Of a stretch of DNA of 64,000 nt, positions 1 through 64,000 are shown one piece after another. Where the stretch lies: NCBI RefSeq assembly GCF_019649055.1, contig NW_026570228.1, positions 1,922,001 to 1,986,000 of the forward strand, given 5' to 3'. Within the stretch, counting starts at the first letter, position 1, and each line of letters opens with the position of its first letter. The notes below the pieces were generated by a model. It did no database searches and was not told the DNA's origin. It was given only the letters and a program-made list of their open reading frames with translations. A program made the translations under genes and the position numbers. The DNA comes from Paramacrobiotus metropolitanus (taxonomy: Eukaryota > Tardigrada > Eutardigrada > Parachela > Macrobiotidae).

Positions 1-565
1 TTATTTTTCTTTTACAGAGCCTATTTAATTTTATCATAAGTTGCCCTTACAGTCTAATCGTGGTGAGACCACTATAATATTGTCGTCGCTGCATAATGTG
101 AATTGTTTGCGCATTTGGTAGTAGGTAACTTAGTGCAACATAAGAGATTTAGCGTAGTGCAAGTGCAACGGATGTTTATGGCCGGTACAATCAAAATGGC
201 AGTTAGCGCACGACTGAAGCATATAAAATTCTCTGCAAATGCTCGGCTGCCGGTTTCTTTTTTAAATACTGACTCGTATGTGCAACTACTTAATTAAAAC
301 CTGGTCGTTTGTTTTGCACACTTAATAAGTTGGAAAAATTAATGGTAAACTTTAACCGTAAGCTGAATTTGTATTTGGAAGTCCACGCAGTTTGAATGAG
401 TATGACTACTGGTCAGGGACTGAAGCAAACACTTTATCATTATTATTTGCATCTACAACCACCCGAAAATAATTTTCCGCACATTACAAAGCTGTTCTCT
501 ATTCATCGATTGCGTTAAATTACAATAAAATTTGAAAGGTGTCCATAATTTTTGTTTCTTTACAG

Positions 566-657
566 GCCGCACAATGGTGATCCAGCTAGATACCGCACCC
601 AGCGCCGCCAGCCACGGCGCCATGTCTCGCCTGGGTCCGAAGCCTTCTCTAAGCTAA
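566..657 (+). CDS. Possible last coding exon of an upstream gene (partial)
   Basis: After a good acceptor (TTTCTTTACAG ending at 565) the sequence turns GC-richer and one frame reads RTMVIQLDTAPSAASHGAM, then a short serine/proline tail and a TAA at 655-657. The composition is like real exons in this window and unlike the AT-rich flanks. The other open frame (552-746) runs on into AT-rich DNA and looks less natural. I do not recognise the protein, and the rest of the gene would lie left of the window. It could also be a 5' exon of a Rictor isoform. Confidence 0.3.
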
Positions 658-1930
658 AAAATCTGTTTTTGCAGCAATATAACGTGCACACTGAGGACTC
701 TTTTCCACTGTATGCGAAAGAGGTCCGGTTTTTACACAGTTTTTAATGCTTCCGCGATAATATTTTTCGCACTAGAATAGTGCAAGTGGTCATTGTTACG
801 CATTTTTTGGTGGTTTAAACTAATTTTGTGTGTTCAGTATCTCCCTTAGAAAAAGTATATTTCTACATTTTTATTGTTATTTGATTAATTTTGAACCGCT
901 TTTTTTGTAAAATCTTTGTATATACAACGCTTGTTAAGCTAACAACGTGCCTAATCGGTTCCCGCAGCCAGAAATATTTGTATCGTGTGAAGTGTGACGT
1001 ATTTATTGTTGGTTGTCCAGGAGTGAATATTAAGAAATAAATTAAAAATCCTGTTGAGTGGTGACTGACCAGTGACCACTCTCTGTGACGTACAAAGTTC
1101 GACATTTATTCCATTTTCTGAATTTTGGTTTGTAATGATGGCAGATGGCATCTTACGATGATAGTAATGTTTGTATTAAAAAATGATGGATTGCAGTACT
1201 TAATGGTGTAAAAAAATTGCAGTTTAAATAAAATTTATCGCACTTTGGTTTTTTCTATACGGAATAGTGATTATTAGGAAAAACCGAGGGATTGGTGGAA
1301 ATTCCTTAAAAAAACATTTAATAAGAAAAATAAATTTATACAGTAAAGTTATTAATAAAATAGTGAATACGAATGTCGAATGCACCAACTGTATTTGTCA
1401 CGGTCTGGAATGTGGAGAAATTTTTATCAGGAAACTTCAATCTAAATGGATCACCGGTTCAGTCGGTATTCGGCCAAGCCCGAAAAACTCATTCATAAAA
1501 AACACACAAAGCTGAAGCGATTGCGTAAACGCGCGACATCCGCTCGTCCACCACAGCGTTCGTGCCGCGGTCAAAGTGCAGACAGATACCGCCCACCACA
1601 CGAGTGGCTGCCGTGTATACTGCAATATCCGCATACACCTGTGCGTACAGACTACAGAGGCGTGCGGATTAGAGTTCATTCAAAATGCTTTTGATGAGTT
1701 TATTTACGGTTGTTTAATGTTGGCACGAGCTGTATTTTGATCCAGTGTGTATGGTGGTTGGTATCGGATCATAATTACTGAATTGCATACCTTTGACCGT
1801 AATCGGTCTTCTGACAATTATGCCACCATATTAACGCCTGATCGCGGTGGCATAATCGGTTTGGACGGTGTAGTGTGTGGATGTCGTGCGCAGCTGTTCA
1901 TCCTGTCCTTCATCTGCTCCATGTGGAAAA
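658..1930. other. Rictor 5' flank, no supported gene
   Basis: This is mostly AT-rich DNA. A GC-richer patch at about 1500-1700 contains a short open frame starting at 1446 that is rich in Arg and Lys. It could be a non-coding first exon or promoter region of Rictor, but I see no family match and no convincing TATA box. Confidence 0.4.
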
Positions 1931-4900
1931 ATGGCATCACGAATCCGCTCGAGTCGTCCGCGTCGTTCCAGCGGTACGAGCAAGCACGCTCTTGCCTCAT
2001 CGCTGTCTTCCTCAACAAGATAATTATCAGGACTAATTTTTGCAGAACAAAGAGCGCTGCTGGATGAAACACCCCTCAGCATCAGCGACGTCAGCAGTAA
2101 AGGTGCGCGATTCGCGTCACTATTTCCGAATTTTCCATCAATATCGGTGTATTATTACAGATCCGAAAGAGAACTATCGGACGGGTCTATCGGACAGTAT
2201 TAATCTGAAGAACAGCACCGTACGGCGTCTGCTGCAACTGAATTTTCTGGTGCGCTGTCGGAAGAGTTTCGGTGATATTGAGGAATGCGGGATTGCCTTC
2301 GGTAGTGCGGTGCATTAGTAAGCGAAATACTGCGCAGTCAGCCGCGCGATTGACAGGTGTTGGATTTTTTCCGTCATTTTTGCAGTCTGCTGATTTCCCT
2401 CTGTGATCCCTGTAAGGAGATCCGGGCCGCTTCCTTCCGGGTCTTGCGACATTTTACTACCGCACGCCATCATTGCGAGGCGCTGCGGACAGCGCATGTG
2501 GATTTTTATGTCGCCCGGTAAGAAAAATAAATTAATAAAAAGCTGCAGTAAAATTGTAAAAACCCAGTAATTTTGTGATACATAGTTTTCTTGAGCGTGT
2601 GAAATACTTTTTGGTTATAATCATTTTATCCACAATGCTCTGATTACTGTAAATTAAAACAAAATTAATCGTCTATTATTTGCTTCAAATTAAATTTATA
2701 ATGCAGGCGGGTTTTTAATAATCGGTGGATTTTCACGCAAATCAATACAATATTAGTCTTAATTGTTTTCTTTATTTTAAATTGAATTAATAATGCAGGC
2801 GGTATTATCTGTGGATTTTTGCAGTTTTTAATCGATTGCAATAATGTTTATACAATCATACTGGTATCGCGCTGGATTTCGTAACTGGTATATTTTTGAT
2901 AATTTTCCATGATAGAACTATGTAACTTCACAATTTCTAATGTTCTGCGGCATATTTTTCCTTTAAAATTTGACCTCATCATAAGTGTGCATTCCTGATT
3001 TGCATCAAAATTTCCGGATGTCAAAATAATAATTAATGTTCTTGCAGTGTTGGAGAAATAAGATTATAACGCTAGTTATCAATCTTTTTCTGTCGACCAT
3101 TTCGGCAGAGTGGTTAAAAAATGTTATGAAGTGTTGCAGCACAACTTATCTCTTGAATATTTAAATGATAAACACTAATAGTGCCGTGTAATACCGAAAA
3201 TTTGGCGCTGAAGCAAGAATTTTTATGAGAACAGCGAAATAATGCCGATAAGCTGTGGTGGAAAATATTTACAGTATCCGATGGCATTATGTAACATGTC
3301 GGGAAATTTGATGCGTTTTACACGACCGCAAAGTAATCGATCCATCGTCAAATAATTTTCCGGACACATTAACACCCTGCTCTTGATGATGTGTATATTA
3401 CACAGGAAACGTGATGTTTTTTACGGACATTGAGCTCAAACGATAAAACGGAAGCGACCGAACATAAGGAAAGTTGTGCAAATACTTTTGTAGAAAATAT
3501 TTATCGCGGTTAGCAAGCAGTTTTCTCAGCGTCTCATCTGTCTGGGTCGAAAAATAAATTGTAGATACCAAGAAATTTTCGTTAACAGCCAACAGGTACC
3601 TACAGGCTACAGCCGGTCGTTAAAAAAATCGATATGTTTGCGCTCCGGGAGCTGTAGTCGGAGATTTTGATATTTATAAACGCCACCATTATAAACTTGT
3701 TATTGTGATCTGCTTCACTTGTTAGCGGTGTAATCTCCGTGTGCTGTCGTCGAAGGTGACCCGTGTAATCCATATTTACATGGTGTTACCAAAATAACGT
3801 GCTCTACTTCGCACACATAATTATTGCATGTACAAAGTAAACATTATTAAACTGTGTGAAGTGTTGTGCTGGCTTTTTCTGAAGTTGTTTGTGAAACTTA
3901 CTGCTTACAGTACAGAAATCTGAGAATCCAGAAATTTAGCAATATCTGTAATATTTTCTTGTGACTTTTCTGAATTTCTGCACACACGTTTAATGCAATT
4001 AGTTTGAGTTAAGATCGTCATTATTCTGTATTGGGGAAACAATTTCAGTTTCTAACGAACGCAGTGCTAGTAGAATGTATTTGCAGTGTTGCACGATTGG
4101 AATTCACTTAAAATTATTGATCTTCAGTCTCTCTTCTGCTGTTAATTTTATGCTGTAGAAGACGGTTTTTAAAATTAATTTTTACAAAATTCACAGGGCG
4201 CTGGATGTATCGCTGGACAATGAAGTTGAGCGAATACAAGCCATCCTTCTGGCTCGTAAAATGGTCCAACTGGGTGATGTGCCGAATTCCATTGTTAACG
4301 CCATGATCGGCCTGGCATCGGAAGGCGGCGAGGAATCCGAGAGGATGACTAAAATCTGCCTAGAAACCTTATGCGAAATCTGTATGTCTTTGTAGTACAC
4401 TAAATTTACTACAGTGTAATCCGATTTTCTGCTAATCTTTCGGGAATATTTCTCTAGTGATCCTGTGCCCGGATCACCCCTACATCGTTCGCATACTGCG
4501 GGTTCTGATGGACTTCCTGCTGACCTCCAGTTCCCTGCCTCTGACCAGTGCGGTCGTGGCGGCCATTGCTCATTATGCCGGCAAGCATCAAACGGCGGTT
4601 ATGGCCAGTCAGTGTGATATTACAGTACGTTGTGCTGAGATTCTTTATTTTTCCGACGGTCTTAATTATGCATCATGTAGCTGCACTTTGCAGTGATGCA
4701 CCGCTTAATGACACCAGCGCTTTTCGCCAGCAGATACTAGTGGAAAAACATAATTTTTCATTTCAGCAAATTCTTTCGCCTATCACAACGCTGGAAGGAT
4801 TTAGCGATGATATCAGGTCAGTTACTTGCTGGCAGTTCCGCTGCTATCGTTTATGGAAATTTTCCTTTTCTTTTGCAATGTCAGCTATCGCAGACCTTGG

Positions 4901-7900
4901 CAGATAAGAGCAGCCTTTTTTCCATTAGTTTTCCCTACTTGTCAGCGCATAACTGTGGGTTCGATAAGCGCTTGTCGTTCGATAAACGTCCCAATCAGTG
5001 TCATGTCGCCCCTAAGTACAGAGTAGCATTATTAAAGCTTTTAACTGGGCAATTTACCCTGACGTGCCACTTGTCAGGCGATTTGACGCGGTAAAAAGAT
5101 AACCTTGCTTTGGTTATTGCCTTGATAGCTACAGTACTTCGCAGTTCGCACGTAATTCCTGGATGAAACATACAAGTGTACTTAACGAAAAAATGAACGC
5201 TTGTGTGCGTTCCGTTAATAATTACTGTAAACGACATGTTTGCAGTGAAGACTTATAAGGTCATAAAGTCTGCTTAAATTGTAAACATAATATTAATGCA
5301 GATGACTATGCGCAACTTTAACTACGAGTATGAAGAGTTGTTTGTTAGTTTTGGCATACTGTAAATTTGTTATTTTTTCGTTTCTAATAATTTATTTACT
5401 GTACAATTATTTTATTTATGCTTGTGTGTAGGAAAGAAGCCAAAGATGCCAAAGCCGTGATGGTTCAGGCAGCCAAGAATGCCATTGTATCTGCATTGCG
5501 CAGCTGGGAGGGACTGTATTTATTAACATATTCCGTGGTTACCGGTGTGGAATCGCTTGTTGGCGTTTTATCTCTGCACAACCCGGCTGCTCACGTAAGC
5601 AGCAATCCCATTTCATTACCGCAGTGCTGTACTTCGTTGCCTAAATTTTGATGATTTTTCAGGAAGCTGTATTCGATATTGTATCTCAGTTACTTTTTAT
5701 TCCCAAGGATTATGAATCCTCCCTTGTCCCTTGTGGTAGGTTGTGCATTAAAGCTTCTTAGCATTGCAAATGTTTGGAAGTAAATGTTGATGATCCTGCA
5801 GAATCCTGGAGTATACAAGAGGACTTTGTGGCCGGCGAAGCGCGTGCCTTATTGCCGCACATCGGTCGGACACGTGTCAATTTGTGTGCCAATGTTATTA
5901 CCTTGTTATTGTTTCTCTTCCAACAAACCCGATTGATTGAGGGTTTGGTATCTGTGATAACCGCTGATCCGGATTTGCACCGGCGAGCATTGTATTTATT
6001 GAACAGTTTTTTATCACTGGGTAAGTGCATTTTATCGGAATTTTTCCAATCATATTATGAATGTTCAGTTTTGCAGTAGTTGTATACTCGTAGTATGTGT
6101 CGTTTTTATTTGGTGCGCTTTATTTAGTATGATTTCCTTTGCCTTCTTATCTTGGCTTTGGTTTTACGCCTTTGATAGTTAAATTTTGTATGGGTTAATT
6201 TTTTTCGGATGTTGCGCAGATGATCTGTTTGAGTTTGATAAGTATGGAAGTATCGGCAAATACCTTTACTTATAATCTGATGTTTTCCATAGCAAATGTT
6301 TATCTTCCCGCGGAGTTCACCACGCAGATGCAGAGCTTACCGGCGCTGGTCTCCCTGGCCACGGCTATCAACAAGTACAACAGTCGCGTCCAGGGCGCGG
6401 AAGCCGTTGCCGATCTCTTTCGGCTCAACCATGAGCGCTCCATCCAACCGGAAATGCCGCCGAATATGAGCCTTTATCTGGAGCATGTATTGGAGATGTG
6501 CCGGCGAAATCGTGAACGGAAGTATTTCGATGGTTCACTAAGGGTATGCCTGCTGTTTCGTATTGCATTGTCCGTCGCGCACGTTGTAGAGTAGACAAAT
6601 ATGTTTTCTGGAAAACGTTTCAAATTGACTGACTTTACTCGGAACTTGTTTTGCTGGTTGGCAGGACCTGGATAACAGTATGATAAGAGATTCTCTTGTC
6701 CTCATTGACAATACGCATACAAGCTGGAAATGGCAGCTTATCGCGTCATTATTGAAGGCCGATGCCATCCGTGCTAGTGATGCTAGCGGCTACAGGTTGG
6801 TTGAATTTGGATGGCGGGTTTTATCGAAAACAGTGTTTTCAAATTGAAGAGTATGAATTAAAATTGTTAACATAAAACGCTTTCGCCATAGGCATGGAAT
6901 GTTTGCGTACTGAATACATAATTAGGTAATATTCTGTCCAAAACATTAATTTATAACCTTGTTTACGGTCATGAACCGGTCTTTTTACAATGATTGCCTT
7001 GAAAACGCTTTGTACATAATTAAAGATCGAATCTTTTTCAAGAAAATAATTACCGGAGTTGGATATGTAACGCCATTATGTTTGTTCCACCTAATTCTTG
7101 ATGCTTTTACACGCGCTTCTCATGATAAATCATAAGAATCGCTGCGAATGTGTCTTCCGTTAATTACAGCGAAAGTTAAATAGTTAGCTGTATACAGTAT
7201 TGTTTTAAGTACACAATAACTTGATGAAAGTATTTGAACATTCTTGTTTTGATTTGCTTTTTTAGATTTCTGTATAAATTGCTCATCTTCTACAAACCTT
7301 CGAATAAATTATTCTCCGTAATACCAAAAAAGCAAGATCTCGGCCGTTTGAAGGCCCGTTGTGGGAGTTATTTTGTGGAGATATTATTGCGTGAAGTGCC
7401 AGATATGCTGGAGGAGCTCCTAACTGATTTCACCCGGTATTTGAAAATGTCCCACGAAGATCCCGGTGCTGATGTGATATTCAATCCGTTGAAACTGTTA
7501 TCGTCCTGCTCTTCGGATTATTTTATGTTCGTGGGAAAAATCTCATGCCATCCAGAGGGAGAAAAAATGCTACAGAAAACCGGCGTTTTTGATACGTTTG
7601 AGCGTCTGATTTTTATGGAGGACATCCATGAATCGTACATCAAACTAATTATCACGATGCTGGATTACCGGAATGATGGGCTGTCGAGGGGATTATTACG
7701 GAAAGCCTTGAACCTTTGCTCACCGGTAAGCGGGACACTGATGACGTTATGACATTCGTGGACAATGGAATAGCTGTTTTAGCCTGTTTATGTTTAAAAC
7801 TGAAAACTCAAACTCTCTAATTGTAGTCGATTTTATTTGGTAACAGGTTCCATTTTGACGTTTGCTGCGTAATTATTTTTGCAGGCTCTCCGGCGTTATG

Positions 7901-10900
7901 CGACGCTGCATTTGCGGACGCTTTTACGCGCTCGTCTACCGGGATTTTCTGAATGGGGAATGGAGTTGTTAATTGGACGCTTGCAGGATGCGAACATCAT
8001 TGTCGCTCAGACTGCCGTGGAAATCATCGATGAAGCGTGCGATGAGAAGGCCAATCTGGATGACTTTGTCGGCCGGGAGAAACCACGAATGGAGCATCTC
8101 CATCCCATGACGGATTTCTTGACCGCACGCGTTTTGGGTACGAAAGGCGGATTTGAGATGATGAAAGAAATGGTGTACATGGAGATACTGAAATGGAAGG
8201 ATGGCTTCAACAGGCGCTATGTTGATATCGTCGAACATCTGCTCAGCGCTAAACTGATGTGCGGCGATTCCGAACGGTCCATGTACCGGCAAACTTCGCA
8301 ATGGTATAGTGCATAAATTATTGTGGACGTTAATGTCATTATGGATTAACTGAAATGTAGAATAACGAACACATATTTACTATAATAATTTTTATTCGGA
8401 TGCATGTTATTTGCATTTATTAGCAGTTTTGATTGTAAGTGTTTCTGTTGCGATTGGTTCACTAGCAAACGGTTTTATCATTACAGTGTCTGCATGCCGG
8501 AGATTTTTCTACCAGAACATCTTTACGGTCAGCTAGTGCAGCATTCCGAAGGATCGCTACTAATTCGCGAGGAAATGCCCCATTTGGTGAACGTTATCCG
8601 CGCAACGTCCAGTGAGCCAACCATCAATACCAAATCGGCGCTATGGGCTCTGGGTCACATTGGCCGAACTGTCGATGGAATGGCGATGCTAAACGAATAC
8701 GATGTGCTGGATATGGTCGTTAGTACAGCGGCAGAGCATCCGAATTTATCCGTCCGTGGGTAAGTGTATGTAAATGCGAATGCTCAGGTTGATTGAATTA
8801 TATAACAATAATTTGTTTGACTTATTGTTAGGGTATTAGCAGTGTTTTGGTGTTGCTGAAGCTGGGTTAACTGACGATAAAGTCAGTAGCGGTTTTAACT
8901 ACGTACATAACAGATGACGATATGTATAAAAAACTAGCGACCGTGCAGTATAATCATGCAGGAGTGTCTTTTCTCACTTTGCATTTCTATGCTTTGTTGT
9001 TTAAGCTGTGCCAATTTGTTGGCTACTACCATTGATTTCGATCGTTTTCGTGAATGGTGAATGGTGCCATTAGCTTGTCGTTAGCGATTGTCCCGATTTC
9101 TTTTATCAGATTTGCGCTTTACATAATTACTACATCATTGACGTTGAAAGCGCGATGCCGTTGTATATTGTATAATCTTTCTTGCTTTACGAGCACATCA
9201 TATGGCATTTGATAATTTTAATAATGACTCAAACCCCGTTGTCGTTGTTCCAGGACGGCGTATTTCGTTCTGGGATTATGGTCAACAACGGAACGTGGCG
9301 CTGATCTCCTAAAATCACGCGATTGGTTGGCCATTCGGCACAATCGCCATGAACTGTGGCCACTGGTCGATCAGCGGGTGCAGTACACGTGGGACAACGC
9401 ATCCGAATCCATCACCGCTGCCCTGCCTAGTTTCAATGCGTCGCCTCGGCCGCAGCGCTTGATCTCCTTCACCACGGCGCCTGCGCATGATTTGCGAGTG
9501 CCCTCGCCGTTGTTTGCTGAGAAAGAAGCCAATGTCTTCTTCACGAAAGATGGATGCTATTTGGATGGACCGTTACCACACAAAACTAGTCGCGGCGAAT
9601 CCGGGTTTGAGTCGTCTGATGGTCTGGATTCAGTGCCAGATGGCATTGCGAAGGATCACAGAATGGATCGCAGTGCCAGCGCCAAAACGACGGATACGGC
9701 GCTTAGCAGCTTTGGATCACCGGATGACTTGACTGGTATGTCAATTAGAGTGCACAGCTGTAGTGAAGTAAATTGCGTACACTTCGGCTTGAAAAGACCA
9801 TTGCTAATGCAGAGCCAACGTTATTGTACAAGGGTAAATTGTTTGTCCCTGCTCATTAATTCTATGCACCAGGAAATTTCGTGGCGCGTAGCGCATCGCC
9901 GCAATCCTTTGATAAATCAGTAGATAAGCTGACTAAGTGAAATTTTCATTTTTATCGCCGCTTTTGGTATGTATAGGTTTTAAGTTTTTTTATTCACTGC
10001 ATTATCTAATGCAAATTGAAATTTTCAGATGGCTCGCCTACTCGGCTGTCGCATTTTCAGCGCTCTCCGGAAAGTCATGCTAGTTCGGCAGTCGAGCGTT
10101 CCCGTCGCACGCTTCTGCGGATGAAATCGCATCGCGATACATATTCATTTGACGAAGTACGGCATCGGCGCAGTGAAGCGCGGCATTCCTTTCGCTCGCT
10201 GGTTCACACCATGAAAGTGCACAGCACCTTTCTGCATCGGAAGAGTTCCGTGCACAGTGCTAGTCCTCCTCATCCGAGTGCACCGAGTTCAACATCTTCT
10301 TCCATTGTACCTGGAGAGTCGTCAGCCAAAGAAGAAAAATACATCGGAATATGTGTCCCTTTGAGACGGAATATGTGGCGAAAGCAGCCTGTTCGCAAAT
10401 CCGTCCATAAGGATGATTTTTTTGTGGGAAACCTTGTGACACGGAAGCTTAGCCATCAGGTTGATCCCAGAAACGGTTTGGAGTTGCACTCGGTGTCTAA
10501 CTGTATCATGTGCTCAATGTTGGCCGTGGATCGGTCTAGGGCTGAAACAACAGAAAGCCCGGTGGTTCTCAAGCGAAAGGAAGTGTTGCGATTCATCAGC
10601 GCCTTGGCTACACCGCTCGGACACAAGGCGGCGGAACAAGGACTGCTACAGTATGTTTCTACGGTTTTCTGTTCACAACTTTCCATAGTAAAACCAACAT
10701 GGGACATTTTCCGACCGATCTGACTGGTGTTGCCATTCGCAGATTGAAGAACCAGCTGGCTGATTCGTTTCTTGATCCTTGTTTGTACTCGGAAGTAAGC
10801 CACATTCTCTCAGCGTATACTTTCAAATTGTCCATTCGCCGCATGATACAAGAGTTGTTTTTGGATTTACCCCTTCAGAAGGTAATTATTGCATTTTAGC

Positions 10901-11112
10901 TCGATATTTGTATTTGGTTTCTTATGAACAATTTATGAATTACGGTCTGATACGAGTTTGCTATGCGTTGCACAAAAGCGTGACCTTCGTACGGTATATT
11001 GCAGTGTCTGCTCGAACCTCTGGAGTCCGAAGTGCGATCTGTTAGCACTCCTGTGCCTGAAGAGAATTTGAGCAGTGATGATGCTCCCCAGATTGGCGAA
11101 TTAGCAATATAG
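1931..11112 (+). CDS. RICTOR: Rictor, mTORC2 subunit; intact 19-exon gene (1376 aa)
   Basis: Rictor is the defining scaffold of mTOR complex 2, which phosphorylates AKT/PKC/SGK-type kinases. Exons: 1931-1973, 2046-2102, 2161-2317, 2386-2517, 4197-4381, 4458-4624, 4767-4816, 5432-5594, 5663-5735, 5802-6020, 6293-6543, 6665-6795, 7266-7725, 7885-8303, 8487-8759, 9254-9735, 10029-10650, 10743-10881, 11005-11112. They sum to 4131 nt and every junction phase agrees. Family landmarks in order are CKEIRAASFRVLRHF (about residue 95), NEVERIQA, ALRSWEGL, ESWSIQEDFVAGEA, FYKPSNKL, SCHPEGEKML, ALWALGHIGRTVDG and GLWSTTERGADLLKSRDW. Exon 17 is Ser/Arg-rich. The motif H-x4-C-x2-C (about 1241-1249) and DPCLYSEVSH (about 1306-1315) match the zinc-binding site described for human Rictor. 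The start ATG is inferred from phase and a basic N-terminus. The protein is shorter than human Rictor (about 1700 aa). Introns 4 and 16 match nothing else seen. Confidence 0.92.
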
Positions 11113-12248
11113 TTTTGTTACCATGTTTCGTTTCTTTGGACAACAACGGTCTTTGAAGCGTTTTTCCGAGTTTTTACGCTGCATTGGCAGGAAAGCAGCT
11201 TTATGCGGTTTTTTGGTGGACTTTTCCGGTTAAAATTGGTTTGAAAACCGGTTGTTTTATCGTTTTATGGGTAAGAATAATAAAAATATTGTGCGCGATT
11301 CGCGCTTTTTGCCGCTTTGTCCCGCGGATGTCCTCTCGCCACTAAACAAAACAGTAAAACGAAGCAGCAAAGGAGATGATTGTTGCATATTAACACTTGA
11401 TTAATGAAACGCGGCATCTATGCGCCGCAAGACAACAAGTAAGTACGTAAATATTTCGACACAAAAGCAGAGTGCCCAATGTTTGCAGAATAAGAGACTG
11501 TGGAAAAGCTTCCGTTTCTTAAAAACCGATAATACCGCGGTACATACCTGCTTTTTTCTAATCGCAGCAAAATTTTATATCCGTTTAGACGGTTGCTAAC
11601 GTAAATCAGATTATCATTCTGCTCTTGTTAAAGTTGTTAACAGTATGCTGTTGTTAACAGTATGCTAATAGCAGATGAAAGATTATCGACAGTACAGGCA
11701 ACCCCCGCTCAGGAGAGTTTTACGCCAAAGAATTGGTACCGATATTCATAGAGGAAATGCAGTTTCTGTTCTCGGTACATTTAGCTTAACGGAAATGATG
11801 TACTGTAACAATTTTTTGTGGAATTGTTACTCTTGATTTGATTTTTTGTGAAATGGTATTACATTTCCCAACACGAATCGCTAACAAAGTGTTCATCCTG
11901 ATACTACATATACGTCGCAGAAATACGGCTTTGGTTAAAGAATCGAAATCAGACTTATTAAATTCATGTTCGGATGTTGGGCTTATGCTTGAGAAACCTT
12001 GATAATGCATCATAAGATGCTTTCAAAAATTCGCAACAATAAAGTAGAACGTGTTTGCTATCTACGATTATTATTATGTCTTACTGCCTTTTGAAGGAAG
12101 TTTTTTTGCGAATTGTCACTGTATATGCAGTGTTATACGGTATACGATCGCGATGCGAGTAATGCCGGTGGAGACATTTTTTTAGATCATACCGTACATT
12201 GAACTGGACAGTCTAACATATGTCAGAGTACTTCAACATACAACAGTA
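11113..12248. other. Non-coding interval downstream of Rictor, repeated in the array
   Basis: No gene is supported. The first part (to about 11280) has clear relatives after Rictor copies 2 and 4, and 11273-11800 is nearly identical to 29351-29840 after copy 3. It therefore belongs to the duplicated unit. Short AT-rich frames here are not conserved between copies. Confidence 0.6.
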
Positions 12249-12565
12249 TCACTTAATGTAAGACAACAGTTTGTCAAGTTTGCCGTTAATATCTTTCATC
12301 ATAGTCATGACCTCCGCCGTGTGGCCGCTCATCATTGAATCAAGAAGTTCAAGATGTTTTTCCAGCCGCTCATCCCGAGTTTCCAGGAATCGGAACATCT
12401 CCACGGCCCATCTAAAAGGGGTGTTCACGGCGTCCAGTTCCCATTGCTTGGCTTGCTTATCCAATTTCGTCTTCATCCTGGTTTCGTCGGCTTTCAGTTT
12501 ATCGATTTCCTGACGGAGACGCTCTGCTCTGCTCCGCGGCAAAATGTCGGTTCTGAACGTTAGCC
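12249..12565 (-). pseudogene. Coiled-coil gene copy A, last exon, frameshifted
   Basis: On the minus strand, acceptor TTTTTAG at about 12566 is followed by a frame starting ANVQNRHFAAEQ. It then continues as a charged helical protein (LRQEIDKLKADETRMK, KQWELDAVN, FRWAVEMFRFLETRDERLEK, KDINGKLDKLLSY). Leucine spacing suggests a coiled coil. Compared with copies B (21029-21387) and C (31105-31408), copy A has four extra bases in the run of GAGCAGAGC near 12535, which breaks the frame. Two upstream exons look non-coding: about 12870-12950 after TGTGCTTTGCAG, and about 13080-13170 ending in donor GTAAGC. I do not recognise the family; it occurs only inside the Rictor array. Confidence 0.5.
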
Positions 12566-13193
12566 TAAAAAACAACACGAGAACACAGCATCAGCGAATC
12601 GTGTGTGTACTACGCAGACAGCGAAATTATGCCTAGCTGTTTAACATGCAGTCAGAGAGACTGGTAATTACGTACTTAATATGGGTTATATCGTTATTAA
12701 ACCAGACTCTGTGATGCAGTGTGCAATTCTGAGGATTGACTAATACGAAGAAGTTTCCCGTAAAGTACTTCATTACTTCTGGGTTTTGTCAAATCAGAAT
12801 GTACGGCAATCGGTAACTCCGGCAGGGAGAAGGACTTTATGTACATGGTTCACGTACCGTTAACTATTAAGGACTTCGACACAGGTGACAGAACTGAGGA
12901 GTGAGGACTGTCAAGGTTTTCACTGTGGGATCTTCTGCAAAGCACAAGAATGGTAAAACGAGTGCAGTTTTGTACTGATAAGCGTTGCTGAAAGACTGAC
13001 AAACCAAGCACATAAGCACAATTTACTAAACTTCAAAAAGTAGGTGCGAATTACTACTTAATTAGTGATGAAATCGGCTTACCGGTAAACTGTAATTCAG
13101 CACTGAGAGGACTGAAATCGCGGAGAAATTTGCTGATAAAATCAAAGAACTCAAATGAACTCGCGAACTGTTGCGCAGTTCTGATGCGTTTCT

Positions 13194-13202
13194 CTTTATA
13201 TA
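13194..13202 (-). promoter_or_regulatory. TATA box of coiled-coil gene copy A
   Basis: CTTTATATA on the plus strand reads TATATAAAG on the minus strand. About 30 nt downstream lies CAACAGTTC, a plausible initiator, then a first exon with donor GTAAGC near 13079. The box and its surroundings recur at the same relative place in copies B and C. Confidence 0.55.
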
Positions 13203-13434
13203 GACAAGAAATTTCGCAGCCGGGAGAAGTGAGGTCGGAGTAGAGCGGAGGGAGGTGATTCCGAAACTGATCTGCATTGTGATTAGTCGCTGGCTTTAAC
13301 ACCGCCCGGTGACCTAAACCCAGCTTTAGGATTTCATAATTTCATTATCGCAGTGCTCTGTTTGACTGCCTATAAATGCCTATAATGCATGCATATATCG
13401 TATAGGCTATACGTATTGTGATGCTCTTTTTTAG

Positions 13435-13780
13435 GAAGCTGTAGCTGTATTCGATATTGCATTTCAGGTACGAGTACAGTACTTTTTATTCCCAAGGATT
13501 ATGAATCCTCCCTTGTGCCTTGTGGCAGGTCGTCCATTACAGCTTGTTCATTTTGCTGACTTATGCAGAACGAGTGTAATGATAACGTAGAATCGTTGGC
13601 AAGAATAACATTACTGTAATTCTAATCTGATTTTTTTTGTAGCAAATGTTTATCTTCCCGCAGAGTTCACGATGCAGATGCAGAGTTTACCGGTGCTGGT
13701 CTCGTTGGCCACGGTTGTCAACAAATACTTACACCAGTCGCGTCCAAGGCGCCGAAGCCGTTGCCGATGTCTTTTGTCTT
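13435..13780 (+). pseudogene. Rictor exon 9 / exon 11 fragment A
   Basis: 13435-13525 resembles Rictor exon 9 (GAAGCTGTA..., IPKDYESSLVPCG-like) with an insertion. From 13643 it resembles the start of exon 11 (CAAATGTTTATCTTCCCGC) and fades near 13780. Exon 10 is missing between them. The frame is broken and the piece lies isolated between the coiled-coil promoter and the transposon. Sister fragments lie at 22933-23270 and 32209-32560. Confidence 0.75.
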
Positions 13781-13873
13781 CAAACGTATATTTGGCTTCC
13801 GACAAAAACGTTTTCCTACCAATCTGTCATACACAGGCTACTATGCGACCAATCGTACAATTTGATGCATACA

Positions 13874-14524
13874 CTCTCATGTATGGCGTACCAAACGGGC
13901 CAACAAATGCTAATGACAAATGCTTTTTAGTTTTCAATCAAATGTTACTGACAAATGTTTTTTGCTCCCAGACAAATGTTTTTTCAAAAAATTTGCTGAC
14001 AAATGTTTCTGACAAATGTTTTTACTCTCAGACTAATGTTTTTTAAAAAAATTTTACAGAGAAATGTTTTTGACAAATGTCAGAAACTTTCAGACAAATG
14101 TTACTGACAAATGTCAGAATTAGCTACCATCGCAAATCTGAGTGGGGACTTCGAAAATTTTCATTTTTTAGTAGAATTTCAATTCCACTCTTCCAGTACA
14201 GGGAAATTATTGGAGATCACTAGTCAAATGCTTCTGACATTTGTGAGAAGCATTTGTCAGAAAGTTTCTGACATTTGTCAGAAGCATTTGTCAGAAAGTT
14301 TCTGACATTTGTCAGAAACATTTGACTGTAAAATTTTTTTTAAAAACATTAGTCTGAGAGTAAAAAACATTTGTCAGAAACATTTGTCTGTAAAATTTAA
14401 AAAAAAACATTTGTCTGGTAGCAAAAAACATTTGTCAGTAACATTTGATTGAAAACTAAAAAGCATTTGTCATTAGCATTTGTCCGTAAAAACTGTGGCC
14501 CGTTTGGTACGCCATACTATCATG
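13874..14524. mobile_element. Foldback MITE, 635 bp, with 8-bp target duplication
   Basis: The element spans 13882-14516. It begins TATGGCGTACCAAACGGGCC and ends with the exact reverse complement. Inside each arm are many copies of GACAAATGTTTC / GAAACATTTGTC, so most of the element folds into a long hairpin. The flanks CTCTCATG (13874-13881) and CTATCATG (14517-14524) match at 7 of 8 bases. The same place in unit C (near 32650) is empty. There is no transposase frame. An 8-bp duplication fits hAT or P superfamilies. Confidence 0.8.
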
Positions 14525-14903
14525 TGGCCATGTTTAAATTTGTAGTAAACTCCCAACTAGTGAGCGTAAACTATGGGTAGAATACTGCACGGAATCGCTG
14601 CTTCCAATAGGCTGCAGTTTATCGTTCGTTCTTTTATCAGCGGCTCTGTAGTGCGCTAAAATTTACCCAGTGATGTGACTGGTGGCTTAGACTTTAGCGT
14701 CGTGTAGCGATTACTTACTTTTACATGACAATCCAAGTCGTACGGCGTATTACTTTTATTCTTGTGACATCGTAGTGATCTAGAGTAGTGATTCTAGTCA
14801 GTTAAAATCTCCACAAAAACAACAGGGCTGTGTTCAGTAGACCGGAACTAGAAAGTCATTGGGATTTTGCTGATTGAGAAGCATCGTATATCTACGTACT
14901 ATC

Positions 14904-15739
14904 ATGTTTTGGAGACGAAATTTGTGCCTTTTGTCGGTTTATCTGCAGTCTGTTGTAACAGTATCACCGAGTGGCGGTCCTGAATGCCGAGATATGGGAT
15001 TTTATTTCAGTGTGCTCGTCCGATTATGACTGCTATTGTGCTCGTCCGATTATGACTGCATATTTTCACAGTTTTTGCTTCCTTTTAAAACAACAATGGT
15101 TACTTACACTGTGTAAGTAGCTATAATTGTTTTTGTAAGTTACACAATTATCAATTTGTACGCCAGAATTTTCTGTCGTACGGAGTACTTCATAATAATA
15201 ATTAATTATTATGCTTCGCATTTTGCAACTAGTTACAGTAATACAGTTGTAGATAGTTGCAAATGTTTGGTGTACATAATACTCGTCGTGTTTATATCGC
15301 GATTATCATGCGATTTCCTCTGTGCCAAGAAAATGAAGTACAAGTACTGCAAGCAGAATTAATTGCTTTCTCGTCAGAGGTTCTCGGTGCTAATGCGTGG
15401 AACGTTGGGTCATAGTTTTTTATGTGATTCAACATTTTAATTGTATTGAGCAAGTCATTTTCTTCTTTTTATAATTGTTGTAGGCTTGCTCAGTCGACCA
15501 TTTCCTGCATCGACGGATGGATCGGCAGATATGTACCAGACTAATTCACTAAAGATGACGACGTGTGCAGAGAAGATAAACAGCAGATCACAAGCTGTGC
15601 GGTTACAGTATGCTAAGTTGCTAAGTTGACTGATGCTAACCAACCCACAAACTTGCCGGAAGCCCACAAAACCATCAAGCCTAGGAATCCCAAGGAATTT
15701 TTCAGATTCAGAATCTCCAGCGCGACATATTTGCTGCTG
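14904..15739 (+). pseudogene. Secreted cysteine-rich gene, broken copy A
   Basis: This is a relative of the intact gene at 48295-50194. 14904-15060 matches exon 1 (ATGTTTTGGAGA..., ECRDMG motif), but a changed frame and a repeated segment break it. 15483-15739 matches exon 2 (ISCIDGWIGR, then KMTTCAEKIN). A large internal deletion in exon 2 removes the middle, and a TAA follows YVPD. Exon 3 is absent, since the next block joins Rictor copy 2. Confidence 0.75.
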
Positions 15740-16498
15740 GTAAGTCAACTGAAATCGGCAATTCCGTCTTTAATTAATCAAGCGAGCGAGCGAAGCGAGC
15801 GAAGCGTTTTTAATTTAGCGAGTAACGTTGTAAAGCTGATGGTGAGCGCTATGCTGAACGATTATCCATACATTTACCAAAAACTTATCCATACATTTTA
15901 ACGACTAAAAAATATTAAATAAGCATGAGCGGCTAAATTGGTTTTATTGCAGCAGTGAAAGATACCGGTGCCTCGAGATAACAGGTTCTTCGTTGCATGT
16001 ATTTGTAAGTGTTTTTCGCCAGTGTTGGGCAACTTTGAAAATAATTCGATTAGTATGTACAGCGCTTATCATGGAACAACACATCACAGCATAATCGTTC
16101 CGGGTTCAAATTCCAAAAAATACTGCTCATGCCGGGATTCGACGAGTGCGAAGCCGCACGATAAAGTTGCATGAGTTGCTTTTTATGAGTTTTTTTCCCC
16201 TTAAGTGATTTAATAACACCGGTGAGAGGCGATCAAGAGCAGAAAGCACAACAATTTTATAGTTGTATTGCTGCGCTATTTACTGGGAATGGTCTTCATT
16301 TTTTAACCTTACTTGTTAGCAGTTTGTATTGGACATTCTTGTACAACTGATTATGTTAAGGCAATACAAATACGACTACGAGTACATCACAAATACAAAA
16401 TTAATACGAATGCTTTAGCCTTCTGTGCTGCACTCCCATTATTGCATAATATCGCAGTGCATGATAGACTTCGTTGCCTAAATTGTCTGCTCTTTCGG
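15740..16498. other. Intron-2-like block of the cysteine-rich gene leading into Rictor copy 2
   Basis: No gene is present. The block resembles 25345-26040, 35400-36410 and the intron at 49150-49660. It holds a GGGTTCAAATTCC box at about 16101, part of a tRNA-like segment. It then passes into sequence resembling Rictor intron 8. Confidence 0.55.
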
Positions 16499-19400
16499 GA
16501 AGCTATATTCCACCATTATATCTCAGTTATTTCTTATTCCATGGGATTTCGAATCCTCCCTTGTCCCTTGCGGTAAGTGCATTATACAACTAATCGGCAT
16601 TGCAGCTGCAAATATTTGAAAATAAATGCTACTGATCCTGCAGAATCCTGGAGTACGAGTATATAGAGGATTTTGTGGCTGGCGTGTTATTGCGTACGAC
16701 CCATCCTTTTCACACCTGATTGAGGATTTGATAACCGCCGATCCGGATTTGCTCCGGCGAGCATTATATTTATTAGATAGGTTTTTTATCACTACTGGTA
16801 AATGATTTTTATCGTATTTTTCCAGTAGTCTTATGAAAGTTAATTCACTTATTTATAGTTTATACTCTTTATTTATTTTGATTCCTTTCCTTTCTTTTAA
16901 TCTAAGCTAGATTGCGTTTTCATGATTCGTTGTGAGGAATTTCTCAGTAATTAGTAATTACTAAGATGTTTGTTCAGTTTGATAAGCATGGAAATTGCAG
17001 CAAGAATAATTTTACTTATACCCTGATTTTTGTGGCGAATGTTTATCTTCCCGCAGAATTCACTACACAGATGCTGACTTTACCGGCCCTGGTCTTGCTG
17101 GTAAGTACGTATCAACAAACAAAGCCGCGTCCAAGACGGGAAGCCGTTGCCAATCTCTTCCGACTCAACCATGAGCGTTCCATGTTAATTGGACGCTTGC
17201 AGGATGCGAACATCATTGTCGCTCAGACTGCCGTGGAAATCATCGATGAAGCGTGCGATGAGAAGGCCAATCTGGATGACTTTGTCGGCCGGGAGAAACC
17301 ACGAATGGAGCATCTCCATCCCATGACGGATTTCTTGACCGCACGCGTTTTGGGTACGAAAGGCGGATTTGAGATGATGAAAGAAATGGTGTACATGGAG
17401 ATACTGAAATGGAAGGATGGCTTCAACAGGCGCTATGTTGATATCGTCGAACATCTGCTCAGCGCTAAACTGATGTGCGGCGATTCCGAACGGTCCATGT
17501 ACCGGCAAACTTCGCAATGGTATAGTGCATAAATTATTGTGGACGTTAATGTCATTATGGATTAACTGAAATGTAGAATAACGAACACATATTTACTATA
17601 ATAATTTTTATTCGGATGCATGTTATTTGCATTTATTAGCAGTTTTGATTGTAAGTGTTTCTGTTGCGATTGGTTCACTAGCAAACGGTTTTATCATTAC
17701 AGTGTCTGCATGCCGGAGATTTTTCTACCAGAACATCTTTACGGTCAGCTAGTGCAGCATTCCGAAGGATCGCTACTAATTCGCGAGGAAATGCCCCATT
17801 TGGTGAACGTTATCCGCGCAACGTCCAGTGAGCCAACCATCAATACCAAATCGGCGCTATGGGCTCTGGGTCACATTGGCCGAACTGTCGATGGAATGGC
17901 GATGCTAAACGAATACGATGTGCTGGATATGGTCGTTAGTACAGCGGCAGAGCATCCGAATTTATCCGTCCGTGGGTGAGTGTAAATGCGAATGCACAGG
18001 TTGATTGAGTTATATAACGATAATTTGTTTAACTTATTGTTAGGGCATTAACAGTGTTTTGGTATTGCTGAAGCTGGGTTGACTGACGATAAAGTCAGTA
18101 TCGGTTTTAAGGAATAAATGACGATATGTATGAAAAACTAGCGACCGTGCACTGTGCAGTATAATCATGCAGGAGCGTCTTTTCTCACTTTGCATTTCTA
18201 TGCTTTGTTGTTTAAACTGTGCCAATTTGTTGGCTACTACCATTGATTTCGATCGTTTTCGTGAATGGTGCCATTAGCTTGTCCGATTTGTTAACGATTA
18301 TCCGATTTCTTTATTAGATTTGCGCTTTACGTAAGTAATTACTACATCATTCAAGTTGACAGCGCGATGCCGCTTTATACGATATTGTAAATCTTTCTTG
18401 CTTTACGAGCACATCATATGGCATTTAATAATGACTCAAACCCCGTTGTCGTTGTTCCAGGACTGCGTATTTCGTTCTGGGATTATGGTCAACAACGAAA
18501 CGTGGCGCTGATCTCCTAAAATCACGCGATTGGTTGGCCATTCGGCACAATCGCCATGAACTGTGGCCACTGGTCGATCAGCGGGTGCAGTACACGTGGG
18601 ACAACGCATCCGAATCCATCACCGCTGCCCTGCCTAGTTTCAATGCGTCGCCTCGGCCGCAGCGCTTGATCTCCTTCACCACGGCGCCTGCGCCGTTGTT
18701 TGCCGAGAAAGAAGCCAATGTCTTCTTCACGAAAGATGGATGCTATTTGGATGGACCGTTACCACACAAAACTAGTCGCGGCGAATCCGGGTTTGAGTCG
18801 TCCGATGGTCTGGATTCGGTGCCAGATGGCATTGTGAAGGATCACAGAATGGATCGCAGTGCCAGCGCCAAAACGACGGATACGGCGCTTAGCAGCTTCG
18901 GATCACCGGATGACTTAACTGGTAAGTCAACTAGAGTGCACAGCTGTAGTGAAGTAAATTGCGTACACTTCGGCTTGAAAAGACCATTGCTAATGCAAAG
19001 TCAACGTTATTGTACAAGGGTATATTGTTTGTCGATCCCTTGTCAGTAATTGAATTCTATGCACCAGGAAATTTCCTGGGTCGTAGCGCATTCGTTTGAT
19101 AAATCAGTAGATAAGCTGACTAAGTGAAATTTTCATTTTTTATGGCCGCTTTTGGTGTAGATATTAAGTTTTTTTATTCACTGCCTTATCTAATGCAAAT
19201 TGAAATTTTCAGATGGCTCGCCTACTCGGCAGTCGCATTTTCAGCGCTCTCCGGAAAGCCATGCTAGTTCGGCAGTCGAGCGTTCCCGTCGCACGCTTCT
19301 GCGGATGAAATCACATCGCGATACATATTCATTTGACGAAGTACGGCATCGGTCGTCAGCCAAAGAAGAAAAATACATCGGGATCTGTGTGCCATTAAGA

Positions 19401-20140
19401 CGAAATATGTGGCGAAAGCAGCCAGTTCGCAAATCTGTCCATAAAGATGAATATATCGTGGGAAATCTTGTGACACGGAAGCTGAGCCATCAGGTTGATC
19501 CCAGAAACGGTTTGGAGCTGCACTCGGTGTCCAACTGTATCATGTGCTCAGTGTTGGCCATGGATCGGTCAAGGGCGGAAACAGCAGAAAGCCCGGTGGT
19601 TCTCAAGCGAAGGGGAAGTTTTGCGATTCATTAGCGCCTTGGCGACGCCGCTCGGACACAAGGCGGCGGAACAAGGACTGTTACAGTAAGTTTTCCCGGT
19701 TTTCTGTTTACGACTTTCCATATTCAAAGCAACATCGGACACTTTCCGACCGGTCTGACTGGTTTTGCCATTCGCAGGTTGAAGAACCAGCTGGCTGATT
19801 CGTTTCTTGATCCTTGTCTATACTCGGAAGTATGCCACATTCTCTCAGCGTATACTTTCAAATTGTCCATTCGCCGCATGATACAAGAGTTGTTTTTGGA
19901 TTTGCCCCTTCAAAAGGTAATTATTGCATTTTAGCTCGATAATATTTGTATCAATTTGAACGTAATGTACTACGGTTGATACGAATTTGCTCTGCCTTGC
20001 GCAAGTCTTGACCTTTGTACCGTATACTGCAGTGTCTGCTTGAACCCTTAGAGTCCGAAGTGCGATCTGTGAGCACTCCTGTGCCTGAAGAGAATTTGAG
20101 CAGTGATGATGCTCCCCAGATTGCGGAATTGGCAATATAG
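16499..20140 (+). pseudogene. Rictor copy 2, partial and mostly readable
   Basis: It covers Rictor exons 9 to 19 with gaps. Exon 9-like is 16499-16572 (acceptor CAG lost, CGG instead). Exon 10-like, 16644-16797, is internally deleted. The exon 11 start (17039-17184) is joined in frame to the middle of exon 14 (17186-17519), deleting exons 12 and 13. Then come exon 15 (17703-17975), exon 16 (18461-18921, lacking 7 codons), exon 17 (19213-19688, in-frame deletion of about 50 codons after VRHR), exon 18 (19778-19916) and exon 19 (20033-20140, with stop). One extra G near 19615 shifts the frame in exon 17. No N-terminal exons or start are present. 17186-17976 is essentially identical to 7970-8760, intron included. 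A truncated transcript is possible, but a working mTORC2 subunit is unlikely. Confidence 0.85.
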
Positions 20141-21028
20141 TTTTATTACCATGTTTCGTTTCTGTGTACTACACGGTCTTACAAGCGTTTTCCAAGTTTT
20201 ACGCTGCATTGGCAGGAAAGCAGCTTTATGCGATTTTTGCGGTTGACTTTCCGGTTAAAGTTGGTTTGAAAACCGTTTGTTTTATTGTTTTATGGGTAAA
20301 AATATTGAGCGCGTTTCGCAACTTTTGTCGCTGTGTCTCGCGTACTTCCTCGCGTCAGTAAACACAAAACAAAGTAGCGAGGATGTCAGTGTTGTATATT
20401 ACTGTATATTATAATATATTATATTATAAGTGGAAAGCGGCAAGTAATCGCCGCAAGACAGAAAGTACTGTCTGGACTCTGTAAGTGTACGTAAACATTT
20501 TGGCACAAAAAACGGAATGCGAAAGGTTTGCAAAATCAAAGGCGTTAGAAAAGCTTCCATTTCTTGGGAACCGATAATACCACGACAGTGACGGCACATT
20601 ACTGCATCTATTTTATCGAAATCGTGGTAAAATCTCATGTTTTCTAAATTTCTGACGTACCTTGGTTAATTACCAAGTTTCCTCAGGCATAGGTTCATAC
20701 ACGAATAAACACTTTATTAGGTAGTCTTGGGCCCTGGATTTCGATTCTTTAAACAGGTTCGTAATTTTGCAACGTCCAGTACTGCTAACAAGAGCTGAAA
20801 GATGGAAGTACTTACTGTAACGCAATCGCAAAATTTCAGAAAGTTCAAGTGGAATGTGTTTGCTTTCTAATTTCAAGTGATTATACAGCTAATCAGTAAA
20901 CAATCACTATGCGAGCAAAGCCGGTTGGATTTTTTTAGGTCATCACATTCGAACTGAAGCTGGACAAACTACAGACAGTAGACTATTTCAAAATCAGCAA
21001 ACAAACACCTTTGTACTGATATTACTTA
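20141..21028. other. Non-coding interval downstream of Rictor copy 2
   Basis: The sequence is related to 11113-12248 and 41520-42030 but diverged. No conserved frame and no gene are visible. Confidence 0.55.
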
Positions 21029-21387
21029 TTAGTTATTAGACAACAATTTGTCCAGTTTGCCATTAATATCCTTCACAATAGTCATTAGCTCCAGCTGTCG
21101 GGCTTCGATACCACCCAGTCTGGCGTTGACGTCCACCAATTGTCCGCTCACTTTCGACTCCAGCAGCTCGAGCCCTTTCTCCAGTCGCTCGTCCCGCGTC
21201 TCCAGGAAGAGGAACATATCCACGGCCCACTGAAACGGGACGTTCACGGCATCCAGTTCCCACTGCTGGGCCTGGTTCTCCAGATGCTCCTTCATTGTGG
21301 CTTCAGTGTCTCGCAGTCGGTCGATTTCTTGACGAAGGCGGCGCTGCTCCGCAGCAAAATTACGGTTCTGATCTTGAACGTTGGCCT
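21029..21387 (-). CDS. Coiled-coil gene copy B, last exon (open)
   Basis: On the minus strand, from acceptor TTGTTAG at about 21388, the frame is open. It runs ANVQDQNRNFAAEQ, then RLRQEIDRLRDTEATMKEHL, QQWELDAVN, FQWAVDMFLFLETRDERLEK, VSGQLVDVNARLGGIEARQ and KDINGKLDKLLSNN, then a stop. It is about 119 codons of charged, probably helical sequence. It carries an extra segment (VDVNARLGGIEARQ) absent from copies A and C. The upstream exon at about 22290-22345 has stops in all frames, so it would be 5' UTR. The start codon was not located. Function and family are unknown. It is the most diverged of the three copies. Confidence 0.5.
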
Positions 21388-22424
21388 AACAACACGAAAT
21401 TACGTCACCAGCAAATCAAGCACTGTGCAGATAGCGTAAGCATACTTTATAATGGTTAGAACTTCAACATGCGAGTACGACTGTACGAGTATACCATTGC
21501 TACGATACGGAGTGCATTCGAAAAATAAATTCTCAATGCCACACTACAACTGGCAACAACTACACCTGTCAGTTGTCACATACCATGTCACGGCGTGTAG
21601 TAAAGCTGAGTGCACAATTACCATTGCGGCAAATTCTTGAACCAATCACCAATGATTCAAGTAAAGTAAACGAATTTTTTAGGTAAGTATCTATTTGAAA
21701 ATCCACGGTGGAACTGTCAGAGTCAGTCAAGCGAAGACAAAGCCTATGACAAAGCGATACAAAACTACCAAGTTCTTCTGTTTATCAGTGTATTATTTTT
21801 TAGAATGCGATTGCAGTAGAACTGTACTTTGTCGTAGGTCGGACGGCATCCGCCCTCATAGTACGGGTATCGCTTCTATGCCACACTAAAGGCCATAACC
21901 TATACTACTTCGATGATGTCACCGCGCCTTGATAGCGTCGAACCGATGGTACTCCAACCGCCGCCGGTGTACCTGGAACTAGCTACGTACCCTACCAGAT
22001 CCAGCCAAAAAAACTAAATGCAACGCGTTTTACACAACGATATGCTGACCAACAATAATGCTTCGAGAACCTACAGTAGATTTCCAGACAAAATGACCCA
22101 TAAGACGCCGAACCGAAGACCGGTTACAGATACGGTATTCATGCTATTTTCATGATTCTCAGGATTGACTACAAATACTCGAATAGTACGAAGAAGTTTC
22201 CCATAAAGTATTTCATTACTTCTGCATTTTGTCAACTGAACATGTACTGCAATCGATAATTCCGAACTACTTCACAGGTGTACAGTGTACTTACCGTTAA
22301 GGAATTTGACACAGGTGACAGGACTGTTCAGATTTCACTGCGAGATCTTCTGCAAAGCACAAGAAATTTATGAAAGGTAGAACTACTGATAGGCGTTGCT
22401 GAAAGATTGACAAACCAAACAATT

Positions 22425-22520
22425 TACTAAAATTTACTAAATAAGCTACTAATAAATAAATATATTTACTAATAAATTTACTAATTTACTATAATTTACT
22501 AATTTATAAATTTACAAGCA
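22425..22520. repeat. AT-rich short tandem repeat (TTTACTAA type)
   Basis: Many imperfect copies of AATTTACTAA occur in a row within what would be the first intron of coiled-coil copy B. The same place in units A and C holds only one or two copies. Confidence 0.8.
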
Positions 22521-22681
22521 CAATTTACTAAAATTCACAGTAGGTAGGAATTAGTGATGAAACCGGCTCACCTGTAAAATGAAATTTAACACTGAGAGGA
22601 CTGAACTCGCGGAGAAGTTTGCTGATAAAATCAAGAACTCAAATGAACTCCCGAACTGTTGCGCAGTTCTGATGCATTTCT

Positions 22682-22690
22682 CTTTATATA
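22682..22690 (-). promoter_or_regulatory. TATA box of coiled-coil gene copy B
   Basis: CTTTATATA (minus-strand TATATAAAG) stands in the same context as in copies A and C, with a first exon ending at a GTGAGC donor near 22570. Confidence 0.5.
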
Positions 22691-22932
22691 GGCAAGAAAT
22701 TTCGCAGCCAGGAGGAGTGAGGACAGAGTAGACCGGAGGGAGGTGTTCGAAGTCCACGTAGCCAATCCACAGGTATTCCGAAACTGGTCTGGATTGTGAT
22801 TAGTCGCTGGTTTTAACACCGCCCAGTGACCTAAACCCGACTTTTAGGCAGGAATGATTGTACAGTAAGTATTTCATAATTTCATTTATCGCTGTGCTCT
22901 GTTTCATAGCATGTATTGTGGTGTTTTCTTAG

Positions 22933-23270
22933 GAAGCTGTATTGGGTATCGTATCTCAGGTACTTTTTATTCCCGTGGAACGTAAATCCTCCCTTGTCCC
23001 TTGTGGTAGGTTCTCCATTACAGCTTGTTCGTTTTGGTGACATTTGCAAACGAGTGTAATTATATAATGCAAAATCATCGGCAAGAATAACATTTTCTAA
23101 TCTGACTTTTTTGTGGCAAATGTTTATTTTCCCGCAGACTTCGCGACACAGATGCAGAGTTTACCGGTACTGATGCTGGTCTCGCTGGCCACGGCTATCA
23201 ACAAATACTTACAACAGTCGCGTGCAAGGCGCCGAAGCCGTTGCCGTTGTCTTTTGTCTTCAAACGTACA
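22933..23270 (+). pseudogene. Rictor exon 9 / exon 11 fragment B
   Basis: GAAGCTGTATTGGG after TTCTTAG resembles exon 9. CAAATGTTTATTTTCCCGC at about 23118 resembles the exon 11 start. Exon 10 is missing and the frame is broken, as in fragments A and C. Confidence 0.7.
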
Positions 23271-23688
23271 TTTGGCTTCCGACGAAATGGTTTTCCTACC
23301 TACCTGTCATACACTGTAAGCGACAAATCGTACAATTTGATCCATACACACTCATGTCTAAATCTGCATGGTCCGTGTATAATAGTCCGAATTCTGTTCG
23401 AAATCGCTAAACTCAGTGTGACTAGTTGTTGCGCGGTGTATTGGGACGATTACACGTGAATACACAATTTGCAATGACAAACTTATGCAACGTAGCGAGC
23501 ATCGCAAGTCTCCGTATCACGTAAGACCTGTTTATTAGAAATTTTCGCGCAAAATTAGCACTGCACTGTTTTGATAGCTGTATGTCAAAGAATGATGTTT
23601 GGCGCTTGGAACGTCAGAAGCTAGTAAACATGTATTAATGATGGAATATGTGTCCAGTGTTCAGAAAATTCGTCAGTTCATTATATTG

Positions 23689-23908
23689 CAGGCCTGCGTT
23701 GAAGGGGCGGCAGCAGCCGCCCCCCTTTTCCGATTTTTGGCCGCCGGGGGGCGGCGATTTTTCGGTTTTTGACCGCCGGGGGGCGAATTTAAAGTATGGC
23801 GCCCCCCCCTTCCGCAACCTCCGCCCCCACCATTTTCGGCCGCCACCCCGGCGGATTTGAAGCAAAACGCCCCCCCCCCCACCAAAAAAAAACCCCAGCG
23901 CGGGCCTG
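23689..23908. mobile_element. GC-rich non-autonomous element, about 220 bp
   Basis: An island of G/C runs (CCGCCGGGGGGCG repeated) sits in AT-rich DNA. It opens CAGGCCTGCGTTGAAG and ends in the reverse complement of CAGGCCCGCGCTGGGG, so the ends are imperfect inverted repeats. It is found only in unit B. A clean target duplication is not visible; ATTG occurs on both sides. CAGG ends would suit a hAT-type MITE. The long minus-strand frames here are composition artefacts. Confidence 0.5.
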
Positions 23909-24608
23909 ATTGCTGGTGATAATCGCTGCCACAGATGCTCGGGTCTGCAGAGACAATGCTGTTGTGTTGTCGATAGGAGTGTTTGTAAGTACAGAGGTGA
24001 CGATGAACAATGAACAATGAACACTTCACTGAACTGCTGAATACTGCTTACTATTAAGTACTATTATTCAGGTTAACCTTTTAAACAATCACTGTTATCG
24101 CTCAATGAAAAGTTTAAACACAAACGAAGATCAGAATGTTGGGAATCAAAGATAACATCTACCGGATCGGAAAGACTGGAGAGTACTAGTACGACGCAAT
24201 CAAACTGAAGTACTAGTACGACGCAATCAAATTGAAAAACGTCATGAGGCGCTGCGTCATTGCAGCAGAGTGTGTGTTCATTCTGCCAGTACAGCAGAGT
24301 GTGTATTAAAAACCCGCACCACCGCTTAAATTTTCGTCACGCTGGGATTTTAGTAATTTCATACAGGAATTCGGACTATTATATATACAGACCATGAAAT
24401 CTGTATTCTGTAGTAGACTCGCAACTAGTTGAGCGTAAAACTATGGGTAGAATACTGTACAGAATCGCTGCTTCCAATGGGCTGCAGTTTTAATATTGTT
24501 CGTTGTTTTATCAGCGGCTCTGTAGTGCGCTTTTACCCAGTGATGTGACTGGTGGCTAGACTTTAGCGTCGTGCAGCGGTGATATTACGTACTTTTACAT
24601 GACAATCC

Positions 24609-24651
24609 AAGTCGTACTGCGTATTACTTAAAGTAATACGCAGTACGACTT
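24609..24651. repeat. Perfect 21-bp inverted duplication
   Basis: AAGTCGTACTGCGTATTACTT, one A, then its exact reverse complement. Units A and C have only one arm at the same place, so the second arm was created in unit B. Confidence 0.9.
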
Positions 24652-24793
24652 ATTCTTGTGACATCGTAGTGATCTAGAGTAGTGATTCCAGTCAGTTAAA
24701 ATCTCCACAAAAACAACAGGGCTGTGTTCAGTAGGCCGGAACTGGAAAGTCATTGGGATTTTGCTGATTGAGAAGCATCGTATATCTACTATC

Positions 24794-25020
24794 ATGTTTT
24801 GGAGACGAATTTTGTGTATCTTTTGTCGGTTTATTTGCAGTCTGTTGTATCAGTATCACCGAGTGGCGGTCCTGAATGCCGAGATATGGGATTATTTCAG
24901 TGTGCTCGTCCGATTCGTCCGATTATGACTGTTATTGTGACGGCTGGCGGGCAGCGGATCGGCAGAATCCGAAAACGGGGTTGGTTAAAGGAATATATAT
25001 GACTTTACGAAAGTCTGTCG
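24794..25020 (+). pseudogene. Secreted cysteine-rich gene, broken copy B (exon 1 only)
   Basis: It matches exon 1 of the gene at 48295: ATGTTTTGGAGA, PECRDMGLFQCARPI, GQRIGRIRK and the donor GTAAGA. Small indels shift the frame, both near the signal peptide and before the end. Exon 2 is lost: the sequence jumps near 25345 from the first intron to the second intron. Confidence 0.75.
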
Positions 25021-26041
25021 GTAAGAAATTTGATCGTGAAAACCATCTCTTTAGTCTGATGAAGAAGTTGTACTTGACTGCATATTTACCACAGTTTTTG
25101 CTTCCTTTTGAAACAACTATAGTTACTTACATTGTGTGAGTATAGCTATAATTGTTTTTGTAAGTTACACACTTATCAGTTTGTACGCGAAAATTTTCTG
25201 TCGTACGGAGTACTTCATAATATTGTACATAATTAACTATTATGCTTCGCATTTTGCAACTAGTTACAGTTGTAGATATTTATAGTTGCAAAATGTTTGG
25301 TGTACTTAATACTCGTGTTTATATCGCGATTATCATGCGATTTCCTGCGCATGAGCGGCTAAATTGGTTTTATTGCAGCAGTGAAAGATACCGGTGCGTC
25401 GAGATAACAGGTTCTTCGTTGCATGTATTTGCAAGTGTTTTTCGCCAGTGTGGGCAACTTTGAAAATAATTCGATTAGTATGTACAGCGCTTATCATGGA
25501 ACAGCACAGCATATGTAATGAGGAAGAGCATATGTACAGCACTTATCATGGAAGACAGTTGTTTTGAATATTTCTGGAACGTTGAACTCGGCGGGTGTGT
25601 TTAAGGTTTGCCGCTGACTAGCGCGTTCCGGGTTCAAATTCCAAAAAATACTGCTCATGCCGGGATTCGAAGAGTGCGAAGCGAAGCCGCATGATAAAGT
25701 TGCATGAGTTACTTTTTATGAGTTTTTTCCCCTTAAGTAATTTAATAACACCGGTGAGAGGCGATCAAGAGAAGAAAGCACAACAAATTTTAATAGTTGT
25801 ATTGTTGCTATTTACTGGGAATTGTCTTCATTTTTTAACCTTACTTGTTAGCACTTTTGTATTGGACATTCTTGTACAACTGATTATGTTGAGGCAATAC
25901 AAATACGACTACGAGTACATTACAATACAAAATTAATACGAATGCTTTAGCCTTCTGTGCTGCAGGGGTGCAGCACTCCCATTATTGCATAATATCGCAG
26001 TGCATGCTAGACTTCGTTGCCTAAATTGTCTGCTCTTTCGG

Positions 26042-29000
26042 GAAGCTGTATTCCACCATTGTATCTCAGTTACTTCTTATTCCATAGGATTTTGAATCCT
26101 CCCTTGTCCCTTGCTGTAAGTGCACTATACCACTATCGGCACTGCAACTGCAAATATTTGAAAATAAATGCTACTGATCCTGCAGAATCCTGGAGTACGA
26201 GTATATAAGAGGACTTTGTGGTCGGCGAAGCGCGTGCCTTGTTGCCGTACTTCGGTCGGACACATGTCAATTTGTGGACCAGTTTTAGTATGTTGTTGTT
26301 TCTCTTCCAGCACACCCGATTGATTGAGGATTTGATAACCGCCGATCCGGATTTGCTCCGGCGAGCATTATATTTATTGAATAGGTTTTTTATCACTACT
26401 GGTAAATGATTTTTATCGTATTTTTCCAGTAGTCTTATGAATGTTAATTCACTTATTTATAGTTTATACTCTTTATTTATTTTGATTCTTTTCCTTTCTT
26501 TTTAATCTAGTTGCGATTTATGCCTTTATGATTGTTGCGCGAGTAGTAATTCTTCTCAGTAATTAGTAATTACTTTATTGTTTGTTCAGTTTGATAAGCA
26601 GCAAGAATAATTTTACTTATACCCTGACTTTTGTGGCGAATGTTTATCTTCCCGCAGAATTCACCACACAGATGCTGACTTTGGTCTCGCTAGCCACGTC
26701 AATCAACAAATACAAAAGCCGCGTCCAAGACGCGGAAGCCGTTGCCGATCTCTGCCGCCTCAACCATGAGCGTTCCATCCAGCCGGAAATGCCACCGTGT
26801 CTCAGTCTGTGTCTGGAGCATGTACTGGAAATATGCCGGCGAAATCGTGAACTGAAGTGTTTCGATGGTTCGCTAAGGGTATGTCTGCCGTTCCATATTG
26901 CATTTCTCTATTCATGCATGTTGTGAACACTGTGGAGAGTCTGGAGACGACAAATGTGTCTTCTTAAAAACGTTTCAAACTGGCTAATATTTTCTCGGAA
27001 CTTGTTTGCTGGTTGGCAGGACCTGGTCACCTGGACGACAGTATGATGAGATTCACTTGTCCTCTTTGACAATACGGGCCTACGGTTACAGGGTGGAAAT
27101 GACGGCTTATCCCGTCATTATTGAAGACCGATGCCATCTGTGCTAGTGATGCTAGCGGCTACAGGTTGGTCGAATTTGGATACCAAGTTTTGTTTAACGC
27201 GCTCTAATAAACTGGTATTTAATTTAATAAACTGGTAGCAGACGGTATTTAACGCGCTCTAATAAACTTTGTCGAGTCATGACACATATTGAAAACACGC
27301 ACGTGTGTGTACATGAAATTACGTACATAAACAGTATTCTTTCCTGAACATTAAGTTATTGTCTCGTTTATGATCATAAATGGTCAAAAACATTGTATTA
27401 CGCTTCTGAGAAATTAAGTAATAAAACGATTATCTTCGTAAGAAGTTTTGAGGCGTTGGACACGCAACGTAAAATGTTGATATGTCTGTGGCATTGTCCT
27501 TTTTATGCTTTTACATGCGTCTCTGACATTTCGACTGTTATGGCAAAAGTTTTGGCTATCTGGTACACAAGAATTTACGTTAGTAACAATACACTGTGAA
27601 TTACATCCGCTTGTTTGTTTTTTAGATTTCTGAATAATTGATCATCTTCTACAAACCCCCGAATAAATTATTCTCCGCGATACCAAAAAAGCAGAATCGC
27701 GACGGTTTGAAGGCACTCGGTGGTTGGTATTAAATTATTAATCATTTTGTGGAAATGTTGCTGCGTGAAGTACCAGACATGCGACAGCAGAAGAGCTGCT
27801 GACGGATTTCACCGGATATTCGAAAAAGTCCCACCAAGATCCCGGTGCTGATGTGATCTTCGATCCGCTGAAAGCCTGAAACTGTTATAATCTTGCTCTT
27901 TGGATTTTTTATTTTCGTCGGAAAAATATCATGTTATCCCGAGGGAGAGAAAATGCTACAGAAAACCGGCGTTTTTGATATATTTCCGCGTCTGATTCTC
28001 GTGAATCGTGCATCAGACTAATTATCACGATGCTGGATAACCAGAACGATGGGCTCTCGAGGGGATTATTACTCAAAGCCTTAAACCTTTGTTTCTCCGG
28101 TTAACGAAACACTGATGACGTTATGACGTTCGTAGACAATGGAATAGTTGTTTATGTTTAGAAATTGGGAGCTGAAGGTCTAATAGTTGTCGTTTTTTAT
28201 TTGGTAACAGGTCGCATTCTGACGTATGCTGCGAATTATTTTTGCAGGCTCTCCGGCGTTACGCGACGCTGCATTTGCGGACGCTTTTACGCTCGTCTGC
28301 CGTGATTATCTGAATGGGGAATGAAGTTGTTAATTGGACGGATGGCAGGATGCGAACATCACTGTCGCTCAGACAGCCGTGGAAACCATCGATGTAATTC
28401 GCGAGGAAATGCCCCATTTGGTGAGCGTTAAAGTTATCCGGGCAACGTCCACTGAGCCATTAACCATCAGTCCAAATGGGCGCTGTGGACTCTTGGTCAC
28501 ATCGGCCGAACTGTCGATGGAATGTGGATGCTGAAACGAGTACGATGTGCTGGATATGGTCGTTAACATTGCGGCGGAACATCCGAATTTATCCGTCCGT
28601 GGGTATGTGCAAATGCGAATTCATAGGTAGATCAAATTATATATGATAATTTGTTTAATTAAGGGCATTAACATTATTTTAGCATTGCTAAAGTGATGTT
28701 TATTACGATGAAGTCAGTATCGGTTTAAAAATAGATAACGGTATGTATAAAAACCTAGTGACCGTACAGTATACAGTAATCATGCAGTAGTGTTTTTTTG
28801 TGTGCATTTCTATACTTCACTTTTTTAAGCTATGCCAATTTGTTAACTACTCCTGTATCATCGATTTCGATCGTTTTCCTGAAGGATGCCGTCAGCTTGT
28901 CGTTAGCGACTGATCCGATTTCGTTTGTTAAATTTACGCTTTACATAATTACTACATCATTCACATTGAAAGCGCGATACCGGTAATATATTGTAATGTT

Positions 29001-29350
29001 TCGTGCTTTACAAGCACATCATATGGCATTTAATTTAATAATGACTCAAACCCCGTTGTCGTTGTTCCAGGACTGCGTATTTGTTCTGGGATTATGGTCA
29101 ACAACGGAACGTGGCGCTGATCTCCTGAAATCACGCGATTGGTTGGCCATCCGGCACAATCGCCATGAACTGTGGCCACTGGTCGATCAGCGGGTGCAGT
29201 ACACGTGGGACAATGCGTCCGAATGCATCACCGCTGCCCTGCCCAGTTTCAATGCGTCGCCTCGGCCGCAGCGCTTGATCTCCTTCACCACGGCGCCTGC
29301 GCATGTTTGCGAGTGCCCTCGCCGTTGTTTGCCGAGAAAGAAGCCAATGT
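26042..29350 (+). pseudogene. Rictor copy 3, decayed
   Basis: Exons 9 to 16 are recognisable in order. Exon 9 is 26042-26114. Exon 10 (26185-26401) has an inserted ACGAGT-like hexamer giving an in-frame TAA. Exon 11 is 26639-26880. Exon 12 (about 27018-27165) and exon 13 (about 27626-28100) carry frameshifts. The exon 14 start joins the exon 15 middle directly (28248-28605), deleting intron 14. Exon 16 begins at 29071 and has lost a base. At 29351 exon 16 is cut and joined to sequence that in unit 1 lies downstream of the Rictor stop (from 11273). Exons 17 to 19 are therefore missing. It cannot encode Rictor. Confidence 0.85.
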
Positions 29351-29834
29351 CTAAGAATAATAAAAATATTGTGCGCGATTCGCGCTTTTTGCCGCTTTGT
29401 CCCGCGGATGTCCTCTCGCCACTAAACAAAACAGTAAAACGAAGCAGCAAAGGAGATGATTGTTGCATATTAACACTTGATTAGTGAAACGCGGCATCTA
29501 TGCGCCGCAAGACAGCAAGTACGTAAGTATTTCGACACAAAAGCGGAGTGCCCAATGTTTGCAGAATATGAGACGGCGGAAAAGCTTCCGTTTCTTGGGA
29601 ACCGATAATACCGCGGTGCGTACCTGCTTTTTTTTAATCGCAGGAAAATCTTATATCTGTTTAGACTGTTTGCTAACTTAAATTATTAGCCCATCGTTCT
29701 GCTCTTGTTAAATTTGTTAACAGTCTGCTAATAGCAGATATTATTAACAACTTATTAACAACAGTCTTCTAATAGCAGATGAAAGATTTTCGACAGTACA
29801 GGCAACCCCCGCTCAGGATTACGCCAAAGAATTG
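29351..29834. other. Downstream-of-Rictor segment fused to exon 16
   Basis: It is nearly identical to 11273-11740 of unit 1. There is no independent gene; the open frame across 28996-29484 simply reads through the fusion. Confidence 0.7.
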
Positions 29835-30570
29835 GTATCGAGTAGTGATGTGCTACTACAGCTTCATGCTACCTTACTTACTGTTTACTAATCTTCCAAA
29901 ACTTTTACTTACTATTACTTACTATTAACCCAAAAATTTTTGAAATACTTACTATTACTTACTATCCACATTTTTCCCAACCAATTACTTACTAATTATA
30001 CTAAATAAATTTAATTTAATTAATAATTTAATGTTATTATCATTTTTGGGACGCTTGTGCATTTCATGAAGGAATCAAAATATACTGTATTTTATGCGAA
30101 TCTATGGTGTAAAGGCAGTATCTAACAGAACAACTATGCTGCACAATCTGCTTGCCAGGCTGCTGCTGCATTGCAGTGTTTCAAATCCTATAATTATAAG
30201 TACGTTACGTAACCGCAGTTTCGGGTCGGCGGTACATTGCGTTTACGTGAACAGCAATACCACCATCTGTTAAGGCACCAACTTTAGACTATGCATCACC
30301 GTTAATGATGAACCTGCCCTAGTACAGCAATGAGTCTTCTGGTTATTCGAAAAAATTCGATTAGTAAATGAATTAGTAAATAACTTTTTTTAGCGAAAGC
30401 CAAATCTTACTATTTACTTACTGTTTACTATTGTAGCTGAATATTTACTTACTTTTACTAATCTTGCCTGTAAAACTTTACTGTTTACTATACATTTAAT
30501 TTTAGGGAAGCTTTTACTAATTAAATAGCATTTATTTAGTTTTATTTAGTAGCACATCACTAGTATCGAG
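29835..30570. mobile_element. MITE, 720 bp, 16-bp perfect terminal repeats, 8-bp target duplication
   Basis: The element is 29843-30562. It starts TAGTGATGTGCTACTA and ends TAGTAGCACATCACTA, exact reverse complements. GTATCGAG flanks both sides (29835-29842 and 30563-30570). The matching place in unit 1 (about 11738) is uninterrupted. Near both ends are repeated TTACTTACTGTTTACTAA motifs. There is no transposase. The 8-bp duplication and TAGTGATG ends suggest hAT. Confidence 0.9.
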
Positions 30571-31104
30571 ATTCATAGAGGAAATGCAGTTTCTGTTCTC
30601 GGTACATTTACCGACATGGTAGAGAAGGAAGATGTGTACTTTGCCTTTCATTTGGCTGAACGGAAATGATGTTATAATTTTTTGTAAAATGGTGCTCTTG
30701 TATTACTTTTCCCAGCACAAATCGCTAATAAAATGTTCATCCTGATATTATAAGTCGCAGAAATACGGCTCTGGTTAACGAATCGAAATCAGATCGAAGT
30801 TTATGTTCGGATAGTGGGCTTATGCTGGAGAAACCTTGATAATGCACCATAAGATGCTTTCAGACATTCGGAACATTAAAGTGGAATGTGTCTGCTATCT
30901 ACGATTATTATTGTCTTATTGCCTTCTGAAGGAAGCTTTTTGCGAATTGTCACTGTATATGCTTGACTGACAGATAGTGTTATACGGTATACGATCGCAA
31001 TGTGAGAAATGCCGGTGGAGACATTCTTTTTAGATCATACCGTACATTGAATTGGACAGTCCACATATGTCAGAGTACTTCAACATTAATACAGAACAAC
31101 AGTG

Positions 31105-31408
31105 TCACTTATTGTAAGACAACAGTTTGTCAAGTTTGGCGTTCATATCTTTCATCATAGTCTTGACCTCCGCCGTGTGGCCACTCATCTTTGAATCAAG
31201 ATGTTTCTCCAGCCGCTCATCCCGAGTTTCCAGGTATCGGAACATCTCCACGGCCCACCTAAAAGGGGTGTTCACGGCATCCAGCTCCCATTGCCGGGCT
31301 TGCTTATCCAATTTTGTGTTCATCCTGGTTTCGTTGGCTTTCAGTTTATCGATTTCCTGACGGAGACGGCTCTGCTCCGCGGCAAAATGTCGGTTCTGAA
31401 CGTTAGCC
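31105..31408 (-). CDS. Coiled-coil gene copy C, last exon (open)
   Basis: From acceptor TTATTAG at about 31409 the minus-strand frame is open to the stop: ANVQNRHFAAEQSRLRQEID, KLKANETRMNTKLDKQARQW, ELDAVNTPFRWAVEMFRYLE, TRDERLEKHLDSKMSGHTAE, VKTMMKDMNAKLDKLLSYNK. It is very close to copy A but without A's 4-base insertion. Upstream are a probably non-coding exon at about 31695-31760 and a TATA promoter at 32016-32024. The start codon was not located and the function is unknown. Confidence 0.5.
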
Positions 31409-32015
31409 TAATAAACAGCATGAGAAGACAGCAATCGTGTGCGTACTACGCAGACAGCGAAATTATGCCTGTTTAACTGTAGTCAGAGAGACTGGTAATA
31501 AATTATATAATATGGGTTATATCATTATTAAACCAGACTCTGTGATGCAGTGTGCAATTCTGAGGATTGACTAATACGAAGAAGTTTCCCGTAAAGTACT
31601 GCATTACTTCTGGGTTTTGTCAATTGAGAATGTACGGCAATCGGTAACTCCGGCAGGAAGAAGGACTTTACATGGTTCACGTACCGTTAACTATTAAGGA
31701 CTTCGACACAGGTGACAGAACTGAGGACTGTCAAGATTTTCACTGTGGGATCTTCTGCAAAGCACAAGAAATGTAGAACGAGTGCAGTTTTGTAGAACCT
31801 ACTGATAAGCGTTGCTGAAAGGACAAACCTAGCATATAAGCACAATTTACTAAACTTCAAAAAGTAGGTGCGAATTACTAATCAGTGATGAAATCGGCTT
31901 ACCGGTTAACTGTAATTCAACACTGAGAGGACTGAAACGCGGAGAAATTTGCTGATAAAATAATAAAAGAACTCAAATGAACTCCCGAACTGTTGCGCAG
32001 TTCTGATGCGTTTCT

Positions 32016-32024
32016 CTTTATATA
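32016..32024 (-). promoter_or_regulatory. TATA box of coiled-coil gene copy C
   Basis: CTTTATATA (minus-strand TATATAAAG) with the same downstream first exon and GTAAGC donor (about 31903) as copy A. Confidence 0.5.
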
Positions 32025-32208
32025 CTCGTACTGTAGGCAAGAAATTTCGCAGCCACGAGAAGTGAGGACGGAGCAGAGCGGAGGGAGGTGATTCCGAAAC
32101 TGATCTGCATTGTGATTAGTCGCTGGTTTTAATACCGCCCAGTGGCCTAAACTCAGCTTTGGGATTTCATAATTCTGTTTGACTGCCTATTGTGATGCTC
32201 TTTTTTAG

Positions 32209-32560
32209 GAAGCTGTAATTTAGCTGTATTCGATATTTTGTATTTCAGGTACTATTTATTCCCCAGGGATTATGAATCCTCCTTGTCCCTTGTGGCAGGT
32301 CGTCCATTACAGCTTGTTCATTTTGCTGACTTATGCAGACGAGTGTAATGATAATGTAGAATCGTTGGCAAGAATAACATTACTTCTAATCTGACTTTTT
32401 TTGTAGCAAATGTTTATCTTCCCGCAAAGTTCACGATGCAGATGCAGAGTTTACCGGTGCTGGTCTCGTTGGCCACGGCTATCAACAAATACTTACTAGT
32501 TTACAACAGTCGCGTCCAAGGCGCCGAAGCCGTTGCCGATGTCGTTTGTCTTCAAAACGT
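32209..32560 (+). pseudogene. Rictor exon 9 / exon 11 fragment C
   Basis: It resembles fragment A: an exon 9-like stretch from 32209, an exon 11-like start at 32407 (CAAATGTTTATCTTCCCGC), exon 10 missing, and a frame broken after the SRVQGAEAVAD region. Confidence 0.75.
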
Positions 32561-33043
32561 ACATTTGGCTTCCGACAAAAACGTTTTCCTACCTATCTGT
32601 CATATACAGTTAAAGGGACATATCGTACAATTTGATGCATACACTCCCAAGTGGCCATGTTAAATTTGTAGTAAACTCCCAACTAGTTGAGCGTAAACTA
32701 TGGGTAGAATACTGTACAGAATCGCTGCTTCCAAAATAGGCTGCAGTTTATCGTTCGTTCTTTTATCAGCGGCTCTGTAGTGCGCTTTTACCCAATGATG
32801 TGACTGGTGACTTAGACTTTAGCGTCGTGCAGCGATTACTTTTACTTACATAATAATTGCAATTGATTTTGTCTGGACAATCCAAGTCGTACTGCGTATT
32901 ACCGTTATTCTTGTGACCTCGTTGTGATCTAGTGATTCTAGTCAGTTAAAATCTCCACAAAAACAACAGGGCTGTGTTCAGTAGACCGGAACTGGAAAGT
33001 CATTGGGATTTTGCTGATTGAGAAGCATCGTAGATCTACTATC

Positions 33044-35270
33044 ATGTTTTGGAGACGAATTTTCGTGTACCTTTTGTGTCGTTTTATTTGCAGTTTGTTG
33101 TATCCGCCGGTATATCACCGAGTGGCGATCCTGAATGCCGAGATATGGGATTATTTCAGTGTGCTGACTGTGCCCGTCCAGTTATGACTTATGACTCTTG
33201 TTGTGATGGCTGGCGGGCAGCGGATCGGCAGAATCCGAAAAGGCGGTTTGCTAAAGGGATATGACTTTACGAAAGTCTGTCGGTAAGAATTCTATTGTGA
33301 AAACCATCTCGTCTGAGGAAGAAGCTGTACTTGGTTGCATACTTACCACAGTTACTAATTACACTGGGTGAGACTATCTGTACTATAGTTATGTAGCTGT
33401 TTTTGTAAGTTACTCAGTTATCAATTTGTACGCGAGAATATTTTGTCGTACAGAGTGCTTCATAAATCATAATACATAATTAATTATTGTGCTTCGCATT
33501 TTGCAACTAGCTGCAGCTCTAGCTAGTTGCAAAATGTTTGGTGTACTTGATGTAAATTATCGTGATTGTCATGCGATTTCCTGCGCCAAGAAAATAAAGT
33601 ACTGTACAAGTACTGCAAGTAGACTTAAGTACTTTCTCGTCCCAAATTTTCGGTGCTAATGCGTGGACGTTGGGTCATATTTTTTTACGTGGTTCAACAT
33701 TTAATTTGTATTGAGCAAGTCATTTTCGTTCTTTTTATAATTGTTGTAGGCTTGCTCAGTCGACCATTTCCTGCATCGACGGATGGATCGGCAGATATGT
33801 ACCAGACTAATTCACTAAAGATGACGACGTGTGCCGAGAAGATAAACAACACTCACAAGGCGTGCGGTTACAGTATCTGGTAAGCGAACCAACTTGCCGG
33901 AAGCCAACAAAACCATCCATCCTAGGAATCCCAAGGAATTTTTCAAATTCAGAATCTCCAGCGACATATGTGCTGGGTGTCCATTCATTTCGGAAACCAT
34001 TCATTTCGGAAACCGTTCATTTCGGAAACCATTCATTTCGGAAACCATACGTTATCACAGTAGTTTAATATTATTATACTATTATAACAGTAGTTTAATT
34101 ATTATAACTGGTACTAGTATGTTTAGTAGCCATTGTACAGTCTGTGTACTTTGTATCTGTACAATTAAACGGGTTCCCGAAATAACAGTATTCCTTGTAC
34201 AAATTCTGTACAATCTTCATTTCAGCGCAACATCAACGCAACATATTGTTTTATCGGCACGTCTCACGTTAGGCTGCAACATGTAAATGTATGGTTTATG
34301 GGCACGGTTTATGACATACCTACGCGCAACTGCTGTGGTTTTTTCGTGTGTCAGAGATTATTGGCCTATTTCAGATTGCACGGACATGCTCCATTCGGCT
34401 CGGTTCCATATGGAACCTTCAGTTGTGGGTTGTTTACGTCCGTTCACGACGTTAGCAGCTGTAACCTAGCGTCGTGCGGTGACGCGTAAAACTATCTGCC
34501 TTACGCGGATGCATGCAACGGCTCAGACATAAGTGAATGTGCAGGGCCAGCGTATCCTACCCGTGGATCTTTTTTGAGCACTCAGACCGCCGACCGTTAG
34601 CAGGGTGGTCACGTCCTCGCGCGCACTCGACTCGATTAATTTTTTCGTTGCTGTACGTGACCAAAGTGTAACCGCACAAAGATCTGAAGCAGTTTTCATC
34701 CTGCCAACGTACAGCTTATCTGACGCCGTGCGATTCTATGTACGGAGCCTCTACCGTATGCAATCTGAAATAGGCTATTGTTTTGGTTATGACGCCGCTT
34801 ATCTGCAGCCGTGTTCGATCGTGCGCACTAATACACGCTAAATGCGGGCAATACATTGGCGCTCGATTATGATGCAGTTAATTCTTGTGCTCTCATTGTA
34901 ACCCCCAACACAAGCAAATCGAACCGTCGACATGGCAGTTGTCAGTTAGTACAGTAAATGAAAGTTTATGAAAAAGATCCCTGAAATGCTTTTTCGTTGA
35001 CAATTCACAATTGTATAATTGTTTCTGTACAATAATTGTATAATTGTTTCTGTACACTGTTCTGTACATCATTCTGTTCTGTTTCTGTATTGTTCTGTTT
35101 CTGGCCGAAATAACGTCTTCTGTCACTAACTGTAAAGGAAAAGTGTTGAAATGCATGGTTTCCGAAATGAACGATTTCCGAAATGAATGTTTTCCGAAAT
35201 GAATGATTTCCGAAATGAATGATTTCCGAAATGAATGGTTTCCGAAATGATAGGGTGCCATGTGCTGCTG
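33044..35270 (+). pseudogene. Secreted cysteine-rich gene, broken copy C, split by a transposon
   Basis: Exon 1-like is 33044-33282 (PECRDMGLFQC, then frame shifts). Exon 2-like starts at 33750 (ISCIDGW, KMTTCAEKINNTHKACG) with the same internal deletion as copy A. It is interrupted at 33976-35259 by a transposable element. The remaining end (CTGCTG, donor GTAAGT) follows at 35268. Exon 3 is absent. Confidence 0.75.
33968..35267. mobile_element. Non-autonomous element, 1284 bp, with inverted subterminal arrays and 8-bp target duplication
   Basis: The element is 33976-35259, flanked by ATGTGCTG on both sides (33968-33975 and 35260-35267). The ends start GGTGTCC and GGCACCC (read inward), then share TCATTTCGGAAACC. 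Four tandem ATTCATTTCGGAAACC units sit at the left end and about six inverted ones at 35155-35250. The interior has no recognisable transposase. Copy A (near 15735) is the empty site. Confidence 0.88.
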
Positions 35271-36417
35271 GTAAGTCAACTGTAATCGGCAATTTCGCCT
35301 TTAATTAATTTAGCGTGCCACGTTATAACGCGAAGCGCTGTACTGAACGATTATCCAATACATTTATCAAAAATTAACTAGTAGAAATATTTTAACGACT
35401 AAAAATCATTAAATAAGCATGAACGGCTAAATTGGTTTTGTTGCAGCAGTGAAAGATACCGGTGCGTCAAGATAACAGTTTCTTCGTTGTGTGTACAATA
35501 CTTGCAACTCAGTTGCAAGTGGTTATCGCCGATGTGGGTCAACTTTGAAAATAATTCGATTAGTATGTATAGCACTTCTCATGGAGGACAGTTGTTTTGA
35601 ATATTTCTGGAACGTTGAACTCGGCGGGTTTGAGGTTAGCCGCTGACTAGCGCATGCCGGGTTCAAATTCCAAAAATTGCTGCTTATGCCGGGATTCGAA
35701 GAGTGCGAACTGCGAAGCCGCACGCAAGATAAAAGCTGCATGAGTTGCTGTTTATGAGTTATTTTCTCTTGAATAATTGAATAAAACCGGTGACAGGCGA
35801 TCAAGTGAAGAAAGCACTACTGATTTCATAGTTGATTTACTATTTACTCGGAATTGCTTTAATTTTTTAACCTTAATGGTTAGCAGTTTGTATTGGACAT
35901 TCTTGTACACTTGCAAGTACTTACTATAGTGTGAGGAGGACTGGTAACCAACCGTTTGACGTCATCACTCTCGCATACAAGGGAAGGCGGTTGCCATGGT
36001 GACAGATGCGCGTTTTTCACGGTTTTTGTCAGTTTTCTCAGACGATTTCTCTTCTCTTCTATTTTTAGCCCTCGAAATAAAAGGTTCAATATTCAATATG
36101 ATCTTTTAAAAATATCAGAAAGCTTTTGATGAGAAAGAAACTTCAGAATATCTATTAAAAGGGACAACAAAGTCTGCGGGACTATGGTAAGCATTAGCAC
36201 AGCAATGCTTTCTGTATGCGACAGTGATGACGTAGTCGACCGTTGCGCAGTCCGTTCCTAGTCCTTCTAGCTATAGTAAGTTCCTGACACTTGTTATGTT
36301 GAGGCAATACAAATACATTACAAATACAAATGCTTTAGCCTTTTGTGCTGCATCACTCCCATTATCGTATTACCGCAGTGCTCTACTTCATTGTCTAAAT
36401 TGTGCTGCTTTTTTCAG
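35271..36417. other. Intron-2-like block leading into Rictor copy 4
   Basis: It is related to 15740-16498 and 25345-26041, with a tRNA-like segment at about 35608-35672 (GGGTTCAAATTCC). A stretch at about 35920-36290 has no counterpart in the other units and holds nothing I recognise. Confidence 0.5.
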
Positions 36418-39400
36418 GAAGCTGTGTTCCATATTGTATCTCAGTTACTTTTATCCCCAAGGATTTCGAATCCTCCCTTGTCCCTTGCGCGGTAAGTGCA
36501 TTACAGCTTATCGGCTTTGCAATTGCATAAATGCTAATGATCCTGCAGAATCCTGGAGTAACAAGAGGACTTTGTGGCCGGCGAAGCGTGTGCCTTATTG
36601 CCGCACATCGGTCGGACACATGCCAGTTTGTTTTGCCACTGCCGGTGTTATTACCGTGCTATTGTTTCTCTAGCTTCCAACAAACCCGATTGGTTGTGGG
36701 TTTGGAATCTGTGATAACCGCCGATTCGGATGTGCACCGGCAACATTGTATTTATTGAGCAGTTTTTTATCATTAGATGGTAAGTGATTTTTATCATATT
36801 TTTCCAGTATTATTATGAATGTTAGTTCAGTTATTTATGCGCTTTATTTACTTTGATTTGTTTTACTTTGTTTATCTTATTGCGACTTTACGCCTTTATA
36901 GTTGTTAATTTTTGTGCGAGTAGTTCTTCTCAGATATTAGGTGGATGACCTGTTGAATTTGATAAGCACAGAAATTGCGACAAGAATAATTTTACTTATA
37001 ACCTGACTTTTTGTTGTAGCGAATGCTTATGTTCCCGCGGAACTCACCACGCTATAGCAGAGTTTACCGGCGCTGGTCTCGCTGGCCACGGCTATCAACA
37101 AGTACAACAGCCGCGTCCAAGGCGCGGAAGCCGTTGCCGATCTGTTTCGGCTCTACCATGAGCGCTCCATCCAACCGGAAATGCCGCCAAATATGAGTCT
37201 GCATCTGGAACGTGTATTGGAGATGTGCCGGCGAAATCGTGAACGGAAGTATTTCGATGGTTCGCTAAGGGTATGTCTGTCTGCCGTTTCATATCGCATT
37301 TCTCCATTCATGCATGTTGTGGAGAAGACAAACTGGCTGATTTTTCTCGGAATTTGTTTTGCTGGTTGGAAGGACCTGGATTCACTTGTCCTCATTGACA
37401 TTACGCATACAAGCTGGAAATGGCAGCTTGTCGCGGCATTATTGAACGCCGATGCCATCCGTGCTAGTGATGCTGGTGGCTACAGGTTGGTTTAATTTAG
37501 ATACACGTTTTGTTGCAGACGGTATTTAACGCGCTCTAATAAACTTTATCAATCATGACAAACAGAAAATTACGTTTACACATGAAAGTTAAAGTGTGTA
37601 CGTACACGAAATTACGTATATAAGCAGTATTCTTTTTCCAAACCCTAAATTGTTGTCTTGTTTATGGTAATAAATGGTCAAAAACATTATACGAGTACGC
37701 CTCTGAGAAAGTATGTAATAAAACGACTCTCTTCGTAAGAAGTTTTCTCGCGTTACACACGCAACGTAAAATGTTGATATGTCTGTGGCATTGTCATTTG
37801 TATGCTTTACCTTTTACATACGTATCTGACATTTTGACTGTTATAGTTAAAGTATTGGCTGTCTGCTATACCACAAGAATTTAGTAACAGTAGTACAACT
37901 GCATCCTTGTTTGTTCTTTTAGATTTTTATGTACGAGGATGCACGCAGTCAAACCGACAGTGAATTTTTTCAGCGAGACCAACCGACAACCACGCACACA
38001 GGCAAATTATTTTTCCACATAACAGCCACCCGTGAAAGGGAGGTATCGTTTGCACTGTATGCGTGGAACAGGTGACAGCCATCCGTGAATGGTTGGCAGT
38101 CGCTTGTACTATATGCACGGTTGTCGGTTGGTCTCGCTGAAAAAATTTACTGTCGGTTTGACTGCGTGCATCCTCGTATAACTTGCTCATCTTCTAAAAT
38201 CCCCCGAATAAACTATTCTCCGCGATACCAAAAAAGCAAGATCTCGGCCGTTTGAAGCCACTTTGTACTAGTTATTTTGTGGAAACATTGCTGCCTGAAG
38301 TGCCAGATATACTACAGCAGAACTTACAGCAGAAGTTCTGCTGTAGCATACCTGGCACCTCAGGCAGGAACTGCAGAAGAGCTGCTGACAGATTTCACCG
38401 GGTATTTGAAAACGTCCCACGAAGATCCCGGCGCTGATGTGCTTTCAACCCGTTGAAACTGTTATCATCCTGCTCTTAGGGTTGTTTTCTTTTTTTTGTG
38501 GGAAAAGTATCATGCTATCCGGAGGGAGAGAAAATGCTACGGAAAACCGGCGTTGTTGATAATATTACGTTTGGGCGTCTGGTTTTCATAGAGGACATCC
38601 ATGAATCGTACATCAAACTAATTATCACGATGCTAGATTACCGGGATGATGTGTTATCAAGAGGATTACTACGCAGAGCCTTGAACCTTTGTTCACCGTT
38701 GAGCGGGACACTGATGACGTTAGTGGGCAACGTAATAGGTAGTTATTTATGTTTAAAAATCGAAAGCTCAAGTTCTGTAGTGATTATCGATTTTCATTTG
38801 TTAATAGATTGCATTTTGACTTAAGCGGCGTAATTATTTTTACAGGCTCTCCGGCGTTACGCGACGCTGCATTTGCGGACGCTTTTACGCTCGTCTGCCG
38901 TGATTATCTGAATGGGGAATGAAGTTGTTAATTGGACGGATGGCAGGATGCGAACATCACTGTCGCTCAGACAGCCGTGGAAACCATCGATGTAATTCGC
39001 GAGGAAATGCCCCATTTGGTGAGCGTTAAAGTTATCCGGGCAACGTCCACTGAGCCATTAACCATCAGTCCAAATGGGCGCTGTGGACTCTTGGTCACAT
39101 CGGCCGAACTGTCGATGGAATGTGGATGCTGAACGAGTACGATGTGCTGGATATGGTCGTTAACATTGCGGCGGAACATCCGAATTTATCCGTCCGTGGG
39201 TATGTGCAAATGCGAATTCATAGGTAGATCAAATTATATAGCGATAATTTGTTTAATTAAGGGCATTAACATTATTTTAGCATTGCTAAAGTGATGTTTA
39301 TTACGATGAAGTCAGTATCGGTTTAAAAATAGATAACGGTATGTATAAAAACCTAGCGACCGTACAGTATACAGTAATCATGCAGTAGTGTTTTTTTGTG

Positions 39401-41520
39401 TGCATTTCTATACTTCACTTTTTAAGCTATGCCAATTTGTTAACTACTCCTGTATCATCGATTTCGATCGTTTTCCTGAAGGATGCCGTCAGCTTGTCGT
39501 TAGCGACTGATCCGATTTCGTTTGTTAAATTTACGCTTTACATAATTACTGTACTACATCATTCACATTGAAAGCGCGATACCGGTAGATATTGTAATGT
39601 TTGCGTGCTTTACAAGCACATCATATGGCATTTAATTTAATAATGACTCAAACCCCGTTGTCGTTGTTCCAGGACTGCGTATTTCGTTCTGGGATTATGG
39701 TCAACAACGGAACGTGGCGCTGATCTCCTGAAATCACGCGATTGGTTGGCCATCCGGCACAATCGCCATGAACTGTGTGTGGCCACTGGTCGATCAGCGG
39801 GTGCAGTACTTACACGTGGGACAATGCGTCCGAATGCATCACCGCTGCCCTGCCCAGTTTCAATGCGTCGCCTCGGCCGCAGCGCTTAATCTCCTTCACC
39901 ACGGCGCCTGCGCATGATTTGCGAGTGCCCTCGCCGTTGTTTGCCGAGAAAGAAGCCAATGTCTTCTTCACGAAAGATGGATGCTATTTGGATGGGCCTT
40001 TACCCCACAAAACTAGTCGCGGCGAATCCGGGTTTGAGTCGTCCGATGGTCTGGATTCAGCGCCAGATGGCATTGTGAAGGATCACAGAATGGATCGCAG
40101 TGCCAGCGCCAAAAGGACGGATACGGATAGCTTAGCAGCTTTGGATCGCCGGATGACTTGATTGGTAAGTCAATTAGAGTGCACAGTTTTAGCGAAGTAA
40201 ATTGCGTACACTTCGGCTTGAAAAGACCATTGCAAATGCAGAGTCAACGTTATTGTACAAGGGTATATTGTTTGTCCCTTGTCGTCAATTCTATGATCTA
40301 TGCACCAGGAAATTTCGCGCGTAGCACATTAGTTTGATAAATCAGTAGATAAGCTGACTAAATGAACCTTCATTTTTATTGTTTTTTTTCACTGCATTAT
40401 TTAGTGCAAATTGAAATTTTTAGATGGCTCGCCTACTCTGCAGTCCTGTTTTCAGCGCTCTCCGGAAAGCCATGGCAGCTCCGCCGTGGAACGATCCCGT
40501 CGCACTTTGCTACGGATGAAATCCCATCGCGATACATCATTTAACGAAGTGCGGCACCGGCTTAATGAAGCGCGGCATTCCTTTCGCTCGCTGGTTCACA
40601 CCATGAAGGTGCACAGCACCTTTCTGCATCGGAAGAGTTCCGTGCACCGTGCCAGTCCTCCTCATCCCAGTGCACCGAGTTCAACATCTTCTTCCATTGT
40701 ACCTGGAGAGTCCTCTGCCAAGGAAGAAAAATACATCGAGATCTGTGTGCCATTAAGACGGAATATGTGGCGAAAGCAGCCAGTTCGTAAATCTGCCCAT
40801 AAAGATGAATACGTTGTGGGAAATCTTGTGTCACGGAAGCTGAGCCATCAAGTGGATCTCAGAAACGGTTTGGAGCTATACTCTGTGTCCAACTGTATGT
40901 GTCCAACTGTATGTGCTCAATGTTGGCCGTGGATCGGTCGAGCGCAGAAACAGCGAAACGTCCGGTGGTTGTCAAGCGAAAGGAAGTTTTGCGATTCATC
41001 AGCGCCTTGGCGACGCCGCTCGGACACAAGGCGGCGGAACAAGGACTGTTAACGTTACAGTAAGTTATTCTGATTTGTCTGTTTACAGCTTACATATTAC
41101 AATCATCATTATTTCGACCAATTTGAGAAATTACCATTGGTAAAACCGTTCGACAGATTGAAAAACCAGCTCGGCTGATTTCGTTTCTTGATCCTTGTTT
41201 GTCTCAAATTGTCCATGCATTCGCCGCAGGGTACAAGAGCTGGTTTTGGATTTACATCTCCATAAGGTAATTATTGCATTAAAAGCGATGAGATTGGTAT
41301 ATACATTTTCATGCCAAAATGATATAATACGGTTTGATACGATTTTGCTATACCCCATAAGTCATGAGCGTACGTAACCTTTGTACCCCTATTTTGCAGT
41401 GTCTGCTTGAACCTCTGGAATCCGAAGTGCGATCGGTGAGCACTCCCGTGCCTGAAGAGAATTTAAACAGTGATGATGCTCCGCAGATTGCGGAGTTTGT
41501 CAATATAGTTTTATTACCAT
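36418..41520 (+). pseudogene. Rictor copy 4, decayed
   Basis: Recognisable are exon 9 (36418-36491), exon 10 (36549-36778), exon 11 (37020-37270, with a TAG where exon 11 of the intact gene has CAG/ATG), exon 12 (about 37371-37487) and exon 13 (about 38200-38705, with an inverted duplication at 38294-38364). Exon 14 is fused to exon 15 (38846-39199) by the same deletion as copy 3. Then come exon 16 (39673-40164, small insertions), exon 17 (40424-41058, frameshift after SVSNC), exon 18 (about 41155-41266) and exon 19 (41400-41507). A small change loses the stop in exon 19, so the frame runs to 41738. Unlike copies 2 and 3 it keeps exons 12-13 and 17-19 together. Confidence 0.85.
38294..38364. 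repeat. Inverted duplication inside Rictor copy 4 exon 13
   Basis: A 32-bp piece starting CCTGAAGTGCCAGATAT is followed after 7 bases by its near-perfect reverse complement (38333-38364). The intact gene has only the forward piece (about 7392). Confidence 0.9.
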
Positions 41521-42825
41521 GTTTCGTTTCTGTGCACTACACGGTCTCTGAAGCGTTTCTGCGAGTTTTAGACGCTGCATTGGCAGGAATGCAGCCTTAT
41601 GCGATTTTTTGGTTGACTTTTCCGGTTAAAGTTGGCTTGAAAACCGTTTGTTTTATTGTTTTATGGGTAAAAAACATTGCGTTTCGCACCTTTGCCGCTG
41701 TCTCGTGCACTTCCTCTCGCCAGAGAATATTATTATAACATGGAAATGCAAACATCGAGGATATCGTTGTAACATTGTTGCATATTAACGCATAATCCGT
41801 GAAGTGCGGCAAGTAAGCGCCGCAAGAAAGGAAGTAGGTAAGAAGTTCGACACATAAACGGAATGCGAAAGGATTACAGAATAAGAGACGGTAGAAGAGG
41901 TTCCATTTCTTCATTTTCTTGAGAACACATAATACCAGGTATAGACTTAATCGAAATCGTAGCAATATCTTATGTTTTTTAACATGCAGTAGCTTCACCG
42001 TTCAGCTCTTGCTAGCAAATACTAGGTATTGTACGAGGACCATTGGGTGCTGTGAACATACCCTGCACGATTAGGCTACGATGAACAGCCGGCTAAAGTT
42101 AAGCCGTTTGCATTCAGACTGTGATATCAGTGGCGTTGCGAGCTACGGCTGTTCATCGCAGCCTAATCGTGCAGGGTATGTTCACAGCACCCAATGGTCC
42201 TCGTACTACTGCAGTCTTTGCAGAATTATGACTCCGCTAAGAATTGAAGTTAGACAAATTGTCAAATTCTTATATGGGCTCATGCATGAGGAAACTTGGT
42301 TTTCGGTAATGATCATGAACAAAGATGCTCCCAGATTGTCAGAAAGCAGAAATGTATTGTGTCTGCAGCCTGCTTTCTGCGTCATGATTTTTGCAGTAAG
42401 TAATATTGTACAGCACATCTGTATCGCCTTTTAGTTTTTCACTCTTATGCCTGAAACGAACTCTAGCAGTGATGAATGAAGGTGCTCAACCGATATTTAG
42501 TAAATGACAGCAATATCAATTTCGTTTCAGCATTGCTTGCGCTGTTTCACCGTGCGTTAAGTCCAAGTTTTACACAAGCGGTAAGAAACTGTTTGCTTTG
42601 ACAAAGCCAGCAATTTTTATTTAAGTAGTTTATCGAAACAACCGGAGTTTTGTATGTATACAACCGAAAAAGCTAACGCCCACAAGAAAAAAGCAACTTC
42701 TACTCTGCTCCACAGTGTGTTATTCAAGAATAGCAAAATATACAAGAGATTTTAGCCAAAACAACTGGGCGATACGAACAAAACAAATAAATGGCCCAGA
42801 AACAACAAGGTAACTGAAAACCGCG
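41521..42825. other. Non-coding interval between Rictor copy 4 and the RRM gene
   Basis: The first 500 bases resemble the tails of the other Rictor copies. The rest holds the inverted repeat at 42031-42206. No gene is seen. Confidence 0.55.
42031..42206. repeat. Long inverted repeat, arms about 65 bp
   Basis: The left arm 42031-42094 (GTACGAGGACCATTGGGTGC...) pairs with 42141-42206, with one mismatch and a 2-base indel around a 46-bp loop. No target duplication is obvious. It could be a small foldback element or a local inverted duplication. Confidence 0.85.
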
Positions 42826-45793
42826 TCACTTTTCAGCGCTGCAGCCGGATACCGAACGACGGCGACGCGCAATTAATCCAGCCTTGGGAATGGACTCAAC
42901 CGTGGCCTTAATTTCGCGATCTGCAAAATTCGGTGAAATGAACGGTCAGATTAAACGATAAGCAAGCCCATTAGCCTAACAAGTGTAAACAACAAGTGTA
43001 AACTGAAACAATTATAGCAGATATGCTAATATAAATCACCATGTACTGAATTCATGAATTTCATGCTTTTATTTAGTTTGTTTATGGTTATTCATGAAAG
43101 CACAATACGAGTTTTTATTGTTGCTAAAAGGTGTAAAGCGCTTCCCTATTCAAATTATAATTACGTAACACAGACATACCGTCAATTAAATAACCGTTGA
43201 TTTCCTTGGCGGCAGACACGGCGCAATCCAACTGCGAGAAACGGATCACCGCATACCCTCCATTTTGGAGCTCCGCCGAGATAAAACTGGGATACGCTCC
43301 GAACGTATCCTACAGACACCGAATGATTACTGAATGTAAAATATCGGCTTCAGAAAATTCATACATTTAACTCGTTGTGCGTAGTGTCCGCTGGCAAGTG
43401 GGCCAGCTTCACCAGATACGGGTTATGCTGCATAACCTTGCTGAGCTGCTCTTCGATGGTGGTCACGCGCACTCCGAGCAATTTATTCTGTAAGTGAAAC
43501 AAAACTTAAAGGTTAAGGATTTACATGGAATCTTGATAGTTGATGTAACTTGTGAACTGCCACAGATCTTCTAAAGCAAGTATTCTGAAAATGCCACAGA
43601 TCTTCTAAAGCACATCAACATTTACTATACTTCTATGCCAAAATACCACCGATTACAACAAGCACGAAAGGGCAGTTTGTGGATTCATTTTCCGACACCC
43701 ACCTCTTCCTTCAACTTCACGTTCTGAAAAAATAATTCAAAGTAAATTTACGAAAATATGTTTTGTAATTTGCAAAACCCCAATTAAAGAACAAAATGTC
43801 AACATTAACTGTATGCTAAAGAAAAAAGTTGCGTTAACTGCCGCCACTGTACTATATTTTTAAAACTCACTGATACAAGAGCGTTATCATCAGCACATGT
43901 AGCAAATGCCGTAATGTTAATAATGCTACTCAAGATACTAGTTACGACAAGCACGAGTGAGCAGTTTGTGGATTTATTTTCCGAAACCTACCTCTTCCTT
44001 CATCTTCACATTCTGAAAAAATAATTCAAAGTAAATTAATGCAAATGTTTTTTGGTATTTGCAAAAAGCCAACTGGTTATGTTATTGGTATGTAAGGTTA
44101 CCGGTGCAGGCACCTACCTCTTCCTTCAACGCCACAATCTGAAACATAATAATTCAAAGTAAATTAACGCAGTCTATGGATTTGTTTTCCGCAACTTACC
44201 TCTTCCTTCATCTTCACATTCTGAAAAAATAATTCAAAGTAAATTAATGCAAATGTATTTTGCTATTTGCAAAAAGCCAACTGGTTATGTTATTGGTATG
44301 TTAATGTTACCGGTGCAGACACCTACCTCTTCCTTTAACCCCACAATCTAAAAAAATAATTCAAAATTAACGCAAATGTACGAGTTTGCAAAACGCCAAT
44401 ACAACAGAATGCTAAAATTAGCTGCATGCCACTCTAAAGAAAACGGATTACGTTACCGACGCCAATATACTAAGTACGACTGGTTAATTTGTGGATTCGT
44501 TTGCTGACACCTACCTCTTCCTTCGACTTCACATTCTGAAAAAAAATTCAAAGTAAATTAACGCAAATGTATTCTGCAATTTGCAAATGCCCGCTATGCA
44601 AGACAGGGTCAACATTAATTGCATACTAAAGAAAAAAATTAAAACTTGTATGCAATTGTACAATTGAATTATCTACGACTACAAGTACTTACAAGGTATT
44701 GTTTATGCACTTCTTTTACTCGAATTGTGTACCAGAAAGCAGTAAGTACTTTAAGCTTTTGTTAGTTAAGTAATTGAAGTGCGCTTCCTTACTGCACCCT
44801 ACAGATACATAACAAATACGAAGCGCACTCCGATTTCTTAGAACATGATGCAAAATGAGTTACTGTACGTACTTACATTTCATTTGTAGAATGTGCGATA
44901 ACGATTTTTCACTGTTGTCAAATTAATTTAACTTCAAGCCGCCCCGTAAAACAATAATTAAAAAAATACACCTCATTGTTCAACTGTTCAATCAGAAAAT
45001 TTAAGCCAAATTTATATTGCGTATTAGCCAAGTATTCAAGAGCACCAAATATGCATATTGTAATCAATGTAATGTAATGTAATTTGTAATGTACAGTACC
45101 ATGCTCTCCAAATCGCCCACTCGTCCTTGCAGAAGCTGCACATGCGACTTCAGATCCGTATTCTGCAAAACAACAAGATAGTGCAACTAAAGTCAGTTTA
45201 TCAGCTTATCTAGAATATACTCTTGCAGTTTACTAGTAATTGGTCGTACGACATTCTGGCTAAATTGGTATAAAGAACGGAAAGCAATTCAACATTCCTA
45301 GCTTGGTGAACGGTAAAATTAACGTTCAACAAGGAACAAATGATAACCAGCATGATAAAAGCTGAAGCATATAATATGTGTTAGTGATCGCCTTACCTCA
45401 TTTATCAGATTATCAAAACCTTCCGCGACAACTTCCCCAAAATCCTCATTCAAGGCCCGAGGCTCGCTCGAATCAGCGGCGGGGCGGTCATCCTAAAAGC
45501 AGTCATCTTCTTGTACATGCATCCAAGCATACCCGTAGGCAGTATATGTTGTATAAACGTCGTAATGCATCACATTTTCTGACCTGGTAGCCGTAGATGT
45601 CCATTGGGCTTCGCGCAACCCGATCCTGGCGCGAAAAAGCCTCCGGTGTGGACATTTGTCTGAAGTCCCGGTAAGATGCCCGGACTCGTTGTGCGAACGC
45701 TCCCAAACTACGTCGAAGACGGCGAATGCGACCGCCGTTTGCCGGGCTATTTTGCGGACTGCCAGTCATTCTGTAATCTACACACCAAACCAT
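42826..45793 (-). CDS. Coiled-coil plus RRM protein with heptad microexons (280 aa)
   Basis: Exons in transcript order: 45584-45793, 45397-45492, 45100-45162, six 21-nt exons (44515-44535, 44327-44347, 44200-44220, 44118-44138, 43992-44012, 43703-43723), 43365-43487, 43180-43309, 42826-42920. They total 843 nt and all phases agree. The N-terminal 100 residues are Arg-rich (GGRIRRLRRSLGAFAQRVRA), then acidic (EDFGEVVAEGFDNLINE). Twelve unbroken heptads follow (about residues 103-186, NTDLKSH to LSKVMQH). A C-terminal RRM-like fold comes last: YLVKLAHLPADT as RNP2, GGYAVIRFS as RNP1, AAKEINGYLIDDREIKATVE, then a basic tail ARRRRSVSG. It probably binds RNA as a dimer or oligomer; that is inference. 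Both M1 and M9 are possible starts, and a stop precedes M1 in frame. I do not recognise the orthologue. Confidence 0.72.
43703..44535 (-). repeat. Tandem array of six intron-microexon units
   Basis: Each unit has a 21-nt exon of the form (N/I)VxxKEE, preceded on the coding strand by TTGAATTATTTTTTCAG and followed by GTAGGTGTCTG-like donor sequence. Parts of the introns also repeat (AACTGGTTATGTTATTGGTATG at about 44070 and 44280). The array grew by duplication of a whole exon-plus-intron unit. Confidence 0.85.
44972..44992 (-). pseudogene. Decayed seventh heptad microexon
   Basis: The minus strand reads IEQLNNE over exactly 21 nt with a GTGTAT donor, but the base before the exon is changed so the acceptor reads TTTTCTG instead of TTTTCAG. 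It would fit the heptad register if spliced. A shorter 12-nt use of AACAG is also possible. Confidence 0.4.
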
Positions 45794-48294
45794 TATGTAA
45801 AAGGCTAAAAATATGTCTTCCGAAAAGCGAAAACAAAATTTTATCCGAGTACACTAGAACACGGGGAATTAAATGAGAACTCTAATTAACGAAGAAGTGA
45901 CAGGCAATACGAGCAGGAGCACAATCAAGATTTCGGAAAATTGCGTCGCAGAACGTACGGCTGTGCCGTTGTTCGACCAGATTGCCTGCCTTCGGCAAGT
46001 GCGCGCAGCGCCCTCTGAAGTCTTAGACGATGATCTACAGGCACTGTAGACCATCGCCTAAGACTTGAGGGGGCGCTGCGCACGCGTAAAAAAGTGCAGT
46101 GTAATGAGTTAACGTCACTGTCCCTACAGTTTCCGTGCTGCCTGTAGCTCCCAATAGTCTGCTGCGGCCTGTAATGGCGACATACTTTGGCGGCCAAAAC
46201 CCTTATCAAGTCTCCCCAATTCCCAACGCAACATATAGTGTAGTCAGTTTGGGATCGACTGTCAATACAAAGAGTCAGTCAGACATTGGTCTGCTACCTT
46301 TCAGTGATTATGAAAGCCACAGCCGGGTTCCTCCTGAGTTATGCTGCCGGCTGACGAAATCACGAAAAACTAAGACACTCTATACAGTATAGCTGAACGC
46401 AACTTATACGTAATCTAAACTACGTCACATTTGAATGACAGACAATTTTAACAACCAGAAGCTGAGGCCCGAAACCTGGGAACTATAAGAAGCACCTCGG
46501 GATCTGTGGTTAGTAAACAGTACGAGACAGAAAACCCTGCTGCGATACCGCTTTAGCACTGAATGACATCACAGTCATGAATACTAACGCTACATCAGTG
46601 ATTCATGGCATACTATTAACTGCTAAGTGCTCGGTTTTTGATAGTTCCCTGTAGTAATTTCTTAGTTTTTTACTGTTCTTATCACGTTCCGACCAACCTG
46701 GGAAATTCAAGTACATAGTTTCTAATAATATCCGAAGCGCGAAACGCAGCACGATAAGTTAAACGTCAATTAAGCACCAAGGTCACTACTGTTGCTTACC
46801 GATTTGTCTCTGCGTGGGGAATACCGGCGTCGAAGGTTCTTCGAAAGTTCGTCACAGGACAATTATTCTGCAGTGCATAAAGAGATACTGACGACTTAAG
46901 TACCGACGCGAGATAGACTAACCGCAAAACAGCACTTGAATAGCTTTGTCCGTTGCGAATAAGTGAGTTAAAATGCTAATGGCAAAAGACATTGAAAGTT
47001 AAAATTACCGTTCAAAGTAAAGCGACGGAGATCAGTGGTGATCTTTGAATACTCAATTTACCTGAAATAATCTGACTGTTAACCGTCGAAACCGACATGA
47101 ACTTACACAATACTGAATGATGAGCCTGAATCAGCGATTGTGGGGCGTGGTGTTGTATACGAGTATCAAAAGCGAATTTTACAGCCGCGACAACGCAGTT
47201 AAGTGGGCTGGCTTGTGGGAGGCGCATTCGAAAGTGCTGCGGCCAGTTCGCAGGAAATCCGAAAACGAAAAACAAGACTGGAAGCCTGAGACTCGTCAGC
47301 GTCGCGCCTCCCAGTTGACCTAGAAACGCCTTCGCAAGTTAAAGAATCCCTTCCAGAGATTTTGAATGCGAGTCTATCTGATTGTAGCCGTTAACAATTA
47401 CGGTAGAAAATAGTGAGAAGTGAGAACCGCACTGATATACTGTAGATTCGTATTTACACATTGACAACGCCGGTGACTTTTTAAATCCAATAGCTTTATG
47501 AGCGTGTGTTGTGCGGGTTTACCAATATGCGACGCCTGCTCAAGTCTGAACTTTTACTGTCAGTACTTGAAGTAGTGTTAATTTTAAACAAAATACGTTG
47601 CGGCAGTCTGCGCAAAAATCAAGGGCATGCTTGTGCACAGGCAGCACAGCTGCACTTTAGAAGTATAGTTATTTACCGATTTACTGAAAGGTCAACCGAC
47701 AGCCAGGTTTTGGAACTACAAACTTTTTATTTCGGAAGCCGAATTGTGATGAAAGGAAGTGGACATAATTTGCCTCCGTCAGTAAATTGCCGTACATTAG
47801 GCGTCCTGCTAAACCCTACCCTACAGTACACAACAGATCTATACGACTCAAAGTCACTTAATGCATACACTTCCATGTCTTAATCGTGTAAATTATAACT
47901 CGTTGATGTTTAGCGCAAGTATTCTGTACGAAATCGCTGTTTTCTATAGGTTGCAGCTTATCATTCGTTCTCTTATCAGCGGCAATCTTGCACTGCATTT
48001 ACCCAGCGGAGTATAGCTAGTCACTAGTGGTATTATCGCCGTGCGACGAACTTTTATAAAGTATACAGTACGCAATTTATAGTAGTCACTTTTATATACT
48101 GGTCCGGCCTGAAGGAACCAAACAAGTCATATAAATTTCGCGTGTATAGATTGCTCTTACACTCACTCCTGATTTGTGGACGGGTGATTCATTCAGTTTA
48201 GGAAATTAGGATTAACGCAAAAACAACGGGCAGCATTCTTTAGCTCGGGCTTCGTTGGGATTAGCTTACTGCGAAGCATTGTGCATCGGCTATC
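45794..48294. other. Intergenic region
   Basis: No gene is supported. It holds the inverted repeat at about 46000-46083. From about 47860 it becomes related to the block upstream of the cysteine-rich copies A to C (for example 14545, 24430, 32680), so the promoter region of that gene was duplicated with it. Confidence 0.5.
46000..46083. repeat. Imperfect inverted repeat, arms about 40 bp
   Basis: GCGCGCAGCGCCCTC... pairs with ...GAGGGGGCGCTGCGCACGCG around a tiny loop (CTACAGGCACTGTAG). It is GC-richer than its surroundings. It may be a solo foldback element. Confidence 0.75.
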
Positions 48295-50194
48295 ATGTTT
48301 TGGAGATGGATTTTTGTGTACAATTTGTCGGTGTGCTTGTCTGTTATATCTGCCGGCATATCACCGAGCAGCGGCCCTGAATGCCGAGATATGGGATTGT
48401 TTCAGTGTGCTCGCCCGATTATAACTTTTGTTATGACGGCTGACGGGCAGCGGATTGGTAAAATCAGGAAAAGCGGTTTGCTAAAGGAAAATGATTTCAC
48501 GAAAGTCTGCCGGTAAGAGAAATCTGTCTGCGCTATCTGTTGAAAACGTTCGTCGATATACAGTATGTATTACATTTTATGGTTTATTTTTGGTCAGACG
48601 AAAATTATGGAGATTAAACAATTTGTACACGAGAATGGTGTATTTAATAATTATGTTCTGCAGTTTGCAACAACAGCGTTATAGGTATCTGTATTATTGG
48701 CATTATTGTAATATTGCACCAAGAAAAGACTAAATATTCATAAGTACTCGTATAAAATTTGCGGTAACACTGGTGCACGGGATTTGGGTGATTAATTTTG
48801 TATTGAGTAAACCATTTTTTCTTTTTTTTTGTGATTTAATGTAATATTGTAGGCTTGCTCAGTCGACCATTTCCTGCATCGACGGATGGATCGGCAGATG
48901 TATGCCAGCCAACGAGACCGATCTGCACATCGTCTCAAAGGGCACAGTCAAGATCCTATCAGTGTGCAATGAAACGGACAGTTTCAGCAAGTTCACCAAG
49001 ATGACGACGTGTGCCGAGAAGATAAACAACACTCACAAGGCGTGCGGTGAGAGTATGCGAACCAACTTGCCGGAAGCCCACAAAAATATCAATCCTAGAA
49101 ATCCCAAGGAAATATTTCAAATTGAGAATCTCCAACGACATGTGTGTTGGTAAGTCGGCACCTGTAATCGGCAGTTTTGCGTTAAATTGATAGTTGTTTT
49201 TCGCAAGTGTTGCTCAACTTGAACATAAATCTGATTAGTACTGTACTGTGTGTACTATAATTATTATGGAAATTGGTTATTTTGAAAACCACTGAAACGT
49301 TGAACTCGGCGGGTGCGTTTGAGGTTTGCCGCTGACTAGCGCGTGCCGGGTTCAAACTCCAACAAATTATGACTTGGCATGCCAGAATTCGAAGAGTTGT
49401 GCGAAAGCCGATTAAAGGTGCATGAGTTGCTGCTTATGGGTTTTTTTCGTTTGAATTATGTAATAACACCGGTGAGAGTGAAGTGAAGAAGTGAAGAAAG
49501 CACCACTAATTATATATTACTGGGAATTGTTTTTCGTTTTTTAACCTTACAGTACTTGTTAGCAGTTTGTATTGGACATTCTTGCACAACGACAACGTGT
49601 TAAGTACATTGAGGCAATACAAAATGCTACAAGCCTACAACTACACGCATTAGCCTGTTGTCCTGCCACAAGTTTTTTGCTTGCGTGATTTACTAATAAT
49701 TGTATATATCTGTTAGTGGGAAACATTTTTATTGTTGGCTTTTTGTATTAGAGTAAACAATCTTAAATAAACTGATATGTTAACCTTAAGCAGAATTGAC
49801 AAGCATAAGCTATCCGACATAAGTACTTACAATTAAATACTGAAGTGCATGCATTATATCATATTATGAAATACAGTACATACTTTACAAATTATTCTGC
49901 TTTAGAAATTTTATGGAAGCAGTCTTAAGTAAAGGCTGGACAGATACAAGTAAAAAACAGCTACAGACTTACAGTAGGTGGAGGCGCAGAATAACGCGAA
50001 TTTGCATTCTTTTTTGCAGCACCATCAAACAGTATAAAACTTGCATCACTCCGTCTATGCAAAGTTCTTGTGCTGCCGAAGAAAAAACGCTGACAGACAA
50101 ATTCCTGGATCGCGTATTGGGAGCATATCAGTGCACAAATGCGGTGTTTGGAGCATGTGTTGCGGAGGATGGAGTCGCCACGGCAAAAGCCTAA
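48295..50194 (+). CDS. Secreted cysteine-rich protein, intact three-exon gene (229 aa)
   Basis: Exons 48295-48512, 48853-49149 and 50020-50194 sum to 690 nt with agreeing phases (2 and 2). A signal peptide (MFWRWIFVYNLSVCLSVISA) is followed by a mature part with about fourteen cysteines: ECRDMGLFQC, KVCR, ISCIDGWIGRC, LSVCNETD, TTCAEKINNTHKACG, HVCC, YKTC, SSC, YQC, GAC. NET and NNT are possible N-glycosylation sites. The cysteine spacing recalls the T20D4.11-like / 27-kDa haemolymph-protein style of secreted domains, but this is only a resemblance. Broken copies at 14904, 24794 and 33044 prove that exons 1 and 2 were duplicated; exon 3 was not. The start is the first ATG before the signal peptide. 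Confidence 0.75.
49292..49356 (+). repeat. tRNA-like segment (B-box motif) in intron 2 of the cysteine-rich gene
   Basis: GTTGAACTCGGCGGGTG... ends in CCGGGTTCAAACTCC, close to a pol III B box. Copies at about 25590-25655 and 35610-35675 have GGGTTCAAATTCC, and unit A keeps only the B-box end (about 16101). It does not fold into a full cloverleaf by eye. It may be a remnant of a tRNA-derived SINE. Confidence 0.35.
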
Positions 50195-51535
50195 CTGAAC
50201 ACAGTAATGAGTTTTTTTCAAGCGAATATTCTCAACAGATTTGCGCTGCGTTCTCACATTCAGTACATCACTTGACCTTCTGCTCTTTTCTCTTTTGATT
50301 TTTTACTTTTCATTAATTCCTTTCATTCCGGCTGGCTGTTTTTTTTGGATTTTGTAAACAGGTTGTTTTCACTGCTCTTTCCACATTTTTCACGCTATTA
50401 CTTAAAACATAAATCTCTGCATTATATGTACCTTTATACAGAGTACTGTATTGTACTCGTACTGTCGTACAATAATTAATGTTATGTTTATTACTTCTTA
50501 CAATGCTGCATGAGGTACAATACTTCTCGAGTAGCGCATCGAAATTTATCAGTTTCGAATTTCGATAATATACGAGTAAATTGAGATTAAAGTTTATACA
50601 ATCAACTTGAGTCAAATCTTACGGCCATGATATCATCTGCAGGATGCTGTATTGTATACCACACTTGTAATCAGTGATAATTTGTTGTATACGTACGCGT
50701 ACTTAATTATTACCTTATGCTTAATTTCAGTACAATTAACAAGTAAGCAATACGCTTCGGCAATGTAAGCACTGTGGGTGAAGCAAACTCTAAAAATTAT
50801 GAGTTACAAATATTACAGTAATTTATTATTAATGCTGCATTGAAGTACTTAACTTCACTGTAAAGGTATTTGACTTGACAGTACCATAATCTGCACCTGC
50901 AATAACGAAGATGGTTCACAACTTCATAATAATGCAAATCCAGTCGTTGATAGACCTAATAAAGTGCCGGCGACAGACTGTGTCTTACCTGTGTGCACTA
51001 TGCTACTGAATCGCTGATCCTTATACCTGTGTGCGATATGTGTAGGTTGCTGATTCTGATAAGATTCAAACAGGTGCGCTCATTGGCTCATAGCGGTTTA
51101 CCAATAGGCTATCCAGTTGCGGTCGCTAAAACCCAGTTGACAGATTGCTGCAGCCGCCCTGGGCGCCAGTAACGTGCACCTACCTAGCGGAAATGAATGA
51201 TGTGGACCAATACAGCGATCGTACTGCGCACACGTGGTTCGGTGGTTGCTTTAATCTGATTTTTGAACACAGTTCACCTGGAAAGTCAGATAGGAAAGTG
51301 ACAGATGGTTTTCATGATCCAAATACCGAATAGTCAAATATATTTCCAGAACCACACTAGCAGTATTTTGCAGTACAACAATTTAATCCTGTTGCGTTTC
51401 CCTGAAGTGTGCTGCTGTGATATGCTGTTCATGAAGCGCATAACTGGCTTCTAAAATCATGATTTGAGTGGATTAGCTCGCAGCTGAGTATATCCGACGA
51501 TTCTTTGTGTTGGCTCATCTTCGATCTCATCCACC
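50195..51535. other. Intergenic region upstream of SEL1L
   Basis: AT-rich with short frames only. No repeat, RNA gene or convincing TATA box was recognised. Confidence 0.5.
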
Positions 51536-56781
<5,246 letters not shown>

Positions 56782-57675
56782 AAAGTGCCGGGGAATCTGG
56801 CTGGGCCGGTGGGATGGTGCATAAGTTGTGATGGGGGAGTTTCTATATTGTTGTTCGCTGATTTATCATTTTTTTGTTCTTAGTTGTATGATGGAAAATT
56901 ATTAGCTAAATTATGGGATTATTTTAACTGACCGGGGATTTGTGAATACGGATCGAAAGAACGAAGATGAAAGATACGACACTGAGCTGTCAGTTAGAGA
57001 ACTGCTTAAAAGTTGAGCGAGCCCTGAAAGGTTAACGAAATCAAGAGACAGATTTGGGAAAGGCAGTTTATATTGCTTTATAATAAGCATTTTTCCCTTT
57101 CCATTCGACTGACAAAAGAAAATTCTAGGGTTTTTCCTTGAAGCACTTTTGGCAAAGCTTATTTTCCAAATTCAATTTGGTAGAAAGTTTTGTCGAAGTA
57201 TTGTTGGTACTTATTGTTGAAGTCTGCGATTCCGCTGTAGCATGATGATGATTGATGGTCGATAATGAATATCTATATTATATATGTGATAATGCGAAAG
57301 CGAAACTACAAATGTTTTCACCGAATTTACGAGATGTACATTGCGAAAATTTATGACAACGTAGTAAACGCATGACATTGTAGTGAAATGGCCTTTAAGG
57401 GTGATCGATGCCAGATACACAAGGCAATACAACAGATGCACAATCAAATAGAGTACGAAACGAAACATACGATGCACCCGTTTTGCTCGTTTATTCGAAT
57501 AATCAGCATACCTTTTAATGTCTTTATGTAAAATGTGCATTTATGACCGAAACAAAGTTTTTTTAAAAATTCTGTTTTTAACAGTGGGCGAAAAAGCATC
57601 CTTTCAAATCCCAGGACGAATAACACTAAATTTTGCTGAGATCTCATTATAACTTCGAGTACAACAATTACCTTA
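56782..57675. other. Intergenic region between convergent SEL1L and GalNAc-transferase genes
   Basis: The 3' ends of the two genes face each other here. The DNA is AT-rich. Frames present are short and show no family match. Confidence 0.6.
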
Positions 57676-60600
57676 TCACTGAACAATCTGCCACAAGAGC
57701 AGCTGAGATTCATCATTACACCGAATAAACTCTAGCCGATCATTCCGCACGCCCAAACACAGTGCCTTCACCACGCTCATAATGGACGTATGCCTCTGGT
57801 TCTTCGAATACACCCACGCCTGCTCCTGGCCACTGTAGTGGCACTTGCCCAACCGCGGCACATCCGCCGCTTCCAGACACAACTTCCGGCCCAACACCAG
57901 GGCGCGCGATTGTTTTTCTTCGTATATCAGCGCCCGTTTCCCGTCCTTATCACAGTCCACCAACGCTGCCGGATCATCTCGCACCAGAGACTCCGTGCCG
58001 ATACACTTCCCTGTGTAAAGTACAGGATTACAATTCATTCGCCTTTTGCAAAGATGAGAAAATGTAATCTGATTTGAAATGAAATGTGAAATTATTTAAA
58101 CTATTTACTCCTGGTTTTTCTTCGATAACTCCTTGGTTTACGCGCCAAAACGGTTAGACTCGTAGTTAAAACATTATTTTTATTTCATTTTACCAGTTGC
58201 TTTAGTGATACCAAATCTTCTTGTTCACTTAAAATTATCTTTATCAGACTCAATCCTTTCTAATTTGTTCTTTCAATTCAAAATCAGTCAAATTTCAAAC
58301 GCGCGAAGACCCCTTTAATTTTGAAATGATTTTAACCTGAAGTCTAGAATTTACAATTGTTTTTCAACCATACCTGTGTGAACATGACGCAGTTGGAATT
58401 TTCCTGTGAAACTGAGCTGCGGCTTCTCAATCACCGCCCCGGATGGAGACAGGGCCTCCGGATAAATGTTGTCGACAAACCACTGAAATGACCGGCAGTG
58501 TAGATCAGATTTTAGTTGAACCCGGGAGGAAATATCGCCGGCGTCCAGCTGGCGCGCTTCCGGACGGGCGTCGTAGAATTTGTCAATGTAGTCGCCCAGC
58601 CAGACGCGGGCCAACCGCAAGCTATTGGTCAGCTGGGTGTCGCCCTTGCCGTCGTTGCCGTAAGGACGCCGGTGGCGGAAAATGTGGCCGACCCGCGAAC
58701 AAGGGGAGATGAGCAGCGTCCCGCCACACAGCCAGATGCGCAGGGATAATTCAATGTTCTCGCCGCCCCAGATATCCATGCCGGTATCGTATTCGCCTGT
58801 ATACAAACATCAATCAACATACTTATACACTGAATCCAAATACTGTCTATTAAAAGAGATATAATGCACCAAACGCACACGACAAAAAACTAAAAAGGAA
58901 ATAAAATTTAATGTATTAAAATTTTAAAAACTGTTCTAATGTACTAATGTTTAAATGTACTAAAACATTATTCAGATCCAACATGGCTGAACAGTAAAAA
59001 TAAATGCAAACATGAGACCCTTTAAGGCAAAAAACATTCATATTTTCATATAAACCTAATACAGCCAGTTCAACAACAATGACAAAAGAAAAAGCAAGCC
59101 AAGTAATATTAACGCAGATTTGTATACTGCGCCACAAACTAACCGATCTGACGAAAATAGTGTCGATGTATTGCAAATAATCCTCCGGCCATTGCGGCAC
59201 TGCGAAATGGGTGAATAATTTCGCCCTCAGAATTGGCATTCGGAAGTGATTCCCATCGAAAATGTAAGCCCCAGTTGAAACCTGCCAGCAAAGCACGTAC
59301 GTTGGGATATCACGAAAAGTACAAAAGCAACACAAAATGAAAGAGTACCATGAACTGTTTAGGATACGCAGAGACGATGTATCAAAATAATTTTTAAGGT
59401 CGTAATACTGAAACAACGCCGGTATTGGCGGTATCTGGTATGCACGAAAGAATTTATGGAGCGAAAAAACTACACGCAAATAATTACCAAGAAATTGTCG
59501 ATATGATCAAAGATGTCAACAGGGACTACGAAAACTGTTGCGCGAAACGAAAAACATCGTCAACACATTCAATGTAAATTTACCGACTAACCTCCTCTTA
59601 CATGCGGCGACGGTGCATACTCAAAGGAATCCGAATGGATAATGTCAATGGTTGGACAGATCACTGTAGAATGATTATCCTGGATCGCAGCAACAAGTGG
59701 CTCCATCCAGCCTTCATTTACTTCACAATGTGAATCTGGTCAAAGTAAAGTAAATCATCATAAATGAGTAAAATAATGCCACCAAGCAGTTGCGAGATAT
59801 GTGGCCACACCTTCAACATACGTCACGACAGAATTAAAATCATTTTCTGTACCAGTACCACCTCTTTTCAAATTAACAAAGAAAAAGAAGGAAAAACAAA
59901 CATTTCCGCATCGCGCTTCTAGCTTGCATGATAAAAAGCAGTACTAATTTGCATATAAATCAGTAACGTACCCATAAAAAATAAAACATCGCCATTAGCC
60001 TGTCGCGCGCCAGCCACTCGTGCACGAATTAATCCTTCGCGTTTTTCCAGCCGAATTAAATGAATTTTAGCACTAACAGCGCGGAGAACATCCAACAAAT
60101 CGCCACCGATGAACTCCTTCGCGGAAAAGTCATCGATTAATAAAATTTCCACTAGTAAATTTCCGGGCGACCGATTAACGACGGATGCGACGGTTCGCAA
60201 CAGAACACTGCGTGCTTCATTGTGAAAGCAAATAATCACGCTGACGGTCTTGGATAATTCGCTATACACCACATTCTTGCATCCGGCAGACCTGGAAAAT
60301 TATATATAAGATATAGAAACCTGGAAAATTATATATAAAATATACGTACACAATCGCATAATACCAACAAAAGCGTAGCAGAAAGGGAAAGACCGAAAAT
60401 GATGAACAATATAATTAAAACGTTCTAAAAAAATCGAAATTCCTTATTTTTTTTTGACGTTTCTAACCAGTCGCGTGTCTTAGTAAAAAGGAGATTTTTA
60501 TTACTGGCAAAGGCCAAAACGAGTCAAAATAATAGTAGTAAATACATAAAACTAATAAAAACTAGATTGTTCTGTAGATTTGCTGAATTATTTAATTTTG

Positions 60601-61276
60601 ATTTGTACAGTCTTTATTATAAGGAAATTTCTTAACGGTATATATTTAATGTTTTTTGTCATTTTTTATTTTACTGTATTTATTAATATTGGTATTAAGT
60701 AATTGTTTATTCTTGGTTATTCTAATTGTTTAACATTTATTATTAGTATTTTCACGTCTAATTAAACGAAAAAATCCTAATAGTTCGAGAATAAATCATC
60801 GATAAAGAAGGACCTGAACTGAAATTTCAATGGTAGTAAAAGTAATTTTAGGATGTAATTTACCTGACATCAGGCAGCGATCGATCCAGTGGCATACGAT
60901 CACTGAGAAACACGTTGAAATCATGCAGCTTATTTTTGGCGAATTCCTCTGAGTCCGCATCGCTGCGAATAAACGCCACCAGAGAGCTGTTGATTCCCGA
61001 CTGATCCGAGACGGTAACGGATGGTTTTTTCGTCCCGCGCTTCAACCATATCCCGTCCTTCAGATTTTTGACTTTCTCGTACTTGTGCTGCAGTCGTTTC
61101 GCTATCGCTTCATCATCACTGGTTTGCAGATGGAGAGTCTGTAAACGAGCAGTTTCCGAGCGCAACAGGTGGTTATTTTTGGCTTCCAACGACAACAGCT
61201 CAACGATACTCAGTATAAATGTAACCAAATACCAAACGGCAATGCAGACGCAGATAACTTTGCCCATAAAGAACAT
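57676..61276 (-). CDS. Polypeptide N-acetylgalactosaminyltransferase, one exon apparently missing
   Basis: It transfers GalNAc from UDP-GalNAc to Ser/Thr in the Golgi (GT27, type II membrane protein). Exons in transcript order: 60864-61276, 59972-60291, 59602-59735, 59144-59281, [gap], 58374-58796, 57676-58010. The cytosolic end and signal anchor (VICVCIAVWYLVTFILSIVE) are followed by a stem, then RSLPDVRSAGCKNVVY, TVSVIICFHNEARSVLLRT, KREGLIRARVAGARQANGDV, the metal-binding DSHCE motif (about residue 245), EYDTGMDIWGGENIELSLRI, SRVGHIFRHRRPYG, and a C-terminal ricin-type lectin domain (CIGTESL, CLEAADV, ...LLLWQI). Between FVRS (exon 4, phase 0) and G-EYDTG (exon 5, needs one base) the conserved PTxAGGLF segment is absent; an exon of about 55 nt would restore phase and a length of 605 aa. 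Either the exon is lost and the gene is dead, or it is misassembled here. Confidence 0.85.
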
Positions 61277-62138
61277 AGCACGATGTACAAATTACAAATA
61301 TCCAAGTAGTCACCAACTATCGAAGATGAAGGATGAAGTGTTGACGGTTTAACTAGAAGAATATAAGTCGCGCTGCACAATTACTTCGACGGTCAGTGTA
61401 AAAAATTTATCTATAGATGAAAATTATTTTGATTTTTGACAAAATCAAAGTCAAAAAAATGATCAGTCAGAAAAATGTTTGTGTTTATAGAAATCATAAT
61501 TACAGTGTCACACGCAGAATAAGTGGTTCATAGCTAGGGCGGTCGACCAAATCGCAGAAATGGCGAATAAGCTGAAGTTCTATATACTATATAAAAGTGG
61601 ACATTCTATATACAGTATATAAGTACATTCTATATATATTAAGTAGCAGTAGCGAATACAAATTATTAATTTCCGAATCTGCGGATGGATTCGCACAGAA
61701 TTCCGAACCACGATGCGAATCTGCAAGCATCACAAATGCTCATTTTTTCTCGAATGGCACACAATATTCTTCAAAAACCAAAATTATCAGCATTAGCAAA
61801 TAATTCAGCTTACTGTTAATATCGAAACAGAATTATAGAAATCCATCCCGGTTACCAGATTTCCCAGTGGTTCTGGCTCAAAGGCGGTAAGGGAAGGATC
61901 ACAGAATTTTCTGCAAAAGATTTTATTACAAATATCCAAGTAGTCCAAATTATTACAATGATGATGCTGTGTACGGACTGAAAATCAAAGTAAAACGAAA
62001 AATAATTTAATACTGTCGAGTTGTTCTGTTACCTTGTCAAAACTGAACAAAGTAAACTGTAAAGTGATCCAAGGAAATGATCCAAGGAAAACGCTAACGC
62101 CAGTACGAAAATCCTATTCAGTGACCAAAGATACTCAC
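61277..62138. other. Upstream region of the GalNAc-transferase
   Basis: AT-rich, with TATATA-type runs at about 61580-61640. No supported gene. Confidence 0.5.
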
Positions 62139-62428
62139 CTGATCATTCGCTGGTGCCACTGCCGCGACAACTGTCAGTGTCCTCGTTCAACTGTATATCC
62201 GAATCATTCGTGCAGTCCGGCTGCACCTTCTCCGGCTCGAAAATAATACGCTTCTTCGGCAGTGGATACATGTGGAAATGATTAATACCGCCTCGCATTT
62301 CCTTTCCCACCACGAAGTCTTGATTGCGATCGCTGCAGCCGAACTGTGTCCCACTGACCCTCTCAACTTCCAACGCGATACGCTCCCGAATGGCCAAGAA
62401 GCCTTCATCCAATCCGAATAATTGGTCT
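62139..62428 (-). CDS. Unrecognised exon of a minus-strand gene (partial)
   Basis: One frame reads DQLFGLDEGFLAIRERIALE, then SGTQFGCSDRNQDFVVGKEM, RGGINHFHMYPLPKKRIIFE and a cysteine-containing acidic end, with a TGA just before a good GTGAGT donor (about 62138). CCGTCCAG at about 62429 is a possible acceptor. The composition is exon-like. The stop before the donor may mean an intron in the 3' UTR or that I have the wrong frame. The rest of the gene should lie to the right but I could not find it. No family is recognised. Confidence 0.4.
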
Positions 62429-62705
62429 GGACGGTGTCGTCAGTGTACTTCAATTTGTATGTCAATTCATCGGCAATACCGCAAGATAGGGATACGGCCA
62501 AAAAAGGTTCAAATGGCAAGATTGATGATGCTCCTTACTCAGAATTTTTTTCTGAATCGAATGTGCCGGGACAGGAGCAGATCCGAAGTCACGTGACTGA
62601 GCTATGGGTCAATTTGCATATTAGGTGCTTCGTCATAGTTTTTTATGTAAAACCTGTGATAAACACACGTTTTATAGCTAGTTTGAGTCGAATGAAAACA
62701 AAAAA

Positions 62706-62736
62706 ATTCGACTCAGAAAAAAATTCTGAGTCGAAT
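62706..62736. repeat. Perfect palindrome, 13-bp arms, A5 loop
   Basis: ATTCGACTCAGAA, AAAAA, TTCTGAGTCGAAT. The same word TTCGACTCAGAA recurs at 63949, so this may be one end of a small element or a repeated hairpin. Confidence 0.85.
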
Positions 62737-63023
62737 GATACGTGAATCACGTCGATCAGAGATCGCATGACCAAGTTATGAATTTATTCAATCATTTCTG
62801 GATTTAAGGAGTTTAATACTCCTTCTTGCTGATGACGTCATATATACGTCATAAATGACACGTTCGACTCATATTTTTTTCCACTCATAAAGGTCAAACT
62901 AGGTCACAAAGGTCACTTGACTGAAATACTGAAAACAGTTACAATTAAATAATAGTTGCTTAGCGGTAATGCTATTATTTAGCCAACTTATTTTCGCGTA
63001 ATTTCTCAGACAATTTGTGTTTT

Positions 63024-63500
63024 CACAGCTAGGTGACTCGTTTCTTTAAAAGAGACATATGGGCTGGTTACAGCTACCAGCAGCGTTACTCCTTTCTTTA
63101 AACGAGACAGGAAGTAGAACTTCGAACTAATGTTACTCCTTTCTTTAAGCAAAACAGAAGAAGTGAAGAAGTAGCACCTCACAGCAGTATTACTCCTTTC
63201 TTCAAACGAGACAGAAGTGGTAACACCCCACAGCAATGTTACTCCTTTCTTTAAACGAGACAGAACTAATAACACCCATTAGCAATGTTATTCCTTTCTT
63301 TAAACGAGAAAGAACTGGTGACACCCCAAAGCAGTGTTAATTCTTTCTTTAAACGAGACAGAAGTGACAACACCCCACAGCAATGTTACTCGTTTTTTAA
63401 ACGAGACAGGAAAAGTAACAACTCACAGCAATGTTATGCGCAGAAGAAGGCAGAAGAAGGAACAACTAAACGCAACGCTACTCCTTTCTCTAAACGATAC
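63024..63500. repeat. Minisatellite, about ten units of roughly 50 bp
   Basis: The core TACTCCTTTCTTTAAACGAG (then ACAG) recurs near 63041, 63091, 63131, 63191, 63241, 63291, 63336, 63386 and 63472, with the linker AACACCCCACAGCAATGT. Units vary by substitution and small indels. Open frames through it arise from the repeat. Confidence 0.9.
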
Positions 63501-64000
63501 ATGAATAACTGACACCCCAGAATTGATTTGGTTTCGTTCACTGTTTCGCAGTTTAGGTTACCTCTTTCTTATGTTTCCTCGTTATATTTGTTATGATTTC
63601 TTATAATTTTTGTGTTGTCTTATGCTTCTTGTAATTCTTATATTTCGTTGTTTTTTACGATATCCTGTACTTCTTAGATTTTATTTTTAATGTGATTCGC
63701 TAAAATAGATGTTAGCTTGTGACCTTCAGATGACCTTTACTCCAAAGGTCACGACGATTCATTTCAGAGGAACGGAGTCGATGACGTCATCAGCGTGTCC
63801 TGCTTTCGTGGGTCATTTTACCATTTTGTACGTCACCGTGGTTAAATAGCACGAGAATGACTAGTTTAAAAAAGGCCCGAAAATTGACGAAATTTAAAAA
63901 AATTTAGAATTTGGTCACGTGATTTATTATTCACCTGAGATGGGTACTGTTCGACTCAGAATTTTTTCTGAACAAAACAAGTAATGCACCGTCTTTTTGT

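What the first reader, a model, noticed from the sequence alone, without database searches (positions are those of the whole stretch)
43703..44535. Six tandem 21-nt microexons, each encoding exactly one coiled-coil heptad
All six exons are 21 nt, phase 0 at both ends, and read NVKSKEE, IVGLKEE, NVKMKEE, IVALKEE, NVKMKEE, NVKLKEE in transcript order. The flanking exon 45100-45162 is exactly three heptads, and 43365-43487 starts with three more in the same register. Position a alternates Asn/Ile or Val and position d is Leu/Met, as in dimeric zippers. Skipping or adding any exon would change coil length by one heptad without breaking the register, so splicing or unequal exchange could tune the length of the rod. 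I know of no described gene with this layout; novelty is my inference.
Basis: partly seen in the sequence, partly recalled or inferred. Interest (0 to 1): 0.85.

Follow-up and report, generated by a model that had tools for sequence, protein, structure and literature searches.

The report
Coiled-coil gene with one-heptad microexons
A tardigrade gene for a rod-shaped protein with an RNA-binding-type domain carries six neighbouring 21-letter exons, each predicted to spell exactly one seven-residue step (heptad) of the rod, so copying or skipping an exon would lengthen or shorten the rod without breaking it; whether the animal really varies the length is untested.

Summary
On the minus strand, 42826-45769 splices into one 12-exon, 272-residue frame with GT-AG introns. 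Six 21-nt phase-0 exons lie where stated and read as reported; their splice-signal pattern occurs nowhere else in the window and in none of 500 shuffles of the gene. The protein has a basic N-terminus, a 13-heptad coiled coil and an RRM (Pfam E 1.4e-8). The genome is a eutardigrade's, by size probably Paramacrobiotus metropolitanus. A gene about 43 kb away has a paralogous RRM with the same 130-nt exon and intron phases.

The array grew by tandem duplication: an about 208-bp block with two exons is present twice at 91%. A probable diverged seventh unit (44972-44992) has TG for its acceptor AG (weak by nhmmer).

Best reading: a rod lengthened heptad by heptad through microexon duplication, probably mostly constitutive. 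Splice-regulated length is possible but unshown; no RNA data were available. Tandem repeat-coding mini-exons are known (avian troponin T, schistosome MEGs); one heptad per exon looks like a new variant.

The parts
45584..45769 (-). CDS exon 1 (start ATG; basic, hydrophilic N-terminus)
   Evidence: open frame, GT donor, phase 0
45397..45492 (-). CDS exon 2; its last heptad FDNLINE starts the coil
45100..45162 (-). CDS exon 3, 63 nt = three heptads; donor GTACTG
44972..44992 (-). Probable diverged seventh unit, would read IEQLNNE; GT follows, but TG stands where AG should be, so probably dead for canonical splicing. A 12-nt exon (LNNE) using the internal CAG cannot be excluded
   Evidence: weight-matrix score 20.5, 0 of 1000 shuffles of this intron; next best in the window, both strands, after the six, when the upstream flank is included. 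Against: exon letters alone do not stand out and nhmmer E is 2.8, below seven chance hits
44515..44535 (-). Microexon 1, NVKSKEE
44327..44347 (-). Microexon 2, IVGLKEE (TAG acceptor)
44200..44220 (-). Microexon 3, NVKMKEE
44118..44138 (-). Microexon 4, IVALKEE
43992..44012 (-). Microexon 5, NVKMKEE (letter for letter the same as microexon 3)
43703..43723 (-). Microexon 6, NVKLKEE
43961..44374 (-). Two adjacent copies of an about 208-bp block, each with one I-type and one N-type microexon, 91% alike; the 61-nt intron 44139-44199 probably holds the junction (inference)
43365..43487 (-). CDS exon 10: last heptads of the coil and start of the RRM
43180..43309 (-). CDS exon 11: core of the RRM, 130 nt, phases 0 and 1 as in the neighbouring paralogue
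42826..42920 (-). CDS exon 12: end of RRM, basic tail, stop TGA

Best explanation
This is a eutardigrade protein-coding gene for a coiled-coil rod, of parallel-dimer type by sequence, joined to an RNA recognition motif. The rod was lengthened by tandem duplication of a small genomic unit that holds one 21-nt phase-0 exon encoding one heptad, in at least one step two such exons at once. Because the exon borders fall between heptad positions g and a, each added exon adds about 1.04 nm of coil and keeps the register. Shown by sequence: the exons, frame, splice signals, register and block duplication. Inferred: that all six are normally joined into the mRNA, that the rod dimerises the RRM, and that short introns and the purine-rich AAGGAAGAG end of each exon (a possible splicing enhancer, untested) let so small an exon be recognised. 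Skipping of single exons would give rods of 7 to 13 heptads; whether the animal uses it is unknown, so this reading overlaps with the 'ruler' rival below.
For: One open 272-residue frame through 12 exons with 11 GT-AG introns; each of the 11 introns has stops in all three frames. RRM_1 34.9 bits against cut-off 20.7. The neighbouring gene shares the 130-nt RRM exon and both intron phases, which supports the 3' part of the model independently. Heptads: 19 of 26 a/d hydrophobic, 0 of 100000 residue shuffles as good; 8 attractive and 0 repulsive of 12 g-e' pairs. Array signal 6 against 0 in 500 shuffles. Among the four N-type units the exons vary in 3 of 21 columns against 19 of 34 downstream intron columns, Fisher p 0.004; pairwise 10 of 126 exon bases differ, 43 of 327 upstream, 73 of 240 downstream. 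Related copies are not independent, so the p value is a guide only. Block duplication.
Against: No transcript data. Exons 1 and 2 rest on open frame and splice signals only. Exon 3 has an unusual donor (GTACTG). Conservation of exons over the upstream flank is not significant (3 of 21 against 5 of 18 variable columns, p 0.43), so it does not by itself show coding selection. In the most recent block pair exons differ at 2 of 42 bases against about 9% of the block, no clear difference. Only one genome could be searched, so conservation between species is untested. No coiled-coil predictor or structure prediction was run.
Confidence: 0.74

Rival explanations
1. Splice-regulated ruler: the six exons are skipped or included in different numbers by tissue or state, and rod length is the regulated output. 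(Overlaps with the best explanation, which leaves skipping open.)
For: All six exons are phase 0 and any subset keeps frame and heptad register. Microexon 2 has a TAG acceptor and donors differ slightly between copies. Precedent for splice-in of tandem repeat exons: avian troponin T.
Against: No RNA evidence; symmetry follows from duplication of one symmetric exon and needs no regulation. All six fit TTTYAG / GTRRGT, so none is marked as clearly weak.
Confidence: 0.24
2. Mutually exclusive exons: each transcript takes one of the six, as in Dscam- or Mhc-type clusters.
For: Tandem similar exons of equal length and phase are the usual anatomy.
Against: Microexons 3 and 5 are letter-for-letter identical, so a choice between them would change nothing; inclusion of several keeps frame, so exclusivity is not enforced by frame; the introns between them (61-268 nt) are no shorter than the gene's own 55-nt intron.
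Confidence: 0.07
3. The units are intronic repeats that are not in the mRNA; the heptad look is a by-product of a duplicated sequence.
For: Introns are duplicated with the exons; the upstream flank is about as conserved as the exon; no RNA data.
Against: Six of six keep AG, GT, frame and heptad register, and they join coil in the same register on both sides. The array DNA matched only itself in the genome (4 of 4 places); the 23-base exon pattern with up to 3 mismatches matched four of its own exons and one other place, with 3 mismatches, on another contig. Withheld or gapped stretches read N, so rarity is not absolute.
Confidence: 0.07
4. Assembly artefact: mis-assembly multiplied a single exon.
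For: The published assembly uses nanopore long reads, polished with Illumina reads (PMC8277472, passages), and the array is a tandem repeat.
Against: Exon pairs differ by 2-5 bases (0 in one of 15 pairs) and downstream flanks by up to 23 of 40, so the units are not error copies; the array spans 833 bases while the read N50 is given as about 17 kbp (PMC11191345, passages).
Confidence: 0.03

Closest known systems
Avian fast skeletal troponin T P exons (PMC7581897, passages)
   Same: Up to seven exons encoding a repeated short motif; splicing more of them in makes a longer segment
   Different: His/Glu-rich variable region of troponin T, not coiled-coil heptads; alternative splicing there is reported, here not shown. 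No troponin family among the 25 Pfam rows shown of 30
Schistosoma micro-exon genes, MEGs (PMC10526429, passages)
   Same: Runs of very short exons, mostly a multiple of three
   Different: MEGs: 10 to 20 very short exons, mostly 15 bp, introns of 100 to almost 5000 bp, signal peptide. Here 6 of 12 coding exons are micro, introns 55-564 nt, hydrophilic N-terminus, coil plus RRM
Fibrillar collagen genes with 54-bp exons (recalled)
   Same: Exon borders match the structural repeat, so duplication keeps register
   Different: Gly-X-Y triplets, several per exon; here exactly one heptad
Neighbouring RRM gene at about C8:1920264-1922600 (Aly/REF- or SKAR-like; name recalled)
   Same: RRM 42-43% identical with the same exon length and intron phases
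   Different: No microexon or coil noticed by eye in the stretch read; Gly/Arg-rich N-terminus
LINE-1 ORF1p (recalled; its coiled coil is named in an abstract start listed)
   Same: Basic N-terminus, heptad coil and RRM in that order
   Different: Trimer of a retroelement, no introns (recalled); here a spliced gene with a paralogous host RRM

Membership tests
RRM proteins (PF00076) | RRM with curated score | tested here: met
   34.9 bits against 20.7, residues 187-246
Coiled-coil proteins | Hydrophobic a/d pattern in one register | tested here: met
   19 of 26 a/d over 13 heptads, best other register 13, 0 of 100000 shuffles as good; no dedicated predictor or structure was run
Schistosome-type micro-exon gene | N-terminal signal peptide | tested here: not met
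   N-terminus MTGSPQNSPANGGRIRRLRR is hydrophilic and basic; judged by reading, no predictor run
Schistosome-type micro-exon gene | CDS made mainly of micro-exons (10 to 20 very short exons) | tested here: not met
   six microexons, 126 of 819 coding bases
Troponin T with P exons | Troponin domain | tested here: not met
   no troponin family among the 25 Pfam rows shown of 30
Mutually exclusive exon cluster | Exactly one exon of the cluster per transcript | not testable with these tools
   no RNA data; identical microexons 3 and 5 argue against
Alternatively spliced length ruler | Isoforms with different exon numbers | not testable with these tools
   no RNA data

The most novel reading that the evidence does not exclude
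A splice-coded molecular ruler: the tardigrade sets the length of the rod that carries its RRM in steps of one heptad (about 1 nm) by including zero to six heptad exons, with the mixed Asn/Ile a positions acting as register marks so that isoforms of equal length pair; copy number is still turning over, as the duplicated block and the probable dead seventh unit suggest.
Probability: 0.2. Interest if true: 0.78.

Novelty: new variant of a known kind. Interest (0 to 1): 0.5.

Why it matters
It shows exon duplication at the smallest unit that keeps a coiled coil in register, one heptad, so rod length can evolve (and possibly be regulated) in 1-nm steps without damage to frame or register. The array holds duplications of different age and probably a dead unit, so birth and loss of structural microexons can be read in one gene and compared across tardigrades with public RNA-seq.

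Tried and rejected
Nematode idea: the SL1 family search found nothing, but its control rang nowhere either, so it says nothing. COX1: 0 matches in the assembly, control rang in 8 of 14. A lipocalin/FABP hit matched FABPs of many animals and did not identify the organism; SAHS did. Tandem Repeats Finder does not list the array. Rfam at gathering scores and the tRNA scan of the window: nothing. Origin of the microexon from exon 3 or exon 10: best ungapped match 11 of 21 for exon 3's first heptad, the same as for exon 2's last heptad, 6 of 21 for exon 10; unresolved. Competing RNA pairing between introns: one 18-nt imperfect inverted pair (I2) inside the repeated sequence, judged chance by eye and not tested. 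No other eukaryote genome was available, so orthologues were not searched; viral contigs and genome contigs were not scanned. PDB search of the coil gave one weak match, a designed coil (E 0.0054).

Full report
Check of the observation. With three upstream and three downstream exons they splice into an 819-nt reading frame, 272 residues plus stop, with 11 GT-AG introns of 55-564 nt, each with stops in all three frames. The signal TTTYAG-N21-GTRRGT with an open frame occurs 6 times in the gene and not elsewhere in the window on either strand; 500 dinucleotide shuffles of the gene gave none; 20 shuffles of the whole minus strand gave a mean of 0.05, maximum 1. Other lengths from 12 to 60 in steps of 3 gave none in the gene, and one hit each for 12 and 30 elsewhere in the window.

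Organism. The window is G000:C8:1922001-1986000 of a 169,799,020-base assembly in 533 contigs. A tardigrade SAHS1 query, recalled and then matched to PDB 5xn9 (E 1.4e-93), hit 14 places, 13 of them on C3, at up to 64% identity. SAHS proteins are known from eutardigrades (recalled). The published Paramacrobiotus sp. TYO assembly is 170,483,395 bases in 684 scaffolds (PMC8277472, passages); a later paper gives 170 Mbp for P. metropolitanus (PMC11191345, passages). The species name is therefore probable, not proven.

The protein. A basic N-terminus, then 13 heptads in one register from residue 88 (FDNLINE) to residue 178, then an RRM (PF00076, 34.9 bits, cut-off 20.7; best PDB matches are RRMs of Npl3, PABP and Rna15). 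In the heptads a and d are hydrophobic (ILVMF) in 19 of 26; the best other register has 13; 0 of 100000 residue shuffles reached 19. Asn stands at a in six of 13 heptads; all six microexons have Lys at e and Glu at g; over the whole coil 8 of 12 g-e' pairs are attractive and none repulsive, which is the usual signature of a parallel dimer (established knowledge). One d position is Ser. Six heptads are about 6.2 nm of a 13.5-nm rod. The coil has no close relative among solved structures: one weak match, a designed coil.

Origin of the RRM. Of seven matches of the protein in the genome, six are the gene itself and the seventh is an RRM exon at C8:1921706-1921846, 43% identical (42% over 45 residues), about 43 kb from the gene and just left of the window. 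That gene has a phase-0 intron at the same place (SDLN|DLF against NELN|DTF), an exon of 130 nt as here (C8:1921712-1921841), and a phase-1 intron at the matching place after it. Its Gly/Arg-rich start and RRM recall Aly/REF or SKAR (name recalled; Pfam gives RRM_1 only; in the PDB nucleolin is best and ALY is listed). So the gene looks like a paralogue that gained a coil; the direction is inferred.

History of the array. Blocks 43961-44171 and 44169-44374 are 91% alike over 212 aligned bases and each holds an I-type and an N-type exon. A genome search with 288 bases of the array found 4 places, all in this array. The exon pattern search, up to 3 mismatches, found four of the six exons and one place on another contig with 3 mismatches. 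The 61-nt intron 44139-44199 appears to join the downstream flank of an N-type exon to the upstream flank of an I-type exon, as at a tandem duplication junction (inference). Among the four N-type units, exons vary in 3 of 21 columns, downstream intron in 19 of 34 (Fisher p 0.004), the 18 bases upstream in 5 of 18 (p 0.43 against the exon); the copies are related, so these are guides only. The last nine bases AAGGAAGAG are the same in all six; they code for KEE and are also a purine-rich sequence of the kind that often acts as a splicing enhancer (recalled; not tested).

A probable seventh unit. A weight matrix from the six units (26 bases before, exon, 6 after) scores 20.5 at 44972-44992, in the intron between exon 3 and the first microexon. 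0 of 1000 shuffles of that intron reached it; the three other introns tested gave nothing above shuffles. In the whole window on both strands the next score is 4.1, against 50.6-71.6 for the six. Against it: with the exon letters alone, or exon plus donor, the site does not stand out from chance places, and a gapped nhmmer profile saw it only at E 2.8, behind seven non-array places. It would read IEQLNNE, with Ile at a, Leu at d and Glu at g, and GT follows; but TG stands where AG should be. It is 13-14 of 21 identical to the six. I take it for a probable dead unit. The first AG of this intron lies inside it at offset 115; AG-free stretches that long are 11 of 3345 on this strand. So a 12-nt exon LNNE, which would add a four-residue stutter, cannot be excluded; this is after the fact and speculative.

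Mechanism. Constitutive inclusion needs least: similar splice signals on all six, and two exons identical in sequence, which make no sense as alternatives to each other but add length. Regulated skipping would keep frame and register for every subset, which makes a length ruler possible, but nothing in the sequence demands it. Mutually exclusive use is unlikely.

Known relatives of the layout. Avian fast troponin T has up to seven P exons with repeated His-Glu-rich motifs that are spliced in after hatching in pectoral muscle (PMC7581897, passages). Schistosome MEGs have 10 to 20 very short exons, mostly a multiple of three (PMC10526429, passages). Searches for heptad-coding microexons gave no such gene among the listings seen (0 papers; 25: 9 of 9; 43: 15 of 1,158; 47: 12 of 32; 49: 4 of 4; 52: 0; open-licence library only). 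In a search on tardigrade, microexon, exon duplication and Rictor none of the 12 shown of 22 papers mentions tardigrades, and a tardigrade genome paper has no occurrence of 'microexon' or 'Rictor' in its main text (PMC5531438, word search). I file it as a new variant of a known kind.

Noticed in passing
window 5599-41911: About four tandem copies of a Rictor-like gene region (pairwise pieces 70-93% alike); of the ORFs scanned, one gave Pfam RICTOR_M and one RasGEF_N_2. A subunit gene of mTORC2 multiplied in a tardigrade.
   Followed up: partly
window 1 to about 700 and G000:C8:1920264-1922000 (L012): Gly/Arg-rich RRM gene that shares RRM exon length and intron phases with the microexon gene; a further exon lies in the window from about 566.
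   Followed up: partly
G000:C3:446414-467166: Cluster of at least six SAHS-like genes, a tardigrade desiccation protein family.
   Followed up: no
window 13881-14517, 37932-38178, 42031-42206: Self-inverted stretches of about 180-680 bases, 71-82% alike, in or beside the Rictor array; possibly small mobile elements.
   Followed up: no
window 63023-63517: Degenerate tandem repeats, copies offset by roughly 100-250 bases.
   Followed up: no
window 58351-59479 (-): ORFs of which the first reads by eye like the end of a polypeptide GalNAc-transferase; Pfam gave no family for either ORF at E 0.01.
   Followed up: no
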